NCBI GenBank assembly: GCA_902774115.1
Contig: CACYHH010000009.1
Span: 1-43,999, forward strand
Length of the DNA stretch: 43,999 nucleotides
Reading direction: 5' to 3'
From: an uncultured Spirochaetales bacterium
Lineage (GTDB): Bacteria; UBP6; UBA1177
This document shows positions 1-43,999 of the stretch, in pieces. Position 1 is the first letter of the stretch; every line of letters starts with the position of its first letter. Below the pieces are notes generated by a model. That model saw only the letters and a list, made by a program, of their open reading frames with translations. It was not told the DNA's origin and made no database searches. The translations under genes and the position numbers were made by a program.

Positions 1-9
1 TTTTCTGTC

Positions 10-76
10 GTTATTCCGATATTTCAATATTTCGCCGCCGCTCGATATATTGATATTTCGTTATTTCGATATTTCG
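10..76. repeat. degenerate AT-rich TATTTCG repeat
   Basis: Two 17-nt near-copies (GTTATTCCGATATTTCA at 10-26 and GTTATTTCGATATTTCG at 60-76) flank further TATTTCG-like units. A perfect 12-bp palindrome, GACGACGTCGTC, follows at 106-117. No gene is supported in 1-183; the rest holds no feature I recognise apart from the Shine-Dalgarno of the next gene. Role unknown. Confidence 0.5.
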
Positions 77-183
77 ACAAAAAAGCAGCGGCTAAAAAAA
101 CATCGGACGACGTCGTCACGACCAATTCTTGTCTTTTTCTCTTTCTTTACTAAAATATTGCGGTTTTGATTTTTGAGGTTTGC

Positions 184-1599
184 ATGTATCTTCTTATATA
201 TAGAGGTATTAAGCATCTTTTTTCCTTTTATATAAACAGTGCCAGAAAAAAAATCGTCATCGGCGGCAGAGAAGGCGACATTCTCTTCCCTCAGGAACTC
301 CAAAGCTGCGAGCTCGTGATGCGCAAAGAGTTCAACTTCGAGAAAAAGGACTATTCATGGTGTCTTTATCCGACGTCAGGCGAGTTCAAACTCAACGGCA
401 AAAAAGTTTCGGGCGGCGAAGTTTTCGAGGATTCCGATGTTTTCTCGCTTCAGGATTTCAGTTTTTCGTTTTCGCCCACATCAAATCTTTCCGTTCTTTC
501 AGCATCGGACGAAGCCCCTTCCAAAGCGGGCAACACGCTGATAATCGAGGACGAACCGACCGAGTTCAAAAACATCGAGACAACCTACGGCGGCGTGCAT
601 AAGACTTTTGTTTTCAGGCCCGGGCGCAAAATCGTGATCGGCAGGAAAAATGCTGACATTTCTGTAGCCTTCAACGAGGTTTCAAGCGAACACGTCATTC
701 TCGAAATGCAGGAAAAAGGGGTAAACTTCATCAACAAAGGCAAAAACGGCACGTGGGTAAACGGCGTCAGGATCAACAGCGGCATTCTTGAAGAAGGCAA
801 ATATCACCTTTCGATTGCCGGCAGGCACGATGTCACAATAAAAATCAACAAGGAAAAAACAAGCGAAACCTTCCTCGCAGGCAGTCTTTCGCCATATTTC
901 GAGCAGATCGAAAACTGGCTCAACCAGCCTGTTCTTTTCCGCAACCATCCGATAATCCTTCTGACAGGCGAAAGCGGTTGCGGCAAAGAGGTTTTTGCCG
1001 AATTTATCCACAAGACAAGCGGCAGAAAAGGGGCTTTCATCACCTACAACGCGGCAAGCATCCCCGAAACTCTGGCGGAGAGCGAGCTTTTCGGCACGGC
1101 AAAAGGCGGCTTTACCGGCGCGGAAGAGCGTGACGGCGCCTTCATGCAGGCTGACGGAGGAACTCTTTTCCTTGATGAAATCGCAGAAATTCCGATAAAT
1201 CTTCAGTCGAAACTTCTCCGCGTTCTCGAAGACTGGAAAGTGCGAAAAGTGGGCGAAAGCGGCGTCGGAAGGACGGTTGACGTGAATCTCGTTCTGGCGA
1301 CGAACAAAAATCTTGAATATGCAGTCGCGGCGCAGACCTTCAGAAAAGACCTTTTCTACAGAGTTTCGACACTCCACATCCAGATTCCGCCTCTGCGCGA
1401 ACACAAAGACGACATAATCCCGCTTGCAAAGCACCTTTACCGCGCTCTGAGCGGCAGGGAACTCGTTATTGAAGAAACCGCCGCGGAAAAACTTGTCTCA
1501 TACGACTGGCCCGGCAACGTGCGCGAACTCAAAAGCGTGATAACGCGCTTCGCCTACTCCGGCAAAAGCGTTCTCGGAAGCGCTGATCTTCAGTTCTGA
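184..1599 (+). CDS. FHA-domain sigma-54 activator lacking a C-terminal HTH
   Basis: A 471-residue predicted sigma-54 enhancer-binding ATPase. The N-terminal ~100 residues look like a diverged FHA fold. A clear FHA domain follows at ~133-215 (GRKNADI, SSEH, NGTWVNG), which would bind a phosphothreonine partner and so place the protein under a Ser/Thr kinase. The AAA+ domain has Walker A GESGCGKE (262-269), the sigma-54-contacting loop GGFTGAEE (GFTGA 309-313 in place of GAFTGA) and Walker B GGTLFLDE (325-332). The protein ends just after the AAA+ lid (DWPGNVRELK), so the usual Fis-type HTH is absent and DNA targeting must come from a partner or be dispensed with. The start is the ATG at 184 behind GAGG with a 5-nt gap; an in-frame TTG at 166 is less likely. 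The stop is normal, with no sign of a frameshift. Confidence 0.88.
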   Translation: MYLLIYRGIKHLFSFYINSARKKIVIGGREGDILFPQELQSCELVMRKEFNFEKKDYSWCLYPTSGEFKLNGKKVSGGEVFEDSDVFSLQDFSFSFSPTSNLSVLSASDEAPSKAGNTLIIEDEPTEFKNIETTYGGVHKTFVFRPGRKIVIGRKNADISVAFNEVSSEHVILEMQEKGVNFINKGKNGTWVNGVRINSGILEEGKYHLSIAGRHDVTIKINKEKTSETFLAGSLSPYFEQIENWLNQPVLFRNHPIILLTGESGCGKEVFAEFIHKTSGRKGAFITYNAASIPETLAESELFGTAKGGFTGAEERDGAFMQADGGTLFLDEIAEIPINLQSKLLRVLEDWKVRKVGESGVGRTVDVNLVLATNKNLEYAVAAQTFRKDLFYRVSTLHIQIPPLREHKDDIIPLAKHLYRALSGRELVIEETAAEKLVSYDWPGNVRELKSVITRFAYSGKSVLGSADLQF

Positions 1600-1610
1600 C
1601 GCGGTGAAAC

Positions 1611-2342
1611 ATGACAAGATGCGACACATTGTCAGGTGATTTCAAGATTTTTCAGCCCGAAAACGGTCAGCGTTACAGCACAGACGACCTTTTGACCGCA
1701 TGGCTTGCGATAAAAACAGTTTCAGCCGACCCGCCGGCGCGTTTTTTAGACCTCGGAAGCGGCCTTGCCAGCGTTCCAATGATAGTTTTGTGGAAATTCC
1801 CTGCTTTTAGCGGCATCGGCGTCGAAATCAGGCCCAACCGCTATGAACTTGCCGAAAAATCGCTTGAGATAAACGGTCTTACCGATAGATTCCACATAAT
1901 CCACGGTGATCTGCGCGAACTTGAACTTGACGAAAAATTCGATCTCATCACTTCCACTCCGCCATACTACCAGAGTGCTGAAGGGCCGATCAGTGAAAAT
2001 GATGACAAAGCTGCAGCCCGTTTTGAACTCAACGGAAGCATTGACGACTACTTCAAAACTGCCGCAAAACACCTTTCAGAAAAGGGGTTTTTCATAACTG
2101 TGTATCCTTTTTTATACGCTTCCAGAGTTTACGCAGCGGCTGAAAACTGCGGAATGTTCATAAATTCAAGGGTTGACTTTGTTCCCAAAGATGGCAAGCC
2201 GGCGCTTATTTCGATATTTTCAGCATCTTTTTCCGAGACAGAAACCGAACAAAAGCTCCTTGTAATGCGGGATTTATCAGGTAATCACACAAAAGAATAC
2301 AATGACGCGAGAATACTCTGCGGATTTAAAGAGAAAAAGTGA
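1611..2342 (+). CDS. TrmN6-like N6-adenine methyltransferase
   Basis: A 243-residue Rossmann-fold SAM-dependent methyltransferase. The N-terminus (FQPENGQRYSTDDLLTAW) and the overall layout match the TrmN6/YfiC family, which methylates N6 of A37 in tRNA1(Val). Motif I is LDLGSGLAS; the acidic residue of motif II lies in GIGVEIRPNR. Motif IV reads STPPYY, whereas the family normally has NPPY; the codon is a clear ACT, so Asn is replaced by Thr in the base-contacting motif. The start ATG follows GGTGA, 11 nt after the upstream stop, and the gene probably forms one transcript with the next two. The substrate is inferred from family only and may differ given the motif change. Confidence 0.75.
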   Translation: MTRCDTLSGDFKIFQPENGQRYSTDDLLTAWLAIKTVSADPPARFLDLGSGLASVPMIVLWKFPAFSGIGVEIRPNRYELAEKSLEINGLTDRFHIIHGDLRELELDEKFDLITSTPPYYQSAEGPISENDDKAAARFELNGSIDDYFKTAAKHLSEKGFFITVYPFLYASRVYAAAENCGMFINSRVDFVPKDGKPALISIFSASFSETETEQKLLVMRDLSGNHTKEYNDARILCGFKEKK

Positions 2343-2350
2343 GGTGAAAC

Positions 2351-2896
2351 ATGGCAAAAAATACGATAATTTCAGAAAAACAGATCGCAGACATGCGGGT
2401 TTTCACGGTGTCGGAAGTCGAGCTCGACAAGTCGGGAAGAAGGGTCCGTCATTCAGTCATAAGGTTCTGCGGAACGGCTTCGGTGCTGGCGATAACGAAA
2501 GAGGGCAAAATCCTTCTCGAAAAACAGTACAGAACGCCAATTGACCGCTGGATCTACGAGATTCCGGCTGGAAAAATCGACAAAGGCGAAGCGCCTGAAC
2601 ACTGCATTGTCCGCGAACTTGAGGAAGAGACAGGATACCGCCCTGTAAAGCTCGTAAAAAGCTTCGAAGCCTACACCTCATGCGGCTGCAGCGACGAGTA
2701 TATGCACTATTTCACGGCTATCGTCGAAAAAATCCCGGAAAGCGAGCGGAAACTTTTCCCTGAAATCGACGAGGATCTTGAAATTCTCGAAGTTACACCC
2801 GAAGAAGCATGGAAAATGATCGAAGAAAAACAGATCGTCGATGCAAAGTCGATCATGCTGCTCACGGCTCTGAAAGCGGGAACGACGGGAATTTAG
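2351..2896 (+). CDS. Nudix hydrolase, ADP-ribose pyrophosphatase type
   Basis: A 181-residue Nudix protein. The complete Nudix box spans residues ~74-96, with G, E, REL, EE and GY in the canonical G-x5-E-x7-REUxEExGU spacing, so the metal-binding catalytic helix is intact. The flanking pattern (EKQYRTPIDRWIYEIPAGKID before the box, a Cys-rich SCGCSDEYMHYF segment after it) is that of NudF-type ADP-ribose pyrophosphatases, which hydrolyse ADP-ribose to AMP and ribose 5-phosphate. The Shine-Dalgarno GAGGTGA overlaps the end of the upstream gene, so translation is probably coupled. A preference for another sugar nucleotide cannot be excluded from sequence. Confidence 0.85.
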   Translation: MAKNTIISEKQIADMRVFTVSEVELDKSGRRVRHSVIRFCGTASVLAITKEGKILLEKQYRTPIDRWIYEIPAGKIDKGEAPEHCIVRELEEETGYRPVKLVKSFEAYTSCGCSDEYMHYFTAIVEKIPESERKLFPEIDEDLEILEVTPEEAWKMIEEKQIVDAKSIMLLTALKAGTTGI

Positions 2897-2897
2897 C

Positions 2898-3986
2898 ATG
2901 ACGGAAGTCAAAATCGCAAAAATCATTTCAAACGGCTGCGGGATCGGCTGGGCTGACGGAAAAACTTTTTTCGTTCCATACACATGTCCCGGCGAAACGG
3001 TCAGAATCAAAAGCGCGGTCAAAGAAAAAAGTTTCTTTTACGTTGAAGATTTCGACATTCTTGAAGCGTCTCCCGAGCGCAGAAAGCCGCTCTGCAAACA
3101 CTATGGAACATGCGGCGGCTGCTCGCTCCAGCACATTTCCTACCCGGCGCAGCTGAGGATCAAAAAGGAGATTTTCGCGGAACTTCTGAAGCAGAACGGG
3201 ATCACGCTTGAAATCGAGCCCGAAATAATCACTCCCGGAGAACTCGGAATGCGGACGCGGGCAAAATTTTTCGCGCTGAAAGGGAAGCCTGCATACCGCA
3301 AAAAAAGAAGCAGCGATTTCGTTCAGATTGAAAGCTGTCCGCTTCTTGACCCTGTTTTTTTTGAAAAAATAGCGGCTGACATACCGAAACGGCGCGGCGA
3401 TATACAGTTTGAATATTCAAAATTCACCGGAGATTTCATGCCGGGAGCCGACACTTTGAGAAAATCGGTAAACGGAAAAATCATTAAGATCCGCCGCGAC
3501 AGCTTTTTCCAGTCATCGGAAGAAGGTGCCGGAATAATGTGCTCGCTCGTCATGCGTGAAGCTGAGGAAACCGGCGCCAAAAATGCAGTCGATCTATTCT
3601 GCGGAAGCGGTCTCTTCTCGCTTTTTCTCGCTGACAAAGGGATAAAAACGACAGGTTATGAAATCGAAGAAGCGGCTTGTAAAAGTTATGCCGAAAATCT
3701 CGGAAGCAGGGCAAAAATCGTGAAAATGAATGCCTACGACCTGAAACGCCTCGAAAAAACCGATCTCGTCGTGGCAGACCCGCCGCGTGCCGGACTCGGA
3801 GCAAAACTTTCCGAAATCATAAGCGAATGCACCGATCACGTGGTCTACATTGCATGCGAACCGCCCAATTTAGTAAGGGATCTCAGGACATTTTTCGCAA
3901 AAAGGTTTCACGTGAAACATTTGTATATTCTCGACCTTTTTCCGGACACTCCGCACTTTGAAACAGTGTGCGTTTTGCAAAGATAA
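2898..3986 (+). CDS. RlmD/RlmCD-like rRNA (uracil-C5)-methyltransferase
   Basis: A 362-residue member of the TrmA/RlmC/RlmD family of 5-methyluridine methyltransferases. After a TRAM-like N-terminus come the iron-sulfur Cys residues (CKHYGTCGGCSLQH, with a fourth in SCPLL), then FFQSSEEG, SAM motif I AVDLFCGSGLFS, the ADPPRAG motif and the catalytic-Cys motif, here IACEPPNLVRDL, where relatives usually have SCNPxTLARDL. It is shorter than E. coli RlmD (433 residues). The start ATG lies one base beyond the Nudix stop, implying coupled translation. The target is probably 23S rRNA, but RlmC, RlmD and TrmA specificities cannot be separated by eye. Confidence 0.85.
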   Translation: MTEVKIAKIISNGCGIGWADGKTFFVPYTCPGETVRIKSAVKEKSFFYVEDFDILEASPERRKPLCKHYGTCGGCSLQHISYPAQLRIKKEIFAELLKQNGITLEIEPEIITPGELGMRTRAKFFALKGKPAYRKKRSSDFVQIESCPLLDPVFFEKIAADIPKRRGDIQFEYSKFTGDFMPGADTLRKSVNGKIIKIRRDSFFQSSEEGAGIMCSLVMREAEETGAKNAVDLFCGSGLFSLFLADKGIKTTGYEIEEAACKSYAENLGSRAKIVKMNAYDLKRLEKTDLVVADPPRAGLGAKLSEIISECTDHVVYIACEPPNLVRDLRTFFAKRFHVKHLYILDLFPDTPHFETVCVLQR

Positions 3987-4009
3987 AAATTGACTCGACA
4001 GGAGGAAAA

Positions 4010-4606
4010 ATGTGGTTTTTAAGTATGTGGATTTCCAACGTCTTTTTTTGGACTCTGACATACATTCTTTTGTTTATATATATGGTAAAATACAAAACGA
4101 TCGGGATTCCGATAATTGCTATGCTCGGCAATTTTGTCTGGGAGCTCAACATTGTGATTCGTTATAAATCCTACGCTCCGCTGTTTGCAACAGGTGTAAT
4201 AATATGGACTTTTTTTGATGCCGCACTGATACTGTCGTATCTAACCTGCTGTATTCACGATAAAAAAAAAGAACGGATTCTTATATTTACAGGAGAAGGA
4301 TTTTTATACTTTATAGTGATGTATGTTGGCTTTGCAATTACTGATTTTTATATGCTTTCTTCACTGATCATAGAATTCATAATGTCACTGGCTTTTGTGT
4401 TCTATGTAATTTACAAAAAAATCCTTCCGAACAATCTGGCTGTTGCAACCGGTGTGGCAAGATTTTTTGGAGATCTTGCGGCATGGCTTATGTATACCAG
4501 CCATCCTGTTGTAATGATTAACGGAATACTTGTCTTTGTTTGCAATGTTATTTATCTTTTTTTCCTAATCCGTCAAAATATGGAGTATCGCATTTCACGA
4601 GCCTGA
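4010..4606 (+). CDS. seven-helix membrane protein resembling Pyr4/PaxB cyclases
   Basis: 198 residues, nearly all hydrophobic, with about seven predicted membrane helices. Helices 2-3 read KTIGIPIIAMLGNFVWELN then a WTFFDAALILSYL segment, close to the Asn-x-x-Trp-Glu and Trp/Asp pattern I recall from the integral-membrane Pyr4/PaxB meroterpenoid cyclase family. A later ARFFGD and a final helix with N-x-I-Y also fit, although the second catalytic acid of fungal members appears to be missing. The start is the ATG at 4010 behind a perfect AGGAGG; a longer reading from 3968 lacks a ribosome site. The 3' end overlaps the convergent gene by 59 bp. No prenyl pathway gene is nearby, so any cyclase activity is conjecture. 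Confidence 0.6.
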   Translation: MWFLSMWISNVFFWTLTYILLFIYMVKYKTIGIPIIAMLGNFVWELNIVIRYKSYAPLFATGVIIWTFFDAALILSYLTCCIHDKKKERILIFTGEGFLYFIVMYVGFAITDFYMLSSLIIEFIMSLAFVFYVIYKKILPNNLAVATGVARFFGDLAAWLMYTSHPVVMINGILVFVCNVIYLFFLIRQNMEYRISRA

Positions 4607-6374
4607 AAAGCGTGCTTCCTTCACTGTTTGTTTCGATTTTTCTGAGACATGGGGATTTTTCAAGAGAATTTAGAGACAAATTGTCTGTCCTGATCTTCAT
4701 AAATTCATGCCAAACTATGAAATGTACCCCCGATTTCCGCAAAAACGCGAATGATTCCGCATCGGGCAGACGGTTTATGTGGTATTGGAAAATCATGCGC
4801 GGCGTCGGGAAATAACCGTTCACTCCGTTTATAGAGTCTATTTTATGCCGGTTCTGCCAGTTTGTGTAAATAATTTCGCGGTTGTACTGGAACAAGTCAT
4901 CCCATGAATCGACAAACATTCCGATATTTACCACTTCGAGTTGCGGATTTGACTCTTTTTTTGTGACAAAATCTCTGGGATTGGCAAATTTATCCATTTT
5001 TTCAATCGGAAATTCTATATTCATTGCTGCCGGAAGTTCGAGAATCAGAGGCCTGTTTATGTTCTGCCGTTTCACAGTTTCGTAAATTTCGGGCACTTTT
5101 TCGGTCATTGAAGCATCAAAACCTTTCAGAGGAACCGGAGTATTCTCGAAAAAGTTAAGCAAAAAAAATGTAGCAGCAACAACGTGGGGTTTCTTCACTT
5201 TACTGCAGATCCTCTCAAACGAAAGTGCCGCCGAAACAGAAACGGCAAATAAAAATATGAAGTACGCTCTAACGGCGACACGGAGAAATTTCAAAACCGG
5301 AAGCGGCTTGTAGAAAATATAGAGCGGCGAATAAAAAACCTCCTTAAAATTGAACATAAATACCGGTCCGCAGGCAAAAAATACGCCTACTGCGGCAAAA
5401 ATTATGAACAAAAGCCTGTTCTTAGCGTTCCACTTGAAAAGAGAATAAGCAAAAAGTGCCAAAGGCAGCAGCCCGATAAAGTCACAGTGTCTGACAAAAC
5501 CCCAGTTCATCGGAATCCCGAAACGGGAGGTAATATCAGGATAAATAACGTTGTTCGGAAGGACAAGGATCGTATCGACAAGGTTGAAACTTGCCATCTT
5601 TGCCGTATAAAAAGATTCAAAAACCGGAACAAAATCAAGATTATACAGTGTGTTGAGATAGTAGATGAAATTTGGAAGCGCAATAACAAAAGCGGCAGCT
5701 GAATAGAGACACAGATTTTTCACCGCACTGTGCAGTTTCATGCCCGATTTGTGCACAAGAAAAGCGTAAAGAACAAAAATCATGAGGAACTGATATAAAA
5801 AGACGTAAAATGAAAAATATATCTCCAGTCCAGCAAAAACACTTGAAATTATTAGATATTTAATTTTATTCTCTTCAAAGCAGCGGTATATCAGATGAAG
5901 CGCTACCGCCGGAATAAAAAAGAAAATTATTACCGAATCGTCAATATGTGCAAAAACCATATTGCTGCACGTAAAACAGAAACCGGCAAAAAGCTGCGCC
6001 GGGAAAAAGGATGTAAAATTGCCGGTAAAAACAAAAATTCCGAATGCCGTCAAAGCCAAAAGAAGTGTTATGAAAAAATAATTTGTCCATGCATCACTCA
6101 GACCTAAAGCCTTGAAAAACATTAGGAGAATCTGCATTCCTGGTGCTGATTCTCCGTAAGCGAGCGGATTTTCAGCCGGAAACATTGCATGACCGATATC
6201 TTCTCCCGTAAAAACAGATTTCAGAGTTTCCAAAGTGCGGGCAGAATAGGTAAGCGCAAGCCACGAATCACAATTTCCGGAAATTTCGTGCCGCAGCGGA
6301 AGTTGAATAAAAAGAACCGTAAAAAAAAGAAAATAAAAAACAAACGCTGCCGCGTTACGATGTTTCAAAAGCAT
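4548..6374 (-). CDS. large polytopic membrane protein, GT-C/YfhO-like
   Basis: A 608-residue protein with about eleven to thirteen predicted membrane helices in the first ~400 residues and a soluble C-terminal region of ~200 residues. Early acidic residues (SGNCDSWLALTYSAR) and a C-terminal domain with NGVNGYFPTPR and a 'GVHFIVWHE' segment are reminiscent of GT-C-fold glycosyltransferases and YfhO-type proteins that move lipid-linked sugars at the cytoplasmic membrane. No single motif settles the family. The start is the ATG at 6374 because GGAGG lies 5 nt upstream; an in-frame start at 6395 has no ribosome site. The gene runs against its neighbours, and its 3' end overlaps the upstream membrane-protein gene. 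Confidence 0.6.
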   Translation of the reverse strand: MLLKHRNAAAFVFYFLFFTVLFIQLPLRHEISGNCDSWLALTYSARTLETLKSVFTGEDIGHAMFPAENPLAYGESAPGMQILLMFFKALGLSDAWTNYFFITLLLALTAFGIFVFTGNFTSFFPAQLFAGFCFTCSNMVFAHIDDSVIIFFFIPAVALHLIYRCFEENKIKYLIISSVFAGLEIYFSFYVFLYQFLMIFVLYAFLVHKSGMKLHSAVKNLCLYSAAAFVIALPNFIYYLNTLYNLDFVPVFESFYTAKMASFNLVDTILVLPNNVIYPDITSRFGIPMNWGFVRHCDFIGLLPLALFAYSLFKWNAKNRLLFIIFAAVGVFFACGPVFMFNFKEVFYSPLYIFYKPLPVLKFLRVAVRAYFIFLFAVSVSAALSFERICSKVKKPHVVAATFFLLNFFENTPVPLKGFDASMTEKVPEIYETVKRQNINRPLILELPAAMNIEFPIEKMDKFANPRDFVTKKESNPQLEVVNIGMFVDSWDDLFQYNREIIYTNWQNRHKIDSINGVNGYFPTPRMIFQYHINRLPDAESFAFLRKSGVHFIVWHEFMKIRTDNLSLNSLEKSPCLRKIETNSEGSTLFRLVKCDTPYFDGLGKKDK

Positions 6375-6492
6375 ATACACCTCCGAAAAAAGCACAGCAT
6401 TATATCTGCATTAGTGAGAATTTCCACAATTCAGACGTTCCCTGAATCACACCGCAAACGCCTGTATCAATCACAGCCGAATTAGATTTACC

Positions 6493-6520
6493 TTGACATT
6501 TCAACTTTTTCGAGTATATT
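6493..6520 (+). promoter_or_regulatory. sigma-70-type promoter of yceD-rpmF-plsX
   Basis: TTGACA (6493-6498), a 16-nt spacer and TATATT (6515-6520) lie 27 nt before the yceD ATG. It is the closest match to consensus noted in the window and suits a ribosomal-protein/lipid-synthesis operon. Confidence 0.75.
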
Positions 6521-6547
6521 CCCGCAGTTATTTTTTTGGTGGTTGAA

Positions 6548-6985
6548 ATGCTGCTTTATCTTAGTGAAATCACCGAGTCGAAGGTTACGCGCGATGTTGA
6601 ATATCACATCGCGGGAGACGAGCTCGGAGAAAGCGCCGAAATAAAAAATGTCTCGCTCAAAGTCGAGTTTTACCGCGCCGCTGAAACTATCTGCCTCAGA
6701 TTTTTCGGAAATGCGACGGTCCTGACTGCGTGCGACAGATGTCTTGCGGATCTGGAACTTGATATGGATCTGGATGAAACCTACTATCTTTTTCCTGAAA
6801 ACACGCCGGATGTCGACTATTTTTATTCAGGCGACGAGATAGAGCTTGACGATTATGTCAGAGAAACACTTGTTATGAACATGCCGGGGAAAGTGCTTTG
6901 CAGCGAGGATTGCAAAGGCCTCTGCTCAAAGTGCGGCGCAGACCTCAATCTCGGAGACTGCGGCTGCGACAGATCCGGCGAATAA
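6548..6985 (+). CDS. yceD: YceD/DUF177 family protein
   Basis: A 145-residue DUF177 (YceD) protein with the family ACDRCL segment in the middle and a C-terminal Cys cluster (CSEDCKGLCSKCGADLN) that probably binds zinc. YceD is almost always encoded directly before rpmF, as here, and has been linked to 23S rRNA or 50S maturation in bacteria and plastids. The ATG at 6548 is chosen because GGTGG lies 5 nt upstream; in-frame TTG and GTG codons at 6536 and 6539 would consume that site. It is the first gene of the operon. Confidence 0.9.
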   Translation: MLLYLSEITESKVTRDVEYHIAGDELGESAEIKNVSLKVEFYRAAETICLRFFGNATVLTACDRCLADLELDMDLDETYYLFPENTPDVDYFYSGDEIELDDYVRETLVMNMPGKVLCSEDCKGLCSKCGADLNLGDCGCDRSGE

Positions 6986-7004
6986 ACTAAATTAGGAGGA
7001 TTCA

Positions 7005-7187
7005 ATGGTTCCAAAGAGAAAACACTGCTCAGCACGCTCGAAAAAAAGAAGAGGCGGACACCTTAAATCAAACCCGATGACTACTATTGCTTGCCCGAAA
7101 TGCGGCGAACCGATGCTTCCGCACCGCATTTGCCCGAACTGCGGCAACTATAAAGGTAAAGAGATAATCTCTGTTTCCGAACAATAG
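7005..7187 (+). CDS. rpmF: 50S ribosomal protein L32
   Basis: A 60-residue L32. The basic N-terminus MVPKRKHCSARSKKRRGG is followed by a zinc ribbon with CPKC and CPNC pairs, so this is the Cys-containing (zinc-dependent) form. The Shine-Dalgarno TAGGAGG is strong. It sits between yceD and plsX in the classical gene order. Confidence 0.97.
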   Translation: MVPKRKHCSARSKKRRGGHLKSNPMTTIACPKCGEPMLPHRICPNCGNYKGKEIISVSEQ

Positions 7188-7193
7188 GTTTCA

Positions 7194-8201
7194 ATGACAT
7201 CAACTGTCATTGTTGATGCTATGGGCGGGGACAACGCGCCTGTTGTTCCCGTTTTTTCATCCATTGAAGTCTGCAACGAAAATCCTGATATAAAAATTCT
7301 GCTTGTCGGTTCCAAAAATCTGATCAGAGACACTCTGGACGGTGCTAAGATCCCCGAAAACCTTGAAATTATCGATGCCGGAGAAAGTATCGAAATGGGT
7401 GAAACCCCCTCTCTCGCTTTCCGGAATAAAGGAAATTCTTCGGTTCATGTCGCGCTTGATCTTTTGGTTCAGGGCAAAGGAGACGCCTTTTTTTCTGCAG
7501 GAAATACAGGCGCAATCGTGACTGCGGCATACTTCAAAAGCGGCGTTATCCCGAATATCACACGCCCTGCTTTAGCTACGAGTTATCCTTCTGTCGACAA
7601 GCACAAACTCATAATTTTAGATCTCGGCGCGACTCTTGACCCAAAGGCGGAAAACCTTTTTGATTTCGGCGTTTTAGGCGAGGCTTACCGCTTTTTCATG
7701 ACAGGCCTTGAGGATTCGAGGATTTCGATTCTGAATGTCGGAACAGAAGAAGGCAAAGGAAACAAAAAACTTGCCGAAGCTGCTGAGATGATTAAGGAAT
7801 CGACTCTTAATTACAACGGTTTCATCGAAAGCAACATCCTTTTTTCTCATCCCGAAACCGATGTCGTCGTAACGGACGCTTTCACCGGAAATGTCGCGCT
7901 GAAAACTGTCGAAGGTTTGACAGAAACTATTTCGCAGCTCATCAAGGCGAAAATCGCGCCGCCGCAGCTTGCCAAAGTGCAGACTTTTGTCTTCAACAAA
8001 GTTTTCGGCGAAGTTTTCAGAAATTTCCAGTACAACCTTTACGGAACGGCGTTCCTGCTCGGGATCAACCACTTTGTCGGGATCGGTCACGGCAGAAGCG
8101 ACAAAAAGGCGTTCAAAAACGCGATTTTGAGATTAAAACGCTACTCCGAGCGCAATTTCACGAAAAAAATCGCAGACAGAGTAAAAGCGGTAAAAAGCTG
8201 A
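7194..8201 (+). CDS. plsX: phosphate acyltransferase PlsX
   Basis: A 335-residue PlsX, which makes acyl-phosphate from acyl-ACP for phosphatidic acid synthesis by PlsY at the membrane. It opens with the family signature VDAMGGDNAP and contains SAGNTGA and VVTDAFTGNVALK; the length is typical. The ATG is 6 nt after the rpmF stop. In many bacteria fabH follows plsX; here the next gene is a convergent Bro-N/Fic gene, so the operon ends after plsX and the accessory island begins immediately. No hairpin terminator is visible in the short gap. Confidence 0.95.
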   Translation: MTSTVIVDAMGGDNAPVVPVFSSIEVCNENPDIKILLVGSKNLIRDTLDGAKIPENLEIIDAGESIEMGETPSLAFRNKGNSSVHVALDLLVQGKGDAFFSAGNTGAIVTAAYFKSGVIPNITRPALATSYPSVDKHKLIILDLGATLDPKAENLFDFGVLGEAYRFFMTGLEDSRISILNVGTEEGKGNKKLAEAAEMIKESTLNYNGFIESNILFSHPETDVVVTDAFTGNVALKTVEGLTETISQLIKAKIAPPQLAKVQTFVFNKVFGEVFRNFQYNLYGTAFLLGINHFVGIGHGRSDKKAFKNAILRLKRYSERNFTKKIADRVKAVKS

Positions 8202-8216
8202 CCACTCAGATATTTT

Positions 8217-9089
8217 TTATATTTCTTCGTAATAATACGAATAATCGATACCTTTCATAAACATTTCGCGGTCGTCGATTTTGTCGGTGAGGGCATTTCT
8301 CAGCAGCTCTTTGATTTTTGCAGGGTCGTAGTGGCTTTCCCTCATGGCGTCAAGATAGTCTTTCTTTCCGATCATGCTCCAGTCGACGCATTTTAAAAGG
8401 CGTTTTTTGAATATCATGTCAAGCCAGATGCGTGTGCTTCGGCCGTTTCCTTCCATAAACGGGTGAGCAACATTCATTTCGACATACTTGTCAACGATTT
8501 CATTAAAAGTGTTTTCGGGCATTTGCTCGATTTTTTTCAGCGCACTCTCCAGATATTCGGCGACACAAAACTTAAATCCGCCTTTACTTATCGTTTTTGT
8601 GCGGATCTGCCCCGCGAAATCGTACAAGCCGCCGAAAAGATAGGCGTGAATCTGACGTAATCCTTTTGCGGTTCCAACTTCAATTGTATCCATAAGCGAA
8701 CTTTCAAACAGCTTATATGCCTTGATTTTGCTTTTTCCGTCAATGGTTTCATCGCTGTAGGTAAACCACTGGATGAAAGGAGCTGACTTGTTGTTCGGAA
8801 AATTCTGGGCAAGTTTGATGATCTGGTCATAATCCATGACGTTCGCGAGTCTTCTTTTTCCGTCGGGCGCCATAAATTTGAACTGGGTAGTGACGCTACC
8901 CAGTTGATTGTTTTCCTTTTTAAGTTTTGATTTCAAGTATTTCCAATAGTTACGGTTCTTTTCGTAATCGTTCTGCTCGTTCAAAGCTCCGATGACATCA
9001 ATAACGCTGAACCACCACTTCGAATTTTCCTCGTCCCATACGGCTCTGACCTCGCGGTCATTAAAGAAACGGATTGAAATTTTGCTCAT
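8217..9089 (-). CDS. Bro-N/Fic fusion protein
   Basis: 290 residues with two domains. The N-terminal ~110 residues ([21 protein letters not shown] and so on) form a Bro-N domain clearly related to the N-terminus of the Bro-N protein at 11466-12335; Bro-N domains are phage antirepressor-type DNA-binding modules. The C-terminal part is a Fic domain with a full active site HPFMEGNGR at 209-217, expected to transfer AMP or another nucleotide moiety to a target. No (S/T)xxxE(G/N) inhibitory helix is obvious, so regulation may come through the Bro-N domain. The start is the ATG at 9089 with GGGAG upstream. The Bro-N part contains the DNA hairpin at 8881-8905. A toxin or phage-response role is inference. 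Confidence 0.85.
8881..8905. repeat. perfect hairpin inside the Bro-N/Fic gene
   Basis: Arms AACTGGGTAG (8881-8890) and CTACCCAGTT (8896-8905) enclose a 5-nt loop, TGACG. On the coding strand it encodes the Q-L-GSVTT-Q-F loop of the Bro-N domain. A hairpin of identical geometry lies at the homologous codons of the other Bro-N gene (12127-12151), with the same outer five pairs and different but complementary inner pairs. Confidence 0.9.
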
Positions 9090-9121
9090 TCGCAACACTC
9101 CCAAAAACCAAATCGTTGAAT

Positions 9122-9149
9122 ATTATAGTAAAGAAAATGAAAATTGAAA
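9122..9149 (-). promoter_or_regulatory. candidate promoter of the Bro-N/Fic gene
   Basis: Reading the minus strand, TTTCAA (9144-9149), a 16-nt spacer and a consensus TATAAT (9122-9127) lie about 30 nt before the ATG. The -35 is weak; the -10 is perfect. Confidence 0.5.
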
Positions 9150-9206
9150 GAAAAAACTTCTTTAATTCCGATTTTGATTACTTTTGATATCGGTGAACGA
9201 TAATCC

Positions 9207-10376
9207 TTATCTCACGCACCGAACAGATTCAAGAGTATACTCATTAGTACCGAAACTTGTTATCGTTCCCATGGCAAAATATACTACCCATACTTGGATG
9301 GAATCGGTATCATCTTGAAGCGAAGATGACCAAAAACGATCATTGTCTCCGAATTTACTGTATTTTCCGCTATTAAAAAAATCAGAACAACCAAGACCAC
9401 AGATGGTTGAAAAACTATTGTCACCATCATTATGTATATAATAGCATTCGTTAGATGATAAACACTGATCGGAGACTCCGCATTCTCCGCCAGTTTCTGT
9501 AGCCGGACAGTTTTGAATCAGGGTTCTAAGTTCACTGATTGTCGGCAGATGCCAGTCTGAATATCCGCAGTTAACCATATTATCGCAAAATTCTTTGGCC
9601 GCTTCCCAAGTCATTGATGATCTGGAATAAGACCATGTTTTATTATCTATTTCATAGCACATATCTTTGCATTTGCCGGTAGCAGAATCACAGCCGTTTT
9701 CACATGACAGATCGTGTTCCCAAAGACCGTTGTCGCAGTAATAAGAATGACCTTTAGAATAATAATCGGTACGACATTCGTATTTTCCGTCAATGCATTC
9801 TGAAGATTTGCACTTTCCTGTTGCCGAATCACATCCGTATTCGCAAGTTTCTTTAAAGTTCCAATGTGAATCATTGCAGACCCATGAAGCCCAGTCAATA
9901 CATTTGTATTTGCCGTTAGTGCAGCCGGAATCGTCAGGAATTTCGTGGTCATTATCACTGCTTTCAAAATCGCTGTCATTGCCGGAATCAGCGGCATCGC
10001 TGTTGTCAAAATCATTATCATCGCCGGAGTCAGAGGTATCGTTATTTTCAAAATCGCTGTCATTCTCAGTATCTGCGGCGATATCATTATCATTTGAATC
10101 GGTTTTGCATTTTCCTGTTGCAGGATCACAGCCGTTTTCACAACGGGCATCAAAAACCCATTCGCCGAAACTGTTGCAATAATGTGATTCTGAATCGGCG
10201 CACTTGAAATCTCCGCTTTTACATTCCGCTGAACCGTCGGCCTCGGAATCCTGCTCGTCAGAATCAGGCTTTTCGCCGTTGCCACTTGCTTCGCTCTTGT
10301 TTTGTGTGCTTCCGCCGCATGAAACGATCAGAAACACCGTTGCAAAAACAACCGAAATAACAAGAATTTTTTTCAT
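9207..10376 (-). CDS. Cys-rich DUF1566 lipoprotein
   Basis: A 389-residue predicted lipoprotein. The signal peptide ends in the lipobox IVSC with Cys20. An Asp/Ser/Asn-rich linker follows, including three 14-residue repeats (~97-138). Three Cys-rich modules ending in C-x2-GCD(P/S)ATGKCK surround and follow the linker. The C-terminal ~140 residues form a DUF1566/Lcl domain (WHLPTISELRTLI, FWSSS, VRCVR). Such surface proteins occur in families in deltaproteobacterial genomes; an outer-surface location is likely, function unknown. The ATG at 10376 is taken because GGAGGCG precedes it. The upstream leader and dyad (10377-10479) are shared with two LRR genes of another family. An orphan surface protein or one of many phase/regulon members are both possible. 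Confidence 0.85.
   Translation of the reverse strand: MKKILVISVVFATVFLIVSCGGSTQNKSEASGNGEKPDSDEQDSEADGSAECKSGDFKCADSESHYCNSFGEWVFDARCENGCDPATGKCKTDSNDNDIAADTENDSDFENNDTSDSGDDNDFDNSDAADSGNDSDFESSDNDHEIPDDSGCTNGKYKCIDWASWVCNDSHWNFKETCEYGCDSATGKCKSSECIDGKYECRTDYYSKGHSYYCDNGLWEHDLSCENGCDSATGKCKDMCYEIDNKTWSYSRSSMTWEAAKEFCDNMVNCGYSDWHLPTISELRTLIQNCPATETGGECGVSDQCLSSNECYYIHNDGDNSFSTICGLGCSDFFNSGKYSKFGDNDRFWSSSLQDDTDSIQVWVVYFAMGTITSFGTNEYTLESVRCVR
9963..10088. repeat. three 42-nt in-frame tandem repeats
   Basis: Three consecutive 42-nt units, starting near 9963, 10005 and 10047 with a TCAAAATC core, encode the acidic 14-residue linker repeats of the lipoprotein. Being a multiple of three, unit gain or loss would only change linker length. 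Confidence 0.75.
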
Positions 10377-10479
10377 CTTTTTCGCCTCCAATTTTCATCA
10401 TTTTTTTAAACACGGGAACTTTGCCCGACCTGAAAACGGATTGTAAAAGCCACCTACGACATATAGCGTCGTAGTGAAA
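10377..10479 (-). promoter_or_regulatory. dyad-leader element, copy 1
   Basis: The conserved core is 10427-10479 with dyad CTACGAC (10454-10460), spacer ATATAGC and GTCGTAG (10468-10474). On the minus strand the dyad is followed 8 nt later by a conserved TACAAT, a possible -10. From there to the GGAGGCG ribosome site the sequence closely matches the leaders of the LRR genes (copies 3 and 4). Copies 2-4 start at 13282, 16856 and 19713. Confidence 0.8.
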
Positions 10480-10565
10480 GATTTTTTGCAGTATTTTTGC
10501 TACAGTGATTTAAATGAAAAATTTCTTATCTAAAAATCAAAAATAAATTTTTTATACTTTTTTTC

Positions 10566-10592
10566 TTGACTTTTTAATCAAACATTTATAAG
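10566..10592 (+). promoter_or_regulatory. candidate promoter of the NYN gene
   Basis: TTGACT (10566-10571), a short 15-nt spacer and TATAAG (10587-10592). It would produce a ~105-nt leader containing a small ATGGATT/AATCCAT palindrome (10603-10617) and the terminator-like hairpin. The spacer is shorter than ideal. Confidence 0.4.
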
Positions 10593-10629
10593 AAGTCGCT
10601 GAATGGATTCAATCCATGCTTTTAACGGG

Positions 10630-10689
10630 CCCGTAATGAAAAAGCCGCCCCGAGATGAGGGCTGAGCCAAGATTACGGGTCTTTTTTTT
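10630..10689 (+). terminator. terminator-like hairpin in the NYN gene leader
   Basis: An 8-bp outer stem, CCCGTAAT (10630-10637) with ATTACGGG (10672-10679), encloses a GC-rich inner region in which GCCC and GGGC can pair. A run of eight T follows at once (10682-10689). No plus-strand gene lies upstream within the island, so it looks like a leader attenuator, or the 3' end of a small RNA, rather than a gene-end terminator. It resembles no riboswitch class I could recall. Confidence 0.6.
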
Positions 10690-10702
10690 ATGCGGGGTCA
10701 AA

Positions 10703-11368
10703 ATGAAAACAGCTATTCTTGTTGACGGCGGCTATTACAGAAAGCTTGCGAAGCACTATGCAGGCGAAAAAACTCCACTCGAAAGAGCTGCCGAACTCGA
10801 ATCATACTGCCGCAAGCATCTGCGGAACCGCGATGTTTTCACGATTGACGAAAAAAAACAGAAACATTACCAATATTCCGATTTATACAGAATTTTTTAT
10901 TACGACTGCGAACCTGTCGCGAAGAAGGTTTATCATCCGCTTTTAAAGACAAGCATTGATTTTTCAAAGCAGCCGACATTCAAGTGGATGAACGATTTCC
11001 TTGTTTGTCTGAAAGAAAAACGGAAATTCGCGCTAAGGCTTGGTTTTCTGGCGGCAGAAGAAGCCTTTTACACGCTTGACAACAGCATTCTCAAAAAATT
11101 CTTCAGAAAAGAAATAAGCGTTGACGACATAACGGAAAAAGACTTTTTTGTGACTATCCGACAAAAAGGTGTCGATATGAAAATCGGCCTTGATATCGCT
11201 TCGCTTGCTTACAAAAAGCAAGTTGACCAGATTGTTCTTATTGCCGGAGACAGCGATTTTGTTCCTGCCGCAAAACTTGCCCGCCGCGAGGGCATCGACT
11301 TTATCCTTGACCCGATGGGAAAAACCGTAAATTCAAATTTGTTCGAGCATATTGACGGATTGCGCTAA
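10703..11368 (+). CDS. NYN-domain (PIN-like) ribonuclease, LabA/DUF88 type
   Basis: 221 residues. The N-terminal AILVDGGYYRK has the first acidic residue of the NYN/PIN-like fold. The C-terminal half carries KGVDMKIGLDIASLAYK and the GDSDFVPAAKLARREG motif, supplying the remaining metal-binding Asp residues, so the active site looks intact. NYN proteins are predicted or shown RNases, often linked to RNA processing or defence. The start is the ATG at 10703 after GGGG; a longer reading from 10655 would run through the leader hairpin. It is the only plus-strand gene of the island. The terminator-like hairpin 13 nt upstream suggests conditional read-through or an RNA substrate relationship, which is inference. 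Confidence 0.85.
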   Translation: MKTAILVDGGYYRKLAKHYAGEKTPLERAAELESYCRKHLRNRDVFTIDEKKQKHYQYSDLYRIFYYDCEPVAKKVYHPLLKTSIDFSKQPTFKWMNDFLVCLKEKRKFALRLGFLAAEEAFYTLDNSILKKFFRKEISVDDITEKDFFVTIRQKGVDMKIGLDIASLAYKKQVDQIVLIAGDSDFVPAAKLARREGIDFILDPMGKTVNSNLFEHIDGLR

Positions 11369-11436
11369 AATTATAAGAGTCTGCAAAAAGAAGAGTGTGA
11401 GACTGAAGAATAAATAAGTTTTTTAAGTTCCGAATG

Positions 11437-11461
11437 AGTTGTACGATTTTTCCGGACAACT
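11437..11461. repeat. degenerate copy of the Bro-N gene hairpin
   Basis: This 25-nt segment, 5 bp beyond the Bro-N stop codon, matches the internal hairpin at 12127-12151 at 19 of 25 positions, including the central CGATTTTT. It still folds: GAGTTGT (11436-11442) pairs with ACAACTC (11456-11462), then one mismatch and two further pairs. It is not a T-tailed terminator on the minus strand. Confidence 0.65.
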
Positions 11462-11465
11462 CTGG

Positions 11466-12335
11466 CTATTTCGCTTCCTCGTCTTCGTCAAAAACAGAGG
11501 CTTTTGTTTCGATAAGCCGGTCGTTGCTTAGGGCGTTTGAAGGAGAAATAACCTTTTTACCTGTTTTTTTCTCAAGTTCCGCTCTTGCATTTTTTGCGAT
11601 AGTTGCACCGTCAACAGCATTTTGAATGTGGTCTGTGAAGTTTTGAGGATCTCTTGATTCTGAAATTTCTTTTGTCGAAAGCTCTGCAAGCATATTCAGA
11701 ATAAGTTCCTGATTTGTCATGTTGTCGCGCAGGTTTTCTTTCTTCAACCCTTTGAATTCCTTGTATTCCTTAGCAGTTTTGCCTGCCCATGTCTTGTAAA
11801 TTATGTCGGTCAGGGTCGCGAACTGAATGCCGTCCTGCAATCCGTGCTTTTTCCATTCATCGGTCAAATCTTTTCTGATTTCCATGCTTTTCAGCCGCTG
11901 GTTTATCCAGCTTTCGGAATATCCGAGCTGACGGTAGTTGAACAGTGCGCGGTTGATTGAAATTTCGGGATCTTTGATTTCGTCAAGCCGTTCTCTTGCG
12001 ATCTGTGCCATCCAAAGTTTGAAAGGTTCTGCTTTCGGTGACGGAACGGACTGAATCAGGCGGAAAAGCTGCTCAGTTGTCATGCAGTCGGTAGGTCGCA
12101 TTTTTCCGTCTGCGGCAATCATTTTGAACTGTCCGATTTTTTCGGACAGTTGACTTCCTTCAGCAATCAGTTTGTTTTTCAAGTCATTCCAGTATTTTCT
12201 CGGTCTGTCTGAATCAGTCAAAACGGCGATGACATCAACCACCGAAAAATACCATTCTTCTTTCTCTTTGTCCCAGATTGTGCGGACCTGCCGCTCTTCA
12301 AAAATCTTGATTTGAGTGTTTTTTACTTCTTCCAT
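11466..12335 (-). CDS. Bro-N domain protein (DinD-like)
   Basis: A 289-residue Bro-N family protein. Residues ~1-115 form the Bro-N DNA-binding domain (RQVRTIWDKEKEEWYFSVVDV, SDRPRKYWNDLKNKL). The rest follows the pattern of the DinD-like group of prophage-associated Bro-N proteins (KAEPFKLWMAQIARERLDEI, GYSESWINQRLKSMEIRK, EYKEFKGLKKENLRDNMT). The length is normal for that group; no enzymatic motif is present. The start ATG has GGAGG 6 nt upstream. The gene carries the perfect hairpin 12127-12151, has a degenerate copy beyond its stop, and shares its N-terminal domain with the Bro-N/Fic fusion. A DNA-binding regulator or anti-phage role is likely but not proven. Confidence 0.85.
   Translation of the reverse strand: MEEVKNTQIKIFEERQVRTIWDKEKEEWYFSVVDVIAVLTDSDRPRKYWNDLKNKLIAEGSQLSEKIGQFKMIAADGKMRPTDCMTTEQLFRLIQSVPSPKAEPFKLWMAQIARERLDEIKDPEISINRALFNYRQLGYSESWINQRLKSMEIRKDLTDEWKKHGLQDGIQFATLTDIIYKTWAGKTAKEYKEFKGLKKENLRDNMTNQELILNMLAELSTKEISESRDPQNFTDHIQNAVDGATIAKNARAELEKKTGKKVISPSNALSNDRLIETKASVFDEDEEAK
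12127..12151. repeat. perfect hairpin inside the Bro-N gene
   Basis: Arms AACTGTCCGA (12127-12136) and TCGGACAGTT (12142-12151) enclose a TTTTT loop. The coding strand reads Q-L-SEKIG-Q-F, the same protein loop as in the Bro-N/Fic gene. Outer AACTG/CAGTT is shared with 8881-8905 while the inner pairs differ. Confidence 0.9.
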
Positions 12336-12451
12336 GTTTTAACCTCCAAAATAAAAGCACAATACTTTACAATATAATCGAGAAATATCAAATTTAAATT
12401 GAATAAAAAGTTTAAGGAATAGAAACTTTACTGAATATTAAGATGTGTAAG

Positions 12452-13213
12452 CTAAGAATTGCGTTTGACGGCATCTTTCATTTTTTCAAGTGCTTCAGTT
12501 GCACGACTGTATCCAATGTGGAATTTTTCCATCAGGATTTTGGCTCCGTCCGGTCCAAAAATATAATCGACCATATCTTTGTAAAGCGGATCTTCGAAAG
12601 TTGTTGCAAGAGGTTCCTCGGTATTCAGGATTAGATACGATGCGTGTCTGTCTAATTGGTTTTCAAGGCTGAAAGCGAAGATTTCATCGATATTCGACTT
12701 TATAAGCCCGGTGAGGACATTCCATGACGGATTTTGAGCTGTCATAAAAACATTAAAACCTGCCGCTTTTCCTTTCTGTGCAATTACGATGATTGAATGT
12801 TCAACACTATCAAATGCCATAACATCTTCCAGATCGTCTATTATGATCTTGATAAACGGCATTTTCTTTTGACCGGCAGCTTCTTTGTTGTAATCAATAA
12901 TATCTTTGACAAGTGCCTGAGCCAGCATTTCAAAGTGATGATCCATTTCGGCAACCATCTGTTCGAGAACTTTTGCTGCTTCGAGGCTGTCTGTGATCCT
13001 CGGCATCAGCAAACGCGGGTCGTTGTCGTATTTGCCGAGTTTATTTTTTGTGTCGATAATTACGAGTTTGAGCTCATCGGAAGGAACTTCGGCAAAAGAT
13101 TCTATAAAAATATCTATTGCCTTCTGTTTTTCTTCTTCTTTCCCGAAAGTCAGAAGATTTTTAGGTGCCACAAAAATTGATTTGAGATCTTGTTTACGAA
13201 TGATGTTAAGCAT
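12452..13213 (-). CDS. miniature FtsK-like protein without Walker A (copy A)
   Basis: 253 residues aligning by eye along the FtsK/SpoIIIE motor and gamma regions. KLVIIDTK and DPRLLMPRITD correspond to the segments after Walker A. FIKIIIDDLEDVM (~119-131) matches the Walker B strand, with DD for DE. IAQKGKAAGFNVFMTAQNPSWNVLTGLIKSNI matches the [26 protein letters not shown]-like core. The C-terminus, EKFHIGYSRATEALEKM, matches the FtsK gamma winged helix. Where FtsK has GxTGSGKS this protein has TFGKEEEKQ, so nucleotide binding is probably lost. No membrane segment. The start is the ATG at 13213 after GGAGGAAAAC. Dyad copy 2 lies upstream. Probably a DNA-binding or hexamer-forming pseudo-ATPase; role unknown. 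Confidence 0.75.
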   Translation of the reverse strand: MLNIIRKQDLKSIFVAPKNLLTFGKEEEKQKAIDIFIESFAEVPSDELKLVIIDTKNKLGKYDNDPRLLMPRITDSLEAAKVLEQMVAEMDHHFEMLAQALVKDIIDYNKEAAGQKKMPFIKIIIDDLEDVMAFDSVEHSIIVIAQKGKAAGFNVFMTAQNPSWNVLTGLIKSNIDEIFAFSLENQLDRHASYLILNTEEPLATTFEDPLYKDMVDYIFGPDGAKILMEKFHIGYSRATEALEKMKDAVKRNS

Positions 13214-13281
13214 GTTTTCCTCCTTGTTTGTTTGATCCTTCATTTTTTCCTCAGAATTTAAAAAAGCCGGATAATCTCATC

Positions 13282-13334
13282 GACCTGAAAACGGATTGTA
13301 AAAGTCCGCTACGACATATAGCGTCGTAGTGAAA
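13282..13334 (-). promoter_or_regulatory. dyad-leader element, copy 2
   Basis: The dyad CTACGAC (13309-13315), ATATAGC, GTCGTAG (13323-13329) and the TACAAT are identical to the other copies. Between element and start codon the leader differs from copies 1, 3 and 4. A CCAATAACTTT block just beyond (13359-13370) is shared with the region of copy 3 and with both DUF262 promoters. Confidence 0.8.
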
Positions 13335-13418
13335 ATTTTTTGGGCTATTTGCGGAAATTCCAATAACTTTAAAGCGGTTTTTTGTTTTTTAAGAAGGATG
13401 AATCAGGTAAGGAGATTT

Positions 13419-15131
13419 TTAATTGTTCTCAAATTCATTTTTTATGCCTAGTTCATCGCAGAGTTTATCTATGATCAATTTTTGTCGCTCGTTCACAAAT
13501 TTCACAAAATTTTCATCTGTTAGCTCAATGTCCGTAGGATATAGGAGTTCTTTTTTTCTTTCCTCAGTAATATTTTTAGCCCAATCAGATGCTGACATAC
13601 CGTTTTTATGTGAATTTTCAGCTGGAGTTAATAATTCTAAATTACCAATGCTATTCATTAAATCTTTTTTGTATGGTTTTAATGTTTCTTTTTCGAAATC
13701 GTTTTGTGGGAAAATGTGATCTTGACTATTTTCCCCATGTTTAGCATAGGTTGCAAGAAATAATATTAGTTGAGTATTTTTACCTTGGTAAACGGAGTTC
13801 TTTACTAGCTTTTCTATATAGTTTCGTTTAAGTTGCTTTGAATTATCAATAGATAAAGGAGAATTGTTGGTGTTTTCTCTATATTTTTTTAAAGTTGTAT
13901 CGCTAGATCCGCTGAATTCACGAGAAAGTAGTGCTTTTGAAAGCCATTTTATCAGCATGGTTCTTTTTTCTTCATAATCTGAATCTGAAGCATTAACAAA
14001 GCATTCTTTGTTCAATTCATTTTTTTGTAGATAATAAGCAATAGGTAATAAAGCATTGGAAGAAGTGACAGTTTTTTCTGAAAAATTATATTGATCTAAT
14101 AATTCATAGACCGTGGTTAACGATTTTTCAATACTTTTCCAGTTAGAACTAATTTTGTCAAGGTTTGCTTTTTCAAAATTTTTTACTTCATAACGTATGT
14201 CCAAGTCTTCAGTAAGCATCAGACAAGCTTTTAAAACAAAATCTTTTTTAGTTTTTACTGCATTATTTTTTTTAGGCAGTCTCTTATTCATTTTATCTAC
14301 GAATTTAGAAATAGTTTCTCTTGCTCCATTGGGCTGAAACAATGTTGAAGCTGATTCCATAAAAGAAAGTAACAAATCTGCTTTTTCGAGCTTAACTCCA
14401 CTATCGTTCAATCTGACAAATATTTCCAAAATACTATCGTCAAAAGGACCTTTAACTGTTTCATAATTCATTTCTTTTTCGCGCACATTTTTCCATAAGA
14501 GTTCCAACTTTTCTTCTATACACTTTTTTACTGTTTCTGTCTTGATTTCATCGGGATTATCTTTGCTATTAAATAATTCGGCTGTAAATTTTTTTGAAAA
14601 TTCTTCTCCGTTTTTACTGTTGTTTGTTATTATGTTTGAGACTTTAAACCAGAAATGCTCAGCATCTTTCTTTTCAGCTTCTTCTCTTGTTTTAAATTCA
14701 AATTGAAACGATACGCTGTCCACAGATTCTTTGTTGGGCGTATGCAGCAGATTCATATATAAATATTTTTTGCCTGTGCTATCTTCAATATATCCAATTG
14801 AATTTGTTGATATAAATAACGAAGTTAGACGCTGTTGCCCATCTAAGACCAAGCTGTCGACAGCAGAATTTTGAATAGATATCGGACCCGTTTCATTTTG
14901 GCCATCTATTTCATAATGATCTAAGAATTTATAGGCGAGTATATCTTTTTCAATATTTTGAGGTTGCCAGAGAACAATTTGACCTATTGGATATCCCTGC
15001 ATAAGTGAATCGAATAATTTTTCAATTTTTCTGCTTTTTTTGTTATTCAGCCAAACATAATCGCGTTGAAAACTAGGTAAATACCATCCATTATTTAATT
15101 TTGATATTAAATCTTTTAGTTTTATTTGCAT
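13419..15131 (-). CDS. DUF262 / HNH protein, GmrSD-like (second)
   Basis: A 570-residue protein. The N-terminal DUF262 domain (ParB/Srx-like fold) has FQRDYVW at 21-27 and the signature DGQQR at 97-101. The C-terminus has an HNH/DUF1524-type motif, QDHIFPQ (DHIFP 471-475), followed by IGNLELLTPAEN. This pairing is that of GmrSD-type modification-dependent nucleases and related phage-defence effectors; DUF262 uses NTP hydrolysis and the HNH domain cuts DNA. The two DUF262 proteins of the island share only the motifs, so they are not a recent duplication, yet their promoters are near-identical. The start is the ATG at 15131 after GGGAGGG. The gene is distinctly AT-rich, consistent with acquisition. 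Target DNA and modification dependence cannot be read from sequence. Confidence 0.85.
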   Translation of the reverse strand: MQIKLKDLISKLNNGWYLPSFQRDYVWLNNKKSRKIEKLFDSLMQGYPIGQIVLWQPQNIEKDILAYKFLDHYEIDGQNETGPISIQNSAVDSLVLDGQQRLTSLFISTNSIGYIEDSTGKKYLYMNLLHTPNKESVDSVSFQFEFKTREEAEKKDAEHFWFKVSNIITNNSKNGEEFSKKFTAELFNSKDNPDEIKTETVKKCIEEKLELLWKNVREKEMNYETVKGPFDDSILEIFVRLNDSGVKLEKADLLLSFMESASTLFQPNGARETISKFVDKMNKRLPKKNNAVKTKKDFVLKACLMLTEDLDIRYEVKNFEKANLDKISSNWKSIEKSLTTVYELLDQYNFSEKTVTSSNALLPIAYYLQKNELNKECFVNASDSDYEEKRTMLIKWLSKALLSREFSGSSDTTLKKYRENTNNSPLSIDNSKQLKRNYIEKLVKNSVYQGKNTQLILFLATYAKHGENSQDHIFPQNDFEKETLKPYKKDLMNSIGNLELLTPAENSHKNGMSASDWAKNITEERKKELLYPTDIELTDENFVKFVNERQKLIIDKLCDELGIKNEFENN

Positions 15132-15161
15132 ATGTTTCCCTCCCTCTAAAAAAAACACGGC

Positions 15162-15189
15162 ATTATATTACACAAAAAACTATTTCCAA
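15162..15189 (-). promoter_or_regulatory. duplicated promoter before the second DUF262 gene
   Basis: Minus-strand TTGGAA (15184-15189), a 16-nt spacer and consensus TATAAT (15162-15167). The ~34 nt across this promoter are identical to those at 18921-18953 before the other DUF262 gene. Confidence 0.75.
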
Positions 15190-15229
15190 TAACTTTAATT
15201 GGAAAAATTTCAGCTAAGTTGCGGAATTG

Positions 15230-16054
15230 TTAAGAAGGGAAGGGAGAGTTGTTTTTGACGGTTTCCTTCATTATTTTCAATGCGTTGGCTGCGCGGTGGT
15301 AGTCGATATTGAATTTTTCCATAAGCATTTCGTGAGCGTTTGCAAAAAGAAAATCGACCATTTCATTGAAAAGCGGCTCTATTCCGAGTTTCTCCTGAAC
15401 TATTGCCAAATAACTGGGGCTTTCAAACAAGGCATAAAGACAGGAACATGCGTCAAGGTGTATTTTAAAGAATTTAAAATTGTCTTCATCGTCGAGTCTC
15501 GGGGTAACTATCGTCGCCTCGATGTTCGCTCTGATGCGTCCGAGATTATTTCTTCCGCTCCTTATGTTGCGGATCGCGACAAAAACATGGATGCCGCATG
15601 ATTTTCCTTTTTGCGCGATACTTGCGATGGAGATTTCTGCACTTTCATCATCCAGTGCTATGATATCATCCAAATTGGTTACGATGATGTTGATGAAAGG
15701 CATTTTGCTGGACGGATCAGCCTTCTGATTGTATTCCGCAATATCGCTGACATGATTTTTGTCCAACATTTGATAATGTTTTTCCATCTCTGAGACTAAA
15801 AGTTCAAGCGTTTTTACTCCTTCGTGAGCATCTGTGATCCTCGGCAGGAAGAGGTGAGGATCGTTTTCGTACTTTTTGAAAGTGTTTCTCGTGTCGATGA
15901 GCACGAATTTGACTTCATCCGGAGCTTTTTCGGAAATGGATTCCAGTAAAGCTTCGATGCAGGTCGCATTGTCTTCATCTTTCCCTGAAATCAGGAAATT
16001 TTTGGGTTCGTCAAAAATCTTTTTAAGGTCTTTTCTGTAAATGATGTGAGTCAT
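15230..16054 (-). CDS. miniature FtsK-like protein without Walker A (copy B)
   Basis: A 274-residue paralogue of copy A. FtsK-like segments are VKFVLIDTRNTFKKYENDPH, then LPRITD; EMEKHYQ and DIAEYNQK; IASIAQKGKSCGIHVFVA; and the gamma-like EKFNIDYHRAANALKIMKE. The Walker A position reads ISGKDEDNA and the Walker B position IIVTNLDD, so both nucleotide motifs are lost here, one step further than copy A. An insertion of ~20 residues follows the core. The ATG at 16054 is preceded by GGAGG at 5 nt; a longer reading to 16150 would overlap the LRR gene and has no ribosome site. It lies 61 nt after the LRR gene and probably shares its transcript, with a DUF262 gene next downstream. Confidence 0.7.
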   Translation of the reverse strand: MTHIIYRKDLKKIFDEPKNFLISGKDEDNATCIEALLESISEKAPDEVKFVLIDTRNTFKKYENDPHLFLPRITDAHEGVKTLELLVSEMEKHYQMLDKNHVSDIAEYNQKADPSSKMPFINIIVTNLDDIIALDDESAEISIASIAQKGKSCGIHVFVAIRNIRSGRNNLGRIRANIEATIVTPRLDDEDNFKFFKIHLDACSCLYALFESPSYLAIVQEKLGIEPLFNEMVDFLFANAHEMLMEKFNIDYHRAANALKIMKETVKNNSPFPS

Positions 16055-16115
16055 AATGTCCTCCGTTTTAGTTGTTGTTTTGATCTGGCTGGGAATTCCG
16101 AAAAATTTCAGCCGT

Positions 16116-16802
16116 TTACTCCTCATCGAAATCATATCCGAGTTCTGCAAGCCGTTTTTTGCTTTCTTCCGATATTTTCGGGCAACCGCAAAAGACAGCT
16201 TTTCCGATTTGTGTGACGGAATCGGGAATCGTTATGGATATCAGATCCTGACAGCAGCAAAATGCGTAATCTTCTATCTTTGTAACTGAATTCGGAATGA
16301 CCACGGATGTCATGTCGCAGTTTTCAAAGGCATTTTTACCGATAGTTGTCACTGTATCAGGAATTATCGTGTTTGAACAGCCTTTGATCAAAGTGTTTGT
16401 GGCTGTTTCGATTATTGCGTTGCAGTCTTCACGCGAATCGTATCTCGGATTGTTTTTGTCAACGGTGATCGAAATCAGTTCGAAGCAACAGTGAAAAACA
16501 TTTTCGCCGATTTCTGTCACGGAATCCGGAATGATTACTGATTTCAGCTGGGCGCAATTGATAAATGCGAAGTCTTCGATTTTCTCGACTGAATTCGGAA
16601 TAACTACAGAAATCAGGTGGTCGCACCAACGGAATGCACTTTTGCCAATCTTTCTAACTGAATTCGGAATAACCACCGAAGTCAGTTCTTCGCAGTCTTC
16701 AAACGCATTTTCTCCGATTTCTGTCACAAAATCAGGTATAACCACATGGTTTCTTCCATTGTTTAAGAGTTCTTTTGCTATTTTTTCATCCAAAACCGTC
16801 AT
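16116..16802 (-). CDS. BspA-type leucine-rich repeat protein (first)
   Basis: 228 residues made of about seven ~23-residue LRR_5 units of the form VVIPxSVxxIGxxAFxxCxxLxS, interrupted once by a ~30-residue segment (VDKNNPRYDSREDCNAIIE). There is no signal peptide or membrane anchor, unlike many BspA surface proteins, so a cytoplasmic binding role is likely. The C-terminus is a short charged tail ending YDFDEE. It is a close paralogue of the gene at 18978-19667, with very similar DNA. The start is the ATG at 16802 after GGAGGCG. Dyad copy 3 and a leader shared with the lipoprotein gene lie upstream. Confidence 0.85.
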   Translation of the reverse strand: MTVLDEKIAKELLNNGRNHVVIPDFVTEIGENAFEDCEELTSVVIPNSVRKIGKSAFRWCDHLISVVIPNSVEKIEDFAFINCAQLKSVIIPDSVTEIGENVFHCCFELISITVDKNNPRYDSREDCNAIIETATNTLIKGCSNTIIPDTVTTIGKNAFENCDMTSVVIPNSVTKIEDYAFCCCQDLISITIPDSVTQIGKAVFCGCPKISEESKKRLAELGYDFDEE

Positions 16803-16906
16803 GTACGCCTCCAAATTTCATCATTTTTTAAAACACGGGAACAGTGTTCTGTCCCACCTGAAAACGGATTGTAGAAGCCCGCTACGACATATAGCGTCGT
16901 AGTGAA
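16803..16906 (-). promoter_or_regulatory. dyad-leader element, copy 3
   Basis: Conserved core 16856-16906 with CTACGAC (16882-16888), ATATAGC and GTCGTAG (16896-16902). The leader from the conserved TACAAT to GGAGGCG closely matches that of the lipoprotein gene (copy 1), including CACGGGAAC and an A/T-rich TTTCATCATTTTTT segment. Confidence 0.8.
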
Positions 16907-16988
16907 AAATTTTTTGGTTTATGTGCAGAAATTTCAATAACTTTAATGAGGTTTTTGGGGATTTTTGGGGGGATCTTCGGAGTATGTT

Positions 16989-18833
16989 TTAGTTATCGTT
17001 GTTTAAGTCAAAAAGCTTCTTAAATTCCTTTACAAGTTTACCGGTTCTGGCGGTTATGTTGTCAATAGTCCATTTTTCTTGGGAAACAACATCTTCATTA
17101 AGTTTTAGACCGTTTTTATAACCGATATCCTTCCCGTCTTTTTGACGATTTTTTTTCTCCTCAAAGGCTTTGTTTCCCAAATTGGAGTTGTATCCCGTAA
17201 TGGTTAGGTTGCCTAAGGTGTGAACATAGTCGTTTTGGATTTTTTTTGCTTTGTCATAATCTCCACCAGCAATCATGTCTACCCAATATTCGGGTATATT
17301 TGCACCTTCAGGAAAAATGTGTTCAATAGTCCATATATATTTTTTGTTTTCCCGAGACCAAAGATCGACAATATGTTCTCTGGTGTTGAAATTTTCTTCG
17401 TAGAAGCAAAGTAAAAATCTGGTAACATCTGCATTTTCGTCGTAAACAGGACCTTTGAGTTTCTCTTCAAATTCAGAGTCTATTGCACTTTTCGATATTA
17501 GAACTCTTTTGATTTCCTCATAAACCTCATTTCCTCTCTTTGACTTTAATGAAGTATTTAATTCCATGAAAATTTTGGTCAGTTTGTTCGTAGCCGGTAT
17601 ATCTGTCAAATTGCGTCGAACGAAGAATTTTGTAAGAAAATTAATAATTTTTATGAAAACATCATTGGTTATTTCAAGTTCTTCCTTTTTTGAAAGAATA
17701 TAGAGTAATGAAATATATGATGGAGTGCCCTGAATTCGCTCCAAGTTCAACAAGGCGTTTTTGACTTTTTTATCAGTTGCATCATCATTGTTTATTAAAA
17801 TCGAATAGTTTTCAGATTCTTTTTCAAGATTGTTTAGAAATGATTCCAACCCACCATCAATCATCTTTTCGTACAAATCCAAAAGTGTAGTTCTTGTTGC
17901 GATTGCACCTAAACGATACTTGCCATTCTCTTCTTTCGCAGAAGTTGGTCCCTTCAGTTCGTCTCTGAATGCATTGTAATACTGACGGAAAAAACGTTCC
18001 TGGATATTGACATCATCCGTCAAATTATCAATGATTCTCAACCATTGTTCATGGCATTCGTCGATTTTTCCAGACTTCTCTGCTTTGGCGATCATGTAAT
18101 TTTTAATGAGATCCATTGCGGAAAGGGGGATTCCTCTATTGTTTAACGATTCAAAAAGCATATAGGCATCTTTGTTGTTGCCGACTTCAATGGCAACCAT
18201 AACGGCAGAACAGAATTTTTTTACAAATCCAAAGTAAGTATCAATGGAATCAAGTTCAGGATCTTCTTTTTGCCGCTCGGCAACTTCTGCATCTATTCTA
18301 GAAATAAAATGACGATAAGCAGAGTAAATTTTTCGATTGCCGTAGTACTGAATTTTAGGTTTATCTTTCAGCAGATTCAACTCATTGCACAGAATGCAGA
18401 AGTAATCATCGCAATTCTGGTTCTGATTTTGCAGAGTCAAAACAGGGGTCGGAATTTTGTCTTTTTCTTTGACTAAGCGTTTTTTTAAGTCAATAAAATC
18501 AGAGATTTGTTCATCTGTCATTCTGTTTTTGAGCTGTAATAATTTCTTATATAATGCCGCTAAAAGGAGCGACATTGTTGTTAGTCTTTGTTGCCCGTCA
18601 ATCACTTCCAATGTAGTAAATGATGCCATACCGGCATTATCTCTGCTGATACAGATAAAGGAACCTAAAAAATATCCGTTATCATTTGTGATTATATCAT
18701 CAAAAAGGAGATCCCACTCCTTTTGTCCCCAAGTGTAAGCTCTTTGATATTTGGGGATAGTGTAAAAACGGTTTTTACTTGCCTCGTTTGAAAATATCTC
18801 AGCAATACTATGCGCTTCAGTCAAAATAATCAT
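16989..18833 (-). CDS. DUF262-DUF1524 protein, GmrSD-like (first)
   Basis: A 614-residue protein with the full GmrSD layout. The DUF262 domain has IPKYQRAYTW (26-35) and VIDGQQRLTT (DGQQR 79-83), a middle helical region with FESLNNRGIPLSAMDLIKN, and a DUF1524 HNH nuclease with WTIEHIFPE (EHIFP 504-508), LGNLTITGYNSNLGN and KAFEEKK. Family members such as GmrSD and BrxU restrict phage DNA carrying modified bases, using NTP hydrolysis by DUF262 and cleavage by the HNH domain; both active sites look intact. The ATG at 18833 follows AAGGAGG at 8 nt. A 15-codon upstream ORF (18847-18894) ends in that ribosome site. Low GC and its promoter copy suggest horizontal origin. Confidence 0.88.
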   Translation of the reverse strand: MIILTEAHSIAEIFSNEASKNRFYTIPKYQRAYTWGQKEWDLLFDDIITNDNGYFLGSFICISRDNAGMASFTTLEVIDGQQRLTTMSLLLAALYKKLLQLKNRMTDEQISDFIDLKKRLVKEKDKIPTPVLTLQNQNQNCDDYFCILCNELNLLKDKPKIQYYGNRKIYSAYRHFISRIDAEVAERQKEDPELDSIDTYFGFVKKFCSAVMVAIEVGNNKDAYMLFESLNNRGIPLSAMDLIKNYMIAKAEKSGKIDECHEQWLRIIDNLTDDVNIQERFFRQYYNAFRDELKGPTSAKEENGKYRLGAIATRTTLLDLYEKMIDGGLESFLNNLEKESENYSILINNDDATDKKVKNALLNLERIQGTPSYISLLYILSKKEELEITNDVFIKIINFLTKFFVRRNLTDIPATNKLTKIFMELNTSLKSKRGNEVYEEIKRVLISKSAIDSEFEEKLKGPVYDENADVTRFLLCFYEENFNTREHIVDLWSRENKKYIWTIEHIFPEGANIPEYWVDMIAGGDYDKAKKIQNDYVHTLGNLTITGYNSNLGNKAFEEKKNRQKDGKDIGYKNGLKLNEDVVSQEKWTIDNITARTGKLVKEFKKLFDLNNDN

Positions 18834-18846
18834 TTTGTTTTCCTCC

Positions 18847-18894
18847 TTAATTATGAGTAAACTTACCAAAAAAAATTCTAGGTTCTTCGCTCAT
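18847..18894 (-). CDS. possible 15-residue leader peptide
   Basis: A short reading frame (MSEEPRIFFGKFTHN) with a strong GAGGGAG site, whose TAA stop merges with the AAGGAGG of the DUF262 gene. It may couple translation of the downstream gene, or be the remnant of another coding start, since the same GAGGGAG serves the gene itself in the other DUF262 locus. Confidence 0.35.
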   Translation of the reverse strand: MSEEPRIFFGKFTHN

Positions 18895-18921
18895 CTTTTT
18901 CTCCCTCTAAAAAATCCCGCC

Positions 18922-18949
18922 ATTATATTACACAAAAAACTATTTCCAA
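18922..18949 (-). promoter_or_regulatory. duplicated promoter before the first DUF262 gene
   Basis: Minus-strand TTGGAA (18944-18949), a 16-nt spacer and TATAAT (18922-18927), identical to the promoter at 15162-15189. An AAAAATTTCAGC block upstream is also shared. Confidence 0.75.
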
Positions 18950-18977
18950 TAACTTTTATTTTAAAAATTTCAGCAGC

Positions 18978-19667
18978 TTACTCCTCATCAAAATCATATC
19001 CGAGTTCTTCAAGTCGTTTTTTGCTTTCTTCCGATATTTTGGGGCAACCGTGAAAGGCACATTCTCCGAATTGTGTTACAGAATCGGGTATCGTTATGGA
19101 TATTAGATCCTGACAGGAGCAAAATGCGTAATCTTCTATCTTTGTAACTGAATTCGGAATGACCACGGATGTAAGTCCGGCGCAGTTTTTAAAGGCACTT
19201 TGACCGATAGTTGTCACGGTATCAGGAATTATCGTGCTTGAACAGCCTTTGATTAAAGTGTTTGTGGCTGTTTCGATTATTGCGTTGCAGTCTCCGCGGG
19301 AGTCGTATCTCGGATTGTTTTTGTCAACGGTGATCGAAGTCAGTTCAAAGCAATTGTGAAAAGCATATGCGCCGATTTCTGTCACGGAATCGGGAATAAC
19401 TACTGATTTCAGCTGGGCGCAACAGAGAAATGCTCTTTCGCCGATTTCTGTTACGGAGGCAGGAATAACCAGTGATTGCAATTCGATGCAACCGCAAAAT
19501 GCTTGTTCTCCGATTTTCTCAACTGAGTTCGGAATAACCACCGAAGTCATTTCTTCGCAGTCTTCAAATGCATTTTCTCCGATTTCTGTCACATAATCAG
19601 GTATAACCACATGGTTTCCTCCATTGTTTAAAAGTTCTTTTGCCATTTTTTCATCTAAAATTGTCAT
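18978..19667 (-). CDS. BspA-type leucine-rich repeat protein (second)
   Basis: 229 residues; a close paralogue of the LRR protein at 16116-16802, with the same N-terminus (MTILDEKMAKELLNN), the same VDKNNPRYDSR interruption and the same RLEELGYDFDEE tail. The middle repeats differ in surface residues (GCIELQS, CCAQLKS), so the concave binding face varies while the framework is kept. No export signal. The start ATG at 19667 has GGAGGCGGAC upstream. It lies between dyad copy 4 and the first DUF262 gene, and the pair could be transcribed together, although a second promoter lies between them. Confidence 0.85.
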   Translation of the reverse strand: MTILDEKMAKELLNNGGNHVVIPDYVTEIGENAFEDCEEMTSVVIPNSVEKIGEQAFCGCIELQSLVIPASVTEIGERAFLCCAQLKSVVIPDSVTEIGAYAFHNCFELTSITVDKNNPRYDSRGDCNAIIETATNTLIKGCSSTIIPDTVTTIGQSAFKNCAGLTSVVIPNSVTKIEDYAFCSCQDLISITIPDSVTQFGECAFHGCPKISEESKKRLEELGYDFDEE

Positions 19668-19765
19668 GTCCGCCTCCATTTTCAGCATTAAAAAACACGG
19701 GAACTGTCCCCCGACCTGAAAACGGATTGTAGAAGTCCGCTACGACATATAGCGTCGTAGTGAAA
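19668..19765 (-). promoter_or_regulatory. dyad-leader element, copy 4
   Basis: Conserved core 19713-19765, with CTACGAC (19740-19746), ATATAGC and GTCGTAG (19754-19760). It starts 13 bp after the WYL regulator's stop codon and drives towards the LRR gene. The leader again has CACGGGAAC and a Shine-Dalgarno like copies 1 and 3. Confidence 0.8.
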
Positions 19766-19778
19766 TTTTTTTGAAAAA

Positions 19779-20744
19779 TTATTTACAGTATTTGTTGTAG
19801 ATCATTTTGATGTGGTCAAGCCACTCTTTGCGCAGCGACGGGGGAGAAACTATCTCGCATTCAGGCGAATATCTCATTACCCGGGCAATGATCTCACTGT
19901 GGTATTCGCCGATCGGAAGAGTGATCTCGAGACATTTTTTCCCGTCAACAACAGTTTCTTTCGTGACCTGGTCTTTGTGCCATTTCTGCTTAAGGAAAAA
20001 ATAAGATGCCGGTTCAAAAATGCGGATGGTCGCCGTTTCCGTTTTTACAGACGGGTATATTCCGAAGGTGCTTCCGACGAATTTGTCGATCTCTGATTTT
20101 GTGTAGATTTCGGAAAAAGGTTCTTCAGTGATGCGGCTTTCTACAAAGCGGGAAACCAGAAACTCGCGAAGGCCGTGCCGCTTGTGGCAGTAAGCCAGGA
20201 GATACCATTTCCCTGAATAATTTATGAGCTTTATAGGTTCTATCGCTCTCGAAGTTATGTCGCCTTTTGAATCGAGATACTTTATTTCAAGCCGCACTTT
20301 CAAGAGCAGTGATTCCAGAATATTTCTGAAATTGGTCAGCTCCATAGTGTCAAGATCGGAAGAATCGTAAGAAATTTTATCAAGCAGCTCCTCAAATTCC
20401 GCCGGAATGTAACTTGAGATTTTTGAAAGAATTTCCTTGGAAATAACAGGCACATAAGGGATTCCGTTCAGATTCATCGAATCACTCAGCTGCTTCACGA
20501 AAATATAGTAGAAAACAGCGTCGTCGAATGAATCGAAAAGCATCTCGAAAGGTGATTCGTAAACATAACCGCCCAGCTCGCGGCTGTATTTTATCGGCGC
20601 GGAAAGATAGTCCCGCATATATCCGATGTCCCGAAGGACCGTGTCGATATGGACTTCAAAACGTTCCGCAACTTCCTGCCGCGTAACAAAACCGCGCGTC
20701 TTGATCCTGTGGTTCATGTAAGCAATTCTTTCTAAATTCGCCAT
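19779..20744 (-). CDS. HTH-WYL transcriptional regulator
   Basis: A 321-residue regulator. The N-terminal winged helix has TRQEVAERFEVHIDTVLRDIGYMRDYLSAPI then GGYVYE. The middle WYL domain has AIEPIKLINYSGKWYLLAYCHKR. The C-terminal WCX-like extension ends in LRKEWLDHIKMIYNKY. WYL proteins sense nucleic-acid or nucleotide ligands, and members such as BrxR and CapW repress phage-defence loci by binding inverted repeats. The start ATG at 20744 follows GGAGAG. Its stop is 13 bp from dyad copy 4, making it the best local candidate to bind the CTACGAC dyads; that link is inference. Its own start region carries no dyad. Confidence 0.88.
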   Translation of the reverse strand: MANLERIAYMNHRIKTRGFVTRQEVAERFEVHIDTVLRDIGYMRDYLSAPIKYSRELGGYVYESPFEMLFDSFDDAVFYYIFVKQLSDSMNLNGIPYVPVISKEILSKISSYIPAEFEELLDKISYDSSDLDTMELTNFRNILESLLLKVRLEIKYLDSKGDITSRAIEPIKLINYSGKWYLLAYCHKRHGLREFLVSRFVESRITEEPFSEIYTKSEIDKFVGSTFGIYPSVKTETATIRIFEPASYFFLKQKWHKDQVTKETVVDGKKCLEITLPIGEYHSEIIARVMRYSPECEIVSPPSLRKEWLDHIKMIYNKYCK

Positions 20745-20787
20745 TTTACTCTCCAAAAAAAACAATAATATAATCTAATGAATTTAG

Positions 20788-20816
20788 AAAAACCTTGCAA
20801 GAAAACACGTTGCAGG
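20788..20816 (-). terminator. Rho-independent terminator of the HTH-Fic gene
   Basis: On the minus strand CCTGCAA (20810-20816) pairs with TTGCAAGG (20793-20800) with one bulge, and a five-T run follows (20788-20792). It lies 18 bp past the Fic stop. Confidence 0.6.
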
Positions 20817-20833
20817 CGGTTTTTTCGTGATTT

Positions 20834-21715
20834 TCAATATTTGATCCTGAAATAATCGAGCAGTGCTTTGTAGTCATCCTGCGCCGAAAGGCATGTGTCA
20901 CGCAGAAATGCGTTGTGTTTTCCCCAGTTCTGGATCCCGCGGTAATAATAAAGGCGCAGATTCTCTGTGATTATGAACGGGACGATTCCCGATTTCAGGC
21001 ACTGCCAGAACATGAGAAGTCTGCCTACTCTGCCGTTTCCGTCCTGGAACGGATGGATCCGCTCGAACTGCATATGAAAATCGAGAATATCGTCAAATTT
21101 AACCTCTTTCAGCGCGTTGTAAGCGGCAAGAAGCGTTTTCACACGGCTGTGGACATCCTCAGGTAATGTTGTTTCCTCGAATCCGATTTCATTCGGGAAA
21201 CGCTTGTATGCGCCGACCGCAAACCATGATTTGCGGCTATCCGAAGTCGATTCCTTCAAAATCGAGTGAAGCTGCTTTATGTGAGATTCTGTGATTTTTT
21301 CTTGAGCGTGGTCGATAACAAAGTCTATACACCTGAAATGATTGACGGTTTCAATAATATCATCGACATTTATGTTTTTCGAGGCGAAACCGAGCGTGTT
21401 GGTCTCAAATATAAACCGCGTCTGATCTTTTGTGAGGCGGCTCCCTTCGATGTGGTTAGAACTGTATGTCAGTTCGACCTGCGTCCTGTGGTAGATCCCG
21501 CCCTTTAGTTTGGATTCCTTCTGCTCGCGTAGTGCGGTCAAAAGCGGAGTTGTCTTTGTTTTCGTGCGTTCAGGCAGAACCGCATCTGAGGGAATATTCC
21601 ACGTTTTTCCGACAAGAAACGCCCCTTCCATCTTGCCGGTCGCGCAGTAGTTGCGGAGTGTCCTTGCGCTTAAGCCGGACTTTTCGGCGAACTGAGCCAC
21701 AGACAAATATTCCAT
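20834..21715 (-). CDS. HTH-Fic protein with built-in inhibitory helix
   Basis: 293 residues. The first ~50 residues form an excisionase/MerR-like helix-turn-helix (SVAQFAEKSGLSARTLRNYC). The Fic domain has the intact active site HPFQDGNGR at 221-229. A class II inhibitory motif, S-x3-E-G (S86 to G91 in SSNHIEGSRLT), lies N-terminal, so AMP transfer is probably self-restrained. Family members modify protein Tyr, Ser or Thr residues. The ATG at 21715 has AGAGG 5 nt upstream; the GTG at 21721 would lie inside that site. A good promoter and a palindrome lie upstream, consistent with autoregulation by the HTH. It forms the right edge of the island. Confidence 0.88.
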   Translation of the reverse strand: MEYLSVAQFAEKSGLSARTLRNYCATGKMEGAFLVGKTWNIPSDAVLPERTKTKTTPLLTALREQKESKLKGGIYHRTQVELTYSSNHIEGSRLTKDQTRFIFETNTLGFASKNINVDDIIETVNHFRCIDFVIDHAQEKITESHIKQLHSILKESTSDSRKSWFAVGAYKRFPNEIGFEETTLPEDVHSRVKTLLAAYNALKEVKFDDILDFHMQFERIHPFQDGNGRVGRLLMFWQCLKSGIVPFIITENLRLYYYRGIQNWGKHNAFLRDTCLSAQDDYKALLDYFRIKY

Positions 21716-21751
21716 AAACACCTCTTAAAACCGAACAATCTATCGGCAAGA

Positions 21752-21780
21752 ATTTTACAAAATTTACCTTAAAAACGCAA
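21752..21780 (-). promoter_or_regulatory. promoter of the HTH-Fic gene
   Basis: Minus-strand TTGCGT (21775-21780), a 17-nt spacer and TAAAAT (21752-21757), about 36 nt before the start codon. Confidence 0.6.
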
Positions 21781-21784
21781 TTTT

Positions 21785-21800
21785 TTGCCGATAACGGCAA
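21785..21800. promoter_or_regulatory. palindromic operator candidate
   Basis: TTGCCG, ATAA, CGGCAA forms a perfect 6-bp inverted repeat just upstream of the Fic promoter -35. A half-site with ATCGGCAAGAA (21742-21752) overlaps the -10. Two matching half-sites flanking a promoter fit an autoregulatory operator. Confidence 0.45.
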
Positions 21801-21838
21801 GAAAAAAACAGATATCAGGCTGCTTTTTCGTGATTTTG

Positions 21839-21908
21839 TCGGATTATAATCCTATAAACTTATGATTTTTTGCGAGTATATCGGGTTATAATACTATAAA
21901 CTTTTGAT
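21839..21908. repeat. two 28-nt direct repeats in the divergent intergenic region
   Basis: The units begin TCGGATTATAATCC (21839-21866) and TCGGGTTATAATAC (21881-21908), 42 bp apart and differing at only a few positions. The first contains the perfect palindrome GGATTATAATCC. They lie between the divergent Fic and lipoprotein promoters; the rest of 21716-22048 shows only those promoters and the palindrome. Confidence 0.7.
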
Positions 21909-21992
21909 GCGTATACATGTAAAAGCATTATTCTGTTATTTGCCATTTAACGGTGGTAAAATCAGAAAAAAACAGACATTGCACCCTTTAAC

Positions 21993-22020
21993 TTGCCTTT
22001 TTCTCAAATTTCCTTAAAAT
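21993..22020 (+). promoter_or_regulatory. promoter of the second lipoprotein gene
   Basis: TTGCCT (21993-21998), a 16-nt spacer and TAAAAT (22015-22020), 28 nt before the start codon. Confidence 0.55.
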
Positions 22021-22048
22021 TATTCGATTTTTTGATACGGAGGTTAAA

Positions 22049-22795
22049 ATGAAAAAACTTCTTTTTCTCGGCATAATGTTTGTGATTTTGTTCGCAGGCT
22101 GTGGTAACAACTCAAAGAACGAAGATAACGCCGATTCGGGCGAGGCAGCGAACGACGCAGATGCCGATATAGTTGATACGAATCTGTCTGACTCAGATCC
22201 AGATAACGGAGATTCGTATGAACCGCAGCCTGATGATGATCCGGACGACACTGATTCCGGCAATTCCGGAGGTTACAGTGACGGATGCAGCACAAAAACT
22301 TCCTATGGCTCGACATCATTCACGAGAGACGAAAGCAATGTTTTCAATGACTGTGCAAGAGAGGCACAAAAAGTTGACTGCTATCCTTATCAATTTGATG
22401 CAGCAGAGCTTATTTCAAAACTCCAGAAAGTAACAATAATTTTTAAAAAAGATTCTGATACATCCCATGATTTCATTCCTGATTCGATGACTTTTTCACA
22501 CCTTACAGGTTGTGATATATATCATGCCGGAGGCTCAGCTGAGGATGCACATCCGTGTCTTGACCCTTGTCCCAAATTCTATTTTGCAACAGACAATGCA
22601 ACTTTTAAAATCGTTAATTTTCAGCACAATGACGAATATTATCCCAATGCTCCGCTGGACAATGCCTACTTTTACTCGTACAACGCTGATGAAAAAATTG
22701 CTCTTACTATTGAAACTTATAACAACACAGCCTCTTTCAACATTCCTGGTTCAAAAATAACTGTACCTGTTGAAATTCAGATTGATGAAAACTGA
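22049..22795 (+). CDS. Asp-rich lipoprotein of unknown function
   Basis: A 248-residue predicted lipoprotein. The signal peptide ends in the lipobox FAGC with Cys18. An Asp/Asn/Ser/Glu-rich linker of ~55 residues follows, in the style of the lipoprotein at 9207-10376. The globular C-terminal ~170 residues carry spaced Cys residues (CSTK, NDCARE, VDCYPY, TGCDIYH, HPCLDPCPK) that could form disulfides in the envelope. I recognise no family in this part. The ATG follows ACGGAGG. It is transcribed alone, convergent with the TraB-family gene. Confidence 0.75.
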   Translation: MKKLLFLGIMFVILFAGCGNNSKNEDNADSGEAANDADADIVDTNLSDSDPDNGDSYEPQPDDDPDDTDSGNSGGYSDGCSTKTSYGSTSFTRDESNVFNDCAREAQKVDCYPYQFDAAELISKLQKVTIIFKKDSDTSHDFIPDSMTFSHLTGCDIYHAGGSAEDAHPCLDPCPKFYFATDNATFKIVNFQHNDEYYPNAPLDNAYFYSYNADEKIALTIETYNNTASFNIPGSKITVPVEIQIDEN

Positions 22796-22877
22796 TCTGA
22801 CCTGCCCTGAGGAATAAAAATTATCACTCTGCGAACAGCGTGTCTTGAAAAATTCAAAAAAATCAAGCGCTTTTATA

Positions 22878-22979
22878 AAAAATACCGATTTTTCGACATA
22901 TCTCCAGACGAAAAATGCCGTTTTTTTGACATATATTTGGCTGAAAAATGCCAGTTTTTCGACATATCGCCGGTTTGGG
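22878..22979. repeat. three 33-34-nt tandem repeats between convergent genes
   Basis: Three units begin AAAAATACC (22878), AAAAATGCC (22911) and AAAAATGCC (22945), and each contains TTTTT(C/T)GACATAT. No terminator hairpin was found elsewhere in 22796-23014. The minus strand is open through the repeat (YVEK-like units) but has no ribosome site or codon support, so no gene is called. Confidence 0.7.
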
Positions 22980-23014
22980 GGTGATTTTTTAACATGACTT
23001 TTAGCCATTTTACA

Positions 23015-24208
23015 CTACATCAGCAGTTTCATGAGGAAAGGAATTGCGGCGAAAGTTCCGATTGCACTTCCGATTGAGGAAAAAAGCGAAACCAGAAGCG
23101 TGCGCGAAAGTTTGTTTTTCCACCACCCTTTGAGGTGCATTGTGTCCTGTGAGACGGTTTCGAGGTCGATGACGCGCGGTCTGACGAGATAAAGCTGAAC
23201 GAAACCGGTGACTATTCCGGCGCCGATAGTGGGATTGAGGCTCGTTATCGGAGCGGCGACAAATCCGGCTAAAATCGTGAGCGGATGACCCAAAGCGAGC
23301 GCGCAGCCGAGTGCCGAAAGAGTGCCGTTTATTACGACCCACCAGATTGCCGCTTCAAGCGTATCGGGGGCGTTTCCGTTGAAAAATCCGTAGATAAACA
23401 TTCCGATGATGAGAAGCGGGATTATCCACGGAATTATTTTCGTAACTTTTGAGCCTTTCGGGACGAAATTTATGTCGTCGAGAGAGTCTTCTTCCGGTTT
23501 TTCTTCCTGAAGACGGCGCAAAATGCCGGGAACGTGCGCCGCGCCGACTACCGCGACAGTTTTTTCACCTAAATTCTGTGCGATATTTGCTGCTAAATAG
23601 CGGTCTCTTTCGTCAAGGATCGTCCTCTTGAGCGAAGGAAATTCATCCTGCATTTCGCCGATTATCTGCATCAGCATATCGCCTTTTTTCAGCTCTTCGA
23701 TCGCTTTTTCATCGACATCCTTGTCGTCGCCGAAAAGCATTCCGGTGAAGAATTTCACTTTTTCCTTGAAAGTCATCGAGTTGATTGTCCGTTTCAGCGT
23801 AACGGAAATGTCGCGGTCCGCGTTTACGAGTTTGAGATCCTTTTCTTCGGCAAGTTCGATCGCCTTTTTGAATTCAGATCCCGGAGCCGAACCCGTTTTT
23901 TCAGCTATCTTCTTCTGATAGCCCGACATGATGAGCTGAACCGTGAAAAACAGCACTTTTTTCTTTTTGAAAATATCGATAATGTCGGTTTCCTCGTATT
24001 TTTTGCGGTTTTTGAGCACATCCATTCTGTTTTTGTCGAGCTCGACCGCAACGGTATCGGGTTCGAATTCGTTTATGCACTCTTCGACAAACTTCACGGA
24101 ATCGCCGGAAACGTGCGCCGTGCCTATGAGATAGAGCACTTTTCCGTCGTCGAAAGTTATTTTGTTAAGGTTGGTTTTAGGGGTTTCGATTGAAGAAACA
24201 ACAGACAT
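23015..24208 (-). CDS. TraB-family membrane protein
   Basis: A 397-residue TraB/PrgY-family protein (related to the GumN/TIKI fold). The first conserved motif, LIGTAHVS (GTAHVS 29-34), and the second, VAVVGAAHVPGI, flank a helical region with VAVELDKNRM and ILDERDRYLA, all family hallmarks; the fold is putatively metalloprotease-like. The C-terminal ~130 residues contain about four membrane helices. PrgY-type homologues dampen peptide pheromone signalling in enterococci, but most bacterial members are uncharacterised. The start ATG follows GAGAGGATAAG. It lies 55 bp after the kinase gene on the same strand and may be the last gene of that operon. Confidence 0.88.
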   Translation of the reverse strand: MSVVSSIETPKTNLNKITFDDGKVLYLIGTAHVSGDSVKFVEECINEFEPDTVAVELDKNRMDVLKNRKKYEETDIIDIFKKKKVLFFTVQLIMSGYQKKIAEKTGSAPGSEFKKAIELAEEKDLKLVNADRDISVTLKRTINSMTFKEKVKFFTGMLFGDDKDVDEKAIEELKKGDMLMQIIGEMQDEFPSLKRTILDERDRYLAANIAQNLGEKTVAVVGAAHVPGILRRLQEEKPEEDSLDDINFVPKGSKVTKIIPWIIPLLIIGMFIYGFFNGNAPDTLEAAIWWVVINGTLSALGCALALGHPLTILAGFVAAPITSLNPTIGAGIVTGFVQLYLVRPRVIDLETVSQDTMHLKGWWKNKLSRTLLVSLFSSIGSAIGTFAAIPFLMKLLM

Positions 24209-24263
24209 CTTATCCTCTCAAAATGACAAAAAACGGTGCTTTATAGCATATTTTTTCTAAATG

Positions 24264-27200
24264 TCACTTCCTCTGCGATATATCTTCGCTTGTCAGCGTT
24301 TCGAGATAGAAGTCCTTAAGCTCCATACCGGCCTCCCGCTCCATTTTGCGGAGAAGTTTTGCCGGAGGAAGTTCGAGATCGGGCGCTTCGAGAGGATAGA
24401 ACCTGATTTTCCCGCCGGTACAGATTCCGAGATAGTTTTTACCGTGGACAAAAACAAGTGAGCCGGGCTCTTTTTCGGTCGAAATAGTGAGAAACAACCT
24501 GTGTTCCGGCACATTCCAGATCCTGACACCGTTGTGAGCCGCGACAGTTGCCGCGAAAGTTCCGTCTGAAGAAACCGCGATCTTGCCGGTGGCGTCAAAT
24601 CTGCCGCTGAAATCCATTATCGAGTTGTCGTACGTGTCAATATGGCTGAGAATACCTTTGTCAAAACCTGCAAGAAGGGTCGAATCTGACATAAACTCCA
24701 GAGCAACAGCCTTTCTTCCTTCGATTTTTACTTCACTGGAAACTGAAAAATCGGCTACAGAAAAAATAGTTATCGTGCCACCGCAGAGAGCAGCAAGTTT
24801 TTTGCCGCCGGGCGAAAATACAGGTCTTACGGCGCTGTCGCGCAGGCATCCTGCGCTTTTCAGTTCGTCTTTTTCGAACGAAACAAGAACGATTTCAGTA
24901 TCTCCGCTGACTGCCGCATGGTCGCTGTCGGGCGAAATATCGACCGAACGGATTTCCTCTTTAAGCTCTATATCCTTTTTAGTGCCGTTTTCCCTGTCGT
25001 AGAGCTTTAGCACGGTTCCTTTTTCCGCAGCTGCAACATATCTGCCGTCGGAAGAAACTCCGCCGTCAACGAGCGGGGAATTTTCTTTGTGTTCAAACAA
25101 AACTCCGTTATTTTTTGATACAACTGAAATTTCGTCGCCGCTCAGAGTAAAAATTGCATTCAAACCTTTTAGGAATGCGGCTTTTCTGACATCTTCAGAA
25201 GCGATTTCAAAGAGTTCAGTCACCTGCCTTCCGTGTCTTTTCCAAACACGCAGCAGTCCGTCCTCTCCGGCAGAAACAAGTTTGTCGTCTCCTACGAAAA
25301 ACGCCGAGCTCACTGCCGAATCATGACCTTCTATTACAAAAAGCGGCGCAAGTTTTTCAGCATCCCAGACTACGATCCTGCCCTCTTTGAAAGCGGTAAC
25401 GAAGTGACTTCCGTCTTTCTGGAAATTTATATCGGAAACTGCCGAGTTTCTGAATGAAAGGGTATTTACAAGTTCTCTGCTTTCTGTAGAAAAAACAGCT
25501 ATCCTGCCGCTTTCAGTTCCGGCAAGAAGAGTTTTTCCGTCCGGAGAAACGGCAAAACCGGAGATTTTGTCGTTTTCTTTTTGATACCATTTTGAAAGAA
25601 GGCCGCCTAACCCGGAAGAATTGCCGTCAAACGTGCTTCCGACAGAGGTTTCAGCCGTTTTAGCCTGAATGTCTATAACAAAATTTTTATTTTCCGGAAG
25701 AGAAACGGAGAGCTTTTTGTCGTCATCGGAAAAAGTGAAACCCGAAACTCTGCTTTCGAGATCGAATTTGTATATTTCGGTAAGCGCCGGAAAGTTGAAA
25801 AGCGAAACCATTCCGTTATCGCAGCCGGCCGCAATGATCTTTTCATCGTGCGACAATGCGGCTGATGTAACTTTGCAGCCTGTGGAAATATCACGCTCGA
25901 AAACCGCTCCGCGGTGAAAATTCTTTATGTAGAACTTTGAAGCGGCACTTGAAAGCATCTCTTCAGAGTCCTCGGAATGAGCTGAAAATCCAGAAGTGTA
26001 TTCGGGACTTTTTTTGTTGAGCGGGTTGTAATACATAGCCGCAGCTGCATAAATCCTCGATGCGATGTAGCTTTTTTCGCTGTCAAGCTTGTTGGATTTT
26101 TCGCTGAAAGCCTGTGCCGTGCGGTAGTTTGCCGTTACTCTGCCGCGTTCAGCCTCATTCTTTGCCGCAGTCTCCCTGTTAAGAAGAAATATGATCTGGA
26201 CGGCAGCCAGAAAAGTAATAACAAAAATAACAAGCGTTGAAATAAAAGCCGCTTTGTGACGAGCCGCAACGAATTTCAGACTTTCAAAAGCCGAATAGTG
26301 GTAAACCCCGACTTTCCTGCCGGACATATACGCCGAAAGATCGTCAAGCATCTCTCCGACTGAGGCATAACGCCCTTCTTTGCTCTTGGAAAGGGCTTTC
26401 TCGGCGATTGCGGCAAGCTCTGGCGGAGCGTCCTTTTCCTGTTTGACGGCGTTTTCAATCTTTTCGTTGATAACTTTATGAATTATTTCGTCCGTAGTTC
26501 TTCCGGTAAACGGCGTTCTGCCGGTAAGAATCTGGTAAAGCATAGCTCCCAGCGAATAGATGTCAGAGATTTCGTCGATATCGCCGATTTTTCCTTCTGC
26601 CTGCTCCGGCGGCATATACGACGGAGTTCCTATTGCCTGGCCGACAACGGTTTTTCCGATATCTTCATCTTCATGGCGCACAAAAATCGTTTCAGCGGAG
26701 CCCTTGATTTTTGCAAGTCCCCAGTCGAGAACGACTGTTTCGCCGAATTCTCCTATCATCACGTTCGACGGCTTGAGATCGCGGTTGATGACCCCTTTGC
26801 TGTGGGCGTAGGCGACAGCGTTGCAGACATGGTAGAAATGAGGCAGGAGAGAAAGTCTGTCCGACAGATCCCCGCTCCTCTTTATCGCACTCAGCAGAGT
26901 CGTTCCCTTGACCAGACGCATTGTGTAGTAGAACGAACCGTCGGCATGGCATCCGATTTCGTAAACAGGAACGATGGAAGGATGTTCGAGCCTGCCGGTA
27001 ACTCTCGCCTCGCGCAGAAAGCGGTTCCTTATAGCCGTAACTTGCGGATCATCCGTTTTGGAAGGAGCTTTCGAAATGTCGGAAAGGAGTTCTTTCATGG
27101 CGATTTTTCTGCCGACATGCCTGTCCAAAACGACAAGGATCCTGCCAGAACCTCCGCGTGCAAGCTCTTCCAGCACTTCGTATCTGCCAGGCATTTCGTC

Positions 27201-27272
27201 GGTCACAGATTTAAGTTTGTCCGGTACGCGCTCTCCGCTTTCCACAAGAAATTCAACGGTTTTATCGCTCAT
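24264..27272 (-). CDS. Ser/Thr protein kinase with WD40 repeats
   Basis: 1002 residues. A PknB-type kinase domain occupies ~30-315: glycine loop ARGGSGRI, ATP-binding Lys in IAMKELL, catalytic loop INRDLKPSN (the usual His of HRD is Asn), DWG in place of DFG (VVLDWGLAK), and GTPSYMPPE. A membrane helix follows at ~345-365 (AAFISTLVIFVITFLAAV), then a coiled segment and about ten WD40-type repeats (for example ISGFAVSPDGKTLLAGTESG), presumably periplasmic. Such kinases are common in Myxococcota and Planctomycetes. The ATG overlaps the recC stop as ATGA, implying translational coupling. The kinase could act on FHA proteins such as the activator at 184-1599, which is speculation. Asp of NRD and DWG remain, so activity is plausible. 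Confidence 0.88.
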   Translation of the reverse strand: MSDKTVEFLVESGERVPDKLKSVTDEMPGRYEVLEELARGGSGRILVVLDRHVGRKIAMKELLSDISKAPSKTDDPQVTAIRNRFLREARVTGRLEHPSIVPVYEIGCHADGSFYYTMRLVKGTTLLSAIKRSGDLSDRLSLLPHFYHVCNAVAYAHSKGVINRDLKPSNVMIGEFGETVVLDWGLAKIKGSAETIFVRHEDEDIGKTVVGQAIGTPSYMPPEQAEGKIGDIDEISDIYSLGAMLYQILTGRTPFTGRTTDEIIHKVINEKIENAVKQEKDAPPELAAIAEKALSKSKEGRYASVGEMLDDLSAYMSGRKVGVYHYSAFESLKFVAARHKAAFISTLVIFVITFLAAVQIIFLLNRETAAKNEAERGRVTANYRTAQAFSEKSNKLDSEKSYIASRIYAAAAMYYNPLNKKSPEYTSGFSAHSEDSEEMLSSAASKFYIKNFHRGAVFERDISTGCKVTSAALSHDEKIIAAGCDNGMVSLFNFPALTEIYKFDLESRVSGFTFSDDDKKLSVSLPENKNFVIDIQAKTAETSVGSTFDGNSSGLGGLLSKWYQKENDKISGFAVSPDGKTLLAGTESGRIAVFSTESRELVNTLSFRNSAVSDINFQKDGSHFVTAFKEGRIVVWDAEKLAPLFVIEGHDSAVSSAFFVGDDKLVSAGEDGLLRVWKRHGRQVTELFEIASEDVRKAAFLKGLNAIFTLSGDEISVVSKNNGVLFEHKENSPLVDGGVSSDGRYVAAAEKGTVLKLYDRENGTKKDIELKEEIRSVDISPDSDHAAVSGDTEIVLVSFEKDELKSAGCLRDSAVRPVFSPGGKKLAALCGGTITIFSVADFSVSSEVKIEGRKAVALEFMSDSTLLAGFDKGILSHIDTYDNSIMDFSGRFDATGKIAVSSDGTFAATVAAHNGVRIWNVPEHRLFLTISTEKEPGSLVFVHGKNYLGICTGGKIRFYPLEAPDLELPPAKLLRKMEREAGMELKDFYLETLTSEDISQRK

Positions 27273-30200
27273 TTGCTGTTTTTATCCTTCTTCGATGAAT
27301 AAAATTTATTCCAAAGTTTTCCTATTTCCAGGACTTCCGTGACAGGAAATTCTCTCAGGAACTCCGTTTTCCTGTTCCTATGCAAAAACTGCTCTGCAGC
27401 GACAAGAAATTCCTGAGACAGAAAAGCGTGTTCATCGTTTCTCCTGAGCCATTTGTCTTCAAAAAAAGAGGCAAGCGCCGCCGGAACATCCGCAGGCTCC
27501 GTCTCTGCCGTTTTTACAATCAGTTCAGGGTCAAAAAGCGGCATATGTCTTTTCCCGAATTTCCATAGTTTCAAAAAGGGGTAGAGGGCATTTTTCGCAG
27601 AATCCGCCGGGAGTTTTTTCAATATCAGATTTTTGTCGATGAAACAGAGATGAGTATCGGCATTTATGCCGTACGCATTTGCCGCAAGATGGCGGATCAC
27701 AGCTTCGATCTGATACTTATCCTTGCATTTAACAGGAAAAACGAGGATCATGCGGTCAGGCCGCTCTATATTTTTTATCCTTCCCTGCAATGTCAGCGGC
27801 AAATCTTCAAAATCGAGCGTGATATCCTCGAAATCCAGATTCTTTCCCGTTATGTTTCCGGCAAGAGCCGAAAGGTTCGAATCTTCCGCAAATCCTTTCA
27901 GCTCCGCTTCACCGAAAGCTCCGAAAGGAATTTTTCCTTCATTTTTCATCCGGCGGAAAAAGGCTTCGTCCACATTGCCGGATCCCTGCAGAACCTGCGC
28001 CATATCGATGTAGGTTTTGCGGATGCCGTAGGCAAGCAGATTGTCTCCGGAATAATCAAAAAGCTCTTCGTCGCCAGTTTCATTCGAATCATCCGGCAGC
28101 GCGATCTTGAGAGTTTTAGTAAGGTAGAATTTTATCGGATCCTTAAAGAATGAAGTCAGCTTGTCAAGGTCGGCATTTTTTTCCGTTTCCTGCTCCGAAA
28201 CCCGCTCCGCATCTGGGTCTGGCGCATTTTGTTCCACGTGAAACATTGACCGTGCGAGCTTGAAATCCCTCATCGAAAAAGTCCTGAAAGAACCCTCTTT
28301 TTTAAAATATTCCCCGGAAAAAGGCTGCACCGGATATTTTGTCTCAAGTTCTTCCGCTTTTGTTCCCGTTTTCGCCTCGATGTATTTCTCCAGAATCTGC
28401 ACGGGCATAGCCGCTCTGCAGTGTTTTTTGGAATCTTCGGAAAAATCTCCGGCTTCGTAGCTTATAAAAAGTTTTTCACGCGCCGAAACGACAGCTTCCA
28501 CAAAAAGATATTTGTCGTTGTCCCTCACGGAACGCGGCACCGAAGCTCCCGGCTCTTTTTTCTGCGTAAGATCGAACGCATACCTGTTTTCATTACGCGG
28601 GAAAGCTCCGTCACTCATTCCGATGAGGCAAATCACCTTGAAAGGAAGCGCCCGCAGAGGTTTGAGGGAGCAGAAGTTGACTTTTGCCGACAAGAATCCC
28701 CTTCCGGACCGCTCTCTGCCGAGTTCGTCTTCAAGATACTGCCGGAGCGCGTCAAAAGAGAGGCTGTCTGAGAATTTCCCCGCAGTTTCAGCAAAATCGT
28801 CTATCACGCTTCTGATGTGGCGGATCTCTTCCGAGACGCCGCTGCCTGGGTCGCACGCAAAGAAGAAATCAAGCATCCCTTCAAGCATATTTTTAAATTC
28901 GGCAGGAGATTGTTCCGCGGAAGAAAGTATCCTCGAATAACGGAAAAGCTCCTTTGCAAACGTGATAAAAGGCGAAATATTCCCGAAATCCTCTTTTGAA
29001 AGAGACTCCATCGGAAGAATGCCTTCGAAACCGTCTCCGTTTTCCGGAAACGGCATGAGCTGGCTCATCATTATCCTTGAAAGACCGAAATCCCAGGTAT
29101 TCTGCCGCGAACCGCCGCTTCCGTCACCTCTCGAATCAGCGTCAAGACCCCAGCGGACACCGCTTTCGTCAATAATTTTCTCAATATCGCCGAGAGTTTT
29201 TTCATCGATACCGAATTTAGCACAGACACAGGGTGATCTGAAAATGGAAAGAACTTTCGATTTTTCGAAATTTGAACTGCCGAGCTTAAGTATTTCAAGA
29301 AAAGTTGCCGCTATCCTGCTTTCGCTTGAAAAAGTTCTGTCGGAAATCACCCACGGTATATATGTTTTGTCATCCGGATCAGTTCCTCCGAAAACCGCAG
29401 TGATATAGGGGACATAATCATTGATTTTCGGTGCCATGACAGCAACGTCTTCAGGTTTCAGAGAACCGTTTTCTTTGAAAAGTTCAAGAAGATTGTCCTT
29501 CAGGACTTCTATTTCCCGCATTTTGTCGCGGCATGAAATAATCTGGACGGAATCATCGTTTTCAATCTTTTCCGGTATCTCCGCATCGTTCAGAATATCG
29601 CGCTGGAGCGACTTGAGAAGTCTCTTCCCTTCCGGCATTTCGAAATCGCTCTCGTCGTTCAAGCCGCTTGTAAAATTCAGGAAGTCGAGTCCTGCGGCGC
29701 AGAATCTGCCGAAAAAAGTGTCCGGCAGATCGTCAGCTGAAAGTTCGTGCTGTTCTGCACTGTCAAAACCGCCTTTTTTCTTTGACAGAGAAAAGTATTC
29801 CCTGCTTGGAGACATTGCGAAAAGACGAACCGGGAAAAGACGCGAAAGTTCTCTGAACATATCGAGCTGATACTTGTTCATGATCGAAATGCCGAACAAA
29901 ATCAGCGTGTCAGGATAATCAGAATTTTCCAAAGAAGCGGTTCTGCATTTTTCTTTGAAAACCTGTGCAAAACTCTGCATCCCGACATTTCCCGCCTTTG
30001 CAAGTCTGCGGAATATTTCATACTGCCATGATTCATTGTAATCCGAGCTCGCCTTTTTCTCTTCCTGCCACAACTTCATCATATTCGGGCGATAGACGAA
30101 ATACTGCTCGAAAAGATCGGCGACAACCCGGCTGAACCTGAAGGCGCGCGCTTCGTTTCCGCCGATATATCTGCCTGCCGCACCTGTTTTTTCGTTTCTG

Positions 30201-30514
30201 ACAAGCGAATACAGCGACCATTCGGCATTTTTTTTGTTGTAAACCGAATCTGCCGTTATCCCGAAGTATTTCTCGGCGAAATTTCTCAAAAAAACATCAG
30301 GTGAAACAAATTCGAAATTTGCGAAAACACCAGCGTCGGCTGCGGCTTTCAGCGTGAGCCAGCGCGCCATTCCGTCACTTTGGACTATTATACTCTTCTT
30401 TTTCAGCGGAGCCTTTTCTGAAAGTTTTTTTATTATCGCAAGAGCCTCATGAAGAAATTTCTCATTCTCCAGTCTGTTGCTTTTGTAAATAGTGAAATCG
30501 TAATTTTCGGACAT
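27269..30514 (-). CDS. recC: exodeoxyribonuclease V gamma subunit
   Basis: A 1081-residue RecC. The N-terminus (YDFTIYKSNRLENEKFLHEAL, then IIVQSDGMARWLTLKAA) and the helicase-like core (VAVMAPKINDYVPYITAVFG; FKVICLIGMSDGAFPRNENRYAFDL) match RecC, the inactive SF1 helicase subunit of RecBCD that scans for Chi. The length is near E. coli's 1122. RecBCD resects double-strand breaks and degrades linear phage DNA. No recB or recD is found in the window, although the three usually cluster. Here recC sits between a nucleoside-phosphorylase-like gene (8 nt upstream) and a kinase gene (4-nt overlap). No clear Shine-Dalgarno precedes the ATG, so it may depend on coupling. Confidence 0.92.
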   Translation of the reverse strand: MSENYDFTIYKSNRLENEKFLHEALAIIKKLSEKAPLKKKSIIVQSDGMARWLTLKAAADAGVFANFEFVSPDVFLRNFAEKYFGITADSVYNKKNAEWSLYSLVRNEKTGAAGRYIGGNEARAFRFSRVVADLFEQYFVYRPNMMKLWQEEKKASSDYNESWQYEIFRRLAKAGNVGMQSFAQVFKEKCRTASLENSDYPDTLILFGISIMNKYQLDMFRELSRLFPVRLFAMSPSREYFSLSKKKGGFDSAEQHELSADDLPDTFFGRFCAAGLDFLNFTSGLNDESDFEMPEGKRLLKSLQRDILNDAEIPEKIENDDSVQIISCRDKMREIEVLKDNLLELFKENGSLKPEDVAVMAPKINDYVPYITAVFGGTDPDDKTYIPWVISDRTFSSESRIAATFLEILKLGSSNFEKSKVLSIFRSPCVCAKFGIDEKTLGDIEKIIDESGVRWGLDADSRGDGSGGSRQNTWDFGLSRIMMSQLMPFPENGDGFEGILPMESLSKEDFGNISPFITFAKELFRYSRILSSAEQSPAEFKNMLEGMLDFFFACDPGSGVSEEIRHIRSVIDDFAETAGKFSDSLSFDALRQYLEDELGRERSGRGFLSAKVNFCSLKPLRALPFKVICLIGMSDGAFPRNENRYAFDLTQKKEPGASVPRSVRDNDKYLFVEAVVSAREKLFISYEAGDFSEDSKKHCRAAMPVQILEKYIEAKTGTKAEELETKYPVQPFSGEYFKKEGSFRTFSMRDFKLARSMFHVEQNAPDPDAERVSEQETEKNADLDKLTSFFKDPIKFYLTKTLKIALPDDSNETGDEELFDYSGDNLLAYGIRKTYIDMAQVLQGSGNVDEAFFRRMKNEGKIPFGAFGEAELKGFAEDSNLSALAGNITGKNLDFEDITLDFEDLPLTLQGRIKNIERPDRMILVFPVKCKDKYQIEAVIRHLAANAYGINADTHLCFIDKNLILKKLPADSAKNALYPFLKLWKFGKRHMPLFDPELIVKTAETEPADVPAALASFFEDKWLRRNDEHAFLSQEFLVAAEQFLHRNRKTEFLREFPVTEVLEIGKLWNKFYSSKKDKNSK

Positions 30515-30522
30515 AAAAAAAC

Positions 30523-31083
30523 TTAAACTGAAAGGTTTTCAAAAACGGAAAAAATCTCCCGGATCTGCTTTTTCGCCCTGGCAAGTTCCTGCGTCACCTG
30601 CTCTCTGATGTCGCCTTCACCCTGATCGGAAACAAGGCGGATCGAGAAAAAATGCTTTTTAAATTCAAGTGCTATGTTGCGGAAGCGCAAAGTCTCCATC
30701 GTGTAGAGAAGCGGCATTTCAAGAAGGTCTGCCCAATCGTATTCTCCGCCGGTGTAAAGCCTGTCGTCGCCCGTTACCGCCGCCGTCGGAAGATCGGTAA
30801 AACTCTGCGACGAAGCGATGATACCGCCGTTGAAATCGCAGAAAGTGGTACATTCGTAAATGTTTCCGATGACCCCTTTTGAAACCGAAGCCGCCGTTCC
30901 GAATTCGCAGACGGTTTTTATTTCCGGGTATTCGGCAAGCACTCTGCCCAAAGTGAGAACGCCTGCACTCCCCATTCCCGAGCACAGAAGCATCAGATTA
31001 TCGTGAATTTTCGTTACTGCACCCGTCAAAACCCTTGTCGGAAAAGGGTTTTCATGTTTAAGGGGAAAAACGATGAGATTCAA
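30523..31083 (-). CDS. nucleoside phosphorylase-superfamily protein
   Basis: 186 residues of the PNP/MTA-SAH nucleosidase fold: CSGMGSAGVLTLGRVLAEYPEIKTVCEFGTAASVS matches the glycine-rich substrate pocket, LLYTMETLRF sits where the family's Met-Glu ribose-binding motif lies, and RLVSDQGEGD holds the Ser-Asp base-contacting region. It is shorter than typical MTA/SAH nucleosidases (~230). The reaction is probably cleavage of a nucleoside's glycosidic bond; MqnB-like or other specificity is unresolved. The start appears to be a TTG at 31083 with GGAG 7 nt upstream, inside the end of the DUF4416 gene. Confidence 0.7.
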   Translation of the reverse strand: MNLIVFPLKHENPFPTRVLTGAVTKIHDNLMLLCSGMGSAGVLTLGRVLAEYPEIKTVCEFGTAASVSKGVIGNIYECTTFCDFNGGIIASSQSFTDLPTAAVTGDDRLYTGGEYDWADLLEMPLLYTMETLRFRNIALEFKKHFFSIRLVSDQGEGDIREQVTQELARAKKQIREIFSVFENLSV

Positions 31084-31084
31084 T

Positions 31085-31636
31085 TCAATTCTCCATATTT
31101 TTCAAAAGCACCGCCCTTTTCGCCCGATAAAGCTCGCGCACTTCGAGCAGAAAGGAACGCGCAGGTTCGTAAAGATAATCGCGGTAACTCCACGGAAGCT
31201 CCTTTACGGCATTTTTTTTGCCGAACATAAGGGTGACTTCGGCAAAAACGCCGCTTCCTAAATAAATTCTGTGGCTGTAGTTTTTGCCGGTAGCCAGGAT
31301 AAAATTTTCAAGCGTGACAAGACCGGGATCAAGGTTTACCAGCCTGTTTCCGTCAAGAGAATGCTCTTTTTCAAACTCAACGCAGAAAAGTTTGACATCC
31401 TTGAGAATATCACGCGGAACAGGTTCTTTGAAGCTGAAAACAATCTTTTTTATGTCGCTGCCCATTTCGGGATCGTAGTAAGGCGATATCGATGAAAAAT
31501 CGTAGACCTTTGAAACCGCATCGGTTTCACCGTATTTTTTTTCGAGAACAGCCCTTGTCTCTTCAAGCAGAGCCTCGTCTCTGAACATAACCGAAATCGT
31601 GAGATTTGCCTTTACAGGCTCGACAAGTTCGCTCAT
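31085..31636 (-). CDS. DUF4416 family protein
   Basis: A 183-residue DUF4416 protein. Family features visible are PVKANLTISVMFRDEAL, the SPYYDPEMG segment, VNLDPGLVTLENFILATGK, HRIYLGSGVFAEVTL and PWSYRDYLYEPARSF. Function is unknown; the His/Glu/Asp-rich conserved core suggests an enzyme or nucleotide binder. The ATG at 31636 is chosen because GGAG lies 5 nt upstream; an earlier in-frame start at 31651 would consume it. First gene of the run DUF4416, phosphorylase-like, recC, kinase. Confidence 0.88.
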   Translation of the reverse strand: MSELVEPVKANLTISVMFRDEALLEETRAVLEKKYGETDAVSKVYDFSSISPYYDPEMGSDIKKIVFSFKEPVPRDILKDVKLFCVEFEKEHSLDGNRLVNLDPGLVTLENFILATGKNYSHRIYLGSGVFAEVTLMFGKKNAVKELPWSYRDYLYEPARSFLLEVRELYRAKRAVLLKNMEN

Positions 31637-31725
31637 AGCGCTCCGTTTCAAAACTCAAAAACGCATCATCTTACCATTTTTTATGCAAATTTCGACATTT
31701 TACAGACAAAAAAACATGTTTTCGG

Positions 31726-31754
31726 AATAAAAAAAACCCCGCCGGAGCGGGGTT
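31726..31754 (-). terminator. Rho-independent terminator after rpoC
   Basis: On the minus strand AACCCCGC (31747-31754 complement) and GCGGGGTT (31735-31742 complement) form an 8-bp stem with a 4-nt loop, followed by a T run (31726-31734). It lies 27 bp past the rpoC stop and ends the ribosomal protein/RNA polymerase operon. Confidence 0.92.
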
Positions 31755-31781
31755 ACACAACAACAATAAGGAGCAAAATTT

Positions 31782-36092
<4,311 letters not shown>

Positions 36093-36101
36093 GGTATCCT
36101 C

Positions 36102-39100
36102 CTATCTGTTGTCTTCAATTAAATTTACGTTAAGGCAGAGGCTCTGCATCTCTTTTACGAGAACGGAGAACGACGCCGGGATTCCCATTTCGTATTTGGT
36201 TTTGCCGCGGACGATAGCTTCGTAAAGTTTCTTTCTTCCCTCTACATCATCCGATTTTACGGTAAGGAATTCCTGCAGGCAGTAAGCCGCGCCGTAAGCA
36301 CCGAGTGCCCAGACCTCCATTTCACCGAGTCTCTGACCGCCGAACTGAGCTTTACCGCCGAGAGGCTGCTGCGTAACGAGCGAGTAAGGACCTGTGCTTC
36401 TTGCATGGACTTTCTCGTCGACCAGGTGGTGGAGTTTGAGGAAGTACATGACACCGACAGTTACATCCGATTCGAAAGGCTCGCCTGTTCTGCCGTCGAA
36501 AAGTATCATCTTGCCGTTTTCTCTTTCGCCGGTCTTCTTGAGAATATCTCTGATCTCCGATTCCTGAGCACCGTCGAAAACCGGTGTTGCCGTGTAGATA
36601 CCACCTTTCATCGACTTGATGAAACTGCGGACATCGTCTTCCGAAGCCTCGTCGATAAGTTTGGAAACTTCCTCACTCGGATCAAGGATCTCTTTGAGTT
36701 TTGCTCTGAGTTTGTCAACGCCGTAATTTTCCTCAAGGTAACGGTTGATCTGCTCGCCGAGCTTTCTCGCACCGAGACCGAGATGGACTTCGAAGATCTG
36801 TCCGATGTTCATACGGCTCGGAACGCCGAGCGGGTTAAGGACGATGTCGACCGTTCTGCCGTCTTCCATGTAGGGAACATCCTCTTCCGGAAGAAGCATC
36901 GAAACGACACCTTTGTTACCGTGACGGCCTGACATTTTGTCACCGACCGAAAGTTTTCTCTTGACCGCGACGAAAACCTTGACCGATTTTACAACGCCCG
37001 GAGTAAGGTCATCGTCTCTCGTGATCTGCTTCAGCTTGTTGTCGTAGATCTTCTTGACCATATCGACTTTGCGGTTCATATTGAGGAACAGCTCTTTCGC
37101 ATTTTTAAGAAGATCTCTGTCTTTTACGCTGACAGCACCGAGAACGCTTTCCGGAATAGTTTCAAGGATTTCCTCGGTGAGCAGAGTTCCCTTCTTGACG
37201 ATGACGGCATCTTTCTCGTTCTTGAGATCAGCATCAGTCTTTTTGCCTGCGAACATCTTTCTGATAAGTTCGTAAGTATGTTTTTCAATGATGCGGACTT
37301 CGTCGTCGCGGTTTCTCTTGACGGCATCCATCTGCTCCTGCTGCTGCTCTTTCATACGGTTGTCTTTCTTGGTCCCCTTTCTCGAAAAGATTCTGGTGTC
37401 GATTACAACACCTTCCGTGCCGGGATGAACATAAAGCGAATTATCTTTTACATCGCCCGCCTTTTCACCGAATATCGCTCTGAGAAGTTTTTCTTCGGGA
37501 GTGAGGACCGTTTCACCTTTCGGCGTAACTTTACCGACAAGAATGTCGCCCGGCTTTATCTTCTGACCGATTCTGATGATACCGCTTTCATCGAGTTTTC
37601 TCAAAATCTCGTCGGAAGCGTTCGGAATGTCGGCTGTGATTTCTTCCGGACCTCTTTTCGTGTCTCTCGCCTCGCAGATGAACTCTTCGATGTGGATCGA
37701 CGTGTAGTAGTCATCCTTGAGAAGTCTGCGGTTGATAAGAACCGAGTCTTCGTAGTTGTATCCGTTCCAGGGCATGAACGCGATGAGAACGTTTTTGCCG
37801 AGTGCGAGTTCGCCGCGGTTGATAGCGGGACCGTCTGCAATGACGTCGCCTTTTCTGACGAAATCACCGACAGAAACGACCGGACGCTGGTTTATCGCCG
37901 TGTTCTGGTTGGAGCGTTTGAACTTTATAAGGTTGTAAATATCGACATCGACATTGTTGTCTTCTTCAACTTTAACAACGATTCTGCTCGAATCGACCTT
38001 TACGACAGTACCGTTTCTCTGTGCGAAAAGTGTATAGCCCGAGTCTCTCGCGACATACCTTTCCATGCCTGTTCCTACGAGCGGAGCATCCGTTCTGACA
38101 AGCGGAACAGCCTGACGCTGCATGTTTGAACCCATCAGGGCTCTGTTTGCGTCATCGTGTTCAAGGAACGGAATAAGCGCCGCGGAAACCGAAACAAGCT
38201 GGACCGGAACGAGGTCGACGAGCGTAACTTCCTCACGCGGAACTCTGACAGGTTCGCCGTCTTTTCTCGCATTGACGATCTCGTCGATTATCATTCCTTT
38301 CTTGTCCAGTTTTACCGAGGAAGGCATAATAACCTCAGTCTCTTCCTTTATTGCATCAAGGTAGACGACTTCATCTGTTACTTTACAGTCTTTGACAACT
38401 CTGTAAGGAGTTTCGATATAACCGAACTTGTCTATTCTGGCAAAAGTCGTAAGCGAAACGATAAGACCTACGTTCGGACCTTCGGGAGTTTCGACCGGAC
38501 AGATTCTGCCGTAGTGCGTTCTGTGAACGTCTCGGACTTCGAAACCTGCGTGTTCACGCGTCAAACCGCCGGGACCAAGCGCGGAAAGTCTTCTTTTGTG
38601 GGTCATTTCTGAAAGAACATTCGTGTGATCCATGAACTGACTGAGCTGACCTGTCGCAAAGAAGTCTTTCAGAACGGCGGAAACCTGCTTGTAGCTGATT
38701 ACTTCGTAAGGAGACTGATTGTTGTCGGGAGATCCGCTCGCAAGTTTCTCCTTGATGCTGTGCGACATCTTGAGAAGACCGGTCTTAAAGACATCTTCGA
38801 GAAGTTCGCCTACAAGACGAACCCTTCTGTTTCCCAAGTGGTCGATATCGTCGACCTTGCCTCTGCCGTCGGTGAGTTCAAGAAGACGGATGACTGAATT
38901 CATTACATCTTCCCTTCTGAGCTGCCTTTCACTGAGAGGAACATCCTCTTTGAACTTATAGTTCATTCTCAGACGACCGACTTCGCTGAGGTCGTAATTT
39001 TCCGGATTCAGGAAAGTATTTTTGAAGTAACCCGCTGCAACTTCGGGTTTGACCGGATTCGAAGGAACCATCATCCTGTAGATTTCAAGCAGAGCATCCT

Positions 39101-40283
39101 TCTGAGCCTCGGTCAACCGCCAGTCATTTTCCTTTCTGCCGATGTAGTTGTCTGAAATATCGGAGAATTTGCCGTCTTTGTCAGCGGGGATCTTGTCAAC
39201 CTTGAGAGTAGTCGAGAAATACGGCGAATAGTTCATGTTTTCGAAGTAGATTATCGAAAACTCCTTAACTCCTTTCTTGATTATATTGTCAAGAAGCGTG
39301 GCGTTGATTTCGTCGTTTACATTTGCAAAAACTTCGCCGGTGTTCGGATCAGCGACCGGAGCATAAAGACGTTTTCCGTGCAGATATTCTGCAGGAAGCG
39401 TGATCTCGCTGATACCTGCATCTTCAAGTTTTTTGAGAATACCTTTCGAGAATTTTTTGCCTTCTTTTGCAAGTTCCTTGTCCTCATGTCCCATAACATC
39501 GACAGGCACTTTCTGTTTTGAAAGGTTTTCGTCGTCGCGGGAAATGACTTTGGCAAGAACGCCGTCGTGAACCGCTATTTTTTCAGGTATATAGAAAGCT
39601 GAAACTATCTCCTGTGTCGTGTAACCCCACGCTTTAAGGAAAATAGTAGCCAGAATTTTCTTTTTTCTGTCTATTTTGACGTAAAGCAGTCTTTTCGAAT
39701 CGAACTCGAAATCAAGCCACGATCCGTGGTATGGAATAAGCCTTGCTGCATAAACTTCGTTTCCGCTTGTCGTCTTGTTTTTATCGCAGTCGAAAAAAGT
39801 TCCAGGAGAACGGTGGAGCTGATTGACGATAACTCTCTCTGTTCCGTTGATTATAAACGTTCCCCAATCGGTCATGCACGGGATGGAACCGAAATGAACC
39901 TCCTGCTCCATGCTGAAGTTGAGTTTGCTTCTGTTCCCGTTTTCATCGATATCGTAAGAAGCCAGAGCCGCCTTGATTTTCAAAGGAAGTTCGTAAGTCG
40001 TACCCCTGAGCTTGCATTCGTCAACATCGTACTGCGGTTCGCCGATGGAATAGCCTAAATATGAAAGCTCGATCGCGTTATTGAAACTTGTTATCGGAAA
40101 AATCGACTGAAACGCGTTGTGCAAGCCGATTTTTTTTCTGTCCGCAGGTGCGACGTCTTTCTGGAGCAGTTCCTGAAAAGAAGCCTTCTGCACTTCAAGA
40201 AGATCCGGAATGTCAGTAACGTTCTTCGCTACCTTTCCGAACCATTTTCTCGTTCTGTAATTCTGTTGTCCTAAGATCCCCAT
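36102..40283 (-). CDS. rpoB: RNA polymerase beta subunit
   Basis: A 1393-residue beta subunit. The rifampicin pocket reads SQFMDHTNVLSEMTHKRRLS (from ~548): residues equivalent to E. coli D516, H526 and S531 are kept, with H, T and V at the 517, 518 and 520 equivalents. GPGGLTREHAGFEVRDVH and the C-terminal EMEVWALGAYGAAYCLQEF are canonical. The N-terminal style (NQLHRSPGTFFDCDKNKTTSG) resembles deltaproteobacterial beta subunits. Two adjacent ATGs exist; the second (40283) is 5 nt from AGAGG and preferred over 40286. It follows the attenuator-like hairpin after rplL. Confidence 0.97.
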   Translation of the reverse strand: MGILGQQNYRTRKWFGKVAKNVTDIPDLLEVQKASFQELLQKDVAPADRKKIGLHNAFQSIFPITSFNNAIELSYLGYSIGEPQYDVDECKLRGTTYELPLKIKAALASYDIDENGNRSKLNFSMEQEVHFGSIPCMTDWGTFIINGTERVIVNQLHRSPGTFFDCDKNKTTSGNEVYAARLIPYHGSWLDFEFDSKRLLYVKIDRKKKILATIFLKAWGYTTQEIVSAFYIPEKIAVHDGVLAKVISRDDENLSKQKVPVDVMGHEDKELAKEGKKFSKGILKKLEDAGISEITLPAEYLHGKRLYAPVADPNTGEVFANVNDEINATLLDNIIKKGVKEFSIIYFENMNYSPYFSTTLKVDKIPADKDGKFSDISDNYIGRKENDWRLTEAQKDALLEIYRMMVPSNPVKPEVAAGYFKNTFLNPENYDLSEVGRLRMNYKFKEDVPLSERQLRREDVMNSVIRLLELTDGRGKVDDIDHLGNRRVRLVGELLEDVFKTGLLKMSHSIKEKLASGSPDNNQSPYEVISYKQVSAVLKDFFATGQLSQFMDHTNVLSEMTHKRRLSALGPGGLTREHAGFEVRDVHRTHYGRICPVETPEGPNVGLIVSLTTFARIDKFGYIETPYRVVKDCKVTDEVVYLDAIKEETEVIMPSSVKLDKKGMIIDEIVNARKDGEPVRVPREEVTLVDLVPVQLVSVSAALIPFLEHDDANRALMGSNMQRQAVPLVRTDAPLVGTGMERYVARDSGYTLFAQRNGTVVKVDSSRIVVKVEEDNNVDVDIYNLIKFKRSNQNTAINQRPVVSVGDFVRKGDVIADGPAINRGELALGKNVLIAFMPWNGYNYEDSVLINRRLLKDDYYTSIHIEEFICEARDTKRGPEEITADIPNASDEILRKLDESGIIRIGQKIKPGDILVGKVTPKGETVLTPEEKLLRAIFGEKAGDVKDNSLYVHPGTEGVVIDTRIFSRKGTKKDNRMKEQQQEQMDAVKRNRDDEVRIIEKHTYELIRKMFAGKKTDADLKNEKDAVIVKKGTLLTEEILETIPESVLGAVSVKDRDLLKNAKELFLNMNRKVDMVKKIYDNKLKQITRDDDLTPGVVKSVKVFVAVKRKLSVGDKMSGRHGNKGVVSMLLPEEDVPYMEDGRTVDIVLNPLGVPSRMNIGQIFEVHLGLGARKLGEQINRYLEENYGVDKLRAKLKEILDPSEEVSKLIDEASEDDVRSFIKSMKGGIYTATPVFDGAQESEIRDILKKTGERENGKMILFDGRTGEPFESDVTVGVMYFLKLHHLVDEKVHARSTGPYSLVTQQPLGGKAQFGGQRLGEMEVWALGAYGAAYCLQEFLTVKSDDVEGRKKLYEAIVRGKTKYEMGIPASFSVLVKEMQSLCLNVNLIEDNR

Positions 40284-40345
40284 CATTACCTCTCTTTTGT
40301 TTGGTATCTGATATCTTCCGGCACTCCGAATAATCCGAGTAAGCT

Positions 40346-40388
40346 AAAAATAAAAAAGCAGGTAAGACAGCACAAAACTGCCTTACCT
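40346..40388 (-). terminator. rplL-rpoB attenuator hairpin
   Basis: An 11-bp stem (one G-T pair) joins 40378-40388 and 40360-40370 across a 7-nt loop on the minus strand, followed by GC and an interrupted T run (40346-40358). It lies 49 bp past the rplL stop, in the place of the partial terminator known between rplL and rpoB in E. coli, and would lower rpoBC relative to L7/L12. Confidence 0.8.
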
Positions 40389-40436
40389 TCACAAAAATAA
40401 CTGAGCTCTGCAAAAATGCAGAATGTTTTCAACAAC

Positions 40437-40805
40437 TTACTTAATTTCTATTTCAGCGCCAGCTGCAACAAGTTTCTCTTTGATTGCTTCTGCATCTGCT
40501 TTCGAAACGCCTTCTTTTACAACGCCGTGGCCTTCAACGAGGTCTTTTGCTTCTTTAAGACCAAGACCGGTGATCGTTCTTATTTCTTTGATGACGTTAA
40601 GTTTGTTTGCGCCTTCAGACTTAAGAATAACGTCGAACTCCGTTTTTTCTTCTGCCGGAGCTGCTGCCGCTGCTGCCGGACCAGCTGCTACTGCTACAGG
40701 AGCTGCTGCGCTTACGCCGAGTTCTTCTTCGAGTTCTTTAATAAGTTCCGAAAGTTCGAGAACGGTCATTCCTTTGATGAATTCTTTTACTTCTTCTTTT
40801 GTCAT
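40437..40805 (-). CDS. rplL: 50S ribosomal protein L7/L12
   Basis: A 122-residue L7/L12 with the N-terminal dimerisation helix ([30 protein letters not shown] read from the start, split here by length), an Ala-rich hinge, and the C-terminal domain with [13 protein letters not shown]. The ATG at 40805 has GGAG 6 nt upstream; an in-frame ATG at 40817 lies before that site and has none of its own. It sits in the usual order after rplJ. Confidence 0.95.
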
Positions 40806-40837
40806 TGTTTTCTCCATAAAACAAAAAATTAATAATA

Positions 40838-41359
40838 CTAAGCCTGTTCAAGTTTGTCTTTGTATGCAGCAAGCAAGCGTACGAAAGTCTGCGGAACAGC
40901 GTTAAGCAGCCGCACGAAATTCTGAGGAACAGCAAGCATTGTTGCAAGCAGCTTCGCCTGAAGCTCTTCTTTGCTCGGAAGGTCTGCGAGTACTTCCACT
41001 TCTTTCGCCGTAAGGATTTTGCCATCCAGTGCGCCGGCTTTTACAACGATGCGTTCGTCTTTCTTTGCGATTTTCTTGACGACTTTTGCACCGCTTACCT
41101 GATCTCCCATCGTAAGAACGAGAGCCGTCATTCCGGTAAGGAACTTCGAAATTCCCTCGTAAGGAGTTCCTTCAATCGCGTGTTTCGCAAGAGTGTTCTT
41201 TACGACAAGCAGTCTTACCTGCTCTTTCGCGCACTCTTTACGGAAAGGAGTGAAAGTCTCCATGTTTACTCCGTTGAAATCAATTACAACGCATGACGAA
41301 GCTTTGGAAAGTGCATCTTTGATCTCCTCGATGATCTGTTGTTTTTTGCTTTTTTCCAT
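40838..41359 (-). CDS. rplJ: 50S ribosomal protein L10
   Basis: A 173-residue L10, the stalk base that binds L7/L12 dimers. The N-terminal domain contains [21 protein letters not shown] and [12 protein letters not shown]. The C-terminal helix shows the short internal repeat [11 protein letters not shown] and [11 protein letters not shown], which carries L7/L12 binding sites. GGAG precedes the ATG at 8 nt. An L10 leader RNA lies just upstream, so the complex of L10 and L7/L12 probably represses its own translation. Confidence 0.95.
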
Positions 41360-41379
41360 TAAGCAACTCCATCAATTTA

Positions 41380-41457
41380 CTTCTGGTCATCGAAGAACAA
41401 TGACAGGTCTCAGACAGGAAATTAAGCCCTTGGGCACCCGACTTCTACGACCAGAAA
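41380..41457 (-). ncRNA. ribosomal protein L10 leader
   Basis: On the minus strand TTCTGGTC (41449-41456 complement) pairs with GACCAGAA (41381-41388 complement) to close an ~80-nt structure. Inside it are the features I recall from L10 leaders: a GGGTGCCC/GGGC hairpin followed by CTTAATTTCCTGTCTGAGA. It lies directly upstream of rplJ, as expected for autoregulation by L10. Confidence 0.85.
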
Positions 41458-41471
41458 CGATTATTAAAAAA

Positions 41472-42179
41472 CTACTTAGCCTCGTTAGCGAGAGCTGACT
41501 CATCAAGTTTGAGTCCCGGCCCCATCGTGCAGGAAATCGTGACTTTCTTGATGAATGCGCCTTTTGCCGTTGCCGGTTTAAGCTTCTGAAGGTCTTTGAT
41601 AAACTCTACTACGTTGTCATAAATCTTATCGGGACCGAAGCTGAGTTTGCCGACCATGCAGCAAAGGACACCGGCTTTGTTGACTTTAAACTCAACACGA
41701 CCGGCCTTTACGAGTTTGATTGCCGCGGTGATGTCGTTGTTGACAGTACCGAGTTTCGGGTTCGGCATCAAACCTTTTCTTCCAAGAACCTTACCGAGTT
41801 TACCGATTTTACCCATCATTGCCGGAATCGTAACCAGTTTGTCAAAATCAGTCCATTCTTCCTGCATGATTTTGTCGATAAGCTCTTCGCTGCCGTAGAA
41901 ATCAGCACCGGCGTTCTTAGCCTGTTCAACCATGTCAGCGGGGACGATAGCACAGACTTTTACGACTTTGCCGACACCGTGAGGGAATACGGTAGCACCA
42001 CGAACCATCTGATCCGATTTCTTTGCGTTAATACCGAGGTTAACTGCAAGTTCAACCGTCTCGTCAAATTTTTTGGATGCGCTTTTCTGAAGAATCGTTA
42101 CAGCTTCCTGAACGGTGTACTTAACGTTTCTGTCGAAATTTTTAGCTGCATCTGCAAGTCTTTTTCCACAAGCTGCCAT
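41472..42179 (-). CDS. rplA: 50S ribosomal protein L1
   Basis: A 235-residue L1 binding 23S rRNA at the mobile stalk. Family segments KKSDQMVRGATVFPHGVGK, PAMMGKIGKLGKVLGRKGLM and PNPKLGTVNNDI are present; it ends with GPGLKLDESALANEAK. The length is typical and the start ATG follows GGAGGGAAAA. It lies 10 bp after rplK and 91 bp before the L10 leader's end. Confidence 0.96.
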   Translation of the reverse strand: MAACGKRLADAAKNFDRNVKYTVQEAVTILQKSASKKFDETVELAVNLGINAKKSDQMVRGATVFPHGVGKVVKVCAIVPADMVEQAKNAGADFYGSEELIDKIMQEEWTDFDKLVTIPAMMGKIGKLGKVLGRKGLMPNPKLGTVNNDITAAIKLVKAGRVEFKVNKAGVLCCMVGKLSFGPDKIYDNVVEFIKDLQKLKPATAKGAFIKKVTISCTMGPGLKLDESALANEAK

Positions 42180-42189
42180 TTTTCCCTCC

Positions 42190-42612
42190 TTACTCTACGG
42201 TGATGCCCATGCTGCGGGCAGTTCCGATGATAATTTGTTCTGCAGCTTCAAGATCTGTCGTGTTGAGGTCGACAAGTTTCATCTTTGCGATCTCAGCAAT
42301 CTGATCCATCTTCAAAGAACCGATTTTCTTTTTGTTGGGCTCCCCGGATCCTTTACTCTTGTCTAATGCTTTCATAAGCAGCTGGGAAGCAGGCGGAGTT
42401 TTTGTAATGAACGTGAATGATCTGTCGCTGTAGATCGTAATGACGACAGGAATTACATAACCCTTCTGTTCCTGTGTCTTTGCGTTGAAAGCCTTACAGA
42501 ACTCCATGATGTTTACGCCGTGCTGTCCGAGTGCAGGACCAACGGGAGGAGCCGGATTCGCTGCGGCTGCAGGAATCTGCAACTTTACGTTTGCGATCAC
42601 TTTCTTAGCCAT
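42190..42612 (-). CDS. rplK: 50S ribosomal protein L11
   Basis: A 140-residue L11 (GTPase-centre protein, thiostrepton site) with the N-terminal [25 protein letters not shown] region, split by length here, [10 protein letters not shown] and the C-terminal [16 protein letters not shown] precedes the ATG. Typical position between nusG and rplA. Confidence 0.96.
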
Positions 42613-42633
42613 TGTTTTACTCCTCTTAAAATG

Positions 42634-43206
42634 TTAATCCTCAACCTTCTCAACCTGCGAGAAGTTAAGCTCGACGGGTGTAGAACGCCCAAAAATATTA
42701 ACCAAAACTTCTAATTTTTCTTTTCCTTCCTTTACGTCGTCGATAACGGCCTTGAAACCTGCGAAAGGACCGTCTTTGATAAGGATCATCTCGCCCTTCT
42801 CGTACATCGTAGAGGAAGAACCGGAAACCTCGCCCTCTTCAAGCATTCTCTTGATTTTCTGGATCTCGGCTTCCGTAATAACCATAGGCATAGCGAAACT
42901 TTGTTTCTGTTTCGGGGTCTGGAATCTCTTTTTTTCTCCTATGAAAAGCGGCTTTCTGGAAAAAGGAACCTCTTTAACGAGAAGAAGCGCGTCTTCCGAA
43001 AATTCCATCTGGATAAAAACATATCCGGGATAGAGATTCTTTTTGACAATCTTCGTCTTGCCGTCCTTTTTCTCCTCTATTTCGACTTCGGGAACAATGA
43101 TCTCGCCGAAAGAAGCCTGCATTTCCTTTTCCGCAATCAGTCTTTCGATCGCATTTTTCAGTTTGCTTTCTTCACCTGACTGTGTGTGAATTGCATACCA
43201 TTTCAT
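42634..43206 (-). CDS. nusG: transcription elongation/antitermination factor NusG
   Basis: A 190-residue NusG. The N-terminal NGN domain starts KWYAIHTQSGEESKLKNAIE and contains NLYPGYVFIQM; the C-terminal KOW domain has KGEMILIKDGPFAGFKAVID and ends in RSTPVELNFSQVEKVE. It binds RNA polymerase and either Rho or ribosomal protein S10. The ATG follows a GGGCGG site, 15 bp after secE. Confidence 0.95.
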   Translation of the reverse strand: MKWYAIHTQSGEESKLKNAIERLIAEKEMQASFGEIIVPEVEIEEKKDGKTKIVKKNLYPGYVFIQMEFSEDALLLVKEVPFSRKPLFIGEKKRFQTPKQKQSFAMPMVITEAEIQKIKRMLEEGEVSGSSSTMYEKGEMILIKDGPFAGFKAVIDDVKEGKEKLEVLVNIFGRSTPVELNFSQVEKVED

Positions 43207-43221
43207 GGATGACCGCCCGTT

Positions 43222-43605
43222 CTAATAAATCAATCTGGAAAGATTCGACCAGATAAGATCGAAAACAACAAAAACTACCAGCATGATACCGACAAAAACG
43301 AAAACCGAAATCGTCGTTACTTTCGTTTCTTCCTTCGTCGGAGTTACGACCTTTCTGAGTTCATCTATCGCTTTATTCAGCTCATCAAGGTAAAAACCTT
43401 TTTTCCCTTTCCAGAAGTAAAAAGTGATTCCGGCCGCAAGAATGAAACCGACAAGATTTTTTACCGGCAGCACCGAAAGCAGCTTGACGTCAGCAATATC
43501 AATCGCTCTGATTCCGAGCAGAGCATCGGAAGCCTGCGTCATGAAATACATTAGAACAAGGAAAAAAACCGTATAAAGCCCAAGGACTATCTTTCCGTTT
43601 TTCAT
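43222..43605 (-). CDS. secE: preprotein translocase subunit SecE
   Basis: 127 residues with three predicted membrane helices (~8-24, ~45-62 and the conserved C-terminal one), the longer form found in many Gram-negatives. The conserved amphipathic segment before the last helix, LNKAIDELRKVVTPTKEET, identifies SecE, the clamp of the SecYEG channel. The ATG at 43605 has GAGGG 5 nt upstream; an in-frame reading further upstream runs into tRNA-Trp and is not real. Confidence 0.92.
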   Translation of the reverse strand: MKNGKIVLGLYTVFFLVLMYFMTQASDALLGIRAIDIADVKLLSVLPVKNLVGFILAAGITFYFWKGKKGFYLDELNKAIDELRKVVTPTKEETKVTTISVFVFVGIMLVVFVVFDLIWSNLSRLIY

Positions 43606-43623
43606 AAGACCCTCAATCAAAAA

Positions 43624-43699
43624 TGGCAGGCCAGGCAGGAATCGAACCCGCAACCCCCGGTTTTGGAGACCGATGCTCTACCAATTGAACTACTGACCT
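43624..43699 (-). tRNA. tRNA-Trp (CCA)
   Basis: 76 nt including an encoded 3' CCA. The acceptor AGGTCAG pairs with CTGGCCT, the D stem GTTC with GAGC, the anticodon loop reads CTCCAAA (anticodon CCA), and the T loop is TTCGATT. It sits between rpmG and secE, the conserved bacterial arrangement. Confidence 0.96.
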
Positions 43700-43713
43700 G
43701 CCTCACGACCAAA

Positions 43714-43890
43714 CTAAATCTTTACCTCTTTATGAACAGTGTGCTTTCTGTCATAGGGGCAGTACTTTTTGATTTCCATTTTATCTGCGGTGTTCTTTTT
43801 GTTCTTCATGGTCGTGTAATTTTTTCTTTTACACTCAGAACAGCAGAGAGCGATTTTGACTCTCGCACCGACTTTTTTCTTAGAACCCAT
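43714..43890 (-). CDS. rpmG: 50S ribosomal protein L33
   Basis: A 58-residue L33, read as [20 protein letters not shown] and onward to HTVHKEVKI. The basic N-terminus and CCSEC support the zinc-ribbon form, although the second pair is incomplete (a single Cys in [10 protein letters not shown]). GGAG precedes the ATG. It lies between tuf and tRNA-Trp. Confidence 0.93.
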
Positions 43891-43903
43891 TTTTTACTCC
43901 AAA

Positions 43904-43999
43904 CTATTCAATTATCTTGGAAACGACACCGGCACCTACCGTTCTTCCGCCTTCTCTGATTGCGAAACGGAGACCTTCGTCCATTGCGATCGGAACTAT
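43904..43999 (-). CDS. tuf: elongation factor Tu, C-terminal end (partial)
   Basis: Only the last 31 codons are present, reading [20 protein letters not shown] and on through [11 protein letters not shown] to a TAG stop; the gene continues beyond the window edge. The sequence is the diagnostic domain III end of EF-Tu. A tuf gene before rpmG-tRNA-Trp-secE is the common order. Confidence 0.95.

Follow-up and report, generated by a model that had tools for sequence, protein, structure and literature searches.

A copy of the in-gene palindrome behind the stop codon of a Bro-N gene: a candidate extra binding site of the Bro-N family

The window considered here, a 43,999-nucleotide stretch of DNA from an uncultured Spirochaetales bacterium, contains a Bro-N gene (11466-12335, minus strand; 289 aa) whose coding sequence harbors a palindrome, or dyad, and a second, imperfect version of this dyad lies just behind the stop codon of the same gene, at 11437-11461 (no strand assigned). 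This raises the question of what a second copy might be doing outside the gene. An earlier note on the sequence had suggested an operator or a recombination site, for example one from which the loop encoded by the internal palindrome could be exchanged by templating. We prefer to see in the flanking dyad an additional site for binding by Bro-N family proteins, one that has partly decayed, and assign this reading a probability of about 55%.

The flanking dyad (AGTTGTACGATTTTTCCGGACAACT) is situated between the stops of the convergent Bro-N and NYN genes, and the spacer separating it from the Bro-N stop codon (11466-11468) is 4 bases, in place of the 5 bp given previously. As claimed in the earlier note, it matches the internal palindrome of the Bro-N gene (12127-12151, minus strand; AACTGTCCGATTTTTTCGGACAGTT) at 19 of 25 positions, with the runner-up place within the window reaching 17, and it retains the inner core CGATTTTT; its resemblance to the hairpin of the Bro-N/Fic gene is likewise as slight as had been stated (just 8/25). 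In a 340 kb sample from the same genome, which served as the background for this match, a single 25-mer among the 679,184 on both strands attains 19/25. A search of the 2.5 Mb genome with the family-consensus pattern, allowing up to 3 mismatches, recovered four sites, namely three within Bro-N genes and the flanking dyad itself, while the reversed control yielded none. The flanking copy is real and its similarity is beyond chance. It also displays the features by which the Bro-N dyad family was delimited in the present data, namely a palindromic span of 25 bp, outer arms reading A(A/G)(C/T)TG, and half-sites of the TCCG or TACG type. Nevertheless, two earlier descriptions of it need to be qualified. 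Its palindromic form is imperfect, with 8 of the 10 arm pairs intact and two broken. Further, the internal palindromes of two paralogues, C2:401560 (TCCGA type) and C1:471235 (TACGA type), resemble it more (23/25 each) than does the palindrome of the adjoining gene (19/25). On the gene strand the half-sites of the flanking dyad read GTCCG and GTACG; hence, it combines one TCCGA-type and one TACGA-type half-site and fully fits neither type. The former type is that of the window Bro-N gene and the C2 paralogue, and the latter that of the C1 paralogue, meaning that the genome itself encodes Bro-N proteins of both types combined in the flanking dyad.

The internal dyads provide the context for interpreting this hybrid. 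The one in the window Bro-N gene is of the TCCGA type, codes for the peptide QLSEKIGQF and has perfect 10-bp arms. The Bro-N/Fic gene (8217-9104) possesses an internal dyad in the same register (8881-8905, minus strand), again with perfect 10-bp arms, which is of the GGTAG type and accompanies the helix YWKYLK. The genome has seven Bro-N matches, and in its Bro-N-type genes, Bro-N/Fic included, the same codons hold palindromes of differing sequence; the same pattern was seen in 80 homologues from several phyla, a set assembled without dyad-based selection. For quantitative analysis we used the 109 non-redundant genes (of 123) that display a dyad in the common register along with the YW motif, a set that is therefore enriched for dyads by construction; all 109 aligned homologues, chosen for a detectable dyad, bear a palindrome at the same codons. 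In these 109 genes mean dyad pairing is 10.9/12, as against 6.75 under synonymous codon redraw, and every gene lies at or above the 95th percentile of its own redraw. Across 33 distinct dyads 95.6% of cells pair, compared to 63.7% in shuffles and 24-39% with a slid partner, and the covariation of the arms is 0.838 as opposed to 0.244 in shuffles, though such covariation and the counts for the code described below are inflated by the shared ancestry of the genes. The joint change of both arms greatly exceeds what the amino acids could explain. Dispersed hairpins with stems of at least 10 were not commoner than in shuffled sequence (4 versus 3 in 384 kb), and two of these four belong to Bro-N genes.

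Each dyad is laid out as two 7-bp half-sites flanking a short centre, and, leaving the dyad's own codons aside, the best predictors of the half-site (-8 to -2) are four columns of the helix. Numbered around a conserved Tyr-Trp, these are columns -1, +2, +3 and +6 (positions 47, 50, 51 and 54), which constitute one face of the helix and carry 1.3-1.6 bits of corrected mutual information on the half-site; protein columns beyond the helix module carry at most 0.46 bits. The simplest rule concerns X1: where it is Arg, the base at -8 is C in 31/31 genes, and where it is any other residue, this base is G in 78/78. This base occupies the third, wobble position of a codon, and Leu, Val, Thr and Ser codons are found on either side of the rule. 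The rule is valid across different helix backgrounds (RV, RK and RW versus KV, NK and KW). Likewise, among pairs with less than 45% C-terminal identity, the same X1X2 goes with an identical 7-base half-site in 85/111 cases, compared to 44/2018 for different X1X2. Applied to the flanking dyad, one half-site fits the helix of the window gene (Lys47, Asp51) and the other that of the C1 paralogue (Arg at -1).

The Bro-N protein is recovered by PF02498 with 46.7 bits (curated cut-off 25.6), and combines a winged helix-turn-helix with a DinD/DdrC-like C-terminal part. Its AlphaFold model (mean pLDDT 88) displays a helix-turn-helix (residues 32-40 and 45-58) followed by a two-stranded wing (68-73 and 79-86). 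The second of these helices (PRKYWNDLKNKLIA; codons at 12162-12203, minus strand) is the putative recognition helix, the codons of the wing, residues 68-86, occupy 12078-12134 (minus strand), and the internal dyad encodes the loop, as well as the onset of the first strand of the wing. Among the best Foldseek matches of this model DdrC is the sole solved relative by fold. Since the palindromes covary with the recognition helix they look like Bro-N binding sites, an interpretation also favored by DdrC, the solved relative, being DNA-binding and by a report on the phage protein ANT8, in which the Bro domain is given as its DNA-binding part (PMC4257102). Given the helix-to-half-site code and the winged helix-turn-helix of the model, it is probable that every Bro-N gene carries the DNA target of its own protein within its coding sequence.

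Taken together, these observations suggest a mechanism in which Bro-N winged-helix proteins would recognize a family of palindromic sites, probably binding them as dimers. The internal site directly follows the stretch coding for the recognition helix, whereby specificity and site would be inherited together. The internal dyad could then function as an intragenic operator in autoregulation. The flanking dyad, for its part, is or was potentially a second site of the same system, which is now decaying or might be suited to a mixed dimer. Against this reading speak the two broken pairs of the flanking dyad and its incomplete fit to either type, as well as G009, which has a flanking TCCGA dyad but yielded no TCCGA-type Bro-N gene, though this draft may be incomplete. 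Further, dyads of a gene's own type hardly ever occur upstream of Bro-N genes, so that the site is no ordinary promoter operator. The earlier proposal of an operator or recombination site is supported in outline by the helix covariation and by the coincidence of the dyads with synteny breaks at two loci.

Comparison with related genomes shows that the flanking copy belongs to a wider set of free dyads. At the window's locus, dyads occur in the orthologous place in three related species (G002, G003 and G011), where they are perfect or nearly so: those of G002 and G003 are TCCGA-type dyads directly 3' of the Bro-N stop, and that of G011 is perfect and lies at a contig end. The second locus of the genus with free dyads 3' of Bro-N lies beside a methionyl-tRNA synthetase-like gene (metG, assigned by eye), and bears a TCCGA dyad in G009, a TACGA dyad in G012 and a mixed dyad in G014, in each case with a GTCGCA dyad following at a 30-bp period. 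GTCGCA is the type of the internal dyad of RhuM-family genes, and a GTTTCC dyad in G014 is identical to the internal dyad of another RhuM gene. The absence of flanking copies near other Bro-N genes, which the earlier note would have taken as a sign of chance similarity or of a simple terminator, is true of 3' copies outside the genus, where the 3 kb around Bro-N genes yielded no convincing free dyad on the 3' side, but not of the genus itself, which has six such loci; three possible free 5' dyads occur near Bro-N outside it (L194, L202 and L116). A row of four dyads (GTTACA, TCCGA, TCCGA and GTCGCA, the last three with a 30-33 bp period) was seen in G006 (L228:2461-2596, contig C26), in a single open frame whose product would look like a repetition of Bro-N loop peptides, with no Bro-N gene there. 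A free hybrid TCCGA/TACGA dyad was also observed in two species (L183 and L187, 1501-1525), some 130 bp ahead of a small gene whose product begins MQIRPVSDLRN and which, by eye, encodes a putative Phd-type antitoxin.

These free dyads bear on the alternative that the flanking copy is a functionless remnant of an earlier Bro-N gene, or of an internal dyad that was duplicated or recombined. The copy in the window is degenerate relative to its perfect or near-perfect orthologues, and the flanking type seldom equals that of the neighboring gene. Further, the free dyads of G006 and G002:C3 retain pieces of Bro-N coding context, which implies that free dyads can come from broken genes. For the window copy itself, leftover coding sequence was considered and rejected, as the similarity ends at the edge of the palindrome. 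However, several species retain perfect free dyads in orthologous places, and the flanking dyads of G009 and G012 differ by a symmetric double change (TCCGA/TACGA) that preserves the palindrome, both of which speak against a functionless relic. We regard a mere remnant as rather unlikely, albeit the alternative with the most in its favor.

A further possibility is that dyads are recombination junctions, at which modules and island cargo are joined or cut, whether by a recombinase or passively through short homology or hairpins. The synteny of the window with G002 and G003 breaks at 11429-11432 (no strand assigned; from BLAST segments), 5-8 bp from the flanking dyad, owing to some 940 bp of sequence that include the NYN gene, and resumes at about 10489. 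In the Bro-N gene of G002:C3 the deletion extends exactly from the internal dyad to the first dyad of the array, with everything in between missing. Within the genus the parts to the right of the internal dyad occur in new combinations, but the codons of the helix remain linked to their dyad; next to metG, variable restriction genes are bordered by free dyads in arrays. Dyads thus coincide with rearrangement ends at two loci and in one set of gene mosaics. These are, however, few independent events, no recombinase was identified, and protein binding accounts for the helix-to-dyad code, which recombination by itself does not, rendering this proposal improbable. The rearrangements at dyads may reflect short homologies as opposed to an active recombinase. 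Both the remnant and the junction readings overlap with that of a decayed binding site. As a separate observation, a 61-bp repeat, 92% identical between its two window copies (10426-10486 and 13281-13341) and containing a palindrome (CTACGACATATAGCGTCGTAG), has further copies near the Bro-N loci of related genomes.

The location of the site between two convergent stop codons would also allow a hairpin in either transcript, and hence a role in RNA, as a hairpin or as a terminator of transcription, where the Bro-N and NYN genes end; the non-Watson-Crick cells in the core of the internal dyads, five G-T and no A-C, would be in line with RNA. A test of RNA against DNA by this G-T versus A-C strand asymmetry was dropped on account of the small number of cells. 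Against such a role, 11437-11461 holds no terminator-like site and is followed by no T tract, so that the simple terminator entertained earlier lacks support, two of its pairs are broken, the same sequences are found inside genes, and double-stranded DNA is indicated by the covariation with the recognition helix, making this very improbable. Least credible of all is the templated exchange of the loop proposed in the earlier note: paralogues about 90% identical do differ in their palindrome, and the flanking copy, if translated in frame with the gene, would yield a similar peptide, but the specificity helix is coded about 20-45 nt upstream of the palindrome and is absent from the flanking copies, the helix-coding part stays with its dyad, so that a swap confined to the dyad would disrupt the code, and the anticipated joint change of paired copies is contradicted by G002, G003 and G009, with internal GTTACA against flanking TCCGA, G012 being alone in its agreement among the six loci. 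Thus, the flanking copy looks like a spare putative site at a rearrangement edge and not like a template for loop swapping.

Initiator proteins that bind sites within their own gene are known from phage lambda O, with ori-lambda in gene O, and from the rep genes of RepA_N plasmids. As in Bro-N, a DNA-binding domain and its type-specific target are there co-inherited in one coding sequence; however, those sites are replication iteron arrays, whereas Bro-N genes have a single dyad, lie near restriction and defence genes and gave no sign of a replication role at their dyads. Operators of classical autoregulating repressors are palindromic as well and are located at the promoter, in contrast to the Bro-N site within the coding sequence and its extra copy behind the stop codon. 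Phage antirepressors (PF02498), including ANT8, and the pneumococcal Bro protein share the N-terminal domain of Bro-N, and the available part of the report on the latter two describes no in-gene palindrome or helix-to-site code (PMC4257102). A search of viral contigs for relatives of the window's Bro-N and Bro-N/Fic proteins recovered none. Deinococcus DdrC (PDB 8u0g, 7qvb and 7udi) has the closest solved fold, and the sequence similarity of DdrC and DinD to Bro-N is weak and lies in the C-terminal part. The dinD gene of E. coli also has an in-gene palindrome: in K-12 (L277:2434-2463) it is a 30-nt imperfect palindrome (GACCATTTCGAGGAGATCCTCGATATGGTC) at the DDHFEEILDMV stretch of the coding sequence. 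In PADLOC the Bro-N protein matches the candidate family PDC-S13 (5e-130) and Bro-N/Fic matches PDC-S04 (2e-161), families whose definitions are without palindromes and for which the library gives no mechanism. The window region 8217-21721 has many neighboring defence candidates in PADLOC, namely PDC-S13, PDC-S04 (two genes), HEC-05, HEC-06/Orf5, WYL and SspH-like ATPases.

Comparable palindromes were noticed in other families. Nearly all of 22 RhuM-family genes with a recognized motif (L247-L275) have a palindrome, variable in sequence, that follows the N-terminal helix (LF...HLKNI) and precedes the next conserved block, and here too helix and palindrome seem to covary. A gene assigned by eye as DUF1016/YhcG-like (L225:2352-2415) has two tandem palindromes 39 bp apart in its coding sequence, and in contig C1 of the same genome (about 662.5 kb; L241:1210-1525) adjacent RhuM-like and ORF6N-like fragments each have a palindrome. 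Searches of the open-access literature found no paper linking Bro-N, RhuM, DinD or ORF6N with an in-gene palindrome, and the literature searched gave no description of the DNA targets of Bro-N, RhuM or DinD proteins.

The larger result, probable on the comparative evidence from sequences, is a self-target inside the gene with a readable code. A more far-reaching synthesis, which we put forward tentatively as somewhat less likely than otherwise, is that Bro-N and RhuM genes, and probably also DinD, ORF6N and DUF1016 genes, form a widespread class close to restriction and defence systems, whose members hold in their coding sequence the palindromic targets of their own DNA-binding domains, linked by such a code, while free copies, some in mixed-type arrays of 30-bp period, mark cargo junctions as shared binding or recombination sites that shape islands. 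Proteins of the Bro-N, RhuM and DinD kinds abound, and a code readable from sequence alone would name the targets of a great many of them; free target copies at island edges would, in turn, connect such companion genes with the way in which defence islands are rearranged.
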